Below, in pieces: positions 1-64,000 of a stretch of 64,000 nt of DNA. Under the pieces are notes generated by a model. That model saw nothing but the letters and a program-made list of their open reading frames with translations, was not told the origin of the DNA and made no database searches. The translations under genes and the position numbers were made by a program. Source of the DNA: Bacteroidota bacterium (GTDB lineage: Bacteria > Bacteroidota > Bacteroidia > Chitinophagales > Chitinophagaceae); the NCBI GenBank assembly GCA_018267545.1, contig JAFDYG010000540.1, forward strand, positions 1 through 64,000, written 5' to 3'. The stretch's first letter is position 1, and each line of letters starts with the position of its first letter.

Positions 1-2124
1 AAGCTTTATTACGTCAATTACCCCATCGTCGACGCAGCAGGCAAGCCTGCCGGAAAGCATATCACGATCGCAACGCAACGCCCCGAGACGATCATGGGCG
101 ACACTGCAATCTGCGTCAACCCAACGGACCAGCGCTACAGCGACCTCAAGGGGCTCTATGCCCTCGTTCCCCTGGTCAACCGCCGCGTTCCCATCATTTT
201 CGACGAATACGTCGACCCGGCTTTCGGGACGGGCGCATTGAAGGTTACGCCGGCGCACGATATCAATGACTATAACCTCGGGCTGAAGCACGGTCTGCCA
301 ATCATCGATACCCTCAATCCGGATGGTACGTTGAGCGCAGCAGCAGAGGTATTTGTAGGCGTGGAGAGATTTGCCGCCAGGAAAAAGGTCGTCGAGCAGC
401 TAAAGGCCGACGGTCTTATCACAAAAGAAGAAGAACATCCGACCCGTCTCGGCTATTCCCAGCGGACTAACGCTGTCGTAGAACCGCGCATCTCCACGCA
501 ATGGTTCGTGAAGATGAAGGAGCTCGCGGAACCCGCGCTAAAAGCCGTTGTCGAAGGACATATAAAAATTCACCCCGGCGACAAATTCCTGGCCACATAC
601 AAATACTGGCTGGAGAACGTCAAGGACTGGTGTATCTCCCGTCAGCTCTGGTGGGGGCAGCAGATCCCCGCCTGGTACGCACCCGACGGCAGCTTCCAGG
701 TCGCAGCCACAAAAGAGGAAGCTTACGCCCTGTTCAGCGCAGGCGGCAAGCCGTCCTTTACCGCGGACAGCCTCACACAGGACGAGGACGTGCTCGATAC
801 CTGGTTCTCCTCCTGGCTCTGGCCAATCGAGGTGTTCAAGGGTGTTACCCATCCCGGTAATCCGGAGATAAAATACTACTACCCCACTTCAGTCCTCGTC
901 ACGGGTCAGGATATCATTTTCTTCTGGGTAGCCAGGATGATCATGGCCGGTCTTTACTTCTTCCCCGAAAACCTCCCGATGGAGAAACGCATCCCCTTCC
1001 GGGACGTCTATTTTACGGGTATGGTACGGGACAAGCAAGGCCGGAAGATGAGCAAGAGCCTCGGCAACTCCCCCGACCTGCTGGAGCTTATCGATAAATA
1101 TGGCGCCGACGCCGTTCGCTTCGGAATCATGATCTCTTCCCCTGCAGGCAACGACCTCCTGTTCGATGAGGCCGCGCTCGAGCAGGGAAGGAATTTCAAT
1201 AACAAGCTCTGGAATGCCTTGAAGCTCGTTAAAGGCTGGGAAGGCCGCCAGCAGACGTCTGGCGCTGGAGCACCAGCCCCAGGCGCAAATGGAGCCCCCG
1301 CGGCCCAGTCCGCTGTCCTCCCCTTTGCGGTCGATTGGATGAGCGCCCGGCTTTCAGAGGCCCGCACAACCATCGAAGAGGCTTTCACCGACTTCCGGCT
1401 GAGCGAGGCGCTTAAAACCCTTTATTCGCTGATCTGGGACGATTTCTGCAGCTGGTACCTGGAATGGGTCAAGCCCGGATTCGAGCAGCCCATCGATGCC
1501 GGCGTCTACCAGGCGACAGTATCTTTCTTCGAACAGCTGATGCAGCTGCTGCATCCCTATATGCCCTTTATCACCGAAGAGATCTATCATCTGCTAAAGG
1601 ACAGAAAAGAAGGCGAAGACCTCTGTATCCTTAAGTTCGCCACCACGGGCACAGCCGACGCAGCCATCCTCGCCGACGGTTCCCTACTCAAGGAAGCCAT
1701 TACCTCCCTTCGGGACGCCCGGAACAAGGCGCAGATAAAGCCGAAGGAGACGATCAAGCTACATATACAATCGGAAGCGGCCGAAACCTATCGTCGCCTG
1801 CAACCGGTTCTTGCCCGGCAGGTCAATGCCGAAAGTATCGACTTCGCCACAGAAGCGATCGCCGGCTCGCTCACTGTCGTCTCCGGAAAGGACAAATATT
1901 ACATCGTCACCGAACAGGCGCTGGACAGCGGAAACCAAAAGGACGAACTACAGAAAGAGCTCTCCTACCTGAAGGGCTTCCTCGAATCGGTCAACAAGAA
2001 GCTGGCGAACGAACGTTTCGTACAAAACGCCAAGCCCGAAGTGGTCGACCTCGAGCGGAGGAAAAAGGAAGACGCGGAGATCAAGATCAAGACTATCCAG
2101 GAAAGCCTTGCGGGGATGCAATAA
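1..2124 (+). CDS. valS: Valine--tRNA ligase, 3' portion (5' end outside window)
   Basis: The enzyme charges tRNA-Val with valine in the cytoplasm and hydrolyses mischarged threonine. The reading frame is open from base 1, so the gene is cut by the window edge and the HIGH motif lies upstream. The early residues include ATQRPETIMGDTA, part of the CP1 editing domain. The class I KMSKSLGN motif lies at about 1045-1070, followed by the anticodon-binding domain and a Lys/Glu-rich C-terminal coiled coil that is the tRNA arm-binding domain of ValRS. An Ala/Gly/Pro-rich linker (bases about 1250-1320) sits between the catalytic core and the anticodon-binding domain. The stop is TAA at 2122-2124. Identification is secure; only the start is missing. 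Confidence 0.97.
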   Translation, partial: KLYYVNYPIVDAAGKPAGKHITIATQRPETIMGDTAICVNPTDQRYSDLKGLYALVPLVNRRVPIIFDEYVDPAFGTGALKVTPAHDINDYNLGLKHGLPIIDTLNPDGTLSAAAEVFVGVERFAARKKVVEQLKADGLITKEEEHPTRLGYSQRTNAVVEPRISTQWFVKMKELAEPALKAVVEGHIKIHPGDKFLATYKYWLENVKDWCISRQLWWGQQIPAWYAPDGSFQVAATKEEAYALFSAGGKPSFTADSLTQDEDVLDTWFSSWLWPIEVFKGVTHPGNPEIKYYYPTSVLVTGQDIIFFWVARMIMAGLYFFPENLPMEKRIPFRDVYFTGMVRDKQGRKMSKSLGNSPDLLELIDKYGADAVRFGIMISSPAGNDLLFDEAALEQGRNFNNKLWNALKLVKGWEGRQQTSGAGAPAPGANGAPAAQSAVLPFAVDWMSARLSEARTTIEEAFTDFRLSEALKTLYSLIWDDFCSWYLEWVKPGFEQPIDAGVYQATVSFFEQLMQLLHPYMPFITEEIYHLLKDRKEGEDLCILKFATTGTADAAILADGSLLKEAITSLRDARNKAQIKPKETIKLHIQSEAAETYRRLQPVLARQVNAESIDFATEAIAGSLTVVSGKDKYYIVTEQALDSGNQKDELQKELSYLKGFLESVNKKLANERFVQNAKPEVVDLERRKKEDAEIKIKTIQESLAGMQ

Positions 2125-2160
2125 AAGAATTAAATTTATAGTACATCAAACTGGGAACAG

Positions 2161-2397
2161 ATGAAGATTGAGGCTGTCCAAATACAAAACTTAAAAGGCT
2201 CTCAAGCCATTAGTATACCTGATGACTTGAAGATCAACGATGACAAAGTCTATATAAAAAAAATAGGCAATGTTCTTTATCTCATTCCTTTTCATAATCC
2301 CTGGCAGACATTAGTGGATAGTCTTAATGAATTCACACCTGATTTCATGGAAGCTCGGAATCAACCATCACAACAGGATAGAGAATCGTTTGATTAA
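2161..2397 (+). CDS. VapB-like antitoxin, 78 aa
   Basis: A short protein placed directly before a PIN-domain toxin. The first 50 residues resemble an AbrB/SpoVT-type swapped-hairpin DNA-binding domain (alternating charged and hydrophobic residues, with a central segment of the type SIPDDLKINDDKVYIKK). The C-terminal tail is polar and would wrap the toxin. The TAA stop overlaps the toxin ATG by one base (TAATG), typical of translationally coupled toxin-antitoxin pairs. Such antitoxins usually autorepress the operon; no operator was identified. The antitoxin role is inferred mainly from position and fold-like sequence. Confidence 0.75.
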   Translation: MKIEAVQIQNLKGSQAISIPDDLKINDDKVYIKKIGNVLYLIPFHNPWQTLVDSLNEFTPDFMEARNQPSQQDRESFD

Positions 2398-2798
2398 TGG
2401 GATACTTGCTGGATACAAATATTTGCATCTACATAATTAAAAAGAAGCCAGATTCTGTTCTAAAAAGGCTATTGCAAATTCCCTTGGGTCAAATCGGGAT
2501 CTCATCGATTTCCATTGCAGAGTTAGATTATGGCGCCAGGAAAAGTATGAACCCCGAAAAGAATCTTTCCGCGTTAAATCAGTTCTTAATTCCTTTTGAG
2601 ATTTTCAACTTTGATTTTAGCGCGACACAGGAATATGGCAAAATTAGAAGTTCGCTTGAAAAAGCAGGCACTCCTATTGGTCCATTGGATACATTGATTG
2701 CAGCCCACGCCAAAAGTCTTAGCTACACTTTGGTTACAAATAATGAAAAAGAGTTTCGCAGAATCGAAAATCTGGAGCTCGAAAATTGGGTGGAATAA
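2397..2798 (+). CDS. vapC: VapC-type PIN-domain ribonuclease toxin, 133 aa
   Basis: PIN-domain endoribonuclease, the toxin of a type II system. The N-terminal LLDTNICIYI contains the first conserved acidic residue (D of LDTN). A conserved Glu follows in SIAELDYGA, an Asp in PIGPLDTLIAAHA, and the final acidic block is LVTNNEKEF. These match the four-acid Mg-binding site of VapC proteins, and the length is normal for the family. It is translationally coupled to the upstream antitoxin. The pair sits between valS and a convergent outer-membrane gene and looks more AT-rich than its neighbours, consistent with acquisition by transfer. VapC toxins typically cleave tRNA or rRNA; the target here is unknown. 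Confidence 0.9.
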   Translation: MGYLLDTNICIYIIKKKPDSVLKRLLQIPLGQIGISSISIAELDYGARKSMNPEKNLSALNQFLIPFEIFNFDFSATQEYGKIRSSLEKAGTPIGPLDTLIAAHAKSLSYTLVTNNEKEFRRIENLELENWVE

Positions 2799-2822
2799 AA
2801 ATATAATAATCAATCATTTACA

Positions 2823-2854
2823 CAATAAGGCCGGTCAATTAACCGGCCTTATTG
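2823..2854. terminator. Bidirectional hairpin terminator between vapC and the convergent outer-membrane gene
   Basis: CAATAAGGCCGGT (2823-2835) pairs perfectly with ACCGGCCTTATTG (2842-2854) around a 6-base loop. It lies between two convergent genes and overlaps the stop codon of the minus-strand gene (2835-2837). A/T bases at the stem foot on both sides make it plausible for both strands. Confidence 0.8.
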
Positions 2855-5750
2855 CATGCCCGCCATACCCCTGCGAAAGGATATTCAGCGGCAATATCAG
2901 CTCCCACTGATCAGGCGCCCGTCCATAGAGGTCCGTGTCGAGCAGCCGGCTATAACGTATGCCAAACGTGATGGCCAGCTGATTCCACCATTTTGTGTCG
3001 AAGTATAGTTCGGCCCCCGTGGAGCGGAATTCTCCTTTATAGACCCGCCTGTTCGTATAAAAGTCCTGCGCGTGCGTATAGTCGTAGAAAACATTGGCCC
3101 GAAGACGCATAAAATAGAGCATATCCCCAAAACCCCAGTCCGGATGTAGCAATGGTAGCTGGTAATTGGCGGACCATCTCCACATCCGATAGAAGTTTAC
3201 GGCTGTATATCCTCGTGAGAAAGGGAAGCTGTTGGGAAAATTGTGGTTCCGCAAGCTATCGTGTGCCCCATAGGCAGCGGCCAGCATCAGACTATGGGTG
3301 TAGTCGATGCCCGGCAAATAGAGGAAGCCCGAAGCCAGGAACTGGTTGGCCGAAAAGTTGGTCACGGCCCGGTCGTAGGAAAGGCTGAGCACCTGGGCAA
3401 AGCGCGGAAGGACCTGCTGTGCGCTCATCTGGGACTGGTGTACGATGCTGAAATAGGGGTCGATATAGGCAAAAGGCCTGCTCAGGAAGGAATCTTTATA
3501 TAATCCCGTGTAATACTGTTGATTGTAGATGATATCTGAACCAAATTGGATACTGGTATAGTGGCGCCCCTTAGCAAAGTACAAGGGAATCGATGCCCCG
3601 GCAAAGAACTGATTTTCGTTCCAAAACACATGACGTCCAGCGGAATAGACATTTCTATCGAAAGTATAATTCCAACCAGCTTTTAGCCAGGGGAAGAGCC
3701 CGGCATAGGTTGCGGACACTTCGACCTGCTTAAAATGTTCATTTCTGTTATACGCTCCAAATATTTGTGTTTCAAATGTATTAAGGATGTTATCGCTAAT
3801 TAAAGATAAGGTGTAGTCCGGGTCGTCTACAAAGGGTCTCCAGCTGTGGAAGTTGAACAGATGTGAGGCGCCGGGATATTTGGAAGCAGGATAGCCCGCC
3901 GTTCCAATCCGGTCCAGCAGACCCGCAGAACCCTTTAGCAGCGAATCGATATGCTGGGTTGGCAGGGCCTGGTTCCAGGAAGCGATCGGGATCCGCTCGA
4001 ATCGCAGGCTATCGCGAGGAGCGGCATCCAGGTGGAAGCCGACCGCCGTGAAGCTATTCCAGGTCAGAGCGCCATTGGGCCCTTCCTGCGGCTGATATTG
4101 CCCCGTAAGAGACTCCCCGGCCGGCAGAACGATCTGGAATACCTGTCCACCACCACCGCCGCCCCCCGCAGCCCATCCATAGAGCCGGTCCTGGCCATTC
4201 CTCGAAGCCGAGAACCAAACCGTATCGGCCCGTACCGAGAGGAACCCGATCGTCTGATAGCTGAATGGCAGCAGATAGCGCGTCTCGCCAGTGCCTGGCG
4301 CTACCGTCGCCAGGGCCATTTCTCCCTTGCGGTTGCGGACAGCCGTTATGACCGCTCCGCCGGTAAAGAATTTTGGATAGGTGTAGAAAAGACTATCCCG
4401 GTTGGGGATTTTACTCACCACCTGCCCCGTCGAGGCGTCCAGCAGGTGCAGCTCGCAGGAGCCGTCGGTGGCTTGCTGCACAGCCACGATACGACTCCCG
4501 TCGGCCGAAATATCCGGGGCAAAATACCGGGTCCGCCTTGTCAGCTTCTTATCGGTTCCCGTAGCCGGGTCGAGCAGGCGGATGACGCTGTAGTCGCGCC
4601 AGCCCCAGCGCGGGTCGCTTTCATAGGCGGCATAGACGGCGACGTGGCCGTTGGAGGAGAAATAATTGTCGATAGAGATCGCCCGGACCTTTATTTTGGT
4701 TTCATTCTTGTTTATAATGTCGCGAAGCACAAAGGCCGGTACCTGCCGGTAGCTGCTTCGTACGTAAAGGACGCTGTCTGTCCCGATAAATTGAGGAAAT
4801 TCCTCATTGGCGACGAAGTGCTTGTGCTCCCTGGCGAAGTTGTCCGCATGGGCCGCATAAGCCGGATTGGACGTTTTATTGACATCGGCCCCTCCCAGCG
4901 CAGGTGTCACGCCAAACCAAGCCAATGCGTCCTTTCGAAACTGGGTGAAGGATACCCCCGCGTATCGCCTGATCGCTCTTTGCAATGGATAGAAAAGCCC
5001 ATGGAAGGCCGCCGCATCGCGCGTCACGCTCCGCCAGAACTCATCTCCATACCGTTCGCGCCCGTAGGCGACCAGCATATAGCCAAGGGGATAGTGATCG
5101 GGGACATAGTCCTTGAGGGAGCCGTTGCGGAGCTTCATCCACGAATAGTGCTTGTCCCCCGCACGCAGGGAACGATAGCTGTTGAAGAACCAGGGCTGGC
5201 GTCCCCTGCCCTGGTCGCTGACCAGGGTCTCCTGGTAGACGGCGTCTCCCTCCCAAAACCAGTTGGGTACAGCCAGACTGTTGGCAAAAGCCTGTCCGCC
5301 TTCTCCGAACAGATAATAGAAGGCGCCGGAAAGACCGACGCGAAAGTTATTATACTGCTGGACATGCCGGTATTCATGGATGGCCAGCATCTTGGCCCAG
5401 GGAAGACTGCCCAGCTCGAAGCTGTTTTGATCGGGGTTTAGCTGGAACTCGCTCCGGAAAGGAGCCAGCCCGACGTATCCATTGGAGATCGTGGTCTGGT
5501 TTTGGAGGACAATATTGATCTTGCGCTGGGCGCTTCCCATGGTAGGCAGCGTGGTCCGGCTCAGCTGGTGAACGATGGCCGCAACCTGCTGGGCCTGGAA
5601 ATCCAGTCCCGAGGGATAGATGATCCGCGCCGTATCCGTATTCAGCTGTTTCCATTTGAGGGAAGGAGGATTACCTCCGAATTGTTGGGCAAGCAAACCC
5701 GTCGACAGCATTAGAAGGGACAGAATTAAACGCAGACGCATTACGGCCAT
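2835..5750 (-). CDS. Exported HExxH metalloprotease-like / beta-propeller outer-membrane protein, 971 aa
   Basis: A large exported protein with a signal peptide (LRLILSLLMLSTGLLAQ). A zinc-protease-like motif HEYRH lies at residues 125-129, with WEGDAVYQE at 166-174, the expected spacing for a third zinc ligand in gluzincin-type peptidases. The middle (about 280-600) has repeated strands with ISADGSRIVAVQQ and similar motifs, like TolB-type beta-propellers. The C-terminal third is rich in aromatic, alternating strands (FSRGYTAVNFYRMWRW, GIRYSRLLDTDLYG), consistent with an outer-membrane beta-barrel. An in-frame ATG at 5741 is an equally plausible start. The gene stands alone, divergent from the glycosyltransferase gene at 5801. 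Protease activity and substrate are inference; no named family was assigned with certainty. Confidence 0.75.
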   Translation of the reverse strand: MAVMRLRLILSLLMLSTGLLAQQFGGNPPSLKWKQLNTDTARIIYPSGLDFQAQQVAAIVHQLSRTTLPTMGSAQRKINIVLQNQTTISNGYVGLAPFRSEFQLNPDQNSFELGSLPWAKMLAIHEYRHVQQYNNFRVGLSGAFYYLFGEGGQAFANSLAVPNWFWEGDAVYQETLVSDQGRGRQPWFFNSYRSLRAGDKHYSWMKLRNGSLKDYVPDHYPLGYMLVAYGRERYGDEFWRSVTRDAAAFHGLFYPLQRAIRRYAGVSFTQFRKDALAWFGVTPALGGADVNKTSNPAYAAHADNFAREHKHFVANEEFPQFIGTDSVLYVRSSYRQVPAFVLRDIINKNETKIKVRAISIDNYFSSNGHVAVYAAYESDPRWGWRDYSVIRLLDPATGTDKKLTRRTRYFAPDISADGSRIVAVQQATDGSCELHLLDASTGQVVSKIPNRDSLFYTYPKFFTGGAVITAVRNRKGEMALATVAPGTGETRYLLPFSYQTIGFLSVRADTVWFSASRNGQDRLYGWAAGGGGGGGQVFQIVLPAGESLTGQYQPQEGPNGALTWNSFTAVGFHLDAAPRDSLRFERIPIASWNQALPTQHIDSLLKGSAGLLDRIGTAGYPASKYPGASHLFNFHSWRPFVDDPDYTLSLISDNILNTFETQIFGAYNRNEHFKQVEVSATYAGLFPWLKAGWNYTFDRNVYSAGRHVFWNENQFFAGASIPLYFAKGRHYTSIQFGSDIIYNQQYYTGLYKDSFLSRPFAYIDPYFSIVHQSQMSAQQVLPRFAQVLSLSYDRAVTNFSANQFLASGFLYLPGIDYTHSLMLAAAYGAHDSLRNHNFPNSFPFSRGYTAVNFYRMWRWSANYQLPLLHPDWGFGDMLYFMRLRANVFYDYTHAQDFYTNRRVYKGEFRSTGAELYFDTKWWNQLAITFGIRYSRLLDTDLYGRAPDQWELILPLNILSQGYGGHAIRPVN

Positions 5751-5800
5751 GTAGATAACTTATTAGTTAAGGTGAACTGAAATTACGCATACTTTCGCAT

Positions 5801-7351
5801 ATGATGCTACAGCACAAGCTTCGATCTGGAAACTATGATGCTTTACTGGCGGCAATTGCCGGATTTATTATCATCCAGCTGCTTTGCAGCTACGGCGGAA
5901 TCGGCGTCTCCCCCGATTCCGTGGTCTATCTCAGCACGGCGCAGAATATCCACGACCATGCTCTCATCAACGACTTTACCAATCAGCCGGTCATGGACTT
6001 TCCGGCCTTCTACCCTATTTTCCTGAGCGGTATTTTGTTCCTTACCGGCGGCGGCTCCGTTCTCTCCTATGGCCCCATCCTGGATGGCCTGCTCTTCGGC
6101 CTTCTGATCTGGCTCTGCGGCTGGATGATGGACCGTTTTTCGGTGGTCAGCCGCTGGTATAAGTGGACCATCCTGATCTTTATCGTCCTGAGCCCCTGCC
6201 TGCTGGAGATCTATACCATGATCTGGAGCGAGACGCTGTTCTTATTGCTCTCGGTTTTCTTTATCATCGGCTGTCACCGGTATTTCCACACTCATTCGAC
6301 CCGCTCCCTGCTCCTGATTGGAGTGCTGGCCGGTCTTGCCTGCGTGACACGCTATGCCGGCGTCGCCGTCGTGGCGATGGGCGGCTTCCTGATGCTTTGC
6401 GACGGCAGGCTCCGCTGGAGCTGGCGGAAGATAGGTCATATGGCGCTCTACGGTGTCGTCTCCATTTCTTTTTTAGCGCTGAATCTTTACCGTAACTACA
6501 AGCTTACCCATACCCTCACGGGCTATCGCGAGAAGGGCCTCACTCCCTTTCTCACCAATCTGCACGATTTCGGCAGCGTCTTCTGCGACTGGCTGCCCTT
6601 TTTCAATGAACGATACGATTCAGCCGTCTTCGTCGCGCTGGTATTCCTCGTTCTGATTACGGGTATATTCGTATATCGGTTGGTCCGGCGGGTCGATTTT
6701 TTTTCCTACGATACCATCGCGATTACCTTCTTTATAGTCTATGGGGGATTCATCCTTTATACCTCCACCGTCTCCCGTTTTCAACAGCTGGACAGCCGGC
6801 TGCTCTCGCCCCTGTTCCTGCCCTGGCTCTGGGGTGGGACCATCTGGATACCGGCGGCGATACGCCGCGCCGGGCCACGATGGAAGCCTGCGGGCCTTGG
6901 CCTGGCTGCTGTTGCCGGCGTCTGCTTTCTCCTGGGAGAAATCAAGGCCTGGCGGGAGAACTGGGAAGGCATCCACTACGCCGGTATCCCCGGCTATACC
7001 GAAACCCAGTGGCTGAAATCACAGACCCTGGATTACGTCCGCACACACAAAGATCGCTTCCAGCTGCCCGGCAATGTCTACTCCAACGCCTCCGAAGGGC
7101 TTTGGTTCCTGGCTGGGATGATGAAGTCGGACTTGATGCCGCACAAAGAGTTCCCCGAGGACATCGCTTATATGTTCCGTTCGAAATACTTTGTCGTCAT
7201 CTGGTTCAACGACGCGGACAACTCCGACCTTATCGATATGGACTATATAAAGGCCAATAAGCCATTGGTCGAAGAGCTCGACTTCAATGACGGTGCAATC
7301 TATTTCTTTAAGGATTCCACAGCGGCGCCCATACCCGTTCCATCGCATTGA
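5801..7351 (+). CDS. Polytopic membrane glycosyltransferase (GT39/ArnT-like), 516 aa
   Basis: A membrane protein with about ten hydrophobic segments in the first 400 residues and a soluble C-terminal part. The first periplasmic loop holds an acidic motif (SPDSVVYLSTAQNI), in the place where C-type glycosyltransferases that use polyprenyl-phosphate sugars keep their catalytic Asp. The later soluble stretch (SNASEGLWFLAG, FVVIWFNDADNSD) is seen in uncharacterised Bacteroidota members. It probably transfers a sugar from a lipid carrier to an envelope acceptor; donor and acceptor are unknown. A -7-like TACTTTCG ends only 3 bases before the ATG, so the mRNA may be leaderless. Confidence 0.65.
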   Translation: MMLQHKLRSGNYDALLAAIAGFIIIQLLCSYGGIGVSPDSVVYLSTAQNIHDHALINDFTNQPVMDFPAFYPIFLSGILFLTGGGSVLSYGPILDGLLFGLLIWLCGWMMDRFSVVSRWYKWTILIFIVLSPCLLEIYTMIWSETLFLLLSVFFIIGCHRYFHTHSTRSLLLIGVLAGLACVTRYAGVAVVAMGGFLMLCDGRLRWSWRKIGHMALYGVVSISFLALNLYRNYKLTHTLTGYREKGLTPFLTNLHDFGSVFCDWLPFFNERYDSAVFVALVFLVLITGIFVYRLVRRVDFFSYDTIAITFFIVYGGFILYTSTVSRFQQLDSRLLSPLFLPWLWGGTIWIPAAIRRAGPRWKPAGLGLAAVAGVCFLLGEIKAWRENWEGIHYAGIPGYTETQWLKSQTLDYVRTHKDRFQLPGNVYSNASEGLWFLAGMMKSDLMPHKEFPEDIAYMFRSKYFVVIWFNDADNSDLIDMDYIKANKPLVEELDFNDGAIYFFKDSTAAPIPVPSH

Positions 7352-7372
7352 TATTTGAATTATTTTTAGGCA

Positions 7373-8092
7373 ATGCTTCTAATCGCGTTGGCTGTGGCTC
7401 CGGGTATCGCTGTTTGTCTGTTCATCTATTCCCTGAATAAATATGGCAAGGAATCGATACGCCAGCTGGTGCTGGCCTTTATCCTGGGGATGCTGGCAAC
7501 GCTACCGGCCCTTTTAGTACAGACGCTGGCCGAAGACGTGCGCGACGAGCCCTGGCGTCATTCTATTTGGTCTTATCTTTGGTACGCCTTTGTCATTGTA
7601 GCGCTTAGCGAAGAAGGAAGCAAATACATCGTTTTAAGAGGATACGCCTATCCACAGGCGGTTTTTAAAGAACCCTTCGATGGTGTCGTCTTTTCGGTGA
7701 TGATCGGGATGGGCTTCGCTACAGTCGAAAATATCGAATACGTCTGGAAATTTGGACTGGAAACGGGGGTATCACGGTTCTTCCTGGCCATCCCGGCCCA
7801 CGCCTCGTTTGCCGTCCTGATGGGATATCCCGTAGGACGGGCCAAATTCGAGAAAGACCGCTCCTGGTGGCTGATGGGAAAGGGATTGCTGGTAGCCGTG
7901 CTCTTTCATGGCAGCTTCGACTTCTTCCTGTTCCTGCAGCAGAGCAGGGTGGCCAAGCAATACTTTTCCACGGGCGTGCTGTCCTTCGGGGCATTCGCCA
8001 CTTTTTATATCGCCGTCCGGCTGGCCATGCGAGCCTTGCGCATGCACCGGCTCCGGCAGCTGGAAGAAGAGGATACCAATTATGATGGATAA
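7373..8092 (+). CDS. PrsW-family intramembrane metalloprotease, 239 aa
   Basis: A polytopic membrane protein with the conserved glutamate and histidine motifs of PrsW/CPBP-like intramembrane proteases: EEGSKY at about residue 83, FDGVVFSVMIGMGFATVENIEY with its second acidic motif, HASFAVLMGY, and HGSFDF near the last third. PrsW in Bacillus cleaves an anti-sigma factor; in Bacteroidota the substrate is usually unknown. It starts 21 bases after the preceding glycosyltransferase and overlaps the following acetyltransferase by 11 bases, so the three genes probably form one transcript. Confidence 0.88.
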   Translation: MLLIALAVAPGIAVCLFIYSLNKYGKESIRQLVLAFILGMLATLPALLVQTLAEDVRDEPWRHSIWSYLWYAFVIVALSEEGSKYIVLRGYAYPQAVFKEPFDGVVFSVMIGMGFATVENIEYVWKFGLETGVSRFFLAIPAHASFAVLMGYPVGRAKFEKDRSWWLMGKGLLVAVLFHGSFDFFLFLQQSRVAKQYFSTGVLSFGAFATFYIAVRLAMRALRMHRLRQLEEEDTNYDG

Positions 8093-8594
8093 TACTTTAT
8101 CGATACGACCGGGAGATTTGGAAGATATCAATTCGATCGGATTCTTAGCCCAGCAAATCTGGCCCATTACGTACGGCGATATTTTATCGGCCGAGCAGCT
8201 GCGCTATATGCTGAACCTTTTTTACAGCCCGGCATCACTGCGCAAGCAGATGGTCGAGGACCACCATCAGTTCGCCATCGTCGAACAGGAAGAAGAACCG
8301 ATCGGCTTCGCCTCCTGGAGCGCAACGGACAAGCTGGGAGTCTATAAGCTGCATAAATTATACGTCCTGACCGGACAGCAGGGAAAAGGACTGGGGCGGA
8401 CGCTCCTGCAATATGTCTTTGAAACCATCGGCTCCAAAGGGGCAAAGACGTTGCAGCTCAACGTCAACCGGCACAACAAGGCGCGCCAGTTCTACGAACG
8501 GATGGGCTTTGCCGTCGTAAAGGAAGAAGACGTCCCCATCGGCAATAATTACTTCATGAATGACTATGTAATGGAGGCAGCGGTGCCGCAGTAA
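8082..8594 (+). CDS. GNAT-family N-acetyltransferase, 170 aa
   Basis: A complete GNAT fold. An N-terminal substrate half is followed by the strand LHKLYVLTGQQ and the acetyl-CoA pyrophosphate loop QQGKGLGRTLLQYV, then LQLNVNRHNKARQFYERMGF, typical of RimI-like and small-molecule acetyltransferases. The reading frame is open further upstream, but ATG ATG at 8082 gives the normal family start and a short 11-base overlap with the PrsW gene. The substrate cannot be read from the sequence. Confidence 0.9.
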   Translation: MMDNTLSIRPGDLEDINSIGFLAQQIWPITYGDILSAEQLRYMLNLFYSPASLRKQMVEDHHQFAIVEQEEEPIGFASWSATDKLGVYKLHKLYVLTGQQGKGLGRTLLQYVFETIGSKGAKTLQLNVNRHNKARQFYERMGFAVVKEEDVPIGNNYFMNDYVMEAAVPQ

Positions 8595-8599
8595 CCACA

Positions 8600-9376
8600 T
8601 TATTCGGCCTCCAATCCCATCGCGGCACGTTTCATCTTGAAGGCCGTGTCATGCCCCAGATATTTTTCGATGGGCTTTTCTACAAAATAAATCAGCGGCG
8701 TAAGTATAATGGCTATCGCAAACTTGTAAGTATAGTTCATCATCCCGATAGCCAGAATCTGCTGCCACGAAAACTTCCCCCCAAAAGCGATAAAAAGCAC
8801 AATGTAGCTATCCCAGAGCTGGGAAATCAGCGTCGAGCCCGTAGCCCGCAGCCAGAGGTGCTTGTCGCCGGTCTTCTTTTTTATCCAGTGAAACACGGTG
8901 ACGTCGATGATCTGGCTGACCAGGAAGGCTACGATGCTGCCGATGATAATCCGGTTACTCTGACCAAAGATTGCATCGAACGCCGTCTGCATGTTGGAGA
9001 TGCCCTGCTCGCGTCCGCTTGTGATCCAAAAGCCGGCAGGAGGAAGCGCTATCGCGAGATAGTATATTAAAAATGCATAGGAGATCAGGATAACAGCCGT
9101 AAATGATATTCGCCGCACCGCCTTCGGACCATAATACTCGTTGACGATATCCGTCATGACGAATTCCAGGGGCCAGAGAAGGACGCCGCAGGTAAGCGTA
9201 AAAGCCAGCCCGCTTTGTCCGAAAAGGGTAAAATTCACTGGCTGCGCGCCAAATACCTGCTCGAGCGAGAAGAGCTTGGTCCCGATGGATTCGGCGATAA
9301 GCGCATTGCAGCAGAAGAAAGCGGCAAATCCCAGGAATAGTTTTGTCGGCCGGTCTTTGAGAATAGCTTGGATCAT
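8600..9376 (-). CDS. yhhQ: Queuosine precursor transporter, YhhQ/VUT family, 258 aa
   Basis: A six-helix membrane protein of the VUT/DUF165 family that imports queuosine precursors (preQ0/preQ1) for tRNA modification. Supporting segments are the early ESIGTKLF, the family motif EFVMTDIVNEYYG, the SQIIDVTVFHWIKK helix, and ISQLWDSYIVLFIAF. The frame extends upstream, but the ATG at 9376 starts at MIQAILKDRP, close to the normal family N-terminus, and overlaps the stop of the upstream small membrane gene as ATGA, indicating translational coupling. It is convergent with the GNAT gene. Confidence 0.9.
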   Translation of the reverse strand: MIQAILKDRPTKLFLGFAAFFCCNALIAESIGTKLFSLEQVFGAQPVNFTLFGQSGLAFTLTCGVLLWPLEFVMTDIVNEYYGPKAVRRISFTAVILISYAFLIYYLAIALPPAGFWITSGREQGISNMQTAFDAIFGQSNRIIIGSIVAFLVSQIIDVTVFHWIKKKTGDKHLWLRATGSTLISQLWDSYIVLFIAFGGKFSWQQILAIGMMNYTYKFAIAIILTPLIYFVEKPIEKYLGHDTAFKMKRAAMGLEAE

Positions 9377-9663
9377 TTCTGGTTTATTACGATTAGGATA
9401 ATTTGTAAGATGAAGAAAAGCAGGTTGACCACCAGCAGCCATACGGGAATAGCCGCAGCACGCAATTTACCGATGACGAACAAAACGAGGACGGAGAGGC
9501 CCAGGATCAGATTGATGAACATCGAGCCGATATACCCCAGGACGATAAGATTGGTGACAAGCTCCCCCTCCGGCGGATGAGGCAGCCATTGGATAAAGGA
9601 GGCTAAAAGGAAACAAACATTACAAATAAACGCCACCCGGGATAGAAATCGGAATACCTGCAT
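9373..9663 (-). CDS. Small membrane protein, 96 aa, coupled to yhhQ
   Basis: A short hydrophobic protein with about three predicted transmembrane helices (residues 7-27, 37-65 and 70-93), ending INQK. I do not recognise a named family. Its stop codon overlaps the yhhQ start (ATGA), so the two are almost certainly co-translated. The start is the ATG at 9663, leaving 69 bp to the divergent YfhO gene. A longer frame runs upstream into antisense sequence of that gene and was not used. A role linked to queuosine uptake is only suggested by coupling. Confidence 0.75.
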   Translation of the reverse strand: MQVFRFLSRVAFICNVCFLLASFIQWLPHPPEGELVTNLIVLGYIGSMFINLILGLSVLVLFVIGKLRAAAIPVWLLVVNLLFFILQIILIVINQK

Positions 9664-9688
9664 ATTTCGCCAAAAATCCGTATTTCTG

Positions 9689-9710
9689 GGCAAAATACCA
9701 TTATTTTGCC
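9689..9710. promoter_or_regulatory. 22-bp palindrome in a divergent promoter region
   Basis: GGCAAAATA (9689-9697), spacer CCAT, then TATTTTGCC (9702-9710): a perfect 9-bp inverted repeat. It sits midway between the divergent starts at 9663 and 9733, so it is more likely an operator than a terminator. Each arm contains a TATTTTG that resembles a degenerate -7 element. Confidence 0.45.
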
Positions 9711-9732
9711 TCACATTATCGATCACCGAATT

Positions 9733-12261
9733 ATGAATTCTACTGTTCTGAAAAAAGCGCTTCCCCACATCATTGCCGTATTGATATTTCTGATCGTAGC
9801 TGTCGTATACTGCCGCCCCGCCCTTGAAGGAAAGGTCATATTCCAGTCGGACATGCTGCAGTATAAAGGGATGGCGCAACAGGCGACCGAATGGAAAGAA
9901 AAGACCGGTCACTATCCGCTCTGGGTCGAGAACGCATTCAGCGGCATGCCGGCCTATACGATCGCCATGGACCACGCCCCCATCCACCTTGGATGGGTCG
10001 TCAATATACTCACCCTCTGGCTCCCCCAGCCTGTCAATTACTTCTTCCTGGCCTGTATCTGTTTCTATATCCTCATGGCGGCATTGCGCATCAACCCATG
10101 GATTGGCGTCCTGGCTGCGCTTGCCTACGCCTATAGCAGCTACGACCCGGTCATCGTTGTCACGGGCCACGTCACGAAGATGCTTGCCATTGCTTATGCG
10201 CCAGGCGTCTTTGCCGGTCTGTGGCTACTTTTCCAGCGTCGCTGGATAGGAGGCATGGCGCTCTTTATGCTTTTCTTTGCCTTGCAGATGAGCACGAACC
10301 ACCTGCAGATCGTTTATTATACGATGATAGGGCTCGGTATATTCACCCTCTTCTATCTGGTCGACACCATCCGCAAAGGACAGGTCAAGGCTGCCCTCAT
10401 GGCAATGGGCCTGGCGGCAGTCGGCGCCCTGATCGGCTACGGCACCAATGCTCTTGGCACCCTGCCGGTACAGGAGTATTCGAAAGAGACGATGCGCGGC
10501 GGCCGGACCGAGCTGACCAATACCAACAGCAAGATCGAGAGCAAGGACGGCCTTAGCAAGGAGTATGCTTTCGGATGGAGCTATGGCATCGGCGAAACGA
10601 TGACCCTGGTCGTCCCCAATGCCTATGGTGGCAGCAATGGGGGTAAAGAGATCGGCGAAGGTTCCAAGTTTGCCGAAAAGCTTAGCCAGGAGTTTCCCGC
10701 CATCCGCGAAGAAGACGCATTGAATTACGCAAATGGCTCCGCCTATTGGGGCGCACAACCCTTCACCTCCGGACCGGTATACCTTGGCGCGGTCGTTTGT
10801 TTTTTGGCCATCCTCGGGCTGGTATTTGTCAAGGGCTGGACAAAATGGGCGCTGCTGACGATTGCCATCATCAGCATCCTGCTTTCCTGGGGGAAGAACC
10901 TCTCCGGACTCAACTATTTCCTCTTCGATCACCTTCCTTTTTATAATAAGTTCCGCGCCCCGGCGATGGCGCTGGTCATCGTACAGCTAATCTTCCCAAT
11001 CCTGGCTGCGCTGGGCTTGAACGAGCTTTTCAGCAGCACGGAGTCGAAGGCCGATCTCTGGAAGCGATTCCTGAAGGTTGCCTATATCAGCGGAGGTCTC
11101 TTGGTATTGCTGATCGGCTTCTATTTCGCGGCCAGCTTTTCAACTACCAATGATGCTCAATTAAAGGAACAGTTCGTGCAAGGCAAGATGCAGCAGCTGG
11201 CGCAGCAGGGCAAGCAAGCAGGCGCCGAGCTGCAGCAGCAGGCTGCGGCCACAGGCAATGGCCTGCTCAAGGCATTGTCGGAAGACCGGCAGTCGCTCTA
11301 TGGCGCGGACCTGCTCCGGACCTTCGTGCTGATCCTGCTGGCAGCGGCGCTCGTTGCCGTCTACCTGAAAGACAAGCTCAACAAGACCATCGTGCTGGCG
11401 GGCCTGATCATCATCACCGCATTCGATTTGCTGATCGTCGGTAACCGCTATCTGAGTGCAGACAGCTACGTCGACTCTGCCGATTTCGATTCCAACATGA
11501 CGCCCACGCCGGCCGACCAGCAGATCAAAAACGACCCGGACAAGAACTTCCGTGTCTTCGATGAATCCTCCCGGAGCCCATTCGAAGACGCACGCGCGTC
11601 CTTTCATCACAATTCCCTGGGTGGATATTCCCCTGCAAAGCTGGGCCTCTATCAGGACCTTATCGAGAACCAGCTCTCCAAGGGGAACATGCAAGTCTAC
11701 AACATGCTGAACACAAAGTATTTTATACAGCGCAATCCGCAGAACGGCCAGCTGCAGCCTGCCCTCAACGGCGCCGCCTTCGGTCCCTGCTGGCTGGTCA
11801 GGTCCATCCACTATGTCAAGGATGGAAACGAGGAGATGAAGGCGCTGGACAGCATCAACGTTCGCGATACGGCGATTGTCCAGCAACGATTTGCCGCACA
11901 GGTTAAATCCTTGCCGGAAGCAGACAGCACTGCTTCGATCCGCCTGACCGATAACCAGCTTGATAAGCTCATCTATCAGTTCTCTTCTACCAAACCGCAG
12001 TTTGCGGTCCTTAGCGAAATCTACTACGACAAGGGTTGGAATGCCTATGTCGACGGAACAAAAACCGACTACCTCCGCGTCGACTATGTCTTACGGGGCC
12101 TGCCGGTTCCCGCAGGCAAGCACACGATCGAGTTCCGGTTCGAGCCCAGCTCCTATAAGACCGGCAGCATGATCTCTACCTGGTCGGCATTGCTTCTGTA
12201 CTTGCTGCTGATCGGGACGGCCGTGCTGGAATGGCGCAAGCAGAAAGCCAGGACCGTATGA
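9733..12261 (+). CDS. YfhO-family polytopic membrane protein, 842 aa
   Basis: A large inner-membrane protein with many hydrophobic helices and the features of the YfhO family (DUF/Pfam YfhO): an early external loop FQSDMLQYKGMAQQATEW, then NHLQIVYYTM and FNKFRAPAMALVIVQL, and a soluble C-terminal domain before a last helix. YfhO in Gram-positives helps decorate lipoteichoic acid or similar polymers with sugars, and the fold is that of lipid-linked-sugar glycosyltransferases. Bacteroidota copies are uncharacterised. The start is placed at ATG 9733 (MNSTVLKK). The stop overlaps the next GT2 gene by ATGA, so the two probably act together. Confidence 0.85.
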   Translation: MNSTVLKKALPHIIAVLIFLIVAVVYCRPALEGKVIFQSDMLQYKGMAQQATEWKEKTGHYPLWVENAFSGMPAYTIAMDHAPIHLGWVVNILTLWLPQPVNYFFLACICFYILMAALRINPWIGVLAALAYAYSSYDPVIVVTGHVTKMLAIAYAPGVFAGLWLLFQRRWIGGMALFMLFFALQMSTNHLQIVYYTMIGLGIFTLFYLVDTIRKGQVKAALMAMGLAAVGALIGYGTNALGTLPVQEYSKETMRGGRTELTNTNSKIESKDGLSKEYAFGWSYGIGETMTLVVPNAYGGSNGGKEIGEGSKFAEKLSQEFPAIREEDALNYANGSAYWGAQPFTSGPVYLGAVVCFLAILGLVFVKGWTKWALLTIAIISILLSWGKNLSGLNYFLFDHLPFYNKFRAPAMALVIVQLIFPILAALGLNELFSSTESKADLWKRFLKVAYISGGLLVLLIGFYFAASFSTTNDAQLKEQFVQGKMQQLAQQGKQAGAELQQQAAATGNGLLKALSEDRQSLYGADLLRTFVLILLAAALVAVYLKDKLNKTIVLAGLIIITAFDLLIVGNRYLSADSYVDSADFDSNMTPTPADQQIKNDPDKNFRVFDESSRSPFEDARASFHHNSLGGYSPAKLGLYQDLIENQLSKGNMQVYNMLNTKYFIQRNPQNGQLQPALNGAAFGPCWLVRSIHYVKDGNEEMKALDSINVRDTAIVQQRFAAQVKSLPEADSTASIRLTDNQLDKLIYQFSSTKPQFAVLSEIYYDKGWNAYVDGTKTDYLRVDYVLRGLPVPAGKHTIEFRFEPSSYKTGSMISTWSALLLYLLLIGTAVLEWRKQKARTV

Positions 12262-13163
12262 AGCCGCTGAGTTTTGTCATCATTACCTATAACAGACCGG
12301 ACGATGCGCTGGCTCTTGCAGAGAATATCAGCAAGCTGGAAGGCCTGGAACGCCTGGTCGAGGAGGTAATCATCGTGAACAATCGCTCATCGGTTTCCTA
12401 TCAACCCCTTGAAGATTTCGTTGCGGCACACCCCGACGTACCTTTCCGATACTTCCGCACAGAAGAGAACCTCGGCGTCTCCCGTGGACGCAATTATGCT
12501 ATCCGGCAGAGCCACGGACCGATCCTGATCTTCCTCGACGACGACGCGCTGATACGAAATGACAATGCCCTGCAGTCGGTCGTCGACATCTTTGAGGAAG
12601 GACCGCAGGTCGGCATCGCCGCCTTCAAGGTCTATTATTATTCGACCGGGGAGCTGCAGAAGAACGCGTTTCCGCACAAACGATTTGCCGAAAGAAAGGA
12701 CTGGCCTCATTTCGATACCGCCTATTTTTCGGGTTGTGCGCACGCCATCCGTAAAAGCGTCTTCGACACCGTAGGTTATTATCCCGAGAACTTCTTTTAT
12801 GGCATGGAGGAATACGATCTTAGCTACCGCACGCTCGATTCGGGCGCTACGATCCGCTACGACGACCGGGTAGTCATCCTTCACAAAGAGTCGCCGGCAG
12901 GACGGCTGACGCCCCATGAAAAGCTGCGGGGAATGTGGGTGAATAAAACAAAGGTCGCCTGGAAATACCTGCCAGTCCGGTATTTCATAACGACGGCCCT
13001 GCTTTGGAGCCTGGAATACCTGGCGAAAAGCAAGGGGAACATCGGCGGCTTTTTCAAAGGTTGGGGACAGGTGCTCCGCGTCCCTGGGACTGAACGTCGA
13101 TCACCTATCGGCCCCTCCACCCGGGCCTATCTCAAGAAAGTAAAAGCGAGACTAAGCTATTAA
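12258..13163 (+). CDS. Family 2 glycosyltransferase, 301 aa
   Basis: A GT-A fold enzyme. The N-terminus KPLSFVIITYNRPDDAL is the classic nucleotide-sugar-binding start, the acidic metal-binding motif is in ILIFLDDDALI, and an acceptor-side GMEEYDLSYR supplies the ED-type catalytic motif. The C-terminal part has a short amphipathic or hydrophobic segment (FITTALLWSLEYLAK) that could attach it to the membrane. It starts inside the YfhO stop codon (ATGA) and is followed by a strong terminator, so the operon is these two genes. It probably makes a lipid-linked sugar or decorates an envelope glycan; the sugar is unknown. Confidence 0.88.
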   Translation: MKPLSFVIITYNRPDDALALAENISKLEGLERLVEEVIIVNNRSSVSYQPLEDFVAAHPDVPFRYFRTEENLGVSRGRNYAIRQSHGPILIFLDDDALIRNDNALQSVVDIFEEGPQVGIAAFKVYYYSTGELQKNAFPHKRFAERKDWPHFDTAYFSGCAHAIRKSVFDTVGYYPENFFYGMEEYDLSYRTLDSGATIRYDDRVVILHKESPAGRLTPHEKLRGMWVNKTKVAWKYLPVRYFITTALLWSLEYLAKSKGNIGGFFKGWGQVLRVPGTERRSPIGPSTRAYLKKVKARLSY

Positions 13164-13166
13164 TAA

Positions 13167-13190
13167 AAAACCCCTGCAAGCAGGGGTTTT
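13167..13190 (+). terminator. Rho-independent terminator after the YfhO-GT2 operon
   Basis: AAAACCCCTG (13167-13176), loop CAAG, CAGGGGTTTT (13181-13190). It has a perfect GC stem with flanking A and T tracts, 4 bases after the GT2 stop codon. It probably also serves the convergent PUR gene. Confidence 0.9.
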
Positions 13191-13209
13191 AGTATTGAGA
13201 GGAGATCTC

Positions 13210-13662
13210 TTACCATTTGTCCACTTCTTCACCCGTAGCGGCCGTAGGCGCGCTGGGTGCAGCGGGAGTGTGCCGGACGCTATTGACGTTTACATTCACG
13301 TCATCCTCGACATCATCGCTGACAGTTTCCTGATATCCGCCTTCGCTCTGATAACCACCTTCGTTGTTGTCGTTGTCATGGTTGTATGCATCGAAGTCGA
13401 AATCGGGCATCAAATCAGTCTTTACATAATCGATCGCCTCAGTCAGCGCCTTCAGGAACTTGTTGAAGTCTTCCTTGTACAGGAAGATCTTGTGTCTGTC
13501 GTAACCATCTTCGTTGAACTTCTTACGGCTCTCGGTGATAGTAAGATAGTAGTCATTACTACGAGTCGCCCTTACATCGAAGAAATACGTCCTGCGTTTC
13601 CCGGCCCTGATGCGTTTGCTATAAACGCTTTCCATCCTTTTGTCGTTGTTTTCGTACGCCAC
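13210..13662 (-). CDS. PUR-family (DUF3276) nucleic-acid-binding protein, 150 aa
   Basis: A small DNA/RNA-binding protein of the PUR-alpha-like DUF3276 family found across Bacteroidota. The PUR repeat covers about residues 8-85 (YSKRIRAGKRRTYFFDVRAT, YYLTITESRKKF, KIFLYKEDFNKFLKALTEAI). The C-terminal third is an acidic, Asn/Asp-rich disordered tail ending in a Pro/Ala stretch. In Borrelia the related EbfC/BpuR-type PUR proteins bind nucleic acids as regulators; the role here is inferred. It is monocistronic, with a near-consensus promoter and a 5' UTR of about 40 bases. Confidence 0.9.
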   Translation of the reverse strand: MAYENNDKRMESVYSKRIRAGKRRTYFFDVRATRSNDYYLTITESRKKFNEDGYDRHKIFLYKEDFNKFLKALTEAIDYVKTDLMPDFDFDAYNHDNDNNEGGYQSEGGYQETVSDDVEDDVNVNVNSVRHTPAAPSAPTAATGEEVDKW

Positions 13663-13710
13663 AATGATTTTTTTTCAGTTGAAAATAAACTTAATCTAAT
13701 TAAGCAGTCA

Positions 13711-13739
13711 CAAATATAGTATTGTTTTCGAATTAGCAA
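13711..13739 (-). promoter_or_regulatory. Consensus Bacteroidota promoter for the PUR gene
   Basis: Read on the minus strand, TTG (13739-13737), an 18-bp spacer, then TATATTTG (13718-13711). This is an exact match to the TAnnTTTG -7 element with a -33 TTG at proper spacing. Transcription should start near 13706. Confidence 0.8.
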
Positions 13740-13795
13740 AATTTGGCAAAACATTTATATCATCTATTTACGCTGCTTTTACACTAGCCAGGACA

Positions 13796-15652
13796 TTAGG
13801 TGGGCGTGTTTTCCGCTTGCTGCTGCTCATAGAGATAGGTATAATAACCATTGAGGGCAATCAGCTCCTGGTGGGTCCCCGTCTCGACGATACGGCCTTC
13901 TTCCAGCACGACGATGCGATCGAAGTCGAATAGAGAAAAGATGCGATGCGTAATAATTACCGCCGTTTTATGCTGCAGATATTGGTATAAATTACCAAGT
14001 ATTTCCTTTTCAGTCTTAGCATCTACAGCACTTAGGCAGTCATCAAATACGATAACCTCCGGATCCTTGATCAAGCCCCGGGCAATGGAGATCCGCTGTT
14101 TCTGGCCACCGCTGAGGGTTACGCCACGTTCTCCGATCATCGTTTCATAACGGTTGGAAAAGCCTTCGATCTCTTTATCGACACTGGCATAGCGAGCCGC
14201 TTGCCGTACCTTCTCTTCATCGGCTTTATCGAGTCCAAACTGGATGTTGCCGGATACGGTATCGCTGAACAGGAAGACGTCTTGCGGCACATAGCTGACC
14301 TGCCGGCGCAAATCCTGCAAATCCAGGCGGCGGAGGTCTGTATTGTCGATCAGTATCTTTCCCTTGTCCGGATCATACATACGAAGGAGCAGCTGGGCAA
14401 TAGTAGTTTTGCCGCTGCCGGTTCTTCCTATGATAACTACCTTCTCTCCCTTTCGTATCTCGAGGGAAAAGTCCTTCAATGCATGTATACCCGTATTCGG
14501 ATAAGTAAAATCCACTCCCTGAAAAGATATGTTTCCCTGTATTGGCTGGGTGAGGGCAGCAGATGGGTTCTGAATGGCAGACTGGGTGTCCAAAAATTCA
14601 TTGAGCCGTTTCTGCGAGGCCGAAGCACGCTGGACCATACTGGCCACCCACCCGATCGCGCTGACAGGGAAGGTGAGCATCGTGATATAGATAACGAATT
14701 CGGTGATCGTACCAATATCCGTATTATGCGAACCATGTATGACGTACAACCCGCCGATCATGATGGCAAGCAGTGTGCTCAGACCGATCATGAGTCCCAT
14801 GGAAGGGAAGTAGATGGATTCCACCTTGGCGAGACCGACGGCATTCTTTCGGTACTCCTCGCTGTTATGGCTGAAGAAACGAAGCATGGCCTTTTCCTGG
14901 ACAAAGGATTTGATGACCCGGATACCGCTGTACGATTCCTGGGCGTTGGTGGTCAGGTTGCTCAGCAGGGCCTGGATATGCTCGCTTCTCTTGTGAATGA
15001 TGGTATTGACATAATAGATCGTGATCGCCAGGATCGGCAGCGGGGTCAAAACATACAGGCTGAGCAGGGCATCCTTTCGCAGCATGAAGAACAGGCTGAA
15101 GCCGATGGTTACGACCAGGTTGGCGAAGTACATCATGGCAGGGCCGGTGTACATCCTGACCCGGCTGACGTCTTCCGCCATACGGCTCATCAGGTCGCCG
15201 GTGCTGTGCGTCTTATAGAAATTCGTGTCGAGCTGCTGGTAGTGGTTGTAAATCTCCCGCTTCTGGTCATACTCGATGTGCCGGCTCATGACGATGATGG
15301 TCTGACGCATCAGGAAGAGGAAGAAGCCGCTGATCAGCGCCAGCACGAGCAGCGTGAGTCCGCATACGATGACCTTTCTATTGAAGGAGGCATGGTCCGT
15401 ATCGAGGATGCTGATGAATTTGCGGACGAGGATATCGTAGTTCGCCGCATCGCGGGCCGCTGCCTTCTGCGCCAGCTCTGGCGCACCGTGATTGACCTCA
15501 CGCAATTCGCTCTCTACCGAATTGACAACATAGCCCGTTATCTGCGGGGTAAGAATACGGAAGTAGTTGGACAGGATAACGAAGACTAGCCCCAGTAAAA
15601 ATCGCCAGCGATATTTCCAGAAATACTTATTTACAGCCTTTAGGTGCTTCAA
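13796..15652 (-). CDS. ABC exporter, fused permease/ATPase (MsbA-like), 618 aa
   Basis: A half-transporter that would act as a homodimer in the inner membrane. A six-helix permease domain covers about residues 15-330. The nucleotide-binding domain has Walker A GRTGSGKTT, a Q-loop VSYVPQDVFLFSD, signature LSGGQKQR, Walker B VIVFDDCLSAVD and the H-loop ITHRIFS. Family members export lipids, peptides or drugs; the cargo is not readable here. The start codon is TTG at 15652, chosen because KHLKAVNKYFWKYRWRF is the usual family N-terminus. A -7 element (TATTTTTG, 15674-15667) lies 14 bases upstream. Confidence 0.92.
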   Translation of the reverse strand: MKHLKAVNKYFWKYRWRFLLGLVFVILSNYFRILTPQITGYVVNSVESELREVNHGAPELAQKAAARDAANYDILVRKFISILDTDHASFNRKVIVCGLTLLVLALISGFFLFLMRQTIIVMSRHIEYDQKREIYNHYQQLDTNFYKTHSTGDLMSRMAEDVSRVRMYTGPAMMYFANLVVTIGFSLFFMLRKDALLSLYVLTPLPILAITIYYVNTIIHKRSEHIQALLSNLTTNAQESYSGIRVIKSFVQEKAMLRFFSHNSEEYRKNAVGLAKVESIYFPSMGLMIGLSTLLAIMIGGLYVIHGSHNTDIGTITEFVIYITMLTFPVSAIGWVASMVQRASASQKRLNEFLDTQSAIQNPSAALTQPIQGNISFQGVDFTYPNTGIHALKDFSLEIRKGEKVVIIGRTGSGKTTIAQLLLRMYDPDKGKILIDNTDLRRLDLQDLRRQVSYVPQDVFLFSDTVSGNIQFGLDKADEEKVRQAARYASVDKEIEGFSNRYETMIGERGVTLSGGQKQRISIARGLIKDPEVIVFDDCLSAVDAKTEKEILGNLYQYLQHKTAVIITHRIFSLFDFDRIVVLEEGRIVETGTHQELIALNGYYTYLYEQQQAENTPT

Positions 15653-15666
15653 GCCAAAAATTTGCG

Positions 15667-15674
15667 CAAAAATA
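15667..15674 (-). promoter_or_regulatory. -7 element for the ABC exporter gene
   Basis: TATTTTTG on the minus strand, an exact TAnnTTTG match, 14 bases before the TTG start at 15652. No well-spaced -33 TTG is visible. Confidence 0.5.
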
Positions 15675-15731
15675 CGAATTATAGGCCAATTGGTCCCCCA
15701 AATGGAGCGGTCAACCCCAGCCGCCGCTTCG

Positions 15732-16721
15732 TCAGACGATTACAACCAGACGCTGCCCGCCAGGCACTTCCAGCTCCCAGAGCTCCGCAATATCCCGCAG
15801 CTTTACTCTTACCACTTCCGTTTTGAGCTTGCCCTCAGCCGCCAGCCGGAATGCCTCAGGCAGAATTTCCCTAAATAGCTGGCCAACCTGCTGCCTGGAC
15901 CAGGCGCCAAGCCCTGAACCCGTCAGCTGAAGGTCGACGCTCCTGAGAACGGCCGCAGAAAGCTGAATCCGGTCCCCGGTTACGCTGCCGATAGACACAT
16001 AACGTATTTTATTGGTAAAGGAGCCATCGCCTTTAATGACCGACAGGATCGTTTCAGCGGTAGACCCCCAGAGATAGTCGATGATGACGTCGATAGGAGA
16101 CGTAGCATGGAGAGCTTCGAGCCGGGTAGCAAAGTTCCCCGATTCCGTCGGGATTATTTCATCTGCGCCAAGCGACAGCAGCTGCTCGAGGGATCGCAGG
16201 TTCCTCCCGGTTGCAATCACTTTCTTCGCTCCATAGTATTTGGCTAGCTGTACGGCTATCCGGCCGGTGAATCCGGTAGCGCCGTTGATCAGAACCACGT
16301 CGCCGGACTGAACGCCGGCCTTGAATTTCAGTCCCATTGCCGCACCGATGACGGCATTGGGCAGCGCGGCGGCCGTAGCATCGTCCAGCCCGTCAGGAAC
16401 CGGTACTATCCGGTCTTTGTAGATGGTCGCCCTCTCAGCCAGGGTGCCGCTGGCGCCGATGCCAAAAACTCTCTTGCCATCCGGCAGTACGAAGATTCCG
16501 TCTCCGCCGATGACCCGGCCGGCATCTCCCCCACTGGCCCGTCCCCCATTCGCCGTCGCTTCGCTGGAGTAGTGACGGCCCGTCGCCCTGCCCTTGTCGA
16601 AGTGCTTGATGGCGACGGCCCTTACGGTGACCAGGAGCTCGTCCGGACTTTCGATGATTGGTTCGGGAACGTCGGTATACTCGGGGAGCTGGTCTTTTTG
16701 ATAGATGATTGCTGCTTTCAT
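15732..16721 (-). CDS. Quinone-oxidoreductase-like MDR/zinc-less alcohol dehydrogenase family protein, 329 aa
   Basis: A medium-chain dehydrogenase/reductase. The N-terminal GroES-like domain begins MKAAIIYQKD, and the NAD(P)-binding Rossmann domain carries INGATGFTGRIAVQLAKYYGA (about residues 145-165) followed by KVIATGRN. The catalytic-zinc Cys/His ligands are absent, as in quinone reductases. It probably reduces quinones or enones with NADPH. The adjacent upstream gene encodes a Crp/Fnr regulator, and a perfect palindrome precedes its -7 element, so it is probably that regulator's target. Confidence 0.85.
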   Translation of the reverse strand: MKAAIIYQKDQLPEYTDVPEPIIESPDELLVTVRAVAIKHFDKGRATGRHYSSEATANGGRASGGDAGRVIGGDGIFVLPDGKRVFGIGASGTLAERATIYKDRIVPVPDGLDDATAAALPNAVIGAAMGLKFKAGVQSGDVVLINGATGFTGRIAVQLAKYYGAKKVIATGRNLRSLEQLLSLGADEIIPTESGNFATRLEALHATSPIDVIIDYLWGSTAETILSVIKGDGSFTNKIRYVSIGSVTGDRIQLSAAVLRSVDLQLTGSGLGAWSRQQVGQLFREILPEAFRLAAEGKLKTEVVRVKLRDIAELWELEVPGGQRLVVIV

Positions 16722-16740
16722 GCTTTTTGTTTTTCTACGG

Positions 16741-16786
16741 CAAAGCTACCCTGGCCCCTACCCTCCCTACGATAACATATGTTATC
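16741..16786 (-). promoter_or_regulatory. Promoter with Crp/Fnr-type palindrome upstream of the MDR gene
   Basis: Minus-strand -7 element TAGCTTTG (16748-16741), an exact consensus match 19 bases before the ATG. A perfect 16-bp palindrome GATAACATATGTTATC spans 16771-16786. Its centre is 37.5 bp upstream of the last G of the -7 element, about -42 from the expected start site, the classic class II activator position. No -33 TTG is present, as expected for an activator-dependent promoter. Confidence 0.65.
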
Positions 16787-16792
16787 AAGTAT

Positions 16793-17377
16793 TCAAAAAT
16801 GAGATCGCCCCCTGGCCAGCTTGCTTTTGATACGGCTCAGGTGCACCTTGCTGACCCCCAGGTAGGAAGCAATGTAGTGCTGGGGAACACGGCGGATGAT
16901 ATGCGGCCGGTCTTTCAAAAGACGCTGGTAACGCTGCTCCGGCGTATCCCGGATAAAAGAAACGAATTCATTCATGTAATGCAGCTGCCGCTGGGCCGAC
17001 ATTTGTAGGATCATGGGGACAAACTCCGGTTCGCTGCTCAGCTCTTCCACCAGCTGAAGAACGTATTTCTTCGGCAGCAGGTAAATGATCGAGGGCTCGA
17101 TCGTCTCGATCGTCAACAGACTGGGCGTATTGTTGACAAAGCTATCGAAGGAGGTCAGCCCTTCATTCTCGAAGAAAAACTGTACGGTCTTGTCTTCGCC
17201 GTTCTTATTGAAAAAGGCCCTGACACAGCCCTTTTCGATAAAGATATAGTGCCGGGATTTTTTCCCTTCTTCCAGCAGGATCGCCTTGGCCGGTGCTTCC
17301 AGCCGTTCTTGAAAAGGCAGATATTTATCCCAATAGGCGTTGAGCCGGGGGAATTTATTTCTGAAATGAAAAAACAT
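16793..17377 (-). CDS. Crp/Fnr-family transcriptional regulator, 194 aa
   Basis: A cyclic-nucleotide-binding-like sensor domain occupies about residues 25-115 (IFIEKGCVRAFFNKNGEDKT), followed by the dimer helix and a C-terminal winged helix with HYIASYLGVSKVHLSRIKSKL as recognition region. It lacks Fnr-type cysteines and is typical of the expanded Bacteroidota family of Crp-like one-component regulators, whose ligands are mostly unknown. It lies 12 bases after the response regulator and could be read through from that operon. The MDR gene just downstream, with its palindromic site, is the likely target. Confidence 0.88.
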   Translation of the reverse strand: MFFHFRNKFPRLNAYWDKYLPFQERLEAPAKAILLEEGKKSRHYIFIEKGCVRAFFNKNGEDKTVQFFFENEGLTSFDSFVNNTPSLLTIETIEPSIIYLLPKKYVLQLVEELSSEPEFVPMILQMSAQRQLHYMNEFVSFIRDTPEQRYQRLLKDRPHIIRRVPQHYIASYLGVSKVHLSRIKSKLARGRSHF

Positions 17378-17389
17378 ACCCCGAATTTA

Positions 17390-18067
17390 TCACACGTCCA
17401 GCACATTCACCAGTCTATTCTTAAAAGCAAACACCACCAGTCCTGCCGTATTTTTGGCCGCCGTTTTAACCAGGAGGCTGTTCCGATACCCATCCACCGT
17501 TCTGACGCTCAAAAAAAGCTTCTCCGCTATCTCCGGTGTAGTATATTCCCTGCAGATGAGCTCCAGGATCTCGATCTCCCTTCTCGTCAGGTTCAGGGTC
17601 ATTTCGAAAGGCGTCGCCCTACCCTTTCGGTCAAGCTGACCCGAATGAAGTACCCGTATTACCATTTCATTGAAGTAGAAACCCGTCTGATGCACCGTAG
17701 TGATAGCCTTATACAGCTCTTCCAGGGTTGTATTTTTCGCCATATACCCGTTGATGCCGTGCTTTACCATATGCGCCACATATTTTTCGTCGCCATGCAC
17801 CGACAGGATGACGATCTTGACGTCAGGCAGACATTTACGCAGGCGACGGGTTGCTTCCAGCCCGTTCATTTCCGGCATCATAAGATCCATCAGGACAACA
17901 TCGGGCGATGGATTCGGGCTTGTCACCCACTCGATCAGCTCTCGTCCCGTGCCTACCTCCGCCACTACCTTTATGTTGTCGAAATTCTTCAGGTTGGAGG
18001 TAAGACATTCCCGGAAAAGGAGCTGGTCGTCTGCTATGGCGACACGTATTGGATTATCCGTTTGCAT
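17390..18067 (-). CDS. NarL/LuxR-type response regulator, 225 aa
   Basis: An N-terminal receiver domain (RVAIADDQLLFRECL; phospho-acceptor Asp in VVLMDLMMPEMNG; conserved Lys in GYMAKNT) and a C-terminal LuxR/GerE HTH (LTRREIEILELICREYTTPEIAEKL, VRTVDGYRNSLLVKT). It overlaps the upstream histidine kinase gene by 14 bases, so the two form a classic translationally coupled two-component system. The regulon is unknown; the neighbouring Crp/Fnr gene is the nearest downstream candidate. Confidence 0.93.
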   Translation of the reverse strand: MQTDNPIRVAIADDQLLFRECLTSNLKNFDNIKVVAEVGTGRELIEWVTSPNPSPDVVLMDLMMPEMNGLEATRRLRKCLPDVKIVILSVHGDEKYVAHMVKHGINGYMAKNTTLEELYKAITTVHQTGFYFNEMVIRVLHSGQLDRKGRATPFEMTLNLTRREIEILELICREYTTPEIAEKLFLSVRTVDGYRNSLLVKTAAKNTAGLVVFAFKNRLVNVLDV

Positions 18068-18869
18068 AACTTTCGCTGTTTAAAGGAGCTGAAACGACGA
18101 CGCGCATGCCTTTTCCCGGCTCACTCTCGAACCGAATTCCAGCATTGATGAGCTGCGCCCTTGCTTCCATATTCCGAAGCCCCGCCCCCCTTTTCAGACC
18201 CGTTTCCCGTTCGTTGTATCCTTTACCATCGTCCCTGTAATACAGGACCAGCCTGTCTTCCTCAACGTCCAATCTCAATTCAATCCTCTTCGCCTCTGCG
18301 TGCTTGATCGTATTGCTCAACAGTTCCTGTACGATACGATATAGGGAAAGCGATACCGTCTCCGGCAGCTCGGGTAGGTATTCTATAGACTCAAAGGAAA
18401 CATCGACCAAATCGGATGGGCCGACCCTCGAGCACAATTCCTCCAATGCTATCGCCAGACCATGCACAGCCAGCATCGGCGGCACGATATCATAAGAGAT
18501 CCGCTGTACGCTCCTGATGCCCGTATCGATAAGGCTCCTCCCGTCCTCGATGATCTTTGCGCCGGGCTGGGAGAATGTCAGCAAAGGTTCGATCTGTCCC
18601 AGCTTGACGCTGAGTATGGAAAACAAGCTGCCGATCTCATCGTGAAGGTCCTGGGCAATACGGCGCCGCTCCTCTTCCACCTGCTGTATCGTATTGTTCA
18701 GCACTTCCATACGGGTAGAGACCTCTGCTTCCTGCAGCTGCAGCCTCTGGCGATGCAGCCTCCTGCGGTACAGCAGAAAAAAATATACGATCGCCCCGCC
18801 CATCAAAAAGAACGCAAACGTCCCCACGAACAGGAAATAAAAGATGTCTATTCGACTTTGTAGTTCCAT
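18054..18869 (-). CDS. Sensor histidine kinase, HisKA_3/NarX-like, 271 aa
   Basis: One N-terminal transmembrane helix (residues 9-33), a short coiled coil, and a HisKA_3 dimerisation domain with phospho-acceptor His in RRIAQDLHDEIGSLF. The HATPase domain has YYRDDGKGYNERE and GAGLRNMEARAQLI. There is no periplasmic sensor domain, so the signal may come from the membrane protein encoded immediately upstream, whose reading frame overlaps this one by 22 bases. Its partner is the overlapping NarL-type regulator. Confidence 0.92.
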   Translation of the reverse strand: MELQSRIDIFYFLFVGTFAFFLMGGAIVYFFLLYRRRLHRQRLQLQEAEVSTRMEVLNNTIQQVEEERRRIAQDLHDEIGSLFSILSVKLGQIEPLLTFSQPGAKIIEDGRSLIDTGIRSVQRISYDIVPPMLAVHGLAIALEELCSRVGPSDLVDVSFESIEYLPELPETVSLSLYRIVQELLSNTIKHAEAKRIELRLDVEEDRLVLYYRDDGKGYNERETGLKRGAGLRNMEARAQLINAGIRFESEPGKGMRVVVSAPLNSESYANG

Positions 18870-19495
18870 AACCCGACAAAAATAAAAATGTAAAGCAGGT
18901 TGCTAAAGCAAGCATGCAGGGTCCAGATGTAGATATTGAAACGATGATCGAGCGGCAAAATATAATTGCTCAGGGTAAATAAGGATAGCGCCGCGGAAAA
19001 ATAAAGCAGGAACCCGGTATTGATCCAGAAATCGGGGGAAGCCCTGATCAGCCCCGACGCGATTCCGGATAGAACCTTATAATAATAGATGATCGACCAG
19101 GCAATCACAATCACGGCCTCGACAGGACGTGTATAGGTGTTGAAATGGTTCCACCCCTGGATAAAAAACGAATTGCACAACGAAGCGATCACGAAGACAG
19201 CGATGGTGACGGGAATCAGGGCCTTTGGCAGCACCTCTTTGAGCGCGTCCTGGTAATAGCACCCGATAAGCAGCAATTCCACAACAGTGTACACGTGAAG
19301 CAGGGCCAGGTTGGCGATATGAAACGTATTCAATATCGATGCAGCTATCCCGCAGGCGGCCGCATTCAATAACAGGAAGCACAATACCCGGAACCTCGGC
19401 GTATACTGCTTGAAATTCTTTACCGACAGAAACAACGGCAAAAGAGGCACCCCCACCGAAGTGTACAGGATAATTTTTGCTATTACCGGTTGCAT
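18848..19495 (-). CDS. Polytopic (about 7-TM) membrane protein upstream of a two-component system, 215 aa
   Basis: A hydrophobic protein with about seven helices and an aromatic-rich C-terminus (SNLLYIFIFVGLWNYKVE). I do not recognise a named family beyond the small integral-membrane proteins that often precede histidine kinases in Bacteroidota. It overlaps the kinase gene by 22 bases, so co-translation is almost certain. A sensory or signal-relay role for the kinase, which lacks its own sensor domain, is inferred from this linkage. Confidence 0.75.
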   Translation of the reverse strand: MQPVIAKIILYTSVGVPLLPLFLSVKNFKQYTPRFRVLCFLLLNAAACGIAASILNTFHIANLALLHVYTVVELLLIGCYYQDALKEVLPKALIPVTIAVFVIASLCNSFFIQGWNHFNTYTRPVEAVIVIAWSIIYYYKVLSGIASGLIRASPDFWINTGFLLYFSAALSLFTLSNYILPLDHRFNIYIWTLHACFSNLLYIFIFVGLWNYKVE

Positions 19496-19504
19496 CGCTT
19501 CGCT

Positions 19505-19870
19505 TTAAGAGTGCAGGGGACTCACGGCATCACAGGTCGGAGGGCAGGGCATGGTAAAATCGAAAACATTGCTGTCTTCTTCCGCTTCCGTCGGGCTGGC
19601 TTCCTTTTTCCTGCTGCACATATCGCAGCCTTCCTCATCGACAGGAACCAGCAGCAGCTTATGTCTGTCTTGTGGAAGGGCTTTATTGACCCCAAGGTAT
19701 ATGCGTACATATTTTGCCCCCGACTCGTCGATGATAGCGCGCAGCTCGTCCGCATCTATAAGGAATCCTTTTACGGCGCCTTTACCATGGCTGTCGATCC
19801 ATGCGCGGATCCATTTTCTGGCTTTTTCAACGGAGACTTCGAACACGGTTCGATAACTTTTCTTTTCCAT
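19505..19870 (-). CDS. Hypothetical protein with cysteine pairs, 121 aa
   Basis: I do not recognise a family. The first 80 residues look like a compact alpha/beta domain (RTVFEVSVEKARKWIRAWID, VRIYLGVNKALPQDRHKLLLVPVD). The tail holds GCDMCSRKKE and MPCPPTCDAV, two cysteine pairs that could bind metal or form disulfides. It is 9 bases upstream of the 7-TM gene, so it is probably the first gene of the 7-TM/kinase/regulator transcript. There is no signal peptide. Confidence 0.65.
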   Translation of the reverse strand: MEKKSYRTVFEVSVEKARKWIRAWIDSHGKGAVKGFLIDADELRAIIDESGAKYVRIYLGVNKALPQDRHKLLLVPVDEEGCDMCSRKKEASPTEAEEDSNVFDFTMPCPPTCDAVSPLHS

Positions 19871-19950
19871 AGCAGGTTTAAGGTATTAATGGCTAAAAAA
19901 TCGGGAGTTCAAGATACGACAATTCAATTGTTCCCTTATAAAGAAGCACA

Positions 19951-19977
19951 AAAAAACAGCCGGCGAATCCGGCTGTT
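19951..19977 (-). terminator. Rho-independent terminator of the accessory operon
   Basis: AACAGCCGG (19955-19963), 5-base loop, CCGGCTGTT (19969-19977). Read on the minus strand the stem is followed by a run of T's (complement of the A tract at 19951-19956). It lies 23 bases past the stop of the Nudix gene. Confidence 0.88.
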
Positions 19978-19999
19978 AACATTCATATAATCTTTGAAA

Positions 20000-20806
20000 T
20001 TATTGCCCTGTAAAAATAGCAGTTCCCCCAGGTTCCGTATCAGTGTTAAACTGTACGTGCTCGATCCGCTGTCCGTTATACGAAATGATATATTCCCCCT
20101 CACCCAACAGCCTGTTCTCGTCATACAAAAGATTCGTTACGATGTACTGCGAATTAGGCTCAGTGGACATATCCAACCCAACTCCCACCGTTCTGCCTTC
20201 CAGGTCGATGACCGTAACCCGGAATAGCTGATTGCGGAGGTTTAACAGGATAGCATAGTACCAGTCCGTAGCGGGGTCATTCCTAAGTCTCTCGATCTCG
20301 TTCCAGTCGTCGAAGAGATTCCAGGTGAAGATATTGGACAGCTCATTATCCTGCGGACAATTGAAAGCGGCCATCAGATCGTCATACTGGTCGTTTCTCG
20401 TATAGGTGCCGGCCCGGATGGCGGCCACTGCGTTGACGCCTGCATCGAGCCGGGACCTGGCCTCCTGAAGCGTGGCGATAAAGGTATCGGCGACCAAAAA
20501 ATAAACGGCATAATACGCTCCGCCGCCGAAAATCGCGGGTGTACAATGACCGGTACCTACTTCGATGCCCGTTTCCTCCTGCAGCTCCCGGATCGCGCCG
20601 GCAATCACTCTTGCATTGGAATAAGGCGGCCCGTCCAGCGCTCCGCCGGGAAACGCCCAGTTGTTGGCTCCGTTGAGAGGTTGTCCCGCGGGAATAATAC
20701 TCCCCCCCGCGCCGTTCGGGTTGTGAAAGAAATAACCGCGTAGATTCTTGAATGCAATCATAAAATTGCCCCTGCCGTTGTAAACGACAGCATACACTTG
20801 TGGCAT
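20000..20806 (-). CDS. Atypical Nudix-domain protein, 268 aa, last gene of the accessory operon
   Basis: A Nudix-like domain lies at about residues 1-130: GGALDG at 54-59 and RELQEETGIEV at 73-83. The box is longer than GX5EX7REUXEEXGU by about four residues, and the usual first Glu is missing, while the REUXEE metal-binding half is intact. The C-terminal half (about 150-268) is unfamiliar: it has a WYYAILLNLRNQLFRVTVID strand region and ends in a beta-rich tail (GEYIISYNGQRIEHVQF). No signal peptide. It follows the GT32-like gene by 18 bases. A nucleotide-sugar or similar pyrophosphatase role would fit the glycosyltransferase neighbours but is unproven. Confidence 0.65.
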   Translation of the reverse strand: MPQVYAVVYNGRGNFMIAFKNLRGYFFHNPNGAGGSIIPAGQPLNGANNWAFPGGALDGPPYSNARVIAGAIRELQEETGIEVGTGHCTPAIFGGGAYYAVYFLVADTFIATLQEARSRLDAGVNAVAAIRAGTYTRNDQYDDLMAAFNCPQDNELSNIFTWNLFDDWNEIERLRNDPATDWYYAILLNLRNQLFRVTVIDLEGRTVGVGLDMSTEPNSQYIVTNLLYDENRLLGEGEYIISYNGQRIEHVQFNTDTEPGGTAIFTGQ

Positions 20807-20824
20807 AAGAAATGGTTTTAATTG

Positions 20825-21649
20825 TTATTGATGAATATGTCGAAACAGCTGATTGGTTGAATATCCATATTGGATCATATAGCTATCCTTGAATATGCTC
20901 GTATCGATACCCGACAGGTCCTGCAGCCAGCTCGCAGGATAGAAGTAGTGCGTCGGAAATACGGTAATGTCATGGGACAAGACTACATCCGAAAAAAATA
21001 GCGGGCCCGATGCGATCCAGCTCGGGTAGCCGCATTCCCATCGGGTATAGGGAAACGTAAGCCTAAGTCGCCTGATCACGTAATACATCAGAGGATTCAG
21101 CGGCGAGCAGCCGATGACCCCATTTGCCACCATACGTTCATCCTCTCTTCCCGCAAATAATCCGGTTGGGCCGGTCCGCTCCAGCAGCTCATCCAGCGGC
21201 TTACCATTGAGCCACTGCGCATCGGCGTCGATATAAATCCCGCCGTACCGATATAGTAATTCGTAGCGCAAGATGTCCGCCTTCCCGGCCGGATATTGCT
21301 CCTTCTCATAAAGGTCCCGGTTGACCAAATCCAGGCCAGCGATGTCTTCCTCCCGCCACAAAAAATACTCCCAGTCGGGAAAAGCCGTCGTAAACGCTTT
21401 CCGGAAGCTATCTATCCATTTCCACGGCGGCGGATACGGACCGATCCAGATCTGGTGTATTTTCTTCGGAATGGCGGCAGGGCACAGCCGAAAATGTTCC
21501 CGCAGCGCATCCCTCATCTCCTGCTCCTTCCGGCAGCCGATTTTTATCTTATAGGCGGAGTGATCTTTTTCAAACAGCAGGTCCTCCGTCTGCAGGCGGT
21601 CGATCATCCCGATCAGGCAGCTGACGCCGCTCCTATCATTGTGCATCAT
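20825..21649 (-). CDS. GT32/OCH1-like glycosyltransferase with DXD motif, 274 aa
   Basis: The domain begins with IPKKIHQIWIGPYPPPWKWI, the signature start of the Gly_transf_sug (GT32, OCH1/capsular) family, followed by GKADILRYELLYRYGGIY and the DAD metal-binding motif at IDADAQW. A preceding segment of about 60 residues is unusual. No membrane segment or signal peptide is visible, so it should act in the cytoplasm on a nucleotide-sugar donor. It overlaps the three-domain glycosyltransferase by 14 bases. The acceptor is unknown; operon context raises the possibility of a protein acceptor. Confidence 0.82.
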   Translation of the reverse strand: MMHNDRSGVSCLIGMIDRLQTEDLLFEKDHSAYKIKIGCRKEQEMRDALREHFRLCPAAIPKKIHQIWIGPYPPPWKWIDSFRKAFTTAFPDWEYFLWREEDIAGLDLVNRDLYEKEQYPAGKADILRYELLYRYGGIYIDADAQWLNGKPLDELLERTGPTGLFAGREDERMVANGVIGCSPLNPLMYYVIRRLRLTFPYTRWECGYPSWIASGPLFFSDVVLSHDITVFPTHYFYPASWLQDLSGIDTSIFKDSYMIQYGYSTNQLFRHIHQ

Positions 21650-23813
21650 AGACCTTCGGTTGCCCCACCCTATCCGAAGGCAGGAGGTTTATCAATCGAT
21701 CGACCGGGTAAGGATGCCACCTGCCGTCCCTGGTATTCTTGGGACTGGTGTTCGCAGGATGTACAAATGCGACGAAGGCTTCCTCGTGATCGTGTGCAAA
21801 AACCTTTGTTCCCGGCCGCCATACAAAATCATTGTCTTCGCCGACCCGCATATCCCTGAAGCGGTGCTGCAGCCAGTACGACCGTCTGTAGGCCATCGTT
21901 GCGCCCGCTACCCACGGACGATCTTTTTCGGGATAGTGATATTTCCAGGCGGCATGCATATGCGGCGCATAAAATAAGACCTTTGCAAGACCGGTGATGT
22001 CTGCGCCGGAAGCCTGCAAGCTTCTGACCTGGCGTGAGACCCAGTCGGGGCCATACCAGTCGTCATCATCCCAGTGGACGATGATCTCACCCTTTGCCAT
22101 TTCACAGGCATAGTTTCGAAGTTGTCCGACAGTAGCTTTGTTTGCCGGCAGCCGAACGTATCGTATACGTGAGTCCGCGGGAATCATCGATTCCACCGAG
22201 GTATTTCCATTGTCTACGATGATCAATTCGGTATTAGCATAGTCCTGCTGCTGGAAATATCGGATAGCCGACGGCAGAAATAGCTGACGATTAGCCGTAG
22301 GCATGATGCAAGAGACGAGGGGGCATGCCCCCGCTGCCCAGGCGGGCAGCGCGGCTTCCGACCAGCCGTTTTGCCGGGGCAAGCTCCCCATCCTAAATTT
22401 CCACGTATTGGCTTCATGCCGGTAATAGATAAACAAGTCCCTGCCGTCCATCTTTTGCAAGCGCCCGCCAGCCCGCAGGATGCGACACATAAATTCAGCG
22501 TCCTCCCTCAAAGAAATTTCCGGGTACCCCGATTCTTTCGTCCAATAGCTTTTCAGATACACCAACGTACCGGCAGCGATATTTTCCAGAAAAAGCCTCC
22601 TGAACAGCTCCGGTGAGCACGCCCAGCATCGTTCCCTCGCTGCTTCGTAAAACAGGAAGGAATGCAAGCCCGTCACCTCCGCCGTTCCTTCCAGGATAGG
22701 CTCCACCTGGCGGCTTAGCCGCTGCGGATGATAGATATCGTCGTCGTCCCACTGGGCGATGATAAGACCGGCGGCCTGCCGGCAGCCTTCATTTCTCTTG
22801 GCGCCGATGCTTTTGGCCCCGGAGCGAACCAGTCTCACCCGATGATCTGTTTCGAGATCAGCAGGAAGATCTGCCGGTTCATTGTATACGACGATCAGCT
22901 CTTTATGAGTATAATCTTGCTGCAGAAAATAGTGAATAGCTTTTTTAATAAACTGCGGCCGGCCGGCGGTAGGCATGACGCAGCTGACCAGGGGCAAAGC
23001 GCGTCCAGCTTGCGTCAGAGGAGCCATTGCGGTCTGTATGGGTAAATCTATTTTTAGTCTTATCAATCCGGGGTCGGCAAAATTCGAACAGCCGTCTCCA
23101 CGACAGTGCTCCCGGAACGGAGTAGATGCGGCAGACTGCTGCCGGGAACAAAACCGTCGTTGATATATTTGCCGGCCTTTGTCCAGATCTTCCGCAGGCC
23201 AGGATAAGCTGCGCCATGCAAACGCGCCTTTCACCCATATCCCTTTGTATCCAGCCCTTGCCGCCCGTATATTGAAGTCCATTTCCCAGCAGGGCGTCAG
23301 GCCATAGGCTTCGTCGGCTCCCCCTATCGATTCGATCACCTCCCTCTTGACGACATAACAAAAATCGGAGAGGCTGTACAAAGGCTCGAGCGTATCCAGC
23401 TCGCCACCATATCGCTTATCCAGGTGAGCGGCAATCTCACGAAAATTCTGTGTAATGAGCGAAGGCAGCAGGGACGACTGCTGATTCCATCCGGTATTGC
23501 AGGATGGGCCGGCCAGGCCAGCGCCAGGATGTTCTTCCAGAGCCGTGACCAGCTGTTCCAGACAACGAGGCCCCAGCAGCAAGCCGGCTTCCAGCAAGAC
23601 AAAATAATCTATACCTGTTTGTGACACCAGCCGGTTGAAGCAATAAGCCTTTCCCTTAGCCGCATCCGGTCCATTTCCGTCGGCAAGCACGGATATCGAG
23701 AAGGCATCGGGCATCCGTGAAAGCGCGATCGTGTCGAGGGTCCGCTGCACATCTGCCAGCGTAGCAAAAGCAGGCGCATAAATGCCGATCGATATTTTTC
23801 TGTCTTTATACAT
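21636..23813 (-). CDS. Three-domain family 2 glycosyltransferase, 725 aa
   Basis: Three GT-A-like domains in tandem. Domain 1 (about 6-235) starts ISIGIYAPAFATLADVQRTL and has LEAG at 74-77 where a DXD would be expected, but keeps CWEMDFNIRAARAGY. Domain 2 (about 274-475) starts PLVSCVMPTAGRPQF and has WDDDD at 355-359. Domain 3 (about 498-715) starts PLVSCIMPTANRQLF and has WDDDD at 581-585. Domains 2 and 3 are clear internal duplicates. No transmembrane segments, so a soluble cytoplasmic enzyme. It overlaps the tail-collar-like gene upstream by 8 bases. Donor, acceptor and product are unknown. Confidence 0.85.
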   Translation of the reverse strand: MYKDRKISIGIYAPAFATLADVQRTLDTIALSRMPDAFSISVLADGNGPDAAKGKAYCFNRLVSQTGIDYFVLLEAGLLLGPRCLEQLVTALEEHPGAGLAGPSCNTGWNQQSSLLPSLITQNFREIAAHLDKRYGGELDTLEPLYSLSDFCYVVKREVIESIGGADEAYGLTPCWEMDFNIRAARAGYKGIWVKGAFAWRSLSWPAEDLDKGRQIYQRRFCSRQQSAASTPFREHCRGDGCSNFADPGLIRLKIDLPIQTAMAPLTQAGRALPLVSCVMPTAGRPQFIKKAIHYFLQQDYTHKELIVVYNEPADLPADLETDHRVRLVRSGAKSIGAKRNEGCRQAAGLIIAQWDDDDIYHPQRLSRQVEPILEGTAEVTGLHSFLFYEAARERCWACSPELFRRLFLENIAAGTLVYLKSYWTKESGYPEISLREDAEFMCRILRAGGRLQKMDGRDLFIYYRHEANTWKFRMGSLPRQNGWSEAALPAWAAGACPLVSCIMPTANRQLFLPSAIRYFQQQDYANTELIIVDNGNTSVESMIPADSRIRYVRLPANKATVGQLRNYACEMAKGEIIVHWDDDDWYGPDWVSRQVRSLQASGADITGLAKVLFYAPHMHAAWKYHYPEKDRPWVAGATMAYRRSYWLQHRFRDMRVGEDNDFVWRPGTKVFAHDHEEAFVAFVHPANTSPKNTRDGRWHPYPVDRLINLLPSDRVGQPKVYDAQ

Positions 23814-24474
23814 ATTTAATCAGGTAATGGACATACATATTTTTGGATCTCGTCTCCGTGCTGGTCCTTACGGTATTGGGCGTGTCTTCGGGAGGGTCGG
23901 TTGCATTGGTAGGAGGAGAAGTATTGGCAGAGCCTGTCGTCAGCGTCGAATCGCTGCCTTCCTCTCCGATCGTGGCTACAGTGGGAGTCGGGTCGGTATA
24001 TTCATGCCAGTGCAGCTGAAGAGCGTCCTGCTGAATAGAGCCAACCCCGGCATTCGTCATCCCGTTTTTCAATGTCCGGCTGCCTGCATCCGGGTCGTTT
24101 GGGGCCGTCCCCTGGATGTTCAGCGCTGTGCCATTGACCGCTCGCAGGAAATAACCGCGATAATCCGGGATCCGAAAGGTCGCGTCCGGAGGGAGCTTTC
24201 CCGAATAGCCCGGAGCATATTGATCGCCGGACTTACTATACAGAAATCCGATGACTCGGAACAGCTGGGGATATGCGCAGCAATAGAGCTGTCGCCCGTC
24301 GCAGACCATCCAGCCCCACCCTTCTATATTGTCCGTCACGGGATTGTTTGGAATAGGATCGGTAGTATAGTCCTGCTCCCCCGGCGGCGAGCTGACCGGG
24401 TCTCCGATATCTCCGGCAAAGGCGATGATGGAGCCCGCGGGTATGCCCGCGGAAGCGCTCATGAATGGAAACAT
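23806..24474 (-). CDS. Phage-tail-collar-domain protein, 222 aa
   Basis: A short protein of the phage tail collar / microcystin-dependent-protein type: PAGSIIAFAGD near the N-terminus, GWMVCDGRQLYCCAYPQLF, then ATFRIPDYRGYFLRAVNG. This is the known collar pattern of a GxI-xFAG start, a WxxCDG turn, and a FxxPDxRGxFxR loop. The second half is Thr/Ser/Pro-rich with a His-containing LQLHWHEYTD. No signal peptide. In phages and tail-like particles such proteins cap fibre tips. No tail tube, sheath or baseplate gene is nearby, so this is not a prophage. Start alternatives are ATG 24474 or ATG 24462. Confidence 0.82.
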   Translation of the reverse strand: MFPFMSASAGIPAGSIIAFAGDIGDPVSSPPGEQDYTTDPIPNNPVTDNIEGWGWMVCDGRQLYCCAYPQLFRVIGFLYSKSGDQYAPGYSGKLPPDATFRIPDYRGYFLRAVNGTALNIQGTAPNDPDAGSRTLKNGMTNAGVGSIQQDALQLHWHEYTDPTPTVATIGEEGSDSTLTTGSANTSPPTNATDPPEDTPNTVRTSTETRSKNMYVHYLIKYV

Positions 24475-24478
24475 ATAA

Positions 24479-27322
24479 TCAGGTATTAAAAGCAGGAAGG
24501 CGGTCGTCGTCCTGCAGCCATTGCATTTGTGTCGGAACGGTGAGACGCCAGCTGTCCAATTCCGTTACCGGCTCACGACCAGGAACCTCTCCCAGCTGTT
24601 TCAATGACGCGGCAATCACTCTATCGTTTTCAAAGACCGCTGTCAAATGGTCTTTACCATACATCAGCAGGCCCGCCGAAAGGTAATAAAGCACCCTGAA
24701 GGCATAGCTGGATTTGACCGGCACCAGCACCCTAAGTCTTCTGGCCCTTATGAACGAGGTCATAGGCTGATTGCTCCAGGCTTCGTCCAGCTTTTCCAGG
24801 AGATCTTCCTTCCGGCTTGCCACCGGCTCATCTTCCATGGAGCAACTCATTTCGTGCCATTCGAAGGCCTCACCAAAAAACTGCAGGTAGGCAGGTTTGT
24901 CCACCAGCTCCTGTGGAGGCGAGGCAGACGGCTGAATAATCCCATTGTTTTTTTCATAAAGCTGATACAGTACGGACTGGCAGGCTTCCAGAACGGTTCT
25001 GCGAATAGCCCTGTTTTCTACCTGCCTGTTGAAAGGCCCCTGCCCTTCCGCTTCCCGATGGTCATATCTTCTTTGTTGCCTATCATAGGCATTCCGGATC
25101 AGATTATATACTTTCAGCTGCCAGGCGTTGAATGCTTCTTCGGAAAGGCTGCAATGCACGGCAATGCTCAGGTAGAAGGTAGTCCGGGCAGGAGGAGAAG
25201 CAACTGCAATATCCAGCAATATGGGCAGTGCGTCTACCTCGCAGGCAATGCCCAATGGGTCGGTGATGGTAATCACCGACGCTGTCGCATCCAGATCTAC
25301 CTGTTTGACCCCGACTATCAACAATGCGGGTTGTGAAAGATTATAGGTGACGGTGACAGAATCCGGGATATACCCCTCGGGTACGCGGATGCCATCAGCC
25401 GGGAAAAAAGTTTCGTCGGTAAGCATGGCCGTAACTACTCTGGCACCAACCGGCGGAAGAGGTAGATCCGAAACCTGGTAATAGGCGCCGAGGTGGACAA
25501 AATTATCCGCGGTAATATCCCTGAAGGAATGTACCGGTTCGGCCAGCTTGTCCGGGGGCAGCAAAGGCAGCTCGACGCCATTTCTATCACCATCCGTCCT
25601 GGTCAAAGAAGGTTTTTGGATCAGAAATTCCAGGATGAATCTTCGGCCGTAGTTGACCAGCCGCATCTTGTATACCTTGTTGAGCCAGCGATAGATGCCC
25701 CGGATATTTCGGCCGCCTTGTCTGTTATCGATGGTCCGGATGACGACGTCTTCCGTCTCCCGCTTCGAGCTGGATTTCCGGTGGTCATAGACTTCCTGTG
25801 AAATCCGCTGTACTGCCTCCGCCAATATTTTCTTTGCAAAGTGTGTGGAGCCCGTATTGTCCAGGTCAGTGATGGTTTTGGTGTCCTTTACCTTTCCATT
25901 ATAGGTACCGGTCGTAGGAGGTCCGTAAGAAGTGGTAAGATTGGTAAAATCCAGCTCATTCGAGATCGTTTGATTCAATGCTCTTATCACAGCCTTTTCC
26001 AATTGCTCACCGGTCGAATAACGGTCATTGCCGACCTGCTTCCGGTTTCCATATTCCGTCGTTTCCTCGAAGAGATGCTTATGTCTGTTCTTCACCTTTT
26101 TTATCTCTCCGGTAAATACGTTTTCGATCTGGGCTATCTCCCCCGGCTCGTATCCCGTGTGACAGTGCTGTACCTTCTGAAGATCGCCGATAGCATACGG
26201 CACGATAACACCGGAATAGAGAGGCGGCTTTTGTAATCCCGGTTTTTGTAATCCGCCAAGCCCTTCCGGCGCAAAAGCGGGTAAGGGGAAGACGCCAGGT
26301 GGTAATACCACCGAGGCCCGGATAAGCCGCTTCCATTGGCCGCAGTTTTCTTCGCTGGGGATCCTGACCTCCGCGAGCAAATGGTCAATTACAAGCATCT
26401 TGATCAGCTGTTCCAGGACATATGCTCCATACCCGGCAATGATATTCAGCGCCATCACGTTCTGCCAGATACGGTCCAGCTGCAGTTGGTAGATCGGTGT
26501 TGGGATCAGTTGGTCGATATCTTCCCAATCGGCAATGAAGTTTCTCAACAGCTGCAACAAAGATTCCCAATCCGATGGAGCGTCGTACCGGTACAGGATG
26601 TCATAGATTTCCGGATAGACATTAAACGGAAAGATCAGATTCCCTGGTTCGCTGATAAAACAGCCGGCGTATGGAGGGCCCTCGTTTATAAAAAGCAGGG
26701 CTTCTTTCTCCATCTCCGTTCTGGCGTCGGTATCAGTCCTCAGAGACAGCAGGCGTGTATAGAAATCTGAGGACGAAGGGGGGCTGTACCTGCCGCCGGA
26801 GTATTGAATAAATAACGGCTCATCCGCAGCAGACAGGGCTGGCCAGTATTGTAGATACAGATAGGGAAAAAGGTCCTGAAAGCCTGCGGCCCTGATCAGC
26901 TCATTCCCCGGAAGAGGGTCAGGAGTGACGTCGACAACCGGGACAGGAACAGGAATGGGCGGAACAGGACGAATCTTCCCTAATTCAAAGACATTGCCTT
27001 CGAAATGTTCCTCATATACTTCTCCAAACCACGCATCGAGGAAGACGAACTCCTCTCCCGTACGCAGGGATTGAAAAAGATGGAAGCTGCCTTTGATGCT
27101 GATCCCATCTTCGAAGAGCAGATGAAATTCGATGCGGTCGTCCGGGATCAGGCATTCGCTCCAGTCCCATGTAAAACCCGGCCGGTCGTGCCGGAACAAG
27201 GAAACCGTTAGCCAGGGACATTCTCTGTTCGGGTGCTTTACAGGAATCTGGGAGCCCAGGTATTCAAATGAAAAGGTGAATTGGTAGAGTCCCCTGTATA
27301 TTAAGGTAAATGGCTTTTTCAT
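24479..27322 (-). CDS. Large uncharacterised protein with YEPGEIAQIENV motif, 947 aa
   Basis: I cannot assign a function. The start is ATG 27322, overlapping the upstream stop as ATGA; a longer frame was rejected. Residues 1-115 form a beta-rich domain that resembles the 142-aa protein encoded upstream. Residues 116-370 are mixed helical with a Pro/Val linker (about 118-132). A central block contains YEPGEIAQIENV at 391-402, followed by a charged region, and then GIYRWLNKVYKMRLVNYGR (542-560) leading into EFLIQKPS. From memory, similar blocks occur in large unnamed proteins of cyanobacteria, actinobacteria and Bacteroidota; this needs a search. The C-terminal third has amphipathic helices and beta strands. 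No signal peptide or membrane segment. Confidence 0.7.
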   Translation of the reverse strand: MKKPFTLIYRGLYQFTFSFEYLGSQIPVKHPNRECPWLTVSLFRHDRPGFTWDWSECLIPDDRIEFHLLFEDGISIKGSFHLFQSLRTGEEFVFLDAWFGEVYEEHFEGNVFELGKIRPVPPIPVPVPVVDVTPDPLPGNELIRAAGFQDLFPYLYLQYWPALSAADEPLFIQYSGGRYSPPSSSDFYTRLLSLRTDTDARTEMEKEALLFINEGPPYAGCFISEPGNLIFPFNVYPEIYDILYRYDAPSDWESLLQLLRNFIADWEDIDQLIPTPIYQLQLDRIWQNVMALNIIAGYGAYVLEQLIKMLVIDHLLAEVRIPSEENCGQWKRLIRASVVLPPGVFPLPAFAPEGLGGLQKPGLQKPPLYSGVIVPYAIGDLQKVQHCHTGYEPGEIAQIENVFTGEIKKVKNRHKHLFEETTEYGNRKQVGNDRYSTGEQLEKAVIRALNQTISNELDFTNLTTSYGPPTTGTYNGKVKDTKTITDLDNTGSTHFAKKILAEAVQRISQEVYDHRKSSSKRETEDVVIRTIDNRQGGRNIRGIYRWLNKVYKMRLVNYGRRFILEFLIQKPSLTRTDGDRNGVELPLLPPDKLAEPVHSFRDITADNFVHLGAYYQVSDLPLPPVGARVVTAMLTDETFFPADGIRVPEGYIPDSVTVTYNLSQPALLIVGVKQVDLDATASVITITDPLGIACEVDALPILLDIAVASPPARTTFYLSIAVHCSLSEEAFNAWQLKVYNLIRNAYDRQQRRYDHREAEGQGPFNRQVENRAIRRTVLEACQSVLYQLYEKNNGIIQPSASPPQELVDKPAYLQFFGEAFEWHEMSCSMEDEPVASRKEDLLEKLDEAWSNQPMTSFIRARRLRVLVPVKSSYAFRVLYYLSAGLLMYGKDHLTAVFENDRVIAASLKQLGEVPGREPVTELDSWRLTVPTQMQWLQDDDRLPAFNT

Positions 27323-27747
27323 TCGTCCTTGCTTTGGGAAGGGTTGATCGTTACCATATCCCCTTCGAATGTGGACAGATATCCGGGGCCAAACTGTATA
27401 TCGAACCAAACGAACATGCCTCCCGTATAAGAGTTCTTGTATAGTTTGAATGTCCCCTTACAATTATTGTCGTCGGGATACGCCATTTCCGGTGTAACAT
27501 CGGGATCAGCGGGTAGAGAAAAAGCAACAGGAGCGGTAGCCGACAGGTTTCCTTCCCAGTGAAAGAAATCGTCGGGAACATCTTCCCTGTAAAACAAGCA
27601 TTCTACATATGGATTGCTGCGGTTGTGGGTAACCGGCCGGCCAGACTGCGGTGGAGAGGAAGGCGGCGAAAGAAGCGGACTATCCGGTGAAAAAGAAAAT
27701 TCGAAGATGAAGGTGATATCTCCGGACAGAAGTTTACTGCTTACCAT
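27319..27747 (-). CDS. Uncharacterised 142-aa protein related to the N-terminus of the 947-aa protein
   Basis: A beta-rich protein with a Ser/Pro-rich insertion (about residues 20-40). Residues 97-133, beginning CKGTFKLYKNSYTGG and ending FEGDMVTI, align with residues 77-114 of the downstream large protein (IKGSFHLFQSLRTGE ... FEGNVFEL). The earlier strand ITFIFEFSF aligns with YQFTFSFEY. The two are therefore related by duplication. The gene ends by an ATGA overlap with the large gene. No signal peptide; no known family recognised. Confidence 0.68.
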   Translation of the reverse strand: MVSSKLLSGDITFIFEFSFSPDSPLLSPPSSPPQSGRPVTHNRSNPYVECLFYREDVPDDFFHWEGNLSATAPVAFSLPADPDVTPEMAYPDDNNCKGTFKLYKNSYTGGMFVWFDIQFGPGYLSTFEGDMVTINPSQSKDE

Positions 27748-27778
27748 TTTTTTGCGATTTAAGATGATTCGTGTAATG

Positions 27779-27801
27779 AGGCCCGGAAGGACTCCGGGCC
27801 T
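27779..27801 (-). terminator. Internal hairpin after the first gene of the accessory operon
   Basis: AGGCCCGGA (27779-27787), loop AGGAC, TCCGGGCCT (27793-27801): a perfect 9-bp GC-rich stem in the 77-bp gap between the 204-aa and 142-aa genes. On the minus strand it is followed by CATTACACG rather than a T tract, so it may act as a partial terminator or an mRNA stabiliser that favours the first gene. Confidence 0.5.
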
Positions 27802-27824
27802 TCTGCTTCAGAGAATTAGGTAGT

Positions 27825-28439
27825 CTACGCGGTTGGCACGAGGGTAAACTTGAACGGCACGGCGGAAGAACCGATGCCGCCTCCCGTCATGATGAGATTC
27901 GCCTTTGTGATACCCAGGAGAGACAGTTCGGTGTTGATGTCGGACAGGATGGCGGAGTTCATGATATCCCCTTCTTCAATCTCGGAGACGACTCCTACCC
28001 AGATGGTGGGGTTGAATTCGAACACCGCTTTTTGCTGGGGAGAAACACCGGTCTTCGTTGCCAGGAGCTTGCCATCTTTATAGATCTGTGCATTGACGGA
28101 CCCTACCGGCAGCAGGTTTTTGACCTCTACCTCGGTCATGCTGGAAGCCGGGTTGGCATCGAGCGTCAGGATATCGCCTGAAGGAGAGCGAACGACGTCC
28201 CACTTCTGCCCATTGACCGCCTGCTTCATATCGGAGACATTCCCGGAAGAGTCCTCAGCGGCCACATAAAAATCCATGGGGTATTTGAAGTTGTGCGTCC
28301 AGTTACGACCGCAATTCTCGATAACGCGCCAGGCCACAGCTATTTCTTCGAAATTGGTGGCGACATTTTTCTGGAAGATTACGATTTTGGAGTTGTTCTG
28401 GTCATAAGACTGGTTGATAAAAGTGATTTGAATGTCCAT
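27825..28439 (-). CDS. Uncharacterised 204-aa protein, first gene of the accessory operon
   Basis: A soluble beta-rich protein with no signal peptide, beginning MDIQITFINQSYDQNNSKIV. Notable segments are VIFQKNVATNFEEIAVAWRV, PTIWVGVVSEIEEGDIMNSA, the helical NTELSLLGITKANLIMTGGG, and a C-terminal strand. I recall proteins with this pattern as hypothetical entries in several phyla, but no function. Because it is first in the operon and separated from the rest by a hairpin, it may be the most abundant product. A structural or surface role is inference. Confidence 0.68.
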   Translation of the reverse strand: MDIQITFINQSYDQNNSKIVIFQKNVATNFEEIAVAWRVIENCGRNWTHNFKYPMDFYVAAEDSSGNVSDMKQAVNGQKWDVVRSPSGDILTLDANPASSMTEVEVKNLLPVGSVNAQIYKDGKLLATKTGVSPQQKAVFEFNPTIWVGVVSEIEEGDIMNSAILSDINTELSLLGITKANLIMTGGGIGSSAVPFKFTLVPTA

Positions 28440-28496
28440 GATTTGGTTTTTTGATGTGAAGCCTACTTTCTTGTTGGGCTGTTCGGCTATCGCCCG

Positions 28497-28512
28497 TTAT
28501 TTGTACAAATAA
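28497..28512. promoter_or_regulatory. 16-bp palindrome upstream of the accessory operon
   Basis: TTATTTGTACAAATAA is a perfect 16-bp palindrome, 57 bp upstream of the first start codon (28439). It is the only strong symmetry in the 177-bp gap to the next gene and a candidate operator. No exact TAnnTTTG element was found between it and the start. Confidence 0.45.
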
Positions 28513-28616
28513 TGGCGTAAAGTTGGCTTACACGACAAGGCTGGACAAGAAGGGAAATGCGGGTATTTGAAAACAGGTATTTTTACGGGGTAGCCGGCTG
28601 CATGCCCGGCGCGTTG

Positions 28617-30251
28617 TTAGAATCCGACAACCGCCGGCAGGATGTAATCGGTCATTATTTTATCTACCTGCGGATGGGCATAGGGCTGGTTATAGGCCGT
28701 GGCCGTGATCACGACGACCAGCGGCAGGTCTTTAAAGATAAAGATCTTGTTTCCGCCATTGCCGGTGCAATAGTCGGTCTCGTAGCTCTTTCCATTCACC
28801 TGGTATTTTTTGTTCCAGAACAGGTATCCATAATACTCATCCGGCCGGCCGGGTATCGGCCGGTATTTGGTAAAGGTCTTTACAATCCATTCCTTTGGCA
28901 GGATCTGTTTTCCCTTCCACTCGCCATCATTCTTATACAGCTGTCCGTATTTGGCAAAGTCCAGGGCCCTCATCCGGATGCCGCCCGCAGTGCTGGGGAC
29001 GTGCTGCGGCGTATACACCCACTGGTATTGGATCCCCAGCGGACCGAAGAGCTTCTCGTCGGCGTATTTTTCGAGACCTCCTGGCACAGTTTTGTTCAGG
29101 ACATCTCCCAGCAGCATTACCCCTGCAGTAAAGTAGTGCCATTGGTCCCGCGGCCTTGTCGGGCTAAGGGGAAGGTCGAGCGTGAATTTGACCCAGTCAC
29201 TGGTAGGATACATATTTTCTTCGTTGCCCGGTGAGTCCCCGTCGTTGTCGTCCCCGTCAAAGGCGGAGCTCATCGTCAGCAGGTCTTTCAAAGGAACGCG
29301 CTCTTTTTCGGGCAGGTAGTTGGCGAACTTTTGAAGCGGGTACCATTCGCCAAGCGTCTGGTTTACACTCTTTAAATAACCCTCGCGAAGGGCGATACCA
29401 ACCATGCTGGAGGCAAAGGACTTGCCCACCGAGCGCGGGTCGTGCAGGAAATCCCTGCTTTCGCCATTGAAGTATTCTTCGATCAATATTTTGCCGTTCT
29501 TCAGCACTACGACGCCCGTGATCTTTTTAAAGATGCCTGTGTCGATGGCGGCCTTTAGCGCCTTGATTTTATTTTGGTCGAATTTGTCGGTCGAAATGGC
29601 AAGGCCGCCATAGGAATGTGCCGGGGTTAGCCGCACCGTCGACGGATCGATGACCGGTTTCCTAATAACCCGCAGGCTCAGCTCGCCCGCAGCGATGAGG
29701 TCTCCGGCGACAGTCCGTACCTGCGGGCGGATTTCCAGCCTCAGCTGGTGACGGCCATCCGTCAGCGCGCTGTCGCCGCCGTTGTTCAGGAAGCGATACC
29801 AAAAGAACTGGCTCCACCAGGCGCCTTCGCTTTGATTATCGATCAGGGGTTTGCTGATCACCGTTTCGGTATCCCGGATGGCAGGCAAGGGCGCCCCCTG
29901 GATATTGCTCTTGTAGATAAGCCGGCCGTCGATAAGTAGGGAGAACTGATAGCCGCCGGACTTGTGGAGGCTGTCGATCGATGCCCCCGGCGCCAGCCCG
30001 TGCATGTAGTTGGTCAGTGAATGAGCCATAAAGGCCGTGATAAACAGATTGCTTTTATTTGTCAGGGTATAGTCGTGGAGAGGATCTTCAGGCGTCATCC
30101 GGGACGCATCTATCAGCCTGGAGGTAAAAATAATTTTACCGACGTTCGCCTGGTGGCGAGGGCTCGTAATCCCCTGATCTTTTACAATGTCTTGTGCAGA
30201 GAGACGGAGCAAGGTACCAAGAAGGAAGAAAAAGACGAAGCGCAGACGCAT
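28617..30251 (-). CDS. Exported serine hydrolase, class C beta-lactamase-related, 544 aa
   Basis: The signal peptide is LRFVFFFLLGTLLRLSAQ. An extra N-terminal beta-rich domain (about 25-225) precedes a beta-lactamase/penicillin-binding transpeptidase-like domain. The catalytic SxxK is in RSVGKSFASSMVG, the second motif is at WHYFTAGVMLLGD (Tyr present, Asn of YxN replaced), and CTGNGGNKIFIF lies near the third motif. Such proteins are usually esterases or peptidases in the periplasm rather than antibiotic-resistance enzymes. It has its own promoter; the AraC regulator upstream on the same strand is a candidate controller. Confidence 0.88.
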   Translation of the reverse strand: MRLRFVFFFLLGTLLRLSAQDIVKDQGITSPRHQANVGKIIFTSRLIDASRMTPEDPLHDYTLTNKSNLFITAFMAHSLTNYMHGLAPGASIDSLHKSGGYQFSLLIDGRLIYKSNIQGAPLPAIRDTETVISKPLIDNQSEGAWWSQFFWYRFLNNGGDSALTDGRHQLRLEIRPQVRTVAGDLIAAGELSLRVIRKPVIDPSTVRLTPAHSYGGLAISTDKFDQNKIKALKAAIDTGIFKKITGVVVLKNGKILIEEYFNGESRDFLHDPRSVGKSFASSMVGIALREGYLKSVNQTLGEWYPLQKFANYLPEKERVPLKDLLTMSSAFDGDDNDGDSPGNEENMYPTSDWVKFTLDLPLSPTRPRDQWHYFTAGVMLLGDVLNKTVPGGLEKYADEKLFGPLGIQYQWVYTPQHVPSTAGGIRMRALDFAKYGQLYKNDGEWKGKQILPKEWIVKTFTKYRPIPGRPDEYYGYLFWNKKYQVNGKSYETDYCTGNGGNKIFIFKDLPLVVVITATAYNQPYAHPQVDKIMTDYILPAVVGF

Positions 30252-30280
30252 AGCCGTTGAGGTTTTGTTAATGGGTAAGC

Positions 30281-30288
30281 CAAAGCTA
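30281..30288 (-). promoter_or_regulatory. -7 element for the serine hydrolase gene
   Basis: TAGCTTTG on the minus strand (30288-30281), an exact TAnnTTTG match, 29 bases before the ATG at 30251. No clear -33 TTG is seen, which would fit dependence on an activator. Confidence 0.55.
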
Positions 30289-30319
30289 TAGCGGTTCTAC
30301 GATCGAAAATAGAATTATT

Positions 30320-31144
30320 TTAACGTTGGTGACTTTTTAACAACAATTTCCTATAAAGGAATGGGGTAATGTGATGGTAGTATTTGAAGGAGCGGATAAA
30401 ATGACTCTGGTCGGCAAATCCACACTGGAAAGCAATTTCCGTCAAAGAAAGCGCCTTGTCGCCAAGCAGGCGCATCGCCTTTTGAACCCTGATGCTCCTT
30501 ATGTAGTCGGCAAGCGTCGTGTCGAAGTACTTCGGGAATTCTCTCGATAAATGAACGGGATGAATATTCAACGACCGGGCAAGGTCTGTCAACCGCCAGT
30601 CCTCGCACGAGTCGTGCAACGCTTCCCTGACCTGTCCTACCCATTTGGGCGTTTTTCGCTCGGTAGCCGTCTTCATTCTTTCCAGGCGGCCAAAAATCTC
30701 CAGCAAGAGGGCATCGATCCCCAACTGACCGGCTCCGCCGTTTAGCTTCATCTCCTTGAAGAGGTTGTAAATCCCGGTCTTTACCTGCGGGTCGGGGATC
30801 ATGACGCTGCCTTCAGTGATCGTTCCCGCCAGGCCGAATTCTGCAAACCACCCTTTCCCCAGCTCGATATGGAAGCCGCGGGTATGCCTTCCCGAGGCGA
30901 TATTATAATGGGCGTCCTGCCAGTTATGGAATATAAGGTCTCCCTTGCAGCACTCGTAGACGTGCTGCTTATTCCCCTCCGTCATGCCGCCCTCCAATAT
31001 AAAGGTAAAGTAGTTGTTCTCGTGGAAATGCCAGGGCACCCTTCCCTGCGAATATTCGGTATCGGTCAGCGTGATGCCTTCCAGCTGGATGATCTCGGTG
31101 GTCACCCCGTAGAATTGTCCGGTCTTTGAGAACTTAGGAGACAT
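30320..31144 (-). CDS. AraC-family transcriptional regulator, 274 aa
   Basis: An N-terminal cupin-like sensing domain has RVPWHFHENNYFTFILEGGM and GDLIFHNWQDAHYN. The C-terminal pair of HTH motifs contains LARSLNIHPVHLSREFPKYF and LTEIAFQCGFADQSHFIRSFKYYHHITPFLYR, the canonical AraC signature. It ends 69 bp before the serine hydrolase gene on the same strand and follows a VOC-family gene by 3 bases. The ligand is unknown. Confidence 0.93.
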   Translation of the reverse strand: MSPKFSKTGQFYGVTTEIIQLEGITLTDTEYSQGRVPWHFHENNYFTFILEGGMTEGNKQHVYECCKGDLIFHNWQDAHYNIASGRHTRGFHIELGKGWFAEFGLAGTITEGSVMIPDPQVKTGIYNLFKEMKLNGGAGQLGIDALLLEIFGRLERMKTATERKTPKWVGQVREALHDSCEDWRLTDLARSLNIHPVHLSREFPKYFDTTLADYIRSIRVQKAMRLLGDKALSLTEIAFQCGFADQSHFIRSFKYYHHITPFLYRKLLLKSHQR

Positions 31145-31147
31145 CGG

Positions 31148-31510
31148 CTACCATTGTTGGATGATAATTCCGATCTGCCCATCGACCAGCGCAAATTCCT
31201 TTGCGCCCCAGGGGCGAAGGGTAACCCGGCTCAGGTTAGGGTGTAACAATTCGGGAAATTTAGAAGAGACGCGCTCGTAGACTTCCTCTATATTTTCGGT
31301 CACGAGCCTGATTTCGGGACTGAATTGCTCGGCCAGCTCTTTGTTTTGAAAGATCAGGATGCCCAGGCCGTCTTTTTGGACGACGCAAAAGGGATTGGGG
31401 GAGTCTATTTCGTCGTGCCCAATGGTAAATTCGAGGCAATCGACAAAGCTTTTGAGGCCAATGTTAATATCTGTATAAAAAAGACTGGGAGTAAGTTTTG
31501 TAAAGCGCAT
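31148..31510 (-). CDS. VOC/glyoxalase-like protein, 120 aa
   Basis: A small protein with the beta-alpha-beta-beta-beta halves of the vicinal-oxygen-chelate superfamily: KLTPSLFYTDINIGLKSFVDCLEFTIG, then GLGILIFQN, and in the second half RPWGAKEFALVDGQIGIIIQQ. Most conserved metal ligands are not obvious. The ATG at 31510 (MRFTKLTPSL) was chosen over a start 48 bases upstream that overlaps the next gene. It lies 3 bases from the AraC gene, so the two are co-transcribed. Confidence 0.75.
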   Translation of the reverse strand: MRFTKLTPSLFYTDINIGLKSFVDCLEFTIGHDEIDSPNPFCVVQKDGLGILIFQNKELAEQFSPEIRLVTENIEEVYERVSSKFPELLHPNLSRVTLRPWGAKEFALVDGQIGIIIQQW

Positions 31511-31554
31511 TTTATTTTGTTGACGGAACGGAAGATACAAATAAAATGCTGCAA

Positions 31555-32943
31555 TCAAACGACAACCCTCTTATCGATACCCAGCTTTTTGATGCGTGAG
31601 TTCAGCGTGCTGATGTTGATGCCGAGCAGCTCCGCTGCCCCACCCTTGCCGGCGACTTTTCCTTTACAGTTCTTCAGTACTTCGATGATGTGGTCGCGTT
31701 CGTTTTCCATGATTGTTTTGACGCGGGTGTCGATGGTAACGGGGGTATTCTTTATGAAAGTAACAGCAGCTTTTAAAGACAATTGGTCGATGAGACTGCC
31801 TTCAGCCAGCAGTACGGCTCGCTCCACCTGGTTTTGCAACTCCCTGACGTTTCCCGGCCAGCTATACTCCATCATGGTTCGGATGGCATAGTCGGAGAAG
31901 CCGGTAATATGCTTACCCGATTCGCGGACAAAATATTTTAAGAAATGACCAGCCAGCAGCGGAATGTCTTCTTTCCGTTCCCGAAGCGGCGGCAGGTGTA
32001 TCGGGAAGACGTTGAGCCGGTAGTAGAGGTCGATCCGGAAACGGCCCGAAGCTACTTCCGATTCCAGGTCACGATTGGTCGCTGCGACGACCCGGACATT
32101 TACTTTCTTCGCCGTTCCTCCGATCGTTTCGATTTCTTTCTCCTGCAGGACCCGAAGGAATTTAATCTGGAGCTCGAGCGGAAGCTCTCCTATTTCGTCC
32201 AGGAAGATGGTCCCGTCCTGTGCCTGCTCGAACTTTCCCGTCCTTTTACCGATGGCGCCGGTGAAAGCGCCTTTCTCGTGGCCGAATAATTCCGATTCGA
32301 TCAGGCTGGCAGGAAGGGCTGCACAGTTGACGGCGATAAAAGGTTTGTTTTTCCGTGGTGAGCAGTAATGTATCGCCTGGGCGACGAGCTCTTTGCCCGT
32401 TCCGTTTTCGCCCAGGATTAAAACGGATGTGTTGGAGGGGCTGACGATATTGACGTTTCTTATGACTTCCTGGATAGCGGCGCTATTTCCTACGATATGA
32501 GAAGTCTCCGCATTGGCGGAAGCTGGCGCAAGACGATCGGCAAGCGGCCTTGCTGCTGCGTTGCTTTCCTCCTTGTGCTGGTGGAGATACCAGGCTACGT
32601 CGAGCATGACCAGGACATCGTTCTTCCGGAAGGGTTTGACCAGGAACCCGTATGGCTTTGTCGCCTTTGCCGCGTCCAGCAGGTCTCTGTTGGAGTTGGC
32701 GGAAATAAAGACAAAGGGGATCTTCTTTTTTTCCAGCATTTTAGCCAGGTCGATACCGGTCTGCTCTCCTTGTAAAAAGATGTCCAGCAGGACGAGGTCG
32801 GGGCCTTCATTGTCGATTATGTTTAGTGCGATGGGGACAGACCTCGCGATAGAGCATATTTCGTATCCGGCGCTCTTTAGGATCAGCTTTAAATTGTTGG
32901 CTTCAATAAACTGGTCTTCGACGATAAGTATTTTTGTTCTCAT
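31555..32943 (-). CDS. Sigma-54-dependent response regulator, NtrC family, 462 aa
   Basis: A receiver domain (ILIVEDQFIEANNL, phospho-acceptor Asp in LVLLDIFLQGE, Lys in GFLVKPF), an AAA+ domain with Walker A GENGTGKE, the sigma-54 contact loop GAFTGA at FGHEKGAFTGA, GTIFLDEIGELPLE as Walker B, and a Fis-type C-terminal HTH (GGAAELLGINISTLNSRIKK). No histidine kinase is adjacent. It is divergent from a second sigma-54 activator at 33115. With GAFTGA intact it should activate sigma-54 promoters. Confidence 0.94.
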   Translation of the reverse strand: MRTKILIVEDQFIEANNLKLILKSAGYEICSIARSVPIALNIIDNEGPDLVLLDIFLQGEQTGIDLAKMLEKKKIPFVFISANSNRDLLDAAKATKPYGFLVKPFRKNDVLVMLDVAWYLHQHKEESNAAARPLADRLAPASANAETSHIVGNSAAIQEVIRNVNIVSPSNTSVLILGENGTGKELVAQAIHYCSPRKNKPFIAVNCAALPASLIESELFGHEKGAFTGAIGKRTGKFEQAQDGTIFLDEIGELPLELQIKFLRVLQEKEIETIGGTAKKVNVRVVAATNRDLESEVASGRFRIDLYYRLNVFPIHLPPLRERKEDIPLLAGHFLKYFVRESGKHITGFSDYAIRTMMEYSWPGNVRELQNQVERAVLLAEGSLIDQLSLKAAVTFIKNTPVTIDTRVKTIMENERDHIIEVLKNCKGKVAGKGGAAELLGINISTLNSRIKKLGIDKRVVV

Positions 32944-32962
32944 CTTCGTAAGTGTTGATAGG

Positions 32963-32970
32963 CAAAATTA
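32963..32970 (-). promoter_or_regulatory. -7 element for the sigma-54 response regulator
   Basis: TAATTTTG on the minus strand, an exact TAnnTTTG match, 19 bases before the ATG at 32943. Confidence 0.55.
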
Positions 32971-33092
32971 GGGTGATCGGCGTTTCATTCCACCGGATTT
33001 GTCGAGAATTTAGGGGACTATTGAAATATCAATATTTTCTTTTCGCCAAAAGACGAAATATCGACTCTCCTTTTTACCTCCGCCACGCCTCT

Positions 33093-33100
33093 TATCTTTG
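33093..33100 (+). promoter_or_regulatory. -7 element for the GAF-type sigma-54 activator
   Basis: TATCTTTG, an exact TAnnTTTG match followed by CAG, 14 bases before the ATG at 33115. Confidence 0.6.
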
Positions 33101-33114
33101 CAGAAATTTATCGC

Positions 33115-34665
33115 ATGGACTTGGCGAACGATCCCACCCAACAGAAGGAACAGGCCTTTCTGCTGGAGTTCAGCAATGACATCGCAAGAGCCCGCACCAA
33201 TCCAGAATTGCAGGAGGCCATCTTCAGGGTGCTGGACAAGGTCATGCACACGCAGCTGGCCATGATCCGGGTGATCGACGACGACGGCATCCACCTGTCT
33301 ACGTTTATGTTCGACAAATCATTGTTCAAGAATGCAGAAATCGACTTCGATAAGCTGTCCGCCGTTAAGATCACTATCGAAGAGCCCTATACATCCAGGG
33401 TCCTTGCCAGCGATGAAGGGTTAGTGTTCAACGTGGAGGAGGAAATAAAAAGCGGCAATGCCTACGCCAGGCTTTGGAAGACCACCGGATTAAAGAATAT
33501 GTATGGTCTGCCGTTACGGGTGGGAAACAAAAACGTCGGAACTATCTGGATACTGGCAGAACGGCTGAGCAAGCTGATGCTGCAGGGCATCTGCTCCCAA
33601 ATTTCCATTGCTATTTCCAATATACAGGCTAACGAGAAGCTATTGACCTACAAGAAGCAGCTGGAAGTGGAAAACGCCTACCTGAAGGAACAGATGAGCA
33701 GCCTGTATAATTTTGCCGAGATCGTCGGCAGTGGAGCAGCCATGAAGGAAGTATATCGGCTGATATCCGCCGTAGCGGGCTCGAGGACTACTGCGTTGAT
33801 ACAGGGAGAAACGGGAACGGGAAAGGAGCTCATCGCCAGGGCCATTCATAACGCCTCTCCACGAAAGGACAGGCTGATGGTAAAGGTCAATTGCGCCGCG
33901 CTGCCTTCCAACCTCATCGAAAGCGAGCTATTCGGTCATGAGCGGGGCGCTTTTACGGGCGCCATCGACCGGCGCATCGGCAAGTTCGAGCTGGCCAATC
34001 ACAGCACGCTTTTCCTGGACGAGATCGGTGAAATGCCATTGGAAACCCAGGCCAAGCTGCTCCGGGTCATACAGGAAAGAGAATTAGAACGGCTCGGCGG
34101 CAAGCAAACGATCAAGGTTGACGTACGGCTGATCGCCGCGACCAATCGAAACCTGGAGGAAGAGCTCAAAACGGGAAAGTTCCGCGAGGACCTGTATTAC
34201 CGCCTGAATGTATTCCCCATCCAGCTCCCTCCTCTGCGGGAGCGGCCGGAGGACATCGAACCGCTGACGAGCTTCTTTGTCGGCAAGTACAGCCGAAATG
34301 TGGGGAAAAGGATCAAGAAAATCGCGCCAAAGGTCATACAGCAGCTACAAAGCTATACCTGGCCGGGCAATGTGCGGGAGCTGGAGCATCTTATAGAACG
34401 CAGTGTCCTGCTGACTTCAGGCGACACTTTGCAGGACGTATATATTCCAAAGACCCATGCACAGCAGGGAGCGGCTCAGCTTGCGAACCGCTCGCTGGAA
34501 GAAGTCGAGCGCAGCTATATCATCGAAGTATTGAAACGTTGCAAAGGCAAGATCTCCGGCGCCGGGGGCGCCGCCGAGATCTTGCAGCTCCCGGGCAACA
34601 CCCTTCATTCGAAGATGAAAAAGCTGGGGATCGTCAAATCGGCATATCGCACATTCACGAAATAA
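33115..34665 (+). CDS. Sigma-54-dependent activator with GAF domain (NorR/FhlA-like), 516 aa
   Basis: An N-terminal GAF-like sensory domain at about residues 15-165, a short coiled coil, an AAA+ domain with Walker A GETGTGKE and GAFTGA at FGHERGAFTGA, Walker B STLFLDEIGEMPLE, and a Fis-type HTH at the C-terminus (GGAAEILQLPGNTLHSKMKK). GAF-type activators respond to small ligands or redox signals instead of phosphorylation. A sigma-54 promoter lies 59 bases after its stop, before the SDR-like gene at 34769, which is its likely target. Confidence 0.94.
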   Translation: MDLANDPTQQKEQAFLLEFSNDIARARTNPELQEAIFRVLDKVMHTQLAMIRVIDDDGIHLSTFMFDKSLFKNAEIDFDKLSAVKITIEEPYTSRVLASDEGLVFNVEEEIKSGNAYARLWKTTGLKNMYGLPLRVGNKNVGTIWILAERLSKLMLQGICSQISIAISNIQANEKLLTYKKQLEVENAYLKEQMSSLYNFAEIVGSGAAMKEVYRLISAVAGSRTTALIQGETGTGKELIARAIHNASPRKDRLMVKVNCAALPSNLIESELFGHERGAFTGAIDRRIGKFELANHSTLFLDEIGEMPLETQAKLLRVIQERELERLGGKQTIKVDVRLIAATNRNLEEELKTGKFREDLYYRLNVFPIQLPPLRERPEDIEPLTSFFVGKYSRNVGKRIKKIAPKVIQQLQSYTWPGNVRELEHLIERSVLLTSGDTLQDVYIPKTHAQQGAAQLANRSLEEVERSYIIEVLKRCKGKISGAGGAAEILQLPGNTLHSKMKKLGIVKSAYRTFTK

Positions 34666-34723
34666 AGTGAAAAAAATACTTCCACTCTCCTACTGACCAT
34701 TGGCTACCAATAGTTTGAGCATT

Positions 34724-34739
34724 TGGCACTTCATTGGCC
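34724..34739 (+). promoter_or_regulatory. Sigma-54 promoter upstream of the NmrA-like oxidoreductase
   Basis: TGGCACT-N4-TGGCC: GG at 34725-34726, exactly 10 bases, then GC at 34737-34738, matching the essential -24/-12 dinucleotides and most of the TGGCAC consensus. The distance to the ATG is 29 bases. It stands directly after a sigma-54 activator gene. Confidence 0.75.
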
Positions 34740-34768
34740 TACCGATGATAGACACTAAAACTTAAATT

Positions 34769-35521
34769 ATGAAAATTGTAGTCATCGGAGGCACAGGCCT
34801 CATCGGTTCCAAAGTAGTCGCCAAGCTTCGCGGACAGGGTCATGAAGTCATTGCCGCTTCTCCAGCCATGGGCATCAATACCATTACAGGAGAAGGTCTC
34901 GCGGAAGCCCTGAACAGCACGGATGTGGTTGTAGACCTCGCCAATTCTCCATCATTCGAAGACAAGGCAGTTATGGAATTCTTTCAGACGGCCGGTCACA
35001 ATTTGCTGTCGGCAGAGATCAAGGCCGGGGTAAAACATCACATCGCTCTCTCTATCGTAGGGGTAGACCTCATGCAGGACAGCGGTTATATGCGCGCCAA
35101 GCTGGTACAGGAAGACATCATCAAAAAATCCGGCGTGCCTTATACCATCATCCGGAGCACCCAGTTCTTCGAGTTCATCGCAGGAATCGCGCAGCAGGCC
35201 ACGGAAGGAAATATCGTACATATTTCCAACGTGCATTTCCAGCCCATAGCGGCTGAGGACGTAGCCACCTTTGTAGCGGAAACGGCAATGGCCGCGCCGG
35301 CCGGCGGCATCGAGATCGCCGGTCCCGGCCGTCTCCCCATGCCCGAGTTCATCACCCGTTATTTGCAAGCCACGGGAGACTCGCGCCAGGTGCTCGCCAA
35401 TGGCGATTCCGTGTACTTCGGCGCCCGAATTACCGATACTTCGCTGGTTCCCGCGGGACAGGCAAGACTGGGAGCCATCAGCTTCGAAACCTGGCTGAGC
35501 AATCAGCTTCAGCACGCTTAA
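34769..35521 (+). CDS. NmrA-like NAD(P)-binding oxidoreductase, 250 aa
   Basis: A Rossmann protein of the atypical SDR/NmrA type. The N-terminal glycine motif is VIGGTGLIGSKVVAKL, and substrate-side segments include LSIVGVD and PYTIIRSTQFFEF. There is no canonical YxxxK, as in NmrA-like and NAD(P)H-quinone-reductase-like members. It may reduce quinones or sense the NADP state. It is preceded by a sigma-54 promoter and is probably switched by the GAF-type activator upstream. Confidence 0.85.
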   Translation: MKIVVIGGTGLIGSKVVAKLRGQGHEVIAASPAMGINTITGEGLAEALNSTDVVVDLANSPSFEDKAVMEFFQTAGHNLLSAEIKAGVKHHIALSIVGVDLMQDSGYMRAKLVQEDIIKKSGVPYTIIRSTQFFEFIAGIAQQATEGNIVHISNVHFQPIAAEDVATFVAETAMAAPAGGIEIAGPGRLPMPEFITRYLQATGDSRQVLANGDSVYFGARITDTSLVPAGQARLGAISFETWLSNQLQHA

Positions 35522-35951
35522 GATTGAGTCCCGCATACCAGTGGGGCTCCGCCCAATTACGGTCTGCTGGCTGTTGAAACGAAGATGACGGGTGACAGCT
35601 TGCCGAGGCGGTTGTAACGGGAGTGCACTTTCCACCTGTTCGTGCACCCGGATATCCCTACGCCGGCGTATTATCCATACGAAAACCGGTCAACAACACG
35701 GCGAGTCGACAGACAGCAGGCTCATTTTATTCACCCTTCAATGTCGACATCATGCACCTTTCTTTTATCCATCCTTTCAAGATCAACCGGGAGGAAAGTA
35801 CGCTGGTTCCTCTTCACGAACCCGAGCGCAATACAAGCGACGGCGGTGAATTCATGGACGACGCCCTCCGTATGGAGGACATGATACCCCGGACCGAAGA
35901 ATTTATCTCATCGGGCACGCCCGGAAATTTATCATAGTAAAAACAAAAAAC
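35522..35951 (+). other. 430-bp gap with no secure gene
   Basis: Only short open frames are seen. The most plausible is 35752-35937 (61 codons, beginning MHLSFIHPFKINREE and rich in acidic residues), whose frame also extends upstream to 35623. It has no recognised domain and could be a degenerated remnant or a small protein. No terminator was found after the 35521 stop. Confidence 0.4.
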
Positions 35952-36215
35952 ATGAAAAAGTATGCATCCCCCGAGGAAGCCATGGCAGACCTCGGAAAAA
36001 AAGGCTATGAAGTGGATTTCGAATTTGAAGAGGAATCCTTCTGTCTCTACTGCGGAGACCTGGATATGCGGTTAAACCCGGAGGCTTTTCACGTCGATGA
36101 GATCGATGATGTTTCACGCCCCGGTGAAGAAGAAACCGTTTACGCCATCTCGGGCCCTTCGGGGATAAAAGGCATTATCGTAGAAGAAAAAAGCGCCGAT
36201 TCGCAGCGCGCATAA
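35952..36215 (+). CDS. Small conserved acidic protein (often labelled phosphoribosylpyrophosphate synthetase in Bacteroidota), 87 aa
   Basis: A small acidic protein. Its pattern KGYEVDFEFEEESFCLYCGDLDMRLNPEAF is that of a Bacteroidota family usually, and misleadingly, annotated as phosphoribosylpyrophosphate synthetase. The length is far too short for that enzyme and no PRPP-binding motif is present. A CxxC (LYCGD with the preceding Cys) might bind metal. It sits 11 bases before the alpha/beta hydrolase operon. Function unknown. Confidence 0.75.
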   Translation: MKKYASPEEAMADLGKKGYEVDFEFEEESFCLYCGDLDMRLNPEAFHVDEIDDVSRPGEEETVYAISGPSGIKGIIVEEKSADSQRA

Positions 36216-36226
36216 AACAATTTATC

Positions 36227-37273
36227 ATGAATGTCAAAGCACCGATCGTTTATTTATTACTACTCATAAGCATAAACAATACAATCAGTATGGCACAATC
36301 CAACAAACCGGCAAAAGCAGAAAACGATCCACGCATTTTTGTCCAGGTAAGAGAATTTCTTAAAGCGTTGAATTCCGGAACAGGGAAGCCCATCGAAGAT
36401 CTGAGCCCGGCAGAGGCCCGAAAGGTATTGGTCGACGCACAGAAATCCGTCGAAGTCGACTGTTCAGGCATCGAAGAGTCGGAGAAGGTCATCCAGCAGG
36501 ATGGCATGGAGGTCAAGGTACATATCGTCAAGCCCGTGGGTGCAAGACCCGGTGCACCGGTCTTTATCTATATCCACGGCGGCGGGTGGGTTCTTGGAGA
36601 CTACCCTACCCACCGGCGGCTGGTGAGAGACCTGGTGGTGGCGAGTGGTGCGGTTGCCGTTTTTCCCGACTACACGCCTTCTCCTGAGGCGCACTATCCC
36701 GTTGCTATCGATCAAATTTATGCCGCTACCCGATGGGTGGCCGGGCACGGCAACGAGATCGGAGTCGACGGCAAGAACCTGGCCGTGGTAGGCAACAGCG
36801 TCGGCGGGAATATGACGGCGGCCGTAGTCCTGATGGCAAAGGCCAAAGGCGGACCGGCGATCAAGCTCCAGGTAATGCTATGGCCCGTCACCGACGCCAG
36901 TTTCGAGACGGGTTCTTATCGCGAGCTGGGCGAAGGCCGGTTCCTGACCAGGAAGATGATGATCTGGTTTTGGGACCAATACCTCCCGGATTTGAAGAAG
37001 CGAAAGGAGATTTATGCGTCTCCCCTGCAGGCGACATTGGAAGAGCTGAAGGGACTGCCGCCGGCCCTGATCCAGACGGCGGAGAATGACGTGCTCCGGG
37101 ACGAAGGCGAAGCCTATGCCCGCAAGCTCGATGAGGCAGGCGTCCCCGTTACGCTCATGCGGCTGGGTGGGCTGATCCACGATTATGGTCTGTTGAATCC
37201 TATCGCAAATGTTCCAGCCGTCCAAATGGCACTGCTACAGGCAGGCGCTACCATCAAAAAAGCATTAAACTAA
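36227..37273 (+). CDS. Exported alpha/beta hydrolase, HSL/GDXG esterase type, 348 aa
   Basis: Signal peptide at residues 1-23 (VYLLLLISINNTISMAQ). The oxyanion-hole motif HGGGWVLGD and the nucleophile elbow VVGNSVGGNM (a G-x-S-x-G variant) are characteristic of the hormone-sensitive-lipase family. The catalytic Asp region is TAENDVLRDEGE and the His is in GGLIHDYGLLN. It should hydrolyse short-chain esters in the periplasm. It starts 11 bases after the preceding small gene and is followed 7 bases later by a second hydrolase. Confidence 0.9.
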   Translation: MNVKAPIVYLLLLISINNTISMAQSNKPAKAENDPRIFVQVREFLKALNSGTGKPIEDLSPAEARKVLVDAQKSVEVDCSGIEESEKVIQQDGMEVKVHIVKPVGARPGAPVFIYIHGGGWVLGDYPTHRRLVRDLVVASGAVAVFPDYTPSPEAHYPVAIDQIYAATRWVAGHGNEIGVDGKNLAVVGNSVGGNMTAAVVLMAKAKGGPAIKLQVMLWPVTDASFETGSYRELGEGRFLTRKMMIWFWDQYLPDLKKRKEIYASPLQATLEELKGLPPALIQTAENDVLRDEGEAYARKLDEAGVPVTLMRLGGLIHDYGLLNPIANVPAVQMALLQAGATIKKALN

Positions 37274-37280
37274 AAACTCT

Positions 37281-38051
37281 ATGTACAATTTTAGACAAAT
37301 GATTACCGGCGCGCTAATGGCGTCTTTCACAATGTTGACGCTGCCGGCATCGTCACAAACGGTTTCGAAAGGTGTAAAGAACATCGTGCTGGTGCATGGC
37401 GCTTTTGCCGACGGTTCCAGCTGGGAGCGGATCATTCCCATTCTCCACGCAAAGGGGTATCACGTCGTCGCCGTTCAAAATCCCCTCACCTCGCTGGAAG
37501 ACGACGTTGCGGCAACCCAGCGGGCCATTGCCCTGATGGAAGGACCTGTATTGCTGGTGGGCCACTCCTATGGCGGAATGGTCGTCACCGAGGCGGGGAA
37601 CGATCCAAAGGTAAAGGGATTGCTGTATGTATGTGCGCTGGTTCCCGACGCCGGCATGTCCGTCGGAGACGTCACAAAAGCTTTTCCGCCCGCACCGGGC
37701 AGCGGAGAATTCCAGCAGGCTTCAGGGTTTTTAAAACTTTCGTCCAAAGGGATCAACGCCTACTTCGCCCAGGACCTCCCTCCATCGGCCAGAAACACGA
37801 TCTATTCCACCCAAGTCCCCTGGGCCGTAAAAGCGGCAATGACCAAAGTGTCGGCTGCCGCCTGGAAGACCCGGCCTTCGTGGTTCATCATCGGCAAGGA
37901 CGACCAAATGGTCCCGCCGGCCCTGGCGCGTGCAGAAGCGAAGATGATCGGCGCCAGGACGCTGGAGCTGAATTCCAGTCATGTGCCGATGCTCTCCATG
38001 CCGGAGAAGGTCGCCGCATTTATCGTCAGCGCGGCGCAGGAGCTGAAATAG
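37281..38051 (+). CDS. Exported alpha/beta hydrolase, 256 aa
   Basis: Signal peptide (MITGALMASFTMLTLPASSQ), then the hydrolase start NIVLVHGAFADGSSW. The nucleophile elbow GHSYGG and the C-terminal His-containing SSHVPMLSMPEKVA complete the triad. Related Bacteroidota and proteobacterial proteins are annotated as alpha/beta hydrolases similar to pyrethroid or salicylate-ester hydrolases; the substrate is unknown. It is the last gene of the run and is followed by a strong terminator. Confidence 0.9.
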   Translation: MYNFRQMITGALMASFTMLTLPASSQTVSKGVKNIVLVHGAFADGSSWERIIPILHAKGYHVVAVQNPLTSLEDDVAATQRAIALMEGPVLLVGHSYGGMVVTEAGNDPKVKGLLYVCALVPDAGMSVGDVTKAFPPAPGSGEFQQASGFLKLSSKGINAYFAQDLPPSARNTIYSTQVPWAVKAAMTKVSAAAWKTRPSWFIIGKDDQMVPPALARAEAKMIGARTLELNSSHVPMLSMPEKVAAFIVSAAQELK

Positions 38052-38094
38052 AGGACGGTCCCCGCGGCATAGAGATTTAAGTGGTGTTAAAAGC

Positions 38095-38116
38095 AAAAGC
38101 CCCGGACGGGGCTTTT
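38095..38116 (+). terminator. Rho-independent terminator after the hydrolase pair
   Basis: AAAAGCCCC (38095-38103), 4-base loop GGAC, GGGGCTTTT (38108-38116). A 9-bp stem flanked by A and T tracts. Confidence 0.9.
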
Positions 38117-38154
38117 GTGTTATAGTAAGTTGCGCTATCTTTAAGGCTCTGCCC

Positions 38155-39012
38155 GTGACAAAAATCCCCGTTAGACATATTGCCCCATCGATCAAGGAAC
38201 CTAAGTTTTCAGGTCGCTTCAGCATACGGGATATCGAAACGCTGTTATCGGGAAAAGACATGGTGCAAGAGCTGCACCGGCATAGCTTTTTCTATATCTT
38301 GGCGCTGGAAAAAGGAAAGGGGGAGCACGTCATCGACTTCGTTTCGTATACGATTGGCGACTACTCCGTCTTTTTTATGCGGCCCGGGCAGGTTCATCAG
38401 CTGAAGTTAAAAAACGGAAGCAAGGGGTACCTGATGGAGTTTACGGACGACTTTTATACCCCGCTTGAAAAATCGGCCCTCCAGGTATTGAGAAGAGTGA
38501 GCAGCAGAAATTATTGTCCCCTGGACGCCGGAAGGTTTAAAAAATTACGCTTCACCCTTGCAGGGATTTTGGAGGAATACTCCTCAAAACAGGAAAGGTA
38601 TCGGGAAGTCATTGGCTCCAGCTTGAACATCTTCTTTATCGAGCTTTTACGCCAAAGCCAGGGCCTGCCTTCTGCGGGTGACGACGAGTATAGGCAGGAA
38701 CGCATGGACGAACTGCAGGCGCTGATAGAGCTTTACGCGGCGGAGCATAGGCAGGTTGCCTTTTATGCCGAAAAATTACGCCTGACGCCGTACCAGCTCA
38801 ATGCTGTTACCAGGGCTACGCGGGACAAAACCTGTTCGGAGCTTATCAACGAACATCTCCTCCTGGAAGCCAAACGGAACCTACTGGCCACTTCGAACCA
38901 GGTCAATCAAATCGCCTGGGAATTGGGATACGAAGACGTCTCCTACTTCATTCGCTTCTTCAAGAAGCATACCGGACAATCTCCTGAAGCATTCCGGGTA
39001 AACTTTAAATAA
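38155..39012 (+). CDS. AraC-family transcriptional regulator, 285 aa
   Basis: The start codon is GTG at 38155. The N-terminal half is a cupin-like domain (ELHRHSFFYILALEKGKGEH, VFFMRPGQVHQL) and the C-terminal half the AraC double HTH (KLRLTPYQLNAVTRATRDKTCSELI, VNQIAWELGYEDVSYFIRFFKKHTGQSPEAFR). A TATCTTTA just upstream (about 38136) may be a weak -7 element. It is followed by a flavoprotein operon with repeat motifs in its promoter, its likely target. Confidence 0.92.
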   Translation: MTKIPVRHIAPSIKEPKFSGRFSIRDIETLLSGKDMVQELHRHSFFYILALEKGKGEHVIDFVSYTIGDYSVFFMRPGQVHQLKLKNGSKGYLMEFTDDFYTPLEKSALQVLRRVSSRNYCPLDAGRFKKLRFTLAGILEEYSSKQERYREVIGSSLNIFFIELLRQSQGLPSAGDDEYRQERMDELQALIELYAAEHRQVAFYAEKLRLTPYQLNAVTRATRDKTCSELINEHLLLEAKRNLLATSNQVNQIAWELGYEDVSYFIRFFKKHTGQSPEAFRVNFK

Positions 39013-39069
39013 GTCCCATACAACTTGATTTTTGTCCTACAATCAGGTCTCCGGAGCAAGGTAGCTTTG
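39013..39069 (+). promoter_or_regulatory. Promoter with paired GTCC motifs before the flavoprotein gene
   Basis: The -7 element TAGCTTTG is exact (39062-39069), 16 bases before the ATG. Upstream, GTCC occurs at 39013 and 39034, a 21-bp period, each followed shortly by TACAA. Such direct repeats are the usual AraC operator arrangement, and an AraC gene ends at 39012. The repeat match is imperfect. Confidence 0.45.
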
Positions 39070-39085
39070 CAGAAATCTTTTTGTT

Positions 39086-39988
39086 ATGGATGGTTTTTAT
39101 GACGTAATCATAGTCGGAGGAAGCTATTCCGGGTTCGCTGCCGCAATGGCGTTGGGACGAGCCTTAAAAGACGTCCTCGTTATCGACAGCGGGCTGCCCT
39201 GTAACCGACAGACTCCCTATTCTCATAATTTTATTACGCAGGACGGCAATACACCAGCCGCAATCGCAGCCCTGGCAAGAGAGCAGGTACGTAAATATGA
39301 TACTGTCAATTTTCTTCGGGATCTGGTTCTGGAAGCGGAAAAAAGTGAAAATGGATTCGTGCTGCGGACCGCATCCGGTTCCTCTTTTTTCGGCAGCAGG
39401 CTGATCTTTGCGACGGGCATACGTGATTTGTTGCCTGCCGTCGAAGGCCTGTCCGAGTGCTGGGGCATTTCGGTCTTACATTGTCCCTATTGTCATGGAT
39501 ATGAGGTAAAAAATGAAAAGACAGGCATCATCGGCAATGGAGAACAGGGGTTCGAGCTAGCCAGACTCATTTCCAACTGGACAGCGGATTTGACCCTTTT
39601 TACCAACGGGCCGTCGACCCTGACTGCCGCGCAAGAGTCAGCACTAACGCTCAATCACATCCAAATTATAGAAAACGAAGTAGACTACCTGGAACATTCC
39701 GGCGGCATGGTTCAATACATTTCTTTTAAAGATCGTTCGCAAGAACCCGTCAAAGCGATCTATATCCGCAGCGCCTTCGAGCAGCACTGCAAAATTCCGG
39801 AAATGATGGGCTGCGAGCTGACAGAAGATGGATATCTGAAAATCGATGGTTGGCAGGAGACCTCTGTCGCAGACATTTATGCCGCGGGAGACAACGTTTC
39901 CCGGATGCGAACGGTAGCAAATGCCGTAGCAATGGGTACGGCTGCCGGAATGAATATCAGCAGGAAAATGATTATTGAAAAATTTTAA
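39086..39988 (+). CDS. Thioredoxin-reductase-like NAD(P)/FAD oxidoreductase, 300 aa
   Basis: An N-terminal FAD-binding GxGxxG-type motif (VIIVGGSYSGFAAAMALGR), the redox centre CPYCHGYEV containing the CxxC of the thioredoxin-reductase fold, a second dinucleotide-binding loop GIIGNGEQGFELARL, and the FAD-closing DIYAAGDN. It is a low-molecular-weight thioredoxin-reductase or ferredoxin-NADP-reductase-like enzyme. Since no thioredoxin gene is adjacent, it may act on another disulfide or small substrate. Confidence 0.9.
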   Translation: MDGFYDVIIVGGSYSGFAAAMALGRALKDVLVIDSGLPCNRQTPYSHNFITQDGNTPAAIAALAREQVRKYDTVNFLRDLVLEAEKSENGFVLRTASGSSFFGSRLIFATGIRDLLPAVEGLSECWGISVLHCPYCHGYEVKNEKTGIIGNGEQGFELARLISNWTADLTLFTNGPSTLTAAQESALTLNHIQIIENEVDYLEHSGGMVQYISFKDRSQEPVKAIYIRSAFEQHCKIPEMMGCELTEDGYLKIDGWQETSVADIYAAGDNVSRMRTVANAVAMGTAAGMNISRKMIIEKF

Positions 39989-39998
39989 ATCGATAAAC

Positions 39999-40592
39999 AT
40001 GAAGATTATCATCGTAGGAGCCTCGGGGACCATGGGAAAATATCTGACAGGCGCATTTGAAAAGGAACACCAGATAATAAAAGTAAGCAAGACCGGCGGC
40101 GACATCCAGGCAGACATTACCTCTGCAGCCTCTATCGAAAATATGTTCCGGCAGGTAGGATCTTTCGACGCATTGATCTGCACGGCTGGACCGACCTATG
40201 TCGGGCCCTGGGGTAAAGTGACCCCTGCTGAATTTAGCAAAGGATTGGAGGGTAAATTGATGGGACAGGTCAACCTGGTGCTGATCGGTCAGCATTATAT
40301 CAATCCCGGGGGAGTTTTTACGCTGATTACAGGCGCACTGACACATGAGCCACAGCGGAATTTCGCCAATGCTTCGGCCGCCAATGGCGCCGTGGAGAGT
40401 TTTGTCCGGGCTGCCGCCATCGAGCTGAAAAACGGCGTCCGCATCAATGCCATAAGCCCAACCGTCATAGAGGACTCGCCGCATTACTTCCCTTATTTCC
40501 CGGGAGAAATGCCGACGACGATGAAGGCTCTTGAGTTTGGATTTCGGAAAAGCTTATTTGGAGCAGGCACGGGGCAGGTGATAAAGTTGTAA
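39999..40592 (+). CDS. Short-chain dehydrogenase, 197 aa
   Basis: An SDR with N-terminal MKIIIVGASGTMGKYL, the ICTAGP active-site-side strand, and NASAANGAVESFVRAAAIELK, where the usual YxxxK helix is found in a variant form lacking Tyr. It is shorter than most SDRs. The start is the ATG at 39999, 11 bases after the preceding stop. It is co-transcribed with the flavoprotein gene. Confidence 0.82.
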   Translation: MKIIIVGASGTMGKYLTGAFEKEHQIIKVSKTGGDIQADITSAASIENMFRQVGSFDALICTAGPTYVGPWGKVTPAEFSKGLEGKLMGQVNLVLIGQHYINPGGVFTLITGALTHEPQRNFANASAANGAVESFVRAAAIELKNGVRINAISPTVIEDSPHYFPYFPGEMPTTMKALEFGFRKSLFGAGTGQVIKL

Positions 40593-40603
40593 AAGAAATA
40601 ACC

Positions 40604-41626
40604 TTAACGCCAGCCTAATCCGGGTGCGACATGCTCCAGGATAGAAGAAAGCAGGTGTATATTGTAGTCGACTCCCAGTGTATTGGGGATCGTCAAAAGG
40701 AGCGTATCCGCTTCCTGGATGGCTTCGTCCTGGGCCAGTTCCCTGATCAGCTGGTCCGGTTCCCCGGCATAGCTTCTTCCGAAAATGGCGCGTTTGTCTT
40801 TTTCAATATACCCGATCTTATCGGCCCCATTGGCATCCCTCCCAAATAAATATCTGTCCTCATCGGTCGTCAATGCAAAAATCGACCGGCTCACCGAAAC
40901 TCTGGGCTCCCGCTGATGCCCTGCTTTTTTCCACGCTTCTTTGTATAGCCTGATCTGTTCTGCTTGCTGCACATGAAAAGGCTTGCCGCTTTCGTCGAAT
41001 TTCAGGGTGGAGCTTTGCAGGTGCATTCCATTTTCGGCCGCCCAAATGGCCGTGGCGTTCGAGGCCGCGCCCCACCAGATGCGTTCGCGTAGTCCTTTAG
41101 AGTAAGGCTCTAAACGTAATAAACCGGGCGGATTAGGGAACATGGGGTACGGATTGGGCTGTGCAAATCCTTCACCTTTGAGCTTATCCAAAAATTGCAA
41201 CGCTTTATTACGGCCCATATCTGCGTCCGTTTCTCCTTTGGCCGGCTCGTATCCGAAATAGCGCCATCCGTCGATTACCTGTTCGGGTGAACCTCTGCTG
41301 ATCCCCAGCTGCAATCGTCCGCCGGAAATCAAATCGGCGGCACCGGCGTCTTCCGCCATATAGAGGGGGTTCTCGTAACGCATATCGATAACGCCTGTTC
41401 CGATTTCTATTTTTTTCGTTTTGGCGCCGATAGCCGAAAGCAGGGGAAACGGGGATGCCAGCTGGGCTGCAAAATGATGTACCCGAAAATAGGCGCCGTC
41501 TAAACCGATTTCTTCGGCAGCTACGGCCAAATCGATGGATTGGAGCAAGGTGTCGCCCGCCGTTCGGGTTTTGTAGGCCGGATGATTGGACCAATGGCCG
41601 AATGATAAAAATCCTATTTTCTTCAT
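40604..41626 (-). CDS. LLM-class (luciferase-like) flavin oxidoreductase, 340 aa
   Basis: The luciferase-like monooxygenase fold: GLDGAYFRVHHFAAQLASPFPLL, a segment of the type IEIGTGVIDMRYENPLYMAEDAG, RLQLGISRGSP, and the C-terminal RSYAGEPDQLIREL. These enzymes use FMNH2 or F420. The ATG at 41626 (MKKIGFLSF) matches the family start; the frame's extra 24 residues upstream are not used. It is convergent with the SDR gene, with no clear terminator in the 11-bp gap. Confidence 0.88.
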   Translation of the reverse strand: MKKIGFLSFGHWSNHPAYKTRTAGDTLLQSIDLAVAAEEIGLDGAYFRVHHFAAQLASPFPLLSAIGAKTKKIEIGTGVIDMRYENPLYMAEDAGAADLISGGRLQLGISRGSPEQVIDGWRYFGYEPAKGETDADMGRNKALQFLDKLKGEGFAQPNPYPMFPNPPGLLRLEPYSKGLRERIWWGAASNATAIWAAENGMHLQSSTLKFDESGKPFHVQQAEQIRLYKEAWKKAGHQREPRVSVSRSIFALTTDEDRYLFGRDANGADKIGYIEKDKRAIFGRSYAGEPDQLIRELAQDEAIQEADTLLLTIPNTLGVDYNIHLLSSILEHVAPGLGWR

Positions 41627-41657
41627 AACTCCCTTTTCAATTATAGAATAGCCGTTG

Positions 41658-41665
41658 CAAAGATA
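41658..41665 (-). promoter_or_regulatory. -7 element for the LLM-class gene
   Basis: TATCTTTG on the minus strand, an exact TAnnTTTG match, 31 bases before the ATG at 41626. Confidence 0.5.
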
Positions 41666-41783
41666 GACATTTGTTCCGAGCAGGCTCTCCCGACGCATTT
41701 TGGGTTTTTTTTATACTTTTAAAATATTTTCCGCTTTCAATCGTCCATACATAAAGAGATATGCTAACGTATCTACTATATAT

Positions 41784-42965
41784 ATGGCAAAAAGGCTCCC
41801 GTTTATCATTCTGCTTTGGCTGGCTGCTGATGTCTACTTTCAACAGGCTGTACAAACCTTTGCACATTCCAATGCATATTTATGGGTTTATTGGCTCATC
41901 GACCTACTGTTAATGAGTGGCATAATTACTGTGATTTTTGTCCGGCGTGGCTCACGTAGTCAGCAAAAGCTGATTGCCTGGCTAATGGGACTTATGCTGC
42001 TGACATTTATTCCCCGTCTATTTTCGCTGCCATTTTTGTTAGTTGAAGATATTACCCGGCTGTTTCGCGGGTTTCCGCCGAGGGCGCTTTGGGTAAGTGA
42101 GCTGTCCTTAGGTACGGCCTCCGTGCTGTTCCTAATTGTGCTGTTCGGTATTACGCGTGGTCGTCATTTTTATCGTGTAAGACGTGAAACGATCTATTGG
42201 TCGGACCTTCCCGAGGCTTTTGATGGGTTCACCATTACTCAGATAACAGACGTCCACTCCGGCAGCTTTACCGACGCTGCAGGAGTGCAAAAAGGGCTGG
42301 ACCTGGTCAACGCTCAGCAAAGCGACATCATTCTGTTCACCGGTGACCTTGTCAATAACCTGGCGTCTGAAATGAACAGATGGATACCTGCTTTTGCAGG
42401 ATTGAAAGCCCCGATGGGGAAATTTTCGGTACTGGGAAATCACGACTATGGCGATTATATCCAATGGGTAACACCGGAAGCTAAACAGGCTAATCTGACC
42501 CGGCTGAAACAAGTGCACACAGAGATTGGCTTTCGCCTGCTGCTGGATGAGGCGATCATCCTTCAAAAAGATGGTCAGTCCATTAATCTACTAGGTGTTG
42601 AGAACTGGGGCAAGGGCGGCTTCCATAAATATGGCGACTTAAAGAAAGCCACTGCGGATGTGCCTGATGATTCATTTAAGATCCTGATGTCACATGACCC
42701 TTCACACTGGGAAGCTGTAACGCTCGATCACAGCCAGCACATTCATCTTACTCTGTCGGGGCATACGCATGGCATGCAATTTGGCATCGAGCTGTTTGGT
42801 TATAAGTGGAGCCCTATCAAATATGTGTACAAACAATGGGCCGGCCTTTACCAGCACAAAGAACGCTTTTTGTATGTCAATCGGGGGTTCGGCTTCCTGG
42901 GGTTGAAGGGACGAATCGGTATGTGGCCGGAAGTGGCAGTGATCACCTTAAAGCGTAAATTATAA
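41784..42965 (+). CDS. Membrane-attached metallophosphoesterase, YkuE-like, 393 aa
   Basis: Four or so N-terminal transmembrane helices (residues 1-130), followed by a calcineurin-like phosphoesterase domain with ITQITDVHSGSF (the D-x-H metal motif), ILFTGDLVNN (GD), VLGNHDYGDY (GNHD) and LSGHTHGMQFG (GH-T-H). These are all the expected binuclear-metal ligands. It resembles YkuE/LpxG-like envelope phosphoesterases acting on lipid-linked substrates. The start is taken at ATG 41784. Codon use looks more AT-rich than the upstream half of the window. Confidence 0.9.
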   Translation: MAKRLPFIILLWLAADVYFQQAVQTFAHSNAYLWVYWLIDLLLMSGIITVIFVRRGSRSQQKLIAWLMGLMLLTFIPRLFSLPFLLVEDITRLFRGFPPRALWVSELSLGTASVLFLIVLFGITRGRHFYRVRRETIYWSDLPEAFDGFTITQITDVHSGSFTDAAGVQKGLDLVNAQQSDIILFTGDLVNNLASEMNRWIPAFAGLKAPMGKFSVLGNHDYGDYIQWVTPEAKQANLTRLKQVHTEIGFRLLLDEAIILQKDGQSINLLGVENWGKGGFHKYGDLKKATADVPDDSFKILMSHDPSHWEAVTLDHSQHIHLTLSGHTHGMQFGIELFGYKWSPIKYVYKQWAGLYQHKERFLYVNRGFGFLGLKGRIGMWPEVAVITLKRKL

Positions 42966-43012
42966 TATCGGCCGCACAGGTTTTATCAAGGAAGTATGTA
43001 GCACATAGTTAA

Positions 43013-44368
43013 TTAAATTTTGCGAAACGGAAAGACGGGTTCTATTTTGCTTTTATCATAACTATACTCATATAAACCCATTAAGTCCCCCCATTCATTA
43101 TTGCCATATTTGCTGGAATAAAAACGAATAAAGTATTTTGTTGCCGAACCTGAACTACCTTTTCTTTCCAGTACATTTCCTTTAAGACTAAATACACCTT
43201 CGTTTTTAAATTGCCTGCTTTTAATTAAATCATAATAATAACCGTACCCCACCGTGTGAGTTGATTGCGCCAGTACGTAATACTTTCCTTCTGCAGTGTA
43301 ATTGGTAACATAGCTCGAACTATTACCATACAATCCACTACTTGCGCCCCATGTACCAGTCAGCTTTTTCTTGTACTCCACATTGTTTTCGGCAACGCCA
43401 TTTATTTTTAAATTGAACAAAAGAAAATTTAACGCCATATCGGTTTCGCTGCCCAAAATCTTATCCGCCGAATTAATAACTGCTACATTAGAACCTACCT
43501 GAATCAGCAGCACCGTAGCTTTTATAACGTCACCATTGCCCGACCCGCCTTTAGTAATGCTATTGGATAGCATGTAATAAGGCAGCCCCTGACAGGTAAG
43601 TCCTTTTTGATGATCGCCCTTGTCAAATAAAAGATTGTTGGGGCCACCATGCAGGTTCCAGCCATCAAAAACCTCAAAGAAAATATGTTCCATATCCTTT
43701 TCTAAACTACCCGACGAATTTACCATGTTCATAAATTCAATCACTCTTTTCCCTTCGATCGTATTTTTTTCCAGCGTTAAGCTATTTCCCCCGGCCGACA
43801 AATTCCATGTAGGCGGAACAGTGATTGAGTAAACACTTTCTTTAGGTTTCTCAGCCGAATTTGCATCGTTGTTGCGTGCAGTTATTGTTTCGTTTAAGTC
43901 CAAACTGTTTATAAAACCCAATAATTGATTTTGATATTTATCCGTGTTGGTCATTATTACCACATTAGTCATTTTGCCGTTTCCTGTGGCGGTTATCAGT
44001 GTTACTACTCCTTTATTGGCGCCATCGGTATAATTGGCTTGCCCGGAAACAACGCTCCACCCCTTTTCGCTTTCCGGCGGCAGCATGGTTATCTCTCCGG
44101 AAACAGTTACACTGCCTTTCACCAGTTTATTCCAACTATTACTAAAGTTATCGTTTGCTGATGCATCGGTGGCTACAGCACGAAGAATTATTGCAGCCGC
44201 ATAACTGCCCGTTCCGTCGTCTTTGGTTGAAAGTTGCAATCCATTCTCCGACACTATTTTGTCCCAGCCTTTGGGCATTGCATAATTTATCACATCAAAT
44301 TTTTGCTTTTGGGAAAAAGCAGAAATGGAAACGAGTGCAATGAATAAAACGGAAAATACTTTTTTCAT
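43013..44368 (-). CDS. Exported protein of unknown function, 451 aa
   Basis: Signal peptide MKKVFSVLFIALVSISAFSQ. The mature part appears to contain repeated units built around SITVPPTWNLSAGGNSLTL and FDVINYAMPKGWDKIVSEN, suggesting internal duplication of a domain of about 150 residues, followed by a C-terminal GTWGASSGLYGNSSSY segment of lipocalin-like or beta-sandwich type with aromatic-rich strands. I do not recognise a family. It is relatively AT-rich, as is the preceding phosphoesterase gene, and stands alone. Confidence 0.7.
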   Translation of the reverse strand: MKKVFSVLFIALVSISAFSQKQKFDVINYAMPKGWDKIVSENGLQLSTKDDGTGSYAAAIILRAVATDASANDNFSNSWNKLVKGSVTVSGEITMLPPESEKGWSVVSGQANYTDGANKGVVTLITATGNGKMTNVVIMTNTDKYQNQLLGFINSLDLNETITARNNDANSAEKPKESVYSITVPPTWNLSAGGNSLTLEKNTIEGKRVIEFMNMVNSSGSLEKDMEHIFFEVFDGWNLHGGPNNLLFDKGDHQKGLTCQGLPYYMLSNSITKGGSGNGDVIKATVLLIQVGSNVAVINSADKILGSETDMALNFLLFNLKINGVAENNVEYKKKLTGTWGASSGLYGNSSSYVTNYTAEGKYYVLAQSTHTVGYGYYYDLIKSRQFKNEGVFSLKGNVLERKGSSGSATKYFIRFYSSKYGNNEWGDLMGLYEYSYDKSKIEPVFPFRKI

Positions 44369-44641
44369 ATACTAGATGTGTTTATGAAAGCATTGAGCAT
44401 AGGCCAGTTTATCAGCTTCCAAAGATGTTGTCGTAAAAGTATTTGAACAAAAAGGTCAGGTCAATCATTAAAAAAGATGATTCTTTGAAGAAAGTCAGAA
44501 AAAATGATTAAACCGCCTAATTCTTCCCAATCTGGAAAACGCGGAGAAAGAGGGATTGCCTGCGCGGCGGAGCCGTGCTCGGCGATCCCTTGGTGGGGGG
44601 CTTAAGTCCAAACCGATGTCCGTTTGCTTCGCTCACTCCCG

Positions 44642-44696
44642 TTTTTGTTTTGCGCATCCGCCGCGAGCAAGCTCGCGCGTCTGCCGCAAACAAAAA
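44642..44696. repeat. 55-bp imperfect inverted repeat (possible intergenic palindromic element)
   Basis: The outer arms TTTTTGTTTTGCG (44642-44654) and CGCAAACAAAAA (44685-44696) pair with one bulge. The inner part contains CGCGAGC-AA-GCTCGCG. It lies downstream of tRNA-Ser. Short frames in this block are spurious; it could be a family-wide intergenic repeat. The 365-bp stretch from 44369 to 44732 holds no gene. Confidence 0.5.
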
Positions 44697-44697
44697 T

Positions 44698-44715
44698 GCC
44701 CCGCCAAAGGCGGGG
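44698..44715 (-). terminator. Terminator of tRNA-Ser
   Basis: CCCCGCC (44699-44705), loop AAA, GGCGGGG (44709-44715). Read on the minus strand, the stem is followed by GCATTTTTG, a T tract. It lies 17 bases past the tRNA 3' end. Confidence 0.85.
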
Positions 44716-44732
44716 ACATCAGTTTGGTCTTG

Positions 44733-44817
44733 CGGAGAGAGAGGGATTCGAACCCCCGGAAGTGTTACCTTCAACGGTTTTCAAGACCGCCGCAATCGAC
44801 CGCTCTGCCATCTCTCC
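44733..44817 (-). tRNA. tRNA-Ser(UGA)
   Basis: An 85-nt type II tRNA without encoded CCA. The acceptor stem is GGAGAGA/TCTCTCC with discriminator G. The D-arm is followed by an anticodon arm whose loop CTTGAAA contains anticodon TGA. It has the long variable arm typical of tRNA-Ser and the T-arm motif GGTTCGAATCC. A consensus promoter lies immediately upstream and a terminator immediately downstream. Confidence 0.97.
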
Positions 44818-44822
44818 GGGCG

Positions 44823-44853
44823 CAAAATTAGGGTCTCTGGGTAAACAACCAAA
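44823..44853 (-). promoter_or_regulatory. Consensus promoter of tRNA-Ser
   Basis: On the minus strand TTTG (44853-44850), a 19-bp spacer, TAATTTTG (44830-44823). Both elements match the Bacteroidota consensus, and the -7 element ends 5 bases before the tRNA 5' end. Confidence 0.85.
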
Positions 44854-44910
44854 TATTTTTATTTTGATCTGCGTCAACAACTTTCTTGGTAATGCTTCTT
44901 AGCATTGTCT

Positions 44911-45660
44911 ATGAAATTAAAGGTAAAAAGCTCCGCGCTGCTAGCGCTCACTGCAGCTGCATTTATAGTGACTTTCCGGCTTCCGGCCATCCCTCAGCCG
45001 CCGGAATTTCATCAGTTCGCCGACGCCAGAACGCTGTATGGAATACCCAATTTTTTCAATGTCGTCAGCAACCTGCCTTTTTTATTGATATCGGTGTACG
45101 GGTGGAATTCGCTAAGAAGAAACCAGTCATCCTTGATGATCCGCCTCATCTATTCCATGCTTTTCCTGGGGATTGCGCTTACGGCATTCGGGTCGGCCTA
45201 TTATCATTACAATCCCGGCAATAAAACCCTGGTTTGGGACCGGCTGCCCCTAACGACTATTTTCATGGCGGCGACTTGTGCCGCTATCGCCGAGCTCGTC
45301 AGCGAACGGCTGGCCCTTTTCCTGCTTTTTCCCTTGCTGCTGACCGGAGCAGGAAGCGTGATTTGGTGGAGCCACTCGCAGGAGCAGGGGCATGGAGACC
45401 TGCGGCTTTACTTTTTGGTCCAGTATTATCCAATGGTCCTCATCCCTACCCTATTGCTCCTTTATTATAAGCCCGTTCATAAGCCCGTCCTGCGGAGTCT
45501 TACCGGGGTCGTCGGCTGGTACGTCATCGCCAAAATTTTCGAGCACTGGGATATCCCGGTCTATCGGGCGCTGGGTATCAGCGGACATACGCTGAAGCAT
45601 CTCGCCGCGGCGGTTTCGACAGGATATTTTGTGGTCCTTTATAAAAGGAGAAGCTCGTAA
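44911..45660 (+). CDS. Alkaline-ceramidase-like (CREST superfamily) membrane protein, 249 aa
   Basis: A polytopic protein with about seven helices and the histidine/aspartate pattern of the ceramidase/CREST hydrolases: GIPNFFNVVSNLPF with its conserved Ser, SAYYHYNPGNKTLVWDRLPL (His and Asp), and the C-terminal SGHTLKHLAAA (H-x-x-x-H). Family members cleave amide bonds of ceramides with a zinc site. Sphingolipids are common in Bacteroidota, so a lipid-remodelling role fits, but substrate and activity are inferred. The ATG at 44911 is preferred over TTG 44905. Confidence 0.82.
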   Translation: MKLKVKSSALLALTAAAFIVTFRLPAIPQPPEFHQFADARTLYGIPNFFNVVSNLPFLLISVYGWNSLRRNQSSLMIRLIYSMLFLGIALTAFGSAYYHYNPGNKTLVWDRLPLTTIFMAATCAAIAELVSERLALFLLFPLLLTGAGSVIWWSHSQEQGHGDLRLYFLVQYYPMVLIPTLLLLYYKPVHKPVLRSLTGVVGWYVIAKIFEHWDIPVYRALGISGHTLKHLAAAVSTGYFVVLYKRRSS

Positions 45661-45663
45661 ATT

Positions 45664-45681
45664 AGACGATGTAAATCGTCT
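45664..45681. promoter_or_regulatory. Inverted repeat just before a Crp/Fnr gene
   Basis: AGACGAT-GTAA-ATCGTCT, perfect 7-bp arms, ending 1 base before the ATG at 45683. It is a candidate autoregulatory operator, or a hairpin in the mRNA at the translation start. Confidence 0.5.
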
Positions 45682-45682
45682 T

Positions 45683-46252
45683 ATGAATAAGGAAGTCATC
45701 CGTTTTTTGAGTCAGCTTACGCCGCTGAGCGAGGAGCTGGAGAACAGGCTCAATCTAATCCTAAAGGGACAAACTTTAAAAAAAAAGGAGTTTTTACTAA
45801 GAAGCGGCGAGGTGTGCAGCAATATTTACTATCTCGAGAAGGGACTCGTCAGGGTATTTTATACCGACGAGGAGGGAGAGCAGTGGTGCTCGGGGCTCCT
45901 TTCGGAAGGCGCCGTATGTATCGCAGTGCCCAGCTTCTTCCACCGGAAACGAAGCGAAGAGAGCATCCAGGCGATCGAGGATACCACGGTATATTATCAT
46001 AGCTATGAAGAGCTGGAAGCCTTGTATAAAGAGTTTCCCGAGTACAATATCATCGCCCGCAAGCTTATCACAGAATATTATGTACTCAGCGAGGAACGTA
46101 ATTTCTGGCTGAGAAAGCACTCCGCCGAAAAGAAGTACCAGTTCTTCAAGGAGCGATTCGGAGACACGGCCGGGCGGTTTCCCATAAAGGATATCGCATC
46201 TTATCTGGGCATAAAGATCGAGACGCTAAGCAGGCTCAGGGGAAAATTCTAA
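45683..46252 (+). CDS. Crp/Fnr-family transcriptional regulator, 189 aa
   Basis: A cyclic-nucleotide-binding-like domain (LLRSGEVCSNIYYLEKGLVRVFYTDEEGEQ) and a C-terminal HTH (FPIKDIASYLGIKIETLSRLRGKF). No Fnr-type cysteine cluster. The ATG at 45683 (MNKEVIRFLSQL) was chosen over a start 54 bases upstream, which would overlap the ceramidase-like gene. An 18-bp inverted repeat lies directly before the start. Its targets may be itself, the upstream ceramidase-like gene, or the RND operon downstream. Confidence 0.88.
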   Translation: MNKEVIRFLSQLTPLSEELENRLNLILKGQTLKKKEFLLRSGEVCSNIYYLEKGLVRVFYTDEEGEQWCSGLLSEGAVCIAVPSFFHRKRSEESIQAIEDTTVYYHSYEELEALYKEFPEYNIIARKLITEYYVLSEERNFWLRKHSAEKKYQFFKERFGDTAGRFPIKDIASYLGIKIETLSRLRGKF

Positions 46253-46298
46253 AAGAAGAATTTACAAAATTTCATCTATCTTAGTGACTTCAAGCTAC

Positions 46299-46673
46299 AT
46301 GAACCAGAAACAAATCGGAATCAGGTTTTTTGCCTTTCGGCTGCTGCTGCTCTGCGGCTACCTGTTCCTTTTTGCTTCCCAGTCGAACGGCCGCTACTTT
46401 ACAACTGCCAATTTCTTCGTCTACGGCCCCCATCACCAGGTGCATATCAGCAAAACCGTTCACAGCGTAGCCTTGCAAATCAGGACACAGGCCCCCGTCC
46501 ATCTCAGCGTCGACAAGCGCTTCGACTGGCAGGCGGAAATAAGCCCCGTGTTCTCTCACTCTCCTATCCCGGTTGCCTACCAGGAGACCATTTCTTCCTT
46601 TTTCTTACCCTCTTTTGTCCCCTCTTCCCCGGACCTTTCCGCCAATGCTCTTCGAGGGCCTCCCCGTGCTTAA
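46299..46673 (+). CDS. Hypothetical small protein preceding the RND operon, 124 aa
   Basis: I do not recognise a family. The first 30 residues contain a hydrophobic helix (FFAFRLLLLCGYLFLFASQS) that could be a signal peptide or anchor, followed by a beta-rich segment (YFTTANFFVYGPHHQVHISKTVHSVALQIR). A TATCTTAG, a weak -7 element, lies at 46277-46284. A hairpin beginning just before its stop separates it from the TolC-like gene, so it may be a leader gene of the efflux operon. Confidence 0.55.
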   Translation: MNQKQIGIRFFAFRLLLLCGYLFLFASQSNGRYFTTANFFVYGPHHQVHISKTVHSVALQIRTQAPVHLSVDKRFDWQAEISPVFSHSPIPVAYQETISSFFLPSFVPSSPDLSANALRGPPRA

Positions 46674-46723
46674 CCCTGGTTGCTTGCCCTTTCTTTCTTT
46701 TCTGACCAAGGGTTAAGTTTTTT
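46669..46723 (+). terminator. Hairpin with T tract between the small gene and the RND operon
   Basis: CTTAACCCTGGT (46669-46680) pairs with ACCAAGGGTTAAG (46705-46717) with one bulged A, then TTTTTT (46718-46723). It resembles an intrinsic terminator or attenuator. It begins a few bases before the stop at 46671-46673. Confidence 0.65.
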
Positions 46724-46740
46724 CATTTCAAACGATTATT

Positions 46741-48150
46741 ATGATGGCTGTTTCGTGCAAAAGAACGGCCCGTTTCCTCGTTGGAGCCCTGCTCTTCGTG
46801 GCGACGGCACAGCATTCCCGCGCACAAAAAAAAGTTACGTATTCGCTCGCCGAATTAGCCGACTCCGCTAACCGGCATTTCCCAAGACTTCTCGAAAAAC
46901 AAGCGCTGACGCAAAGCGCACAAGCCGGCATCGCCGAGGCAAAACATTCCTTCCTTCCCCAGGCTATCCTGGTAGAGGAATTATCGGTAGGCTCTGCAAA
47001 CGATCTCACCGGCCCGTTTCTACCCGTACCCGGAACGCTCCATTCCATCTCCGGCAGTATCACCGGAGCGTCCAATTACCAGACCGTCACGGGTAACCTG
47101 GCATCCCTTTATGCCCAGTACGACCTCGTCAATTTCGGACTTCGCGGCGCAAAGGTTGCCAATGCACGCGCCTATGCTAACCTGACGCAGGCCGACCTTG
47201 AAAAGGAACGCTATCTCGTCAAATGGGATATCGGCAGGCTGTATTTCAATATCCTTCACCATCGCTACCAGCTGGCGGTGATCGAGGAAAATATCCGCCG
47301 CTACGAGGCCATGTACCTGATCACCCGCGCCCTTACCGGCTCGGGGGTCAACCCCGGTGTGGATTCGTCGCTGGCAAGGGCGGGACTCTCCCGGACGCGC
47401 ATCGACTACAACGAGATGACGGGACAGCTGCACCGGATGGAACAGCAGCTCAGCTATCTCACCGGCATCCCCAGCCCCGAAATTCCCCTGGATACCGCGG
47501 CCATCCGCAACCTGATCGCTCCTACCCTTCCATCGGACGGAACGACACAGGCTACTGCCTCCAATCCCCTGGTCGATTATTTCGTCAAACAAAAGTTTCA
47601 ATATGACGCCGAGGTAACCCTTGCGCGGAAAAGCTATCTACCGAAAATCGTCCTCGGCGCCGGCGGATGGGCCCGCGGCTCTTCCATTCAATATAATAAT
47701 GTGTACAAAAGTGCCGGGGAAGGTCTGGGTTATCAACGGCTCAACTACCTGGCGGGTGTCGGGCTTACGTACGACCTCTTCAACGGCATCCACCGCCGGG
47801 ACCGGCTGAACGTGCTGAGCCAGCAGGCCAACGCCGCCGGCTATGCACAGCAGCAGCAGGAGCTGGCATTGAACAACCAGGCGATACAGGCAGACGAGTC
47901 GATAAGAGTCGCCAGGGCCAACCTGACCGAGCTGCCGGCTCAGCTGCACGCCGCTACCGAAGCCTATAAGCAAAAAATGGCGCAGTACAAGGCCGGGATT
48001 ATCAATTTCGTCGACCTCGCCAATGCCTCTTTCGAGCTGTTCCAGGCACAGTCGGGTTATATCCAGACTCTCAACGAGTGGTATACGGCCAGTCTCGACA
48101 AGGCAGCCGCTACGGGTAACCTCGATCCATTTATTCAAACAGTAAAATAA
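46741..48150 (+). CDS. TolC-family outer-membrane efflux channel, 469 aa
   Basis: Signal peptide (FLVGALLFVATAQHSRAQ) and the two-repeat alpha-helical/barrel layout of the outer-membrane factor family (TYSLAELADSANRHFPRLLEKQAL, TQADLEKERYLVKWDIGRLYFNIL, AQYKAGIINFVDLANASFELFQAQ). It forms the outer-membrane exit duct of the pump encoded next. It starts 17 bases after the T-tract hairpin and ends 5 bases before the permease. Confidence 0.9.
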   Translation: MMAVSCKRTARFLVGALLFVATAQHSRAQKKVTYSLAELADSANRHFPRLLEKQALTQSAQAGIAEAKHSFLPQAILVEELSVGSANDLTGPFLPVPGTLHSISGSITGASNYQTVTGNLASLYAQYDLVNFGLRGAKVANARAYANLTQADLEKERYLVKWDIGRLYFNILHHRYQLAVIEENIRRYEAMYLITRALTGSGVNPGVDSSLARAGLSRTRIDYNEMTGQLHRMEQQLSYLTGIPSPEIPLDTAAIRNLIAPTLPSDGTTQATASNPLVDYFVKQKFQYDAEVTLARKSYLPKIVLGAGGWARGSSIQYNNVYKSAGEGLGYQRLNYLAGVGLTYDLFNGIHRRDRLNVLSQQANAAGYAQQQQELALNNQAIQADESIRVARANLTELPAQLHAATEAYKQKMAQYKAGIINFVDLANASFELFQAQSGYIQTLNEWYTASLDKAAATGNLDPFIQTVK

Positions 48151-48155
48151 TCACC

Positions 48156-51100
48156 ATGGTAAGATTAGCTGTAAAGAGGCCCATTACTATCGTGGTGCTT
48201 TTTACCGGTTTGTTACTTTTCTCAGTGATGGCGGTACGTTCCATTTCGATCGACATCTTCCCCAATCTCAACATGCCCGTTATCTATGTCATCCAGCAGT
48301 ATGGAGGAATGACGGCCAAACAAATGGAGGGTTTCTTCTCGACCCGTATGCAGGATCACTTCCTTTACATCGACGGCGTCAGTAACATCGAAAGCAAGAA
48401 CATACAGGGTCTGACCCTGATCAAGCTGAGTTTCTATGAAGGTACCGATATGGCCGAAGCCGCGGCCGAGGTCGCCATCCAGGTCAACCGATGTCAGGCC
48501 TTCTTTCCACCCGGCGCCCTGCCTCCGGAGGTGGTGCGCTTCGACGCGTCCTCCCTCCCCGTCGGCGAGCTGGTGTTCAGCAGCAAGACCCGTTCGCTGA
48601 ACGATATCTTCGATATGGCCGGTACGCTCGTCCGGCCGCTGTTCGGGAAGGTGCCGGGGCTTTCCGCGCCGCCGCCATTCGGTTCGAACGCCCGCTCGGT
48701 AATCATCAAGGTAGACCCGGCAAAGCTGAGAGAGTACAATCTTTCTCCCGAAACGGTGGTCGAGGCGCTGGGTAAAAACAACTCGATGACGCCTTCGGGA
48801 AGCGTGCGGATCGATAGCACGATCTACATCGCTTCCACCAATTCGCAGGAAGAAAAGATAAAGGACTTCGGAGATATCCCCATCGCCACTTCAGGGATGA
48901 GCATGATTACGGCAAAAGACATCGCCAAGGTTGAGGACGCCGCGGATATCGTCGTCGACTATGCCCTGGTCAATGGAAAGCGCTCCGTTTATTTCCCTAT
49001 CGTAAAGACTCCCAGCGCCTCCACCTGGGACGTCGTTCAGGGGCTGCGCGGTGAAATCCCCGAGATGCAGAGCCTGCTGCCGGATGACGTCCACCTGAGC
49101 TATGAGTTCGACCAAAGCATCTTTGTGATGAACGCGGCCAAAAGCCTGATGACCGAAGGCATCCTCGGCGCTCTGCTGACCGGTCTGATGGTGCTGCTCT
49201 TCCTCCGTGACTGGCGCAGCAGCCTGGTCGTGATCATCACGATTCCCGTAGCGGTGCTCAGCACCGTGCTTTTCCTCAAGCTCGCCGGGCAGACGATCAA
49301 TATCATGACGCTGAGCGGGCTTGCGCTGGCCATCGGGATCCTGGTCGACCAGGCCACCGTGACTATCGAGAATATCCACCAGCATCTGGAAATGAACAAG
49401 CCCAAGCGAAGGGCGATCCTGGACGCTTGTACCGAGATCTCATTCCCGCTGCTGCTGATCTTGCTTTGTATCCTCGCAGTATTCGCCCCTTCCTTCGTGA
49501 TGAAGGGCGTACCGAAAGCCATGTTCCTTCCACTGGCGCTTTCCATCGCCTTTGCCATGATCATCTCCTTTATTGCCGCTCAGACCCTGGTCCCCATTCT
49601 ATCCAACTGGCTGCTGAAGGCCGAGATGTTCCAGTACCATCACACCGGCATTCATGCCCATGCGGGCCTGGCGCTCGACGATAAAGAGGTGGGCGAAGTG
49701 GAGATGCACACCCGGCAGGACGCCCAGCACAAGGAAGAGAACGGGCTGTTCCAGCGATGGAAAATGGGATTGCTCAACCTGCTCAATCGCTGGATGCCGC
49801 GCCGCAAGGGAATCGTGATAGCCTACCTGATTGTCGCCCTTGGCCTGGCAGCCGGAGGCGTGGCGATCATCGGCAAGGACATGCTCCCTCATTCCAACGC
49901 CGGACAGATGCAGCTGCGCATCCGGGAGCCGGATGGCACGAGGCTCGAAGTATCCGAAAGGACGGTGAAGGGCATTCTTACGATCATCGACTCGACGGTC
50001 GGCGGTCACGTTGCCATCACCTCGGCCTTCGTCGGCACCGTATCGCCCAACTACGGGCACAGCAATCTCTACGTCTTCAACAGCGGGCCGCACGAAGCCG
50101 TGCTGCAAGTTCAGCTGGAAGAAGACTACAAGGTCAATATGGACGACCTCAAAGACAGGATCAGGGCCAATATTTCGGCCAAATATCCAACGGTCAGGCT
50201 TTCCTTCGAGCCCATCGAGCTCACCGAGAAGCTGATGTCCCAGGGTGCGGCGACGCCCATCGAGGTGCGGGTAGCATCGAAAAACCTGAATGACATCACC
50301 AGCTATTCGGATCGCCTGGTGCAGAGGCTGCGGGCTGTTTCTTTCCTGCGTGACGTCCAGGTCTCCCAGCCGATGAAATTCCCGACGCTCAAGATCCGGA
50401 TGGACAGGCAGAAGCTGGCGCAGATGGGGCTGGGTATCGACGTGGTGTCGAAGAGCATCTCCGACGCAACGGCCTCCTCCCGCTATACGCTGAAGAACCT
50501 CTGGCTGGACGATACCAAGCAGTATACCTACAATGCACAGGTGCAGATTCCGGAGTATATGATGAACTCGGTTCAGCAGCTAAGGGAGGTGCCCATCCTT
50601 CCCGGGAAGATGCGGCCTGTGCTGGCCGACGTAGCCGATATCGTCGTCGATTCCCTGCCGGGCGAGTATGACAGGGCCGGCCCCCGCCGGTTTATTACCA
50701 TCAACGCCAATATCAACCACAAGGACCTTGGCTCAGCCACTGCGGCCGTGCAGAAGGCCATCGATGAGATGGGCACGCCACCGCGTGGGGTCGTCGCGGA
50801 AATCAGGGGACTGTCGTCCCTGCTCAAGGAGACCTTCAGCTCCCTGCAAAGCGGGCTTTTGGCGGCCATCATCGTTATCCTGCTGCTGCTGACGGCCAAC
50901 TACCAATCCTTCGGGTTGTCGATAGCGGTGCTGTCGACGGTTCCTGCCGTAATAACCGGCGCCCTGCTGTTTTTGCTGGCCACGGGCTCGACGCTCAACC
51001 TCCAGTCGTATATGGGCATCATCATGTCGGTAGGTGTTTCGGTGGCCAATGCCATTCTTATCGTCACCAATGCAGAGACGCTGCGACAGGAATACAAGGA

Positions 51101-51380
51101 CCCTTTCAAGGCGGCGTCTATGGCGGCGAGCATCCGGCTCCGCCCCATCCTCATGACCAGCTTCGCCATGATTGCAGGCATGGTGCCGATGGCCAGCGGC
51201 TTAGGCGAGGCGGGCGACCAGTCTGCGCCTCTGGGCCGGGCCGTTATCGGAGGCCTTGCGGCTTCTACCCTGGCCGCCCTTTTCGTCGTCCCGCTCGTCT
51301 ATGGCTGGATTCAGCAGAAACGATCTTTTAACCCGGTCTCTCTCCTACCCGAAGAGCCCTCAACAACTACTACGATATGA
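48156..51380 (+). CDS. RND efflux permease (AcrB/HAE1-like), 1074 aa
   Basis: Twelve transmembrane helices in two halves with large periplasmic loops, starting MVRLAVKRPITIVVLFTGLL. Helix 4 has LAIGILVDQATVTIENIH: Asp398 is kept but the second Asp of the AcrB proton-relay DD pair is Gln399. In helix 10 the AcrB Lys is replaced by Ala964 (GVSVANAILIV). Substrates are unknown; proton coupling may use another route. The last codons overlap the adaptor start (ATGA). Confidence 0.93.
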   Translation: MVRLAVKRPITIVVLFTGLLLFSVMAVRSISIDIFPNLNMPVIYVIQQYGGMTAKQMEGFFSTRMQDHFLYIDGVSNIESKNIQGLTLIKLSFYEGTDMAEAAAEVAIQVNRCQAFFPPGALPPEVVRFDASSLPVGELVFSSKTRSLNDIFDMAGTLVRPLFGKVPGLSAPPPFGSNARSVIIKVDPAKLREYNLSPETVVEALGKNNSMTPSGSVRIDSTIYIASTNSQEEKIKDFGDIPIATSGMSMITAKDIAKVEDAADIVVDYALVNGKRSVYFPIVKTPSASTWDVVQGLRGEIPEMQSLLPDDVHLSYEFDQSIFVMNAAKSLMTEGILGALLTGLMVLLFLRDWRSSLVVIITIPVAVLSTVLFLKLAGQTINIMTLSGLALAIGILVDQATVTIENIHQHLEMNKPKRRAILDACTEISFPLLLILLCILAVFAPSFVMKGVPKAMFLPLALSIAFAMIISFIAAQTLVPILSNWLLKAEMFQYHHTGIHAHAGLALDDKEVGEVEMHTRQDAQHKEENGLFQRWKMGLLNLLNRWMPRRKGIVIAYLIVALGLAAGGVAIIGKDMLPHSNAGQMQLRIREPDGTRLEVSERTVKGILTIIDSTVGGHVAITSAFVGTVSPNYGHSNLYVFNSGPHEAVLQVQLEEDYKVNMDDLKDRIRANISAKYPTVRLSFEPIELTEKLMSQGAATPIEVRVASKNLNDITSYSDRLVQRLRAVSFLRDVQVSQPMKFPTLKIRMDRQKLAQMGLGIDVVSKSISDATASSRYTLKNLWLDDTKQYTYNAQVQIPEYMMNSVQQLREVPILPGKMRPVLADVADIVVDSLPGEYDRAGPRRFITINANINHKDLGSATAAVQKAIDEMGTPPRGVVAEIRGLSSLLKETFSSLQSGLLAAIIVILLLLTANYQSFGLSIAVLSTVPAVITGALLFLLATGSTLNLQSYMGIIMSVGVSVANAILIVTNAETLRQEYKDPFKAASMAASIRLRPILMTSFAMIAGMVPMASGLGEAGDQSAPLGRAVIGGLAASTLAALFVVPLVYGWIQQKRSFNPVSLLPEEPSTTTTI

Positions 51381-52510
51381 ATAACAAGTTAAATTGTGTC
51401 CGCCTGGCTCCCGGTCTGCTCGCCCGCCTGGCTCCCAGCCTGCTCGTCTGGCTGGCGACCTCGATCCTCTCCGGCGGGTGCAGCTCGGGTAATGGCGCAC
51501 CGACAGAACCTAAGGCCACACCAGCCCCGGCCGCTATCGAAAAAACAACTCTTCAAAAAGCCGCGCTGCCCCAGCAGGTACGGCTGCCGGCACAGCTGAC
51601 GTCCTTCCAGGAGGTGAGCATCTTCCCCAAGGTCAACGGCTATGTCAAGAACGTTCTCGTAGATGTCGGCTCGAAGGTTCATAAAGGCCAGCTGCTGATG
51701 ACCCTGGAGGCTCCCGAGCTGGAGCAGCAGATGACGCAGGCTAAGGAACGGTATGCCCGCGCCAGGCTCGACTATACCATCAGCGAAGAGAACTATCGCC
51801 GTATGCAGCAGGCTGCGGAGACGCCCGGGGCGGTGTCGCCTATGAGCCTGGCTTCGCTCAAAGCAAAGGCAGACGCCGACAGCACGCTCTGCAACGCGGA
51901 GAAGGCCAACTGGCAGATGCAGCAGGCGATTCTCGGCTACTTACAGGTAACGGCGCCGTTCGATGGGGTGATCTCCGAAAGGAATGTACACCCGGGTGCG
52001 CTTGTCAGCTCGGCGGGTCATGACGGTAAACCGATGCTGGACCTCCGGCAGGTAGATCACCTGCGGCTGCTGGTGGATATTCCCGAAGGCATCGCCGCCG
52101 GTCTGCAGGAAAAAGACACGGTTTCTTTCTATCTGAGCGCCTACCCCGGTAGGAAAATGACGGGACACATCAGCCGCCGCTCAGAGCTGGTCAACAGCCA
52201 GTTCCGGGCCGAACGCATGGAGCTCGACGTCTTCAACCGCGACGGACGGTTGGCGCCGGGTATGTATGCCGAGGTGATGTTCGACTCCAAGGGTAATTGG
52301 GAGGCCTTCACCGTTCCGCGCACAGCCGTGGTCACTTCCACCGAAAGAAAGTATGTGATTGCGGTTCGCGACGGTAAAACGATAAAAGTAGACGTAGCGA
52401 CAGGTAACGAATCCACCGACAAGGTAGAGATAACAGGAGACCTGAAGCCAGGCGAGCAAATCCTCTCGCGCGCAAGCGACGAAATTCAGGACGGACTAAC
52501 CGTAAAATAA
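51377..52510 (+). CDS. RND periplasmic adaptor (membrane-fusion protein), 377 aa
   Basis: An N-terminal signal region of the lipoprotein type (ILSGGCSSG), a biotinyl-lipoyl-like hairpin (VFPKVNGYVKNVLVDVGSKVHKGQLL in altered order), a coiled-coil hairpin, and a beta-barrel with VTAPFDGVISERNVHPGALV. It links pump to channel. An in-frame 24-bp tandem duplication enlarges the signal region (51401-51448). Gene order is channel, pump, adaptor rather than the more usual adaptor first. Confidence 0.9.
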   Translation: MNNKLNCVRLAPGLLARLAPSLLVWLATSILSGGCSSGNGAPTEPKATPAPAAIEKTTLQKAALPQQVRLPAQLTSFQEVSIFPKVNGYVKNVLVDVGSKVHKGQLLMTLEAPELEQQMTQAKERYARARLDYTISEENYRRMQQAAETPGAVSPMSLASLKAKADADSTLCNAEKANWQMQQAILGYLQVTAPFDGVISERNVHPGALVSSAGHDGKPMLDLRQVDHLRLLVDIPEGIAAGLQEKDTVSFYLSAYPGRKMTGHISRRSELVNSQFRAERMELDVFNRDGRLAPGMYAEVMFDSKGNWEAFTVPRTAVVTSTERKYVIAVRDGKTIKVDVATGNESTDKVEITGDLKPGEQILSRASDEIQDGLTVK

Positions 52511-52534
52511 TTTTTCATCGAAAAAATCAAACAC

Positions 52535-53014
52535 ATGAAAAAGCTAATCATTCTTATTGTCATCGCGCTTTTTTCGAAATCCATGATCGCACAGGCAGGC
52601 AGCAGTGTTACGCCGCCGGCTTCCGTGGCAAAGGCCTTCGCGAGTCAATTTCCTTCGGCCTATCTGAGAAAATGGGAACAGCGGAAGGAAGGATTTATCG
52701 CGGATTTTCGGATCAAGAAGACAAAACTATTTGCGTATTATGCCCCAGACGGGACCTGGAAGGGAACGGAAGCCCCAATTAAACGGACCAAGAACCTGCC
52801 GGCTTCTGTCCGGGAAGGATGGAATAACAGCGGTTACGGCAGCTGGTACGTGCTCGATCTCAAAAAGATCGACCAGCCGGACGGCCCTTTGTACACCATC
52901 CACGTAAACAATGGCACTCTGCTGGATTCGGACCACCACGACGCATTCCTGGAGGAATATGTGCTCTTCTTCTCCGAGAAGGGAGAGCTGGTCCGCAAGG
53001 ATAGAATGCCATAA
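52535..53014 (+). CDS. PepSY-like periplasmic protein, 159 aa
   Basis: Signal peptide (LIILIVIALFSKSMIAQ) and a beta-rich domain with VAKAFASQFPSAYLRKWEQR, FIADFRIKKTKLFAYYAPDG and YVLFFSEKGELVRKD, the pattern of the PepSY-like DUF2874 proteins of Bacteroidota. It is 24 bases downstream of the adaptor and probably the last gene of the efflux operon. Function in the periplasm is unknown. Confidence 0.75.
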   Translation: MKKLIILIVIALFSKSMIAQAGSSVTPPASVAKAFASQFPSAYLRKWEQRKEGFIADFRIKKTKLFAYYAPDGTWKGTEAPIKRTKNLPASVREGWNNSGYGSWYVLDLKKIDQPDGPLYTIHVNNGTLLDSDHHDAFLEEYVLFFSEKGELVRKDRMP

Positions 53015-53022
53015 TGAATATG

Positions 53023-53062
53023 GAGCGGATCGACGTATATTCGTTTCATGGTCGATCCGCTC
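53023..53062. promoter_or_regulatory. 12-bp inverted repeat spanning a promoter and start codon
   Basis: GAGCGGATCGAC (53023-53034), 16-base interval, GTCGATCCGCTC (53051-53062), a perfect repeat. The interval holds a -7-like TATATTCG (53036-53043) and the ATG (53048-53050) of the Crp/Fnr gene. It is more likely an autoregulatory operator than a terminator, because no T tract follows. Confidence 0.6.
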
Positions 53063-53632
53063 TTATTGCTCAAGCAGGTGGTACACGCCGTCCACCCCCT
53101 TCCCCCCGAAGACTGGGAAGCGATTTCGGGGCTCTGGACGCCCTTTTCGGCCAAAAGAAAAGAGGTTCTTACCTCCGAAGGGAGCATGGAGAAATATTTG
53201 TATTTCGTGCTGGAGGGAGTACAACGCGTCTATTACTTCGACGACGAAGACAGGGAAGCCACCCTCGTCTTCACTTATGCCCCATCTTTCGGCGGCGTGC
53301 TGGACGCCATGATGCTACAGCAGCCCAGCCGCTATTTCTATGAGACGCTGACGCCGTCCTCATTCCTGCGCGCCCCATATAGCGAGGTGGAACGGCTGAT
53401 GCAGACGCGGAGAGACATTGGGGACTTTGTCCGCAAAGGAGTCACCCAGGCGATGTCCGGAGTATTGGAAAGGCTCGTGGAGCTGCAGTGCTTCTCGGCG
53501 GAGGAGAGGTTCAACAAGGTGCTGAAAAGAAGTCCGCATATCTTCAAGCTCGTCCCGCACAAGTATATCGCGAACTACCTGGGTATGGACGCCACCAATT
53601 TCAGCAAACTCATAAACAAACAAAAAATATAG
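53048..53632 (+). CDS. Crp/Fnr-family transcriptional regulator, 194 aa
   Basis: An effector domain with LYFVLEGVQRVYYFDDEDREATLV and a C-terminal HTH (LVPHKYIANYLGMDATNFSKLINKQK). The start ATG lies inside the interval of a 12-bp inverted repeat, and the transcript may be leaderless. The DinB gene downstream has a palindrome placed exactly where a class II Crp-type activator would bind, and is the probable target. Confidence 0.88.
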   Translation: MVDPLLLLKQVVHAVHPLPPEDWEAISGLWTPFSAKRKEVLTSEGSMEKYLYFVLEGVQRVYYFDDEDREATLVFTYAPSFGGVLDAMMLQQPSRYFYETLTPSSFLRAPYSEVERLMQTRRDIGDFVRKGVTQAMSGVLERLVELQCFSAEERFNKVLKRSPHIFKLVPHKYIANYLGMDATNFSKLINKQKI

Positions 53633-53637
53633 CCCAC

Positions 53638-53682
53638 CTTGGTTTTTACCAAGAATGGCTCCGGCAAGACCCGGTACTTTTG
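53638..53682 (+). promoter_or_regulatory. Promoter with Crp/Fnr-type palindrome upstream of the DinB gene
   Basis: The -7 element TACTTTTG (53675-53682) is an exact match, 20 bases before the ATG. The palindrome CTTGGT-TTTT-ACCAAG (53638-53653) is perfect. Its centre is 36.5 bp upstream of the last G of the -7 element, nearly the same geometry as at the MDR promoter (37.5 bp). No -33 TTG is present at normal spacing. Confidence 0.65.
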
Positions 53683-53702
53683 GGGTACAAAGCCTACAAA
53701 AC

Positions 53703-54305
53703 ATGAAACCTGTTGACAAACACCAATTACTGGACAACCTGGAAGAGATGGTCAATAGCCATATCCAGACGGCCGTAGAACAGTTCCAGAACATGCACCA
53801 GGACCTTCTGAACCGGCCCGCGGCAGACGGCGGCTGGAGCATCGCCCAGTGTCTCGAGCATTTGAACCGCTATGGCGATTATTATCTCCCGCTGATCGGC
53901 CGGGGGATAGCGATACAACGCCAGCTGGTCAAGGGCGGAAAATTCAAGAGCGGCTTCATCGGCGCCTATTTCACCAGGATGATGAACCCCGACACCAACA
54001 CGGGCAGGAAGAAGATCAAGGCGTTCAAAGCCTATTCACCAGTCCCGGAGCTGGACGCCCATGCCGTCGTCGCAGAATTTATCCGCCAGCAGGAAGAGCT
54101 GCTGCTCTGTGTGCGGCGTGCGCGCATGGTCGACCTCAACATACCCAGGATTCCCATTTCCATCCTGAAACTACTCAAATTGAAGATGGGGGACGTACTG
54201 CAGTTCCTGATCATGCACGACGAGCGGCACGTTCGCCAGGCGAAACGAAATCTGGTAATGCCTATGCAGGCACGTTCGTTGGCGGATATCCGAAATGCTT
54301 CTTGA
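53703..54305 (+). CDS. DinB/YfiT-family protein, 200 aa
   Basis: A four-helix-bundle protein of the DinB superfamily: an early helix, GGWSIAQCLEHLNRYGDYYLPL with a conserved His, then FLIMHDERHVRQAKR with the DE-x-H-x-x-Q segment of the metal site. Family members are metal-dependent enzymes acting on thiols or are of unknown function. The ATG at 53703 fits the domain. The gene's end overlaps the convergent AraC gene by 44 bases. Confidence 0.82.
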   Translation: MKPVDKHQLLDNLEEMVNSHIQTAVEQFQNMHQDLLNRPAADGGWSIAQCLEHLNRYGDYYLPLIGRGIAIQRQLVKGGKFKSGFIGAYFTRMMNPDTNTGRKKIKAFKAYSPVPELDAHAVVAEFIRQQEELLLCVRRARMVDLNIPRIPISILKLLKLKMGDVLQFLIMHDERHVRQAKRNLVMPMQARSLADIRNAS

Positions 54306-55068
54306 ATGCGAACGAGAAATGCGACAGGTCTTCGAAGCCTGCTTCCAGGTAGACGTCGGAAGGCTTTCTCTTCTTTTCCTTCATCAGGTAGTGCGCCAGG
54401 ACGAGCCGTTTCTCCGTCAGCCATTTCTGCGGGGTTGTATGAAATGTCTTTTTGAAGTCGCGGTGAAAGGTCGACAGGCTGCGCCCAGTGAGATAGCCGA
54501 AGCGCTCCATGGGAAGATTGGTCGCAAAGTGCTTCTCCATAAAATCCGCCAGGTCTATTTTCCCCGGCTCCTCGAAGTTCGCCAGGACACCATCGATCGC
54601 AGGGTCGACGAGCCTTAAAACACTAATGGCTTCCGTTATCTTTAGGGACGCGATATTCTCCGGAAAAGCATCATGCACTTCGAAATAGGGTTTCAGGGAG
54701 ACCAAACAACTTTCGAGCAGCGGGTGCCGGCCGAAGCTGATGACCTTTTGCGGCGGGTGAGGTAAGACAACAGGCGGGTGCTTTTCATAGAACTCCTTGA
54801 GCTTTTCGGTGGTCAGGTGCATCGTCACCGATTGGTGATTCTGTCCTTCTTTGGAATAGTTCAGGAAGGTGGCGATATAGTTTCTCGGAATCAGAAAGAT
54901 GTCCCCGGCACCGAAAGTTCGAATCGAGTCACCCTGGATGATGGTCGTTTCCCCGGCGATGAACCACACCAGGATATGGAAGTCGAAGGCGGCTTCTGCC
55001 TTGTACATCTTTCCTTTAAATTCCGAAAGCTTTATGTCCGGGGTAATATATTTGGTTTCAAAACCCAT
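54262..55068 (-). CDS. AraC-family transcriptional regulator, 268 aa
   Basis: An N-terminal cupin-like domain (LVWFIAGETTIIQGDSIRTFGAGDIFLIPRN in shortened form) and the C-terminal AraC domain with MERFGYLTGRSLSTFHRDFKKTF and KRKPSDVYLEAGFEDLSHFSFAFKKHFGYPPT. It is 18 bases downstream of the SDR gene, so the two are co-transcribed. Direct repeats in the promoter of that operon are its probable binding sites. Confidence 0.93.
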   Translation of the reverse strand: MGFETKYITPDIKLSEFKGKMYKAEAAFDFHILVWFIAGETTIIQGDSIRTFGAGDIFLIPRNYIATFLNYSKEGQNHQSVTMHLTTEKLKEFYEKHPPVVLPHPPQKVISFGRHPLLESCLVSLKPYFEVHDAFPENIASLKITEAISVLRLVDPAIDGVLANFEEPGKIDLADFMEKHFATNLPMERFGYLTGRSLSTFHRDFKKTFHTTPQKWLTEKRLVLAHYLMKEKKRKPSDVYLEAGFEDLSHFSFAFKKHFGYPPTNVPA

Positions 55069-55086
55069 GACTATAAAAATAAGTCA

Positions 55087-56118
55087 TTAATCGATGGGAA
55101 ATTTGACGCCGATCATTTGTTCCGACAGGCTCCACAGACGCCGCGCGTTTTCCGCATCGACGGAATAAGGCTTTACGCCGCGCAGGGTCCAGGGTTCGCT
55201 GTACCGGTGATCGATGTTTCCCAGGTCCAGCTCCGCTACATCCGCATTCTCGCAGTACACGCCGCCGATATTTTCGAGCATCGGGCTGGTCGCGCACCAG
55301 ACCGTTGTGGCTGCTCCCTGTGGAAGGGTCTTTAGCTTTTGCTCTACTTCGGGGAAGATGTTGCCGTTTGCATCGTGGGTACCCATCTGGATGAATAGTT
55401 CCATCGGCGCCTCTCGTCCCAGGTCGGTGCCGTAGACGGAGCCGGGGTGGAGCGAATAGGCGCGGACGCCGCTGTCCTTGGCGCGGTGATCGAGCTCGAC
55501 CGCGAAGAGATTGTTCGCCGATTTCGATTGTCCGTAGCCCAGCAACGTCTCGTACGTGCGGTGTTCGAAGTTCGGGTCTTCGAAATCGAAGGGGGCTATC
55601 TGGTGTCCAAAGGAAGATACGGCTATTACCCTGGCGCCGTGGGCTTTTTTGAGCGCGGGCCATAAGCGGGCGGTCAGCTGAAAGTGCCCGAGATGATTGG
55701 TCGCCAGCTGCGATTCGTATCCGCGTGCGTCGCGGCGAAGCGGCACCCACATGATCCCAGCGTTGTTTACGAGGATATGCAGGGGCTTACCCGTCACCAG
55801 GAAGGAGCCTGCGAATGCGTCGATCGACGCCGGGTCCATCAGGTCCATGGTATGGACGGATACTCCCGGGATCACCCCGAGGTTTTTCCGGGCTTTTGCA
55901 ACGTCTCTTGCAGGCACCCAGACTTCGGCGCCTGCTTCCGCCAAGGTTCGCGTCGTTTCGAGACCGATTCCGGCATAGCCGCCGGTGACGATGGCGATCT
56001 TGCCGGTCAGGTCGATACCTTTTATGACGTCGGCGGTGGTGGATTGGGCGTCGAAGCCGCTGTGGATGGGCCTTTGCAGGGCCCCATCGTAGTTGTCCAG
56101 TCTAAATATTCCTTTCAT
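55087..56118 (-). CDS. Short-chain dehydrogenase/reductase, 343 aa
   Basis: A classical SDR with extra N-terminal residues: TGKIAIVTGGYAGIGLET (glycine motif), LHILVNNAGIM (NNAG), the catalytic Ser in VIAVSSFGHQ, and YGQSKSANN (Y-x-x-x-K). Members with this length resemble retinol-dehydrogenase-like or light-dependent protochlorophyllide-reductase-like oxidoreductases. It is the first gene of the SDR-AraC operon, and a consensus -7 element with upstream direct repeats precedes it. Confidence 0.9.
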   Translation of the reverse strand: MKGIFRLDNYDGALQRPIHSGFDAQSTTADVIKGIDLTGKIAIVTGGYAGIGLETTRTLAEAGAEVWVPARDVAKARKNLGVIPGVSVHTMDLMDPASIDAFAGSFLVTGKPLHILVNNAGIMWVPLRRDARGYESQLATNHLGHFQLTARLWPALKKAHGARVIAVSSFGHQIAPFDFEDPNFEHRTYETLLGYGQSKSANNLFAVELDHRAKDSGVRAYSLHPGSVYGTDLGREAPMELFIQMGTHDANGNIFPEVEQKLKTLPQGAATTVWCATSPMLENIGGVYCENADVAELDLGNIDHRYSEPWTLRGVKPYSVDAENARRLWSLSEQMIGVKFPID

Positions 56119-56137
56119 TTCGATTCGTTTTATAAGA

Positions 56138-56206
56138 CAAAGCTACACCGGACTCCGCCAGACAGCTTTGTTTAAAATGTCATTCTTGCTTTGTTTAGAA
56201 TGTCAT
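56138..56206 (-). promoter_or_regulatory. Promoter with AraC-type direct repeats upstream of the SDR-AraC operon
   Basis: On the minus strand the -7 element is TAGCTTTG (56145-56138), exact, 19 bases before the ATG. Upstream are two 18-bp direct repeats, CTTTGTTTAAAATGTCAT (56166-56183) and CTTTGTTTAGAATGTCAT (56189-56206), differing at one base and 23 bp apart. The proximal copy ends about 20 bp upstream of the -7 element, covering the -33 region, where no TTG is present. This is the arrangement of AraC-type activator sites. Confidence 0.7.
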
Positions 56207-56218
56207 AAATTAGTAGGT

Positions 56219-56665
56219 ATGAAACCCTTATTCTTGATTCTCCTCTCCTTCCTTTATCTATCTGTAAAGGCGCAGACGCCTGCAGTCATCGATAGTCTGA
56301 ACACCAGGAACGACTCGATGAGGATTGTTTATCTCTACAAAGTTTCATTGCTGATGGAGCATTCGGATGGTGAGCTGAGTGAGGCGCTGGGGGTGGCCGC
56401 TAAGCGATTTATCGAGAAGAGACCCAACCAATTTGTCCATTTTTTATACATCAATACCGCAAAGACGAAGTTTTCCTTTGAGGACAAATGGCAGGAGGTC
56501 ATTGCCGGGGAATTTATGATCGATTGCGAGAAAAGAGAGACTGCCTGCGCAAAAGCGTTCTTCGACCAGGTTTTAGTCAGGTGCATGCCGCAAAACAGGA
56601 AGTGGATGCAGATTTTTGCGCAAGGCGTCGAAGTCCATTTAAAGACAAAGCTCCAAAAGCATTAA
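56219..56665 (+). CDS. Exported small protein of unknown function, 148 aa
   Basis: Signal peptide (LFLILLSFLYLSVKAQ) and a helical mature part with SEALGVAAKRFIEKRPNQFVHF and three cysteines (IDCEKRETACAKAF and VRCMPQ). I do not recognise the family. The ATG at 56219 starts right after the direct repeats of the divergent SDR promoter, so the repeats may affect it too. Its end overlaps the convergent secreted PKD-protein gene by 4 bases. Confidence 0.65.
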   Translation: MKPLFLILLSFLYLSVKAQTPAVIDSLNTRNDSMRIVYLYKVSLLMEHSDGELSEALGVAAKRFIEKRPNQFVHFLYINTAKTKFSFEDKWQEVIAGEFMIDCEKRETACAKAFFDQVLVRCMPQNRKWMQIFAQGVEVHLKTKLQKH

Positions 56666-58467
56666 CGAACCAATAGCAGCGTTCCTCTCTGCTGCTGATT
56701 CTTCAGCTGAGGGGTATCGTATATCACGCTCCAGATATAGAGCCCCGGCGGCTGAAGAACACCGTTGCAGCGCCCATCCCATCCGGCTCGATGATCGGTC
56801 GCTGAAAACACCTGCTGTCCCCAGCGGTTGAAGATCTCCATGCGGAACCGGGTGATATTGTCCCCGTGCAGCAGCCGGAAGACGTCGTTAGTCCCGTTTC
56901 CGTCGGGCGAAAAGGCATTCGGCATCATGACGTCGCAAAACTTCCTTTCCACTCGAACCGGTTGCCGCAGGACGGTATCCATGCCATCGTCATTATAAAC
57001 GGTCAGCAGTGCCGTGTAGTTGCCTTGCTGTGCATAATGATGCGAGACTATCGTGTCGGTGGAGGTGTTGTCCGGACCGGACATGGGGTCGCCAAAGTCC
57101 CAGCGGATGGAATCGGCTTCATAGGAGGAATATTTGAACCGGAAGATCGAGCCATTACAGAGGTCGGGCAGTTCTGCGATAAAATTCCCCGCGAAGAAGA
57201 CGCACCTCTCGGCAGGGGGCGGCGATTTTGGCAAGGTGTAATTGCTGATAAAGCCCGGCAGTCCCAGGATGGTATAGGTATTTTGGAGCCAGAGTGCGTT
57301 TCGCTGGTAGCGGCAGTCCAGCCCTTTTGCATTGGGAACGTGAATGATGTCGATGCTATCCAGCCTATAAGCGAGCGTATTGGTAGCAGGGTCTACATCG
57401 AACTTGGAGCGGCTGACATAAATCTGCTGATCGGGCCCCAGCCGCAGTTGGCCGAAGTTATTTTGAAGCGGCTGCAGGGCGTCGATGCTATCCAGGTCGA
57501 CGCGGGTGGCGGTAGGATTTGATCCGGTGATGTCGAATTGTGAAAGGAAGTGAAAATAGCTTCCCGAACGAATAGTATGGCCCAGGTTAAACCCCGAACT
57601 ATATAGCCTGGTATTATCCGGCGAAAAAGCAACCGAGTAGATGCTTTCTTCGGGGCTTTCCTTGATCCGGTTCTTCAGCTGGAACTGACCGGTTCGGTTA
57701 TCGAAGTCGTATAGAAAAACTTCCGACGGAGAGAAAGGAACGCCAAAGGTAGCAAGGGCGCAGAGGCGGCCGTCCTGTGAAAAGGTCAGAGAACCGAAGA
57801 GGCTGCGATTCAGCAGGGCAATGGAAGAAACAACGGGCGCGTTCAGTCCTTTCTTTGTCAATCGCCAGGCCATCAGCTTGAGCGAATCGTAGTTGAGCTG
57901 CCGGGAGACAATCCAGTAGTCGGAACCGTTACAGTGCTGGGTGCCGGCCAGCTGCTCGGTGCCGTTTTTCATCAGCAGCACATTCTTGTCGCTGGTGATA
58001 TCCCCCAGGCCTCCGTCGAGCGTCATGTCGACGATGTTATAATACAGGCCGGAGTTGGGATGGATGGTCTCGCCAAAACCCGAAAACAGGTAGTAGATCG
58101 AGGAATTTCCCGGCAGTGGGACAATCAGTGTGGACTGTGTAGAAGATACGTCGCCAAGAATGGCGGTTCCATTGGGCATCAGGGTATGATTCCGGTTCCA
58201 GACCTGCTCGCCGTTGGAGTAGAAAAGCAGGTTGCCCGCCTCGTCGGACATGGTGGAAGAGCCTTCACTGGCGATCATCTGGCTCGAGACGTCGATCCTG
58301 GCAGACCCCGTGGTAAAATCTATTCCGGCTCCTTTACCGAAGTACCAATGCAGCGCGCGTTTGCTTTGAGCCAGGCCGGAGCCGCTCAGCGCAAGCAAAA
58401 GTATACATAGGCTAGCCATGGCCTTTGCGGGCCATGAGAATGGTGTTCCACCGACGCGCATAAGCAA
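56662..58467 (-). CDS. Secreted PKD protein with gliding-motility-type C-terminal sorting domain, 601 aa
   Basis: Signal peptide (AMASLCILLLALSGSGLAQ), a long beta-propeller-like region with repeated MSDEAGNLLFYSNGEQVWNR and VAFSPDNTRLYSSGF units, a PKD-like domain (about 440-520; WDFGDPMSG ... VSHHYAQQGNYTALLTVYN), and a C-terminal gliding-motility-associated (CHU_C, type B) domain (MMPNAFSPDGNGTNDVF, FNRWGQQVFSA, GLYIWSVIYD). It should leave the cell by type IX secretion and stay at the surface or be released. Ligand unknown. Confidence 0.9.
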   Translation of the reverse strand: MLMRVGGTPFSWPAKAMASLCILLLALSGSGLAQSKRALHWYFGKGAGIDFTTGSARIDVSSQMIASEGSSTMSDEAGNLLFYSNGEQVWNRNHTLMPNGTAILGDVSSTQSTLIVPLPGNSSIYYLFSGFGETIHPNSGLYYNIVDMTLDGGLGDITSDKNVLLMKNGTEQLAGTQHCNGSDYWIVSRQLNYDSLKLMAWRLTKKGLNAPVVSSIALLNRSLFGSLTFSQDGRLCALATFGVPFSPSEVFLYDFDNRTGQFQLKNRIKESPEESIYSVAFSPDNTRLYSSGFNLGHTIRSGSYFHFLSQFDITGSNPTATRVDLDSIDALQPLQNNFGQLRLGPDQQIYVSRSKFDVDPATNTLAYRLDSIDIIHVPNAKGLDCRYQRNALWLQNTYTILGLPGFISNYTLPKSPPPAERCVFFAGNFIAELPDLCNGSIFRFKYSSYEADSIRWDFGDPMSGPDNTSTDTIVSHHYAQQGNYTALLTVYNDDGMDTVLRQPVRVERKFCDVMMPNAFSPDGNGTNDVFRLLHGDNITRFRMEIFNRWGQQVFSATDHRAGWDGRCNGVLQPPGLYIWSVIYDTPQLKNQQQRGTLLLVR

Positions 58468-58615
58468 ATGACGGGGTTAAAATCGAAACGTGATTTAACT
58501 GATTTGATTAAATTAGAAGGAGATAGAGCTTTTGACAGTTAATTTTGGTAAAGCGTTGCATAAAAATGGGTAGATAACCAAAAAGTAATAACTTTAGTCA
58601 GCTGCTTTCCCGCGA

Positions 58616-59158
58616 TTGAGAAAACTCTCTGCCATATTACTGCTGGCCCTAATGGCATTCAACCTCGCCGGTTATAGGATCTTATTCAGCTGTCTGGAAC
58701 GGCAGGCGCAGGAGAAGATGATCGAGCGTCTCGACCACAAGTGCTACGACCGGGCGACATTGACCGAGATAAAGGTCCCCCTCCGCCTGCCTTATATTCT
58801 GAATGATACAGATTTTGAACGCTACGACGGTTCCATCACGCTTGCAGGCGTCAACTACAATTATGTGGAACGAAAGGTAGCAAACGACACGCTGATATTA
58901 CACTGCATTCCCAATAAAAGCGCGAACAAGATCAGGTCTGCCTACACCGAGTACGGGAAGCATGCCAATGGCGCGCAGCAGAATCACACGAGGCTGCTGC
59001 TTCAGTCGCTGAGCGTGGCCGGCTTCGACCAGGGCCATGACTTCTATCCCGCGAGGCTTGTCTTCCTGGTCGAGTCTCCAAGGTACAGCCGCGCCGGCGA
59101 GATAGTCGTCGATGATAAATTCGCTTCTTCTCCGGAGCAGCCGCCCGATCGGGCTTAG
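58616..59158 (+). CDS. Exported small protein of unknown function, 180 aa
   Basis: The start codon is TTG at 58616. A signal peptide (LSAILLLALMAFNLAGY) precedes a mature part with a long Arg/Glu-rich stretch (CLERQAQEKMIERLDHKCYDR), a beta-rich middle, and a polar C-terminus. No family recognised. A weak -7 (TAACTTTA, 58589-58596) lies upstream. It may be the first gene of the run ending with the MetE-like gene. Confidence 0.6.
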   Translation: MRKLSAILLLALMAFNLAGYRILFSCLERQAQEKMIERLDHKCYDRATLTEIKVPLRLPYILNDTDFERYDGSITLAGVNYNYVERKVANDTLILHCIPNKSANKIRSAYTEYGKHANGAQQNHTRLLLQSLSVAGFDQGHDFYPARLVFLVESPRYSRAGEIVVDDKFASSPEQPPDRA

Positions 59159-59204
59159 TCTTTCTTTTCTTATTCCTCTTCTTTCATTCCTTAAGCATTG
59201 TCAT

Positions 59205-59780
59205 ATGCCATACATTCCTCTACCCGAGCATCTGCCGGGTATTACCGGTCTGCTTGAATACAGGCAGGATACCGCTGCACCTATCCGCGAGCTGACGCAA
59301 ATCCTGCTGCGCGGCCCTTCCACATTGACCGAAGCCGAACGCGAGCTGATCGCCACCGTAGTCTCCAACCGCAACGAATGCCGGTTTTGCACTGCGGCGC
59401 ATACCGCCGCCGCCAGCGTCCTGATGGGCGAAGCGGACACGGCAAGCCAGGTCAAGCGGGACATCGAAGCGGCTCCCGTCAGCGAGAAGATGAAGGCCCT
59501 GCTGACTATCGCGGCGCAGGTCCAGGTGAACGGGAAGAACGTCACCGAAGCCTCCATAAAAAGAGCCAGGGAGAACGGAGCCACCGATCTCGAGATTCAC
59601 GATACGGTTTTGATCGCGGCGCTCTTCTGTCTGTATAATCGATATGTCGATGGGCTCGCCACCGTCACGCCCGACAACCCCGACTTTTATATCGCACTGG
59701 GCGGCCGCCTGAAGCAGCACGGCTACAACCGGCTGAAGCAGGGTTACGACCATTTAAAACAATCAACTCTTCACAAATGA
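59205..59780 (+). CDS. AhpD/carboxymuconolactone-decarboxylase-like protein 1, 191 aa
   Basis: Belongs to the AhpD-like/CMD superfamily of all-helical, often hexameric redox proteins. The motif NECRFCTAAH gives C59, C62 and H66, the CxxC and His of peroxidase-related members, and the upstream Glu is in ERELIATVV. The second half has ATDLEIHDTVLIAALFCLYNRYVDG. These enzymes reduce peroxides through thiol cycling, or have decarboxylase-like activity. It overlaps the MFS gene by ATGA. Confidence 0.88.
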   Translation: MPYIPLPEHLPGITGLLEYRQDTAAPIRELTQILLRGPSTLTEAERELIATVVSNRNECRFCTAAHTAAASVLMGEADTASQVKRDIEAAPVSEKMKALLTIAAQVQVNGKNVTEASIKRARENGATDLEIHDTVLIAALFCLYNRYVDGLATVTPDNPDFYIALGGRLKQHGYNRLKQGYDHLKQSTLHK

Positions 59781-61003
59781 TGGATACAACTATTGCTGCC
59801 ATTCAGGAGAAACCAAAGAAACCCGCCCTCCTGCTCTACACGGCCTTCCTCATCTGTTTTCTCAGCATCTTCTTTGGCGGCATCACCTCCATGCTGATGT
59901 CGGTATATCTGCCGGTTGCCGTAAAAGACCTGCTGGGTGCGGTAGAAGGTCCGCGCTTCGAAAGCATCAGCGCCTATATCAACTCCATCTTCATCTTCGG
60001 CTGTATGTTCGGAGGCCTGAGCTGGGGATTTATCGCGGATAGAATCGGCCGTTCCAAATCCGTCATCCTTTCGACCGCCTGCTGCGGTCTGTTTACCCTG
60101 CTGACTGCCTTTTCGTCTTCCTGGCTGGTCGTCAGCCTGTATCGTTTCTTTACGGGTTTTGGCGTAGGAGGAATCCTTTTGACGACCAATATCCTGATCG
60201 CTGAGCTATGGACCGAAAAGAACAAGGCCGTAGCGCTGGGAATCGTAGGCGTGGGCATGCCCATCGGTTTTGTTTTTGCCGGGATGATGAATAACCTTGT
60301 AAGCAACTGGCACTATGCCTTCGCCACGGGCGCAATCCCCCTGCTCGTAGCGGGAGTAGCCACCATCGTGCTGGCCGAGCCGGACCAGTGGAAAGACCGG
60401 AAGACCGAGTCCGCTATCGATAAAAAGCTATTTACCGCCTCCAACCGGGAAGCCCTGGTGACGGGTTCGCTGATCTACGGTACCATGCTGATCGGCCTGT
60501 GGGCTATCTTCTCCTGGGCGCCCACCTGGGTGCAGAGCATCACCGACGCCGCCAGCGCACAGCAGCAGCGGGGCATGGCGATGATGATCCTCGCCGGCGG
60601 CGGCATCATCGGGAGCTGTCTTTCCGGATGGATAGTGGGCGGCATCGGTCTTCGAAAGACCATGCTGCTTTGTTTCGCCGGCTGCTTCGTCATGACTTTC
60701 GTCGTCTTCAAGCTCAACAGCTCGATACAGCCCGGCACCTTTATCGAAATGGCGGGGCTGGCCTTTTTCTTTGGCATCAGCCAGGGAGCGTTGTCGGTTT
60801 ATATTCCCGAACTTTTTCCAACGATTATCCGCGCTTCGGCAACGGGATTCTGTTTCAATATCGGCAGGCTGTTTACGGGTTCGGTGGTATTTTTCATCGG
60901 CGCGCTGGAGAGTTTCCTGGGGGGCTATGGCAACGCGGTGTTTATCTTTTCCTTCATTTTTTTAGTCGGCCTTGCCGTCACGTTTCTATCGAAAAAACGA
61001 TAA
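59777..61003 (+). CDS. MFS transporter, 408 aa
   Basis: Twelve transmembrane helices of the major facilitator superfamily. The loop 2-3 signature is GFIADRIGRSKSV, and loop 8-9 contains a related GLRKTMLLCF. It is translationally coupled to the first CMD-like gene and followed 10 bases later by the second, so it probably moves the substrate or product of the whole operon. Substrate unknown. Confidence 0.9.
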   Translation: MMDTTIAAIQEKPKKPALLLYTAFLICFLSIFFGGITSMLMSVYLPVAVKDLLGAVEGPRFESISAYINSIFIFGCMFGGLSWGFIADRIGRSKSVILSTACCGLFTLLTAFSSSWLVVSLYRFFTGFGVGGILLTTNILIAELWTEKNKAVALGIVGVGMPIGFVFAGMMNNLVSNWHYAFATGAIPLLVAGVATIVLAEPDQWKDRKTESAIDKKLFTASNREALVTGSLIYGTMLIGLWAIFSWAPTWVQSITDAASAQQQRGMAMMILAGGGIIGSCLSGWIVGGIGLRKTMLLCFAGCFVMTFVVFKLNSSIQPGTFIEMAGLAFFFGISQGALSVYIPELFPTIIRASATGFCFNIGRLFTGSVVFFIGALESFLGGYGNAVFIFSFIFLVGLAVTFLSKKR

Positions 61004-61013
61004 ATCAATTATT

Positions 61014-61565
61014 ATGGCGCATATACAAGTACCCGAAGGGGTTCCGGGCATCAGAAGCCTGGTTATGTTCAGACCTGAAACAGGTAAACCGTTATACGAG
61101 CTCGCGCAGGTGTTACTGAGAGGCGAGTCGACGCTAAGCGAAGCGGAAAGAGAGCTGATTGCGGCGTATGTATCGCAGAGGAACGAGACACAGTTCTGTC
61201 TTATGAGTCACGCCGCTGCATCCCGCGCCTTATATGGCGAAGACAAGGCCATCGTCGATTCCGTGCTGGCGGACGTTTCGACCGCACCGATTTCTGAAAA
61301 GCTAAAAGCATTGCTGCACATCGCCGGTAAGGTTCAGATCCTGGGTAAAGAAGTGACGCCCCGGGACGTCGAAGCGGCCAGGGAACAGGGCGCTACCGAC
61401 CGGGAAATCCACGACACGGTCCTGATCGCCGCGGCCTTTAGTCTATTCAACCGTTATGTCGACGGTCTGGCCAGCTGGACACCGAACGACCCTGCCGCCT
61501 ATGAGGAGATGGGCAAGCGCATGGCCGAAAAAGGATATGTACAGCCAGCCCCCGTTCAACAATAA
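61014..61565 (+). CDS. AhpD/carboxymuconolactone-decarboxylase-like protein 2, missing first Cys, 183 aa
   Basis: A close paralogue of the first CMD-like protein (VPEGVPGIRSLVMFRPETGKP, AERELIAAYVSQRN, ATDREIHDTVLIAAAFSLFNRYVDGL). The redox motif reads NETQFCLMSH: residue 59 is Thr (ACA at 61188-61190), C62 and H66 remain. The loss of the first Cys would abolish a CxxC cycle, so this subunit may have another activity or a structural role. Start ATG 61014. Confidence 0.87.
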   Translation: MAHIQVPEGVPGIRSLVMFRPETGKPLYELAQVLLRGESTLSEAERELIAAYVSQRNETQFCLMSHAAASRALYGEDKAIVDSVLADVSTAPISEKLKALLHIAGKVQILGKEVTPRDVEAAREQGATDREIHDTVLIAAAFSLFNRYVDGLASWTPNDPAAYEEMGKRMAEKGYVQPAPVQQ

Positions 61566-61575
61566 AAAAACAGCT

Positions 61576-62127
61576 ATGCCACACATACCATTAACCGAAG
61601 GACTGCCGGGCATTCGTGGCCTGATGGCCTATAGCCCGGCGACAGCACGCCCGCTAAACGAGCTTGCGGAAATATTGCTCCGCTACGACGACAATACCCT
61701 GACACGCGGCGAAAGAGAGCTGATCGGGGCCTATGTATCCTCTCTCAACGATTGTTTTTTCTGTCAGAACGTTCATGGTGCATTGGCCGGATATTATCTC
61801 GATCTGGATATGCAGGCGATCGATATGATCAAACAGCGTTACGAGACCACCACCCTCTCCGACAAGCTAAAGGCGCTGCTGTCAATTGCGGGCAGCGTGC
61901 AGAAGGGCGGTAAATATGTAACCGCTGCACAGATCGAACGGGCAAGGGCAGAAGGCGCTACGGACAAGGAAATCCACGACACAGTATTGATAGCGGCGGC
62001 TTTTTGTATGTTCAACCGTTACGTCGACGGATTGGACACCTGGGCGCCGCGAGACCGGCAGCTTTATATCGAACGCGCGCCCTTACGAGCCGCGGAAGGT
62101 TATATCGACTTTGACTTGTACAAATAA
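61576..62127 (+). CDS. AhpD/carboxymuconolactone-decarboxylase-like protein 3, 183 aa
   Basis: The third paralogue, starting at ATG 61576 (PHIPLTEGLPGIRGLMAYSP). The redox motif NDCFFCQNVH has C60, C63 and H67. The second half, ATDKEIHDTVLIAAAFCMFNRYVDG, is nearly identical to the other two. It is 10 bases from the second copy and 10 bases from the MetE-like gene. Confidence 0.87.
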   Translation: MPHIPLTEGLPGIRGLMAYSPATARPLNELAEILLRYDDNTLTRGERELIGAYVSSLNDCFFCQNVHGALAGYYLDLDMQAIDMIKQRYETTTLSDKLKALLSIAGSVQKGGKYVTAAQIERARAEGATDKEIHDTVLIAAAFCMFNRYVDGLDTWAPRDRQLYIERAPLRAAEGYIDFDLYK

Positions 62128-62137
62128 AACGAAACAA

Positions 62138-63202
62138 ATGAATCTACGGACAGAACCCATCGGAAGCATCCCCAGACCCCAATACCTCATCGACGGCATG
62201 CAGGCATTCGCCAAACAGGAGATCGATGGGGAGGAATTTGCGAAACTACAAGACTCGGCGCTGATCGATACTATCCGCCGCTTCGAAGACACCGGCTCGC
62301 CGGTTATCACGGATGGGGAGCAGACCAAATCGAGCTTTGCCACTTATCCGATCGAAGGATTGGCCACACTGGCTCCGGGCGGGGTCGTCATCCCATTTGC
62401 CGACGGGCATACGCGGCAGCTGCCGGTCATAACGGCGGGGCCGTTCAGGTACCAGGGATACGCGGATAGATATGTCGCGAAGGCCAAACGCCTTACGCCT
62501 CTTCCGATCAAGCAGGCTGTCATCGCCGTTTCTGCGCTGAGCCTCCTCTACCCTGCCAGCGGCATCGACGGCTACTCCCGCGAGGCCTTTATAAAAGATC
62601 TAATCAATGAAGCGGAAGCCGATATCAGAAGAAGCCTGGAAGGCGGAGCCTATAATGTCCAGATCGATTTTACCGAAGCCCGGCTGGCGTTAAAGCTGGA
62701 CCCGGGCGCGGGTCTGCTGAAGGCGTTTATCGAACTGAACAACCAGGTGCTGAATCGTTTCGAGAAGGAGGAACGGCGGAGGATTGGAGTACACTCTTGT
62801 CCGGGAGGAGACCATGATTCGACGCACAGCGCCGATATTTCTTATGCCGATTTACTGCCCTTGCTGTTTCAGCTGAATGCGGGCAGCTTCTACCTGGAAT
62901 ATGCAGGAGAAAAAGACAAACGCAGCGTACTGCAGAGCATAAAGGAAAATATACGGCCCAACCAGATGGTGTTTCTCGGCGTCACGGATGTATTGAATCC
63001 GAGGGTGGAGACGCCGGAGGAGGTAAGGGATACGATCCTCGAAGCCGCGGAGGTGATTCCGGCCGAGCAGCTCGGCACGACGGACGATTGTGGCTTTTCA
63101 CCTTTTGCCGACGACACGTCGACGTCGCGGGACGTGGCATTTGCGAAGATTGCTGCGCGGGTGGCGGGTACGGCGCTGGCGGAGGAGAAGCTGAGCCGAT
63201 AG
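62138..63202 (+). CDS. MetE C-terminal-like cobalamin-independent methyltransferase family protein, 354 aa
   Basis: A TIM-barrel protein corresponding in length to the catalytic C-terminal half of MetE. Zinc ligands are all present: H219 and C221 in VHSCPGGDHDS, E254 in FYLEYAG, C318 in TTDDCGF. It lacks the MetE N-terminal domain, so it probably transfers methyl groups to another acceptor, or is a homocysteine-related thiol methyltransferase. It ends the CMD/MFS operon, and a thiol-related common theme is possible but inferred. Confidence 0.87.
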   Translation: MNLRTEPIGSIPRPQYLIDGMQAFAKQEIDGEEFAKLQDSALIDTIRRFEDTGSPVITDGEQTKSSFATYPIEGLATLAPGGVVIPFADGHTRQLPVITAGPFRYQGYADRYVAKAKRLTPLPIKQAVIAVSALSLLYPASGIDGYSREAFIKDLINEAEADIRRSLEGGAYNVQIDFTEARLALKLDPGAGLLKAFIELNNQVLNRFEKEERRRIGVHSCPGGDHDSTHSADISYADLLPLLFQLNAGSFYLEYAGEKDKRSVLQSIKENIRPNQMVFLGVTDVLNPRVETPEEVRDTILEAAEVIPAEQLGTTDDCGFSPFADDTSTSRDVAFAKIAARVAGTALAEEKLSR

Positions 63203-63238
63203 GTGTAACAAAGGAGGGGGCGCATCGTTGTACTGTCT

Positions 63239-63598
63239 ATGAGATTTCTATTTTTGGTCTTGCTAGTCCTATGTCTTAGCGGTTGTCGCAGGACGTTGTT
63301 ATCCGCTTCTTTCGCCGGAAAGATGACCGACCGGTATTTCAAATTGAAGAAAGGCAACCGGTTTGTCCGGTATGAGCGCATATTGGGGCTGACGAAGGTC
63401 GACCGAGAGTCGGGGTATTATTCGATCAGCAACGATACGATCTATCTTTTTTATTTTAAGACGGATACTCCCGGTTCGGCGGGGAGGGCGTATTTGGACA
63501 AGGTGAAGAAGACGATAACTTTTTATGATAAGGAGGAGTATTCTCCCGTCTTCGATATTAGCTTCGATCGGCGTTCGAGATCGGCTTCCAAACCATAG
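63239..63598 (+). CDS. Lipoprotein of unknown function, 119 aa
   Basis: A short lipoprotein signal (FLFLVLLVLCLSGCRR) with lipobox LSGC, so it should be anchored in the envelope. The mature part is a small beta-rich domain (YERILGLTKVDRESGYYSISNDTIYLFYFK). No family recognised. It starts 37 bases after the MetE-like gene. Confidence 0.65.
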   Translation: MRFLFLVLLVLCLSGCRRTLLSASFAGKMTDRYFKLKKGNRFVRYERILGLTKVDRESGYYSISNDTIYLFYFKTDTPGSAGRAYLDKVKKTITFYDKEEYSPVFDISFDRRSRSASKP

Positions 63599-63625
63599 GC
63601 TGGCCATCATCACGACACATCCACG

Positions 63626-63665
63626 CTATGAAGTTCCCGGCTTCGAAAAACTGAGAACTTCATAG
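63626..63665. terminator. 11-bp inverted repeat near the last gene
   Basis: CTATGAAGTTC (63626-63636), 18-base interval, GAACTTCATAG (63655-63665), then TTTT. It could terminate the lipoprotein transcript or be an operator. Its right end overlaps an exact -7-like TAGTTTTG (63663-63670). Confidence 0.5.
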
Positions 63666-63673
63666 TTTTGGGT

Positions 63674-64000
63674 ATGCCTATCCAGACGAATTATATTGAC
63701 GAGCTGGTACACACGATCAACTTTGAAATCAATGATGCGGCGCCGGTCCTGGCCCAATATCATCTCTCCCCTTATGATATTGTCAATCTCTGCGGAGGCA
63801 TTCCTGCGCCCTATATCACGTCAATCCGTGTTATTATGCACGCCACTTATAACTCGGCTCTTAGTGTACAAATTTCGTCCGATCAATACGAGGTCGTACG
63901 AAACATCGATTTTCAGATTGGTCGCATTGATAACAATCATATGGTTGTTGTTCATCCCGGTGAAGGGTTAGGAACAAATCTATTTCTTACGCAGGTAAAA
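63674..64000 (+). CDS. Unknown protein, 5' part (3' end outside window), at least 109 aa
   Basis: An open frame from ATG 63674 to the window end, with no stop in 109 codons. It begins MPIQTNYIDELVHTINFEI and later has HPGEGLGTNLFLTQV, which could be a GNAT-like acetyl-CoA loop, but the evidence is too thin to assign. A perfect -7-like TAGTTTTG ends 3 bases before the ATG, so the mRNA could be leaderless. Confidence 0.5.
   Translation, partial: MPIQTNYIDELVHTINFEINDAAPVLAQYHLSPYDIVNLCGGIPAPYITSIRVIMHATYNSALSVQISSDQYEVVRNIDFQIGRIDNNHMVVVHPGEGLGTNLFLTQVK

What the first reader, a model, noticed from the sequence alone, without database searches (positions are those of the whole stretch)
20000..28439. 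Compact seven-gene accessory operon: tail-collar fibre-like protein, a large unknown protein and three putative sugar/nucleotide enzymes
All seven genes lie on one strand with overlaps or tiny gaps (ATGA, 14-, 8- and 4-base junctions), bounded by a strong terminator at 19951-19977 and a palindrome upstream. The order is 204-aa unknown, 142-aa unknown, 947-aa unknown, tail-collar protein, three-domain GT2, GT32-like, Nudix-like. None of the four unknown or collar proteins has a signal peptide, and no tail sheath, tube, baseplate, lysis or integrase gene is nearby. Hypothesis: a fibre- or particle-like product that is glycosylated in the cytoplasm by dedicated enzymes and displayed or released by an unknown route. 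Seen: gene order, motifs and coupling. Known: collar domains in phage fibres, GT2 and GT32 chemistry. Inference: the joint system.
Basis: partly seen in the sequence, partly recalled or inferred. Interest (0 to 1): 0.82.

Follow-up and report, generated by a model that had tools for sequence, protein, structure and literature searches.

The report
Toxin-carrier relative in RhiAB-like operon
A bacterium related to Chitinophaga carries an operon whose core genes recur together in distant bacteria: its large unknown protein belongs to a widespread family otherwise often encoded next to toxins and lytic enzymes, and two of its partners resemble the long-unexplained RhiA and RhiB proteins of root-nodule bacteria, which suggests an undescribed way of carrying or displaying proteins.

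Summary
The seven genes are real, on one strand and tightly spaced. The core recurs: P204, P947-like and collar genes in that order in 9 of 11 other distinct collar-type loci from four phyla (two of these known only from metagenome assemblies); the GT2 in 4 of 11; GT32 and Nudix in none. P947's C-terminal 580 residues match 0 of 50,697 phage records but 379 places in GTDB genomes (the 80 best examined). Collar-type carriers are one side of a branch with support 100. Of 81 non-collar loci, 71 have a same-strand gene within 400 bases (median 27); these include patatins, Het-C, PAD, EndoU and ADP-ribosyltransferase, some with SUKH immunity genes behind them. A crude rule finds signal peptides in 0 of 90 carriers. 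The collar protein is a RhiB relative; P204 is a probable distant RhiA relative. Best reading: a carrier module using a non-Sec route, of which this operon is the RhiAB-like form, its enzymes being cargo or modifiers. That mechanism is inferred. Fibre glycosylation stays untested.

The parts
27825..28439 (-). P204: probable RhiA-like all-beta protein, 204 aa
   Evidence: ORF; relatives upstream of the carrier in 9 of 11 other collar-type loci; profile match to RhiA, none at BLAST level; AlphaFold pLDDT 88.7, nearly all beta
27780..27800 (.). perfect 8-bp hairpin with 5-base loop between P204 and P142
   Evidence: read directly; not tested statistically
27319..27747 (-). P142: stand-alone copy of the first domain of P947
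   Evidence: BLASTP to P947 residues 1-114: 30% over 98 columns, E 6e-11; relatives at the start of the carriers L048 and L049 and as a separate gene in L049
24479..27322 (-). P947: collar-type carrier protein; domain 1 about residues 1-118, helical domain about 165-334, C-module about 365-945
23806..24474 (-). RhiB-like tail-collar protein, 222 aa
   Evidence: Pfam Collar E 2.5e-8; RhiB of pRL10 37% over 226 columns, E 7e-30; Rhizobium plasmids E 8e-26 against best phage hit E 2e-11
21636..23813 (-). multi-domain GT2 glycosyltransferase, 725 aa
   Evidence: relatives 36-43% identical in L048, L051, L053, L054
20825..21649 (-). GT32-like glycosyltransferase with DXD motif (motif by eye)
   Evidence: Pfam Gly_transf_sug E 3e-10; no relative in the other 11 collar-type loci
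20000..20806 (-). Nudix-like protein with REXXEE box (box by eye)
   Evidence: Pfam NUDIX E 2e-5; no relative in the other 11 collar-type loci
19955..19977 (-). likely intrinsic terminator of the operon
   Evidence: 9-pair stem then T5
17390..19495 (-). three-gene signalling cassette (215-aa protein, histidine kinase, response regulator; named by eye) that recurs near P204 in three other genomes
   Evidence: relatives of all three in L049, L034 and L036; link to the operon inferred

Best explanation
The operon is the collar-type form of a widespread carrier-plus-cargo module. P947 and its relatives (same C-module, variable N-terminal half) are made in the cytoplasm without a recognisable Sec signal and are mostly encoded just before a variable enzyme or toxin that usually also lacks one; I infer that the carrier binds or packages that partner and takes it out of the cell, by lysis or by an unlinked exporter, to a target cell. 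In the collar-type clade the carrier's fixed neighbours are a RhiA-like beta protein (P204) and a RhiB-like collar protein, which I infer form a body and a receptor-binding fibre around P947; the enzymes further down (GT2, GT32, Nudix here; GT2 with glycan- or wall-cleaving enzymes in some relatives) are cargo or modify the fibre. Shown: gene order, homology, clade, neighbour types, lack of signals by a crude rule. Inferred: complex formation, export, target, and roles of the enzymes.
For: Order P204-carrier-collar in 9 of 11 other distinct collar-type loci from four phyla (the Cyanobacteriota and Acidobacteriota members are metagenome assemblies). Collar-type carriers are one side of a branch with support 100 (11 rows; 0 of 500 shuffles as low; quick tree). 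A P204 domain is fused in frame to the carrier in L050, a hint of physical association. In 69 non-collar downstream genes Pfam finds Patatin 7, M23 4 (four Micromonospora loci whose 763-aa cargo is near-identical, so one event; M23 assigned to them by eye), Het-C 3, PAD 2, PhoD 2, Tox-MPTase4 2 and single EndoU, ADPrib_exo_Tox, CdiA_C tRNase, PT-TG, Amidase_3, PLD, while 74 upstream genes are led by S24 regulators (9) and HTH (4) and otherwise mostly household families, with 3 Patatin and one Het-C at L092. Of 81 non-collar loci 71 have a same-strand gene within 400 bases downstream, median 27, 60 of them within 100. SUKH immunity family in 4 of 10 hand-chosen small genes behind the cargo. Signal-peptide rule: carriers 0 of 90, cargo 3 of 69, other genes 174 of 854 (Fisher p 5e-9 and 4e-4). 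Two collar-type loci carry GH64 and GH18/EndoS-like (L048) or GH25 (L053) genes behind GT2. A collar-domain protein (pfam07484), for which the authors cite the rhiABCR paper, is described as secreted by Ruegeria pomeroyi (PMC4949626, passages).
Against: No complex, export or target was shown. RhiA, P204's probable distant relative, is a cytoplasmic protein that was not found in R. leguminosarum supernatant (PMC2275737, passage). P204 also occurs without a carrier. In L048 and L053 GT2 stands beside glycan- or wall-cleaving enzymes rather than in their place, and its presence in 4 of 11 loci fits a fixed modifying role better than variable cargo. Ten of 81 non-collar carriers have no same-strand gene within 400 bases downstream (some at contig ends). 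AlphaFold of P947 is only moderate (pLDDT 73, pTM 0.54) and matches no solved or viral fold at E <= 0.001, so no pore, shell or fibre fold is identified; a look for an amphipathic beta region was inconclusive. Three patatins and a Het-C also occur among the upstream control genes. The signal-peptide rule is crude and start codons were picked mechanically.
Confidence: 0.4

Rival explanations
1. The carrier and its neighbours are payloads or adaptors of an extracellular contractile injection system (eCIS) encoded elsewhere in the genome; the carrier docks the cargo in the particle.
For: The window's genome has a contractile-sheath gene on contig C406 with neighbours that read by eye as tube, VgrG-like and PAAR-like. 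Sheath matches at E <= 0.001 in 6 of 10 carrier-positive and 47 of 185 other family genomes (Fisher p 0.026; not corrected for kinship or genome size). In L123 a carrier-toxin pair lies about 3 kb from sheath-like genes (named by eye); two viral contigs have tail-like genes nearby (by eye); in L072 the next gene of at least 150 aa upstream, on the other strand, is a VipB sheath gene. L046 has an eCIS_core (DUF4157) gene nearby.
Against: Counting only sheath matches over the curated cut-off, 1 of 10 carrier-positive and 27 of 185 others qualify, no association. 4 of 10 carrier-positive genomes have no sheath match; VipB matches 0 of 10. A sequence search of the loci with the L123 and L129 sheath and tail proteins found them in no other carrier locus outside L129/L130 (two accessory proteins of L129 recur in L043 and one of them in L120).
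Confidence: 0.2
2. One reading: the collar protein (and perhaps P204) forms a fibre that is glycosylated in the cytoplasm by GT2 and GT32 and then displayed or released; the Nudix enzyme serves sugar-nucleotide supply.
For: GT2 overlaps the collar gene in the window and L048, and in L051, L053 and L054 follows it after one shared gene; no signal peptide was flagged in GT2 or GT32.
Against: GT2 was not found in 7 of 11, GT32 and Nudix in 11 of 11 other collar-type loci (some of these contigs are short).
Confidence: 0.15
3. An intracellular system (anti-phage defence or stress response): the carrier senses a trigger and unleashes the neighbouring enzyme inside the same cell.
For: Carriers and most cargo have no signal peptide by a crude rule; patatin and SIR2_2 occur among the cargo and are effectors in known defence systems (recalled).
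Against: None of the seven window proteins matches PADLOC models; cargo includes wall enzymes that act outside the cell (M23, Amidase_3, GH25) and some SUKH immunity genes follow.
Confidence: 0.15
4. A decayed prophage tail-fibre cassette or ordinary capsule genes.
For: The collar domain also matches phage fibres and GT2 matches many polysaccharide transferases, all below their curated cut-offs.
Against: Carrier C-module and P204 match 0 of 50,697 phage records; collar is closer to RhiB (E 8e-26) than to phages (best E 2e-11); the core order is conserved in four phyla.
Confidence: 0.05

Closest known systems
rhiABC operon of Rhizobium leguminosarum
   Same: RhiA and RhiB genes are adjacent; RhiB of pRL10 matches the window collar protein at 37% over 226 columns, E 7e-30; P204 aligns with RhiA over 164 columns (hhalign score 38.6 against 27.4 and 22.9 for the best of 199 column shuffles of either side). 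RhiA is described as highly expressed, about 22 kDa and of unknown function (PMC2275737, passages).
   Different: No carrier relative in the two rhi loci looked at (L131 by profile; L141 by tblastn). BLAST finds no RhiC and no RhiA-level match in the window. Regulation there is by neighbouring LuxR/LuxI genes.
Polymorphic toxin systems (Zhang et al. 2012, PMC3482391, passages)
   Same: Toxin domains of the polymorphic-toxin kind (Het-C; also EndoU, CdiA_C tRNase, ADP-ribosyltransferase, these three recalled) and SUKH immunity genes beside a conserved partner.
   Different: The conserved partner is a separate upstream protein with no family match, rather than the N-terminal part of the toxin (that rule recalled); no toxin or immunity family was recognised in the window operon.
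Extracellular contractile injection systems (PMC8213781, passages)
   Same: Carry toxins that need no Sec signal (recalled); present in 89% of sequenced Chitinophaga (that paper's passage); an eCIS-like cluster lies elsewhere in this genome.
   Different: No sheath match beside the operon: the genome's only one is on another contig.
Two-component (AB-type) bacterial toxins with a separate translocating partner (recalled, no dedicated search)
   Same: Adjacent genes for a conserved large partner and an enzymatic partner.
   Different: No Sec signal by a crude rule, and no sequence or fold match in the PDB searches.

Membership tests
rhiABC operon | RhiB-type collar gene | tested here: met
   37% over 226 columns to pRL10 RhiB, E 7e-30; 42.8% over 77% of the query to other Rhizobium plasmids
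rhiABC operon | RhiA | tested here: inconclusive
   Profile comparison above all shuffles, but hhalign probability only 65-76% and no BLAST match
rhiABC operon | RhiC gene | tested here: not met
   tblastn of pRL10 RhiC against the window: best E 6.3
rhiABC operon | LuxR/LuxI neighbours | tested here: inconclusive
   RhiI best E 0.002 over 45 residues at 7678-7809, RhiR best E 0.07, neither beside the operon; a kinase/response-regulator cassette lies downstream instead
Polymorphic toxin system | variable toxin domains attached to a conserved trafficking part | tested here: inconclusive
   Wider carrier family: adjacent genes, not attached; window operon: no toxin family over its cut-off
Polymorphic toxin system | immunity gene | tested here: not met
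   Window: no immunity family among the seven proteins; wider family: SUKH in 4 of 10 hand-chosen genes
eCIS | sheath, tube, baseplate genes in the cluster | tested here: not met
   Sheath tested: the only match in the genome is on contig C406; tube and baseplate not searched
Prophage tail module | homologues in phage genomes | tested here: not met
   Carrier 0, P204 0 of 50,697 phage records; 3 carrier loci in viral contigs; the collar domain does match phages (128 records)
Polysaccharide locus | GT genes with flippase/polymerase/export genes | not tested
   No such family among the seven proteins; flanks were not scanned
Protein glycosylation system | glycan on the collar or P204 | not testable with these tools
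   Needs mass spectrometry

The most novel reading that the evidence does not exclude
The C-module proteins are a new, phage-independent class of delivery protein found in bacteria and archaea: one large carrier takes a separately encoded toxin or enzyme out of the cell and into a target, and the collar-type clade, armed with RhiA- and RhiB-like parts, is its glycan-directed form. If so, the rhi genes of rhizobia are a pared-down relic or partner of such a delivery particle.
Probability: 0.22. Interest if true: 0.85.

Novelty: new variant of a known kind. Interest (0 to 1): 0.62.

Why it matters
For the window protein no family in Pfam, PHROGs or NCBIfam and no PDB sequence matches below E 0.02, yet 379 related places were found in GTDB genomes, and those examined often sit beside toxin-type or lytic enzymes of about a dozen kinds. 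It gives a concrete handle on how signal-less effectors could leave cells, and links the RhiA/RhiB puzzle (rhizosphere-expressed genes that can influence nodulation; title of Cubo et al. 1992, seen only in reference lists) to a testable conserved module. My nine searches of the paper library listed no paper whose title or shown abstract describes the carrier family or a carrier-RhiAB link; most of the listed papers I did not open, and the library lacks most subscription journals.

Tried and rejected
Structure matches: Foldseek of P947 against PDB and BFVD, and of P204 against PDB, gave nothing at E <= 0.001; sequence and profile searches of PDB gave nothing or chance-level hits. A weak EndoU match in P947 (E 0.31) was rejected. 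A beta-amphipathicity profile meant to look for a membrane hairpin in the C-module was inconclusive and its overall mean came out undefined. T6SS was tested in 10 family genomes by the VipB model (0 of 10), which may miss Bacteroidota-type systems. P204 in a wider Bacteroidota sample: 2 of 296 genomes, one of them the window's own.

Choices that affect counts: the scan found 379 relatives and kept 80; with plasmid, viral and family-genome loci I examined 99 loci. My ORF caller found no carrier ORF in 7 of 99: L020, L041, L044, L053, L055, L068, L109; L053 was added to the tree by direct translation of its match, the others were left out of neighbour counts. L015 and L052 are the same locus and count once among the 11 collar-type loci. 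In the tree, carriers covering under 500 model positions (among them L054, whose carrier is split in two frames; not repaired) were dropped. The fold of P947 used 37 of the 43 carriers listed plus the window; six (near copies and one with unknown letters) were left out by hand. Cargo rows: first gene of at least 150 aa among the first two within 400 bases; I replaced two lipoprotein rows (L018, L078) by hand with later genes, while the signal-peptide count used the unreplaced list. Near-identical loci (four Micromonospora, three Chimaeribacter, three Legionella) were not merged. Pfam prints only the 25 commonest of 32 (cargo) and 79 (control) families and does not say how many of the 69 had no match. 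The 10 small genes were chosen by hand; in L076 and L102 they lie behind a second gene rather than directly behind the cargo.

Names by eye, no profile hit: the 438-488-aa protein after the collar in L051, L053, L054 and L056 (28-49% identical to each other) looks nitrilase-like, but Pfam found nothing in three copies tested; cysteine-peptidase-like proteins in L015, L048, L133 (no Pfam hit); the sheath and tail genes of L123, L129, L130.

Full report
Seven minus-strand ORFs lie between 28439 and 20000 with overlaps of 4, 8 and 14 bases and gaps of 4, 18 and 77. Pfam confirms the Nudix, GT32, GT2 and Collar assignments and leaves P947, P142 and P204 unnamed. PHROGs gives tail-fibre matches for the collar protein, glycosyltransferases for GT2 and Nudix families for the Nudix protein, a weak unnamed family for GT32, and only marginal hits (E 0.026) for P947 and P204; NCBIfam gives GT2 matches below their cut-offs, PADLOC nothing. 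A terminator stem lies at 19977-19955.

Recurrence. A search of 195 genomes of the same family found P947 relatives in 10 and P204 relatives in 8, the window's own included. One of them, G006 (its contig matches Chitinophaga tropicalis, L052), has P204, an 884-aa P947 relative and a collar gene in the same order, followed by different genes. The C-terminal part of P947 turned out to be the conserved unit: it also occurs in about 1000-aa proteins followed by a protein-arginine deiminase (L016), a deaminase-toxin-like protein (L017, E 0.004, below cut-off) or, as third gene, Het-C (L018).

A profile of this C-module (A2, 13 sequences) found 379 relatives in GTDB genomes, of which the 80 best were fetched; 12 plasmid records, including the archaeon Natronorubrum bangense, matched P947's own C-module; 3 viral contigs matched the profile and 0 of 50,697 phage records matched the C-module. 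Two groups emerge. In 11 distinct loci besides the window the next gene codes for a collar protein (L046, L048-L054, L056, L097, L119). P204 relatives lie upstream in 9 of these 11 (not in L119, whose carrier starts 1.1 kb from the contig end, nor in L046, although another place on that Photobacterium plasmid has one). The GT2 protein recurs in 4 of 11 (36-43% identity), GT32 and Nudix in 0 of 11. In four loci (L051, L053, L054, L056) the collar gene is followed by a shared 438-488-aa protein (28-49% identical) with no Pfam match in the three copies tested, and in three of them GT2 comes next. Aquimarina (L048) has GH64 and GH18/EndoS-like genes after GT2, and Massilia (L053) a GH25 gene. In L050 a P204 domain is fused in frame to the start of the carrier. 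P142 is a copy of the first domain of P947 (30% over 98 columns, E 6e-11). L049, L050, L051 and L054 are metagenome assemblies (titles), so the phylum labels of L050 and L051 rest on binning.

In a tree of 92 C-modules the 11 collar-type rows are one side of a branch with support 100; the label needs one change against 10.6 in shuffles (0 of 500 as low). The tree method was the quick one, several of these rows have long branches or odd composition, and the root is unknown, so 'clade' depends on the root lying elsewhere.

In the second group 71 of 81 loci have a same-strand gene within 400 bases behind the carrier, at a median of 27 bases, 60 of them within 100; 10 have none. Pfam on 69 such genes: Patatin 7, Peptidase_M23 4 (four near-identical Micromonospora loci, assigned by eye), Het-C 3, PAD 2, PhoD 2, Tox-MPTase4 2, and single matches such as Amidase_3, PLD, SIR2_2, EndoU, ADPrib_exo_Tox, CdiA_C tRNase, PT-TG, Amino_oxidase and PPK2. 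The same scan of 74 upstream genes gives S24 regulators (9), HTH (4), Nudix (3), peptidases and household families, but also 3 Patatin, one VipB sheath gene (L072) and one Het-C (L092). The seven patatin loci (recognised by their glycine-rich motif) fall in four places of the drawn tree. Four of 10 hand-chosen small genes behind the cargo belong to the SUKH immunity family. A crude signal-peptide rule rings in 0 of 90 carriers, 3 of 69 cargo genes and 174 of 854 other genes; two of the three cargo hits are lipoproteins by eye rather than cargo.

RhiA and RhiB. The collar protein's best plasmid hits are Rhizobium genes (42.8% over 77% of it, E 8e-26); in UPM791 the matched gene lies directly behind RhiA (the name RhiA from its listing under 'protein rhiA'), and RhiB of strain 3841's pRL10 (annotated tail fiber protein between RhiA and RhiC) matches it at 37% over 226 columns, E 7e-30. 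The best phage hit is E 2e-11 among 128 records. RhiB has a collar domain in print (PMC13133039, passage). A profile of 15 P204 relatives aligns with 7 RhiA sequences over 164 columns (score 38.6, E 4e-5 for the single comparison) against 27.4 and 22.9 for the best of 199 column shuffles on either side and 13.9 and 16.6 for reversed alignments (65.5% probability); plain BLAST sees nothing. I take this as distant homology, not proof. RhiC has no match in the window, and no carrier relative lies in the two rhi loci looked at. RhiA is described as a highly expressed cytoplasmic protein of unknown function that was not found in culture supernatant (PMC2275737, passages), whereas a collar-domain protein of Ruegeria pomeroyi was reported as secreted (PMC4949626, passages).

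Structure. AlphaFold2 with 38 sequences gives P947 a mean pLDDT of 73 (pTM 0.54): a beta domain at 1-118, helices at about 165-334, and a C-module with strands of about 30 residues (370-402, 540-569) and poorly predicted stretches between 416 and 519. No PDB or viral structure matches at E <= 0.001. P204 is confidently predicted as nearly all beta (pLDDT 88.7), again without a match.

Contractile systems. A sheath gene with tube-, VgrG- and PAAR-like neighbours (by eye) lies on another contig of the window's genome. Sheath matches at E <= 0.001 occur in 6 of 10 carrier-positive and 47 of 185 other genomes of the family (p 0.026), but over the curated cut-off in 1 of 10 and 27 of 185, so the association is weak at best. 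In Chryseobacterium (L123) a carrier-toxin pair lies near sheath-like genes, and two viral contigs have tail-like genes nearby (by eye). Four of the 10 carrier genomes have no sheath match, so an eCIS is either not required or was missed.

Conclusion. Homology, gene order and neighbour types are shown. That P947 carries something, that it leaves the cell, and that the GT and Nudix enzymes are cargo or modifiers are inferences.

Noticed in passing
window 17390-19495: A 215-aa protein, a histidine kinase and a response regulator (named by eye) follow the operon; relatives of all three lie near P204 genes in L049, L034 and L036, with or without a carrier. A possible regulator.
   Followed up: partly
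window 27780-27800: Perfect 8-bp hairpin with a 5-base loop between P204 and P142; might let P204 be made in excess, as RhiA is.
   Followed up: no
L083, L095, L104, L106, L112 (first gene after the carrier): Several Bacteroidota cargo proteins begin with a similar stretch (F-A/S-D/E-x-F/L-x-x-x-x-P type), and Chitinophagaceae cargo (L021-L023) with N-P-x-S-P-Y-like stretches: a possible loading signal (seen by eye).
   Followed up: no
L123 8288-21410: Carrier and downstream gene near eCIS-like sheath genes (by eye) in Chryseobacterium gambrini.
   Followed up: partly
L072 6377-7771: T6SS-type VipB sheath gene near a carrier, on the other strand, in a Kangiella metagenome assembly.
   Followed up: partly
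L042 7297-12352: Carrier followed, after a small ORF, by a patatin-like phospholipase on a plasmid of the archaeon Natronorubrum bangense.
   Followed up: no
L132 7200-9302: Three P204-like ORFs in tandem in Burkholderia stagnalis, downstream of a lysozyme-like ORF without an obvious signal peptide (by eye).
   Followed up: no
G003, G006, G015, G085, G102: Sets of three neighbouring collar-domain genes elsewhere in genomes of the family, away from the carriers.
   Followed up: no
L046 5496-5897 and 16793-17074: Photobacterium plasmid with a collar-type carrier has an eCIS_core gene and what reads by eye as an R-body (RebB-like) protein nearby.
   Followed up: no
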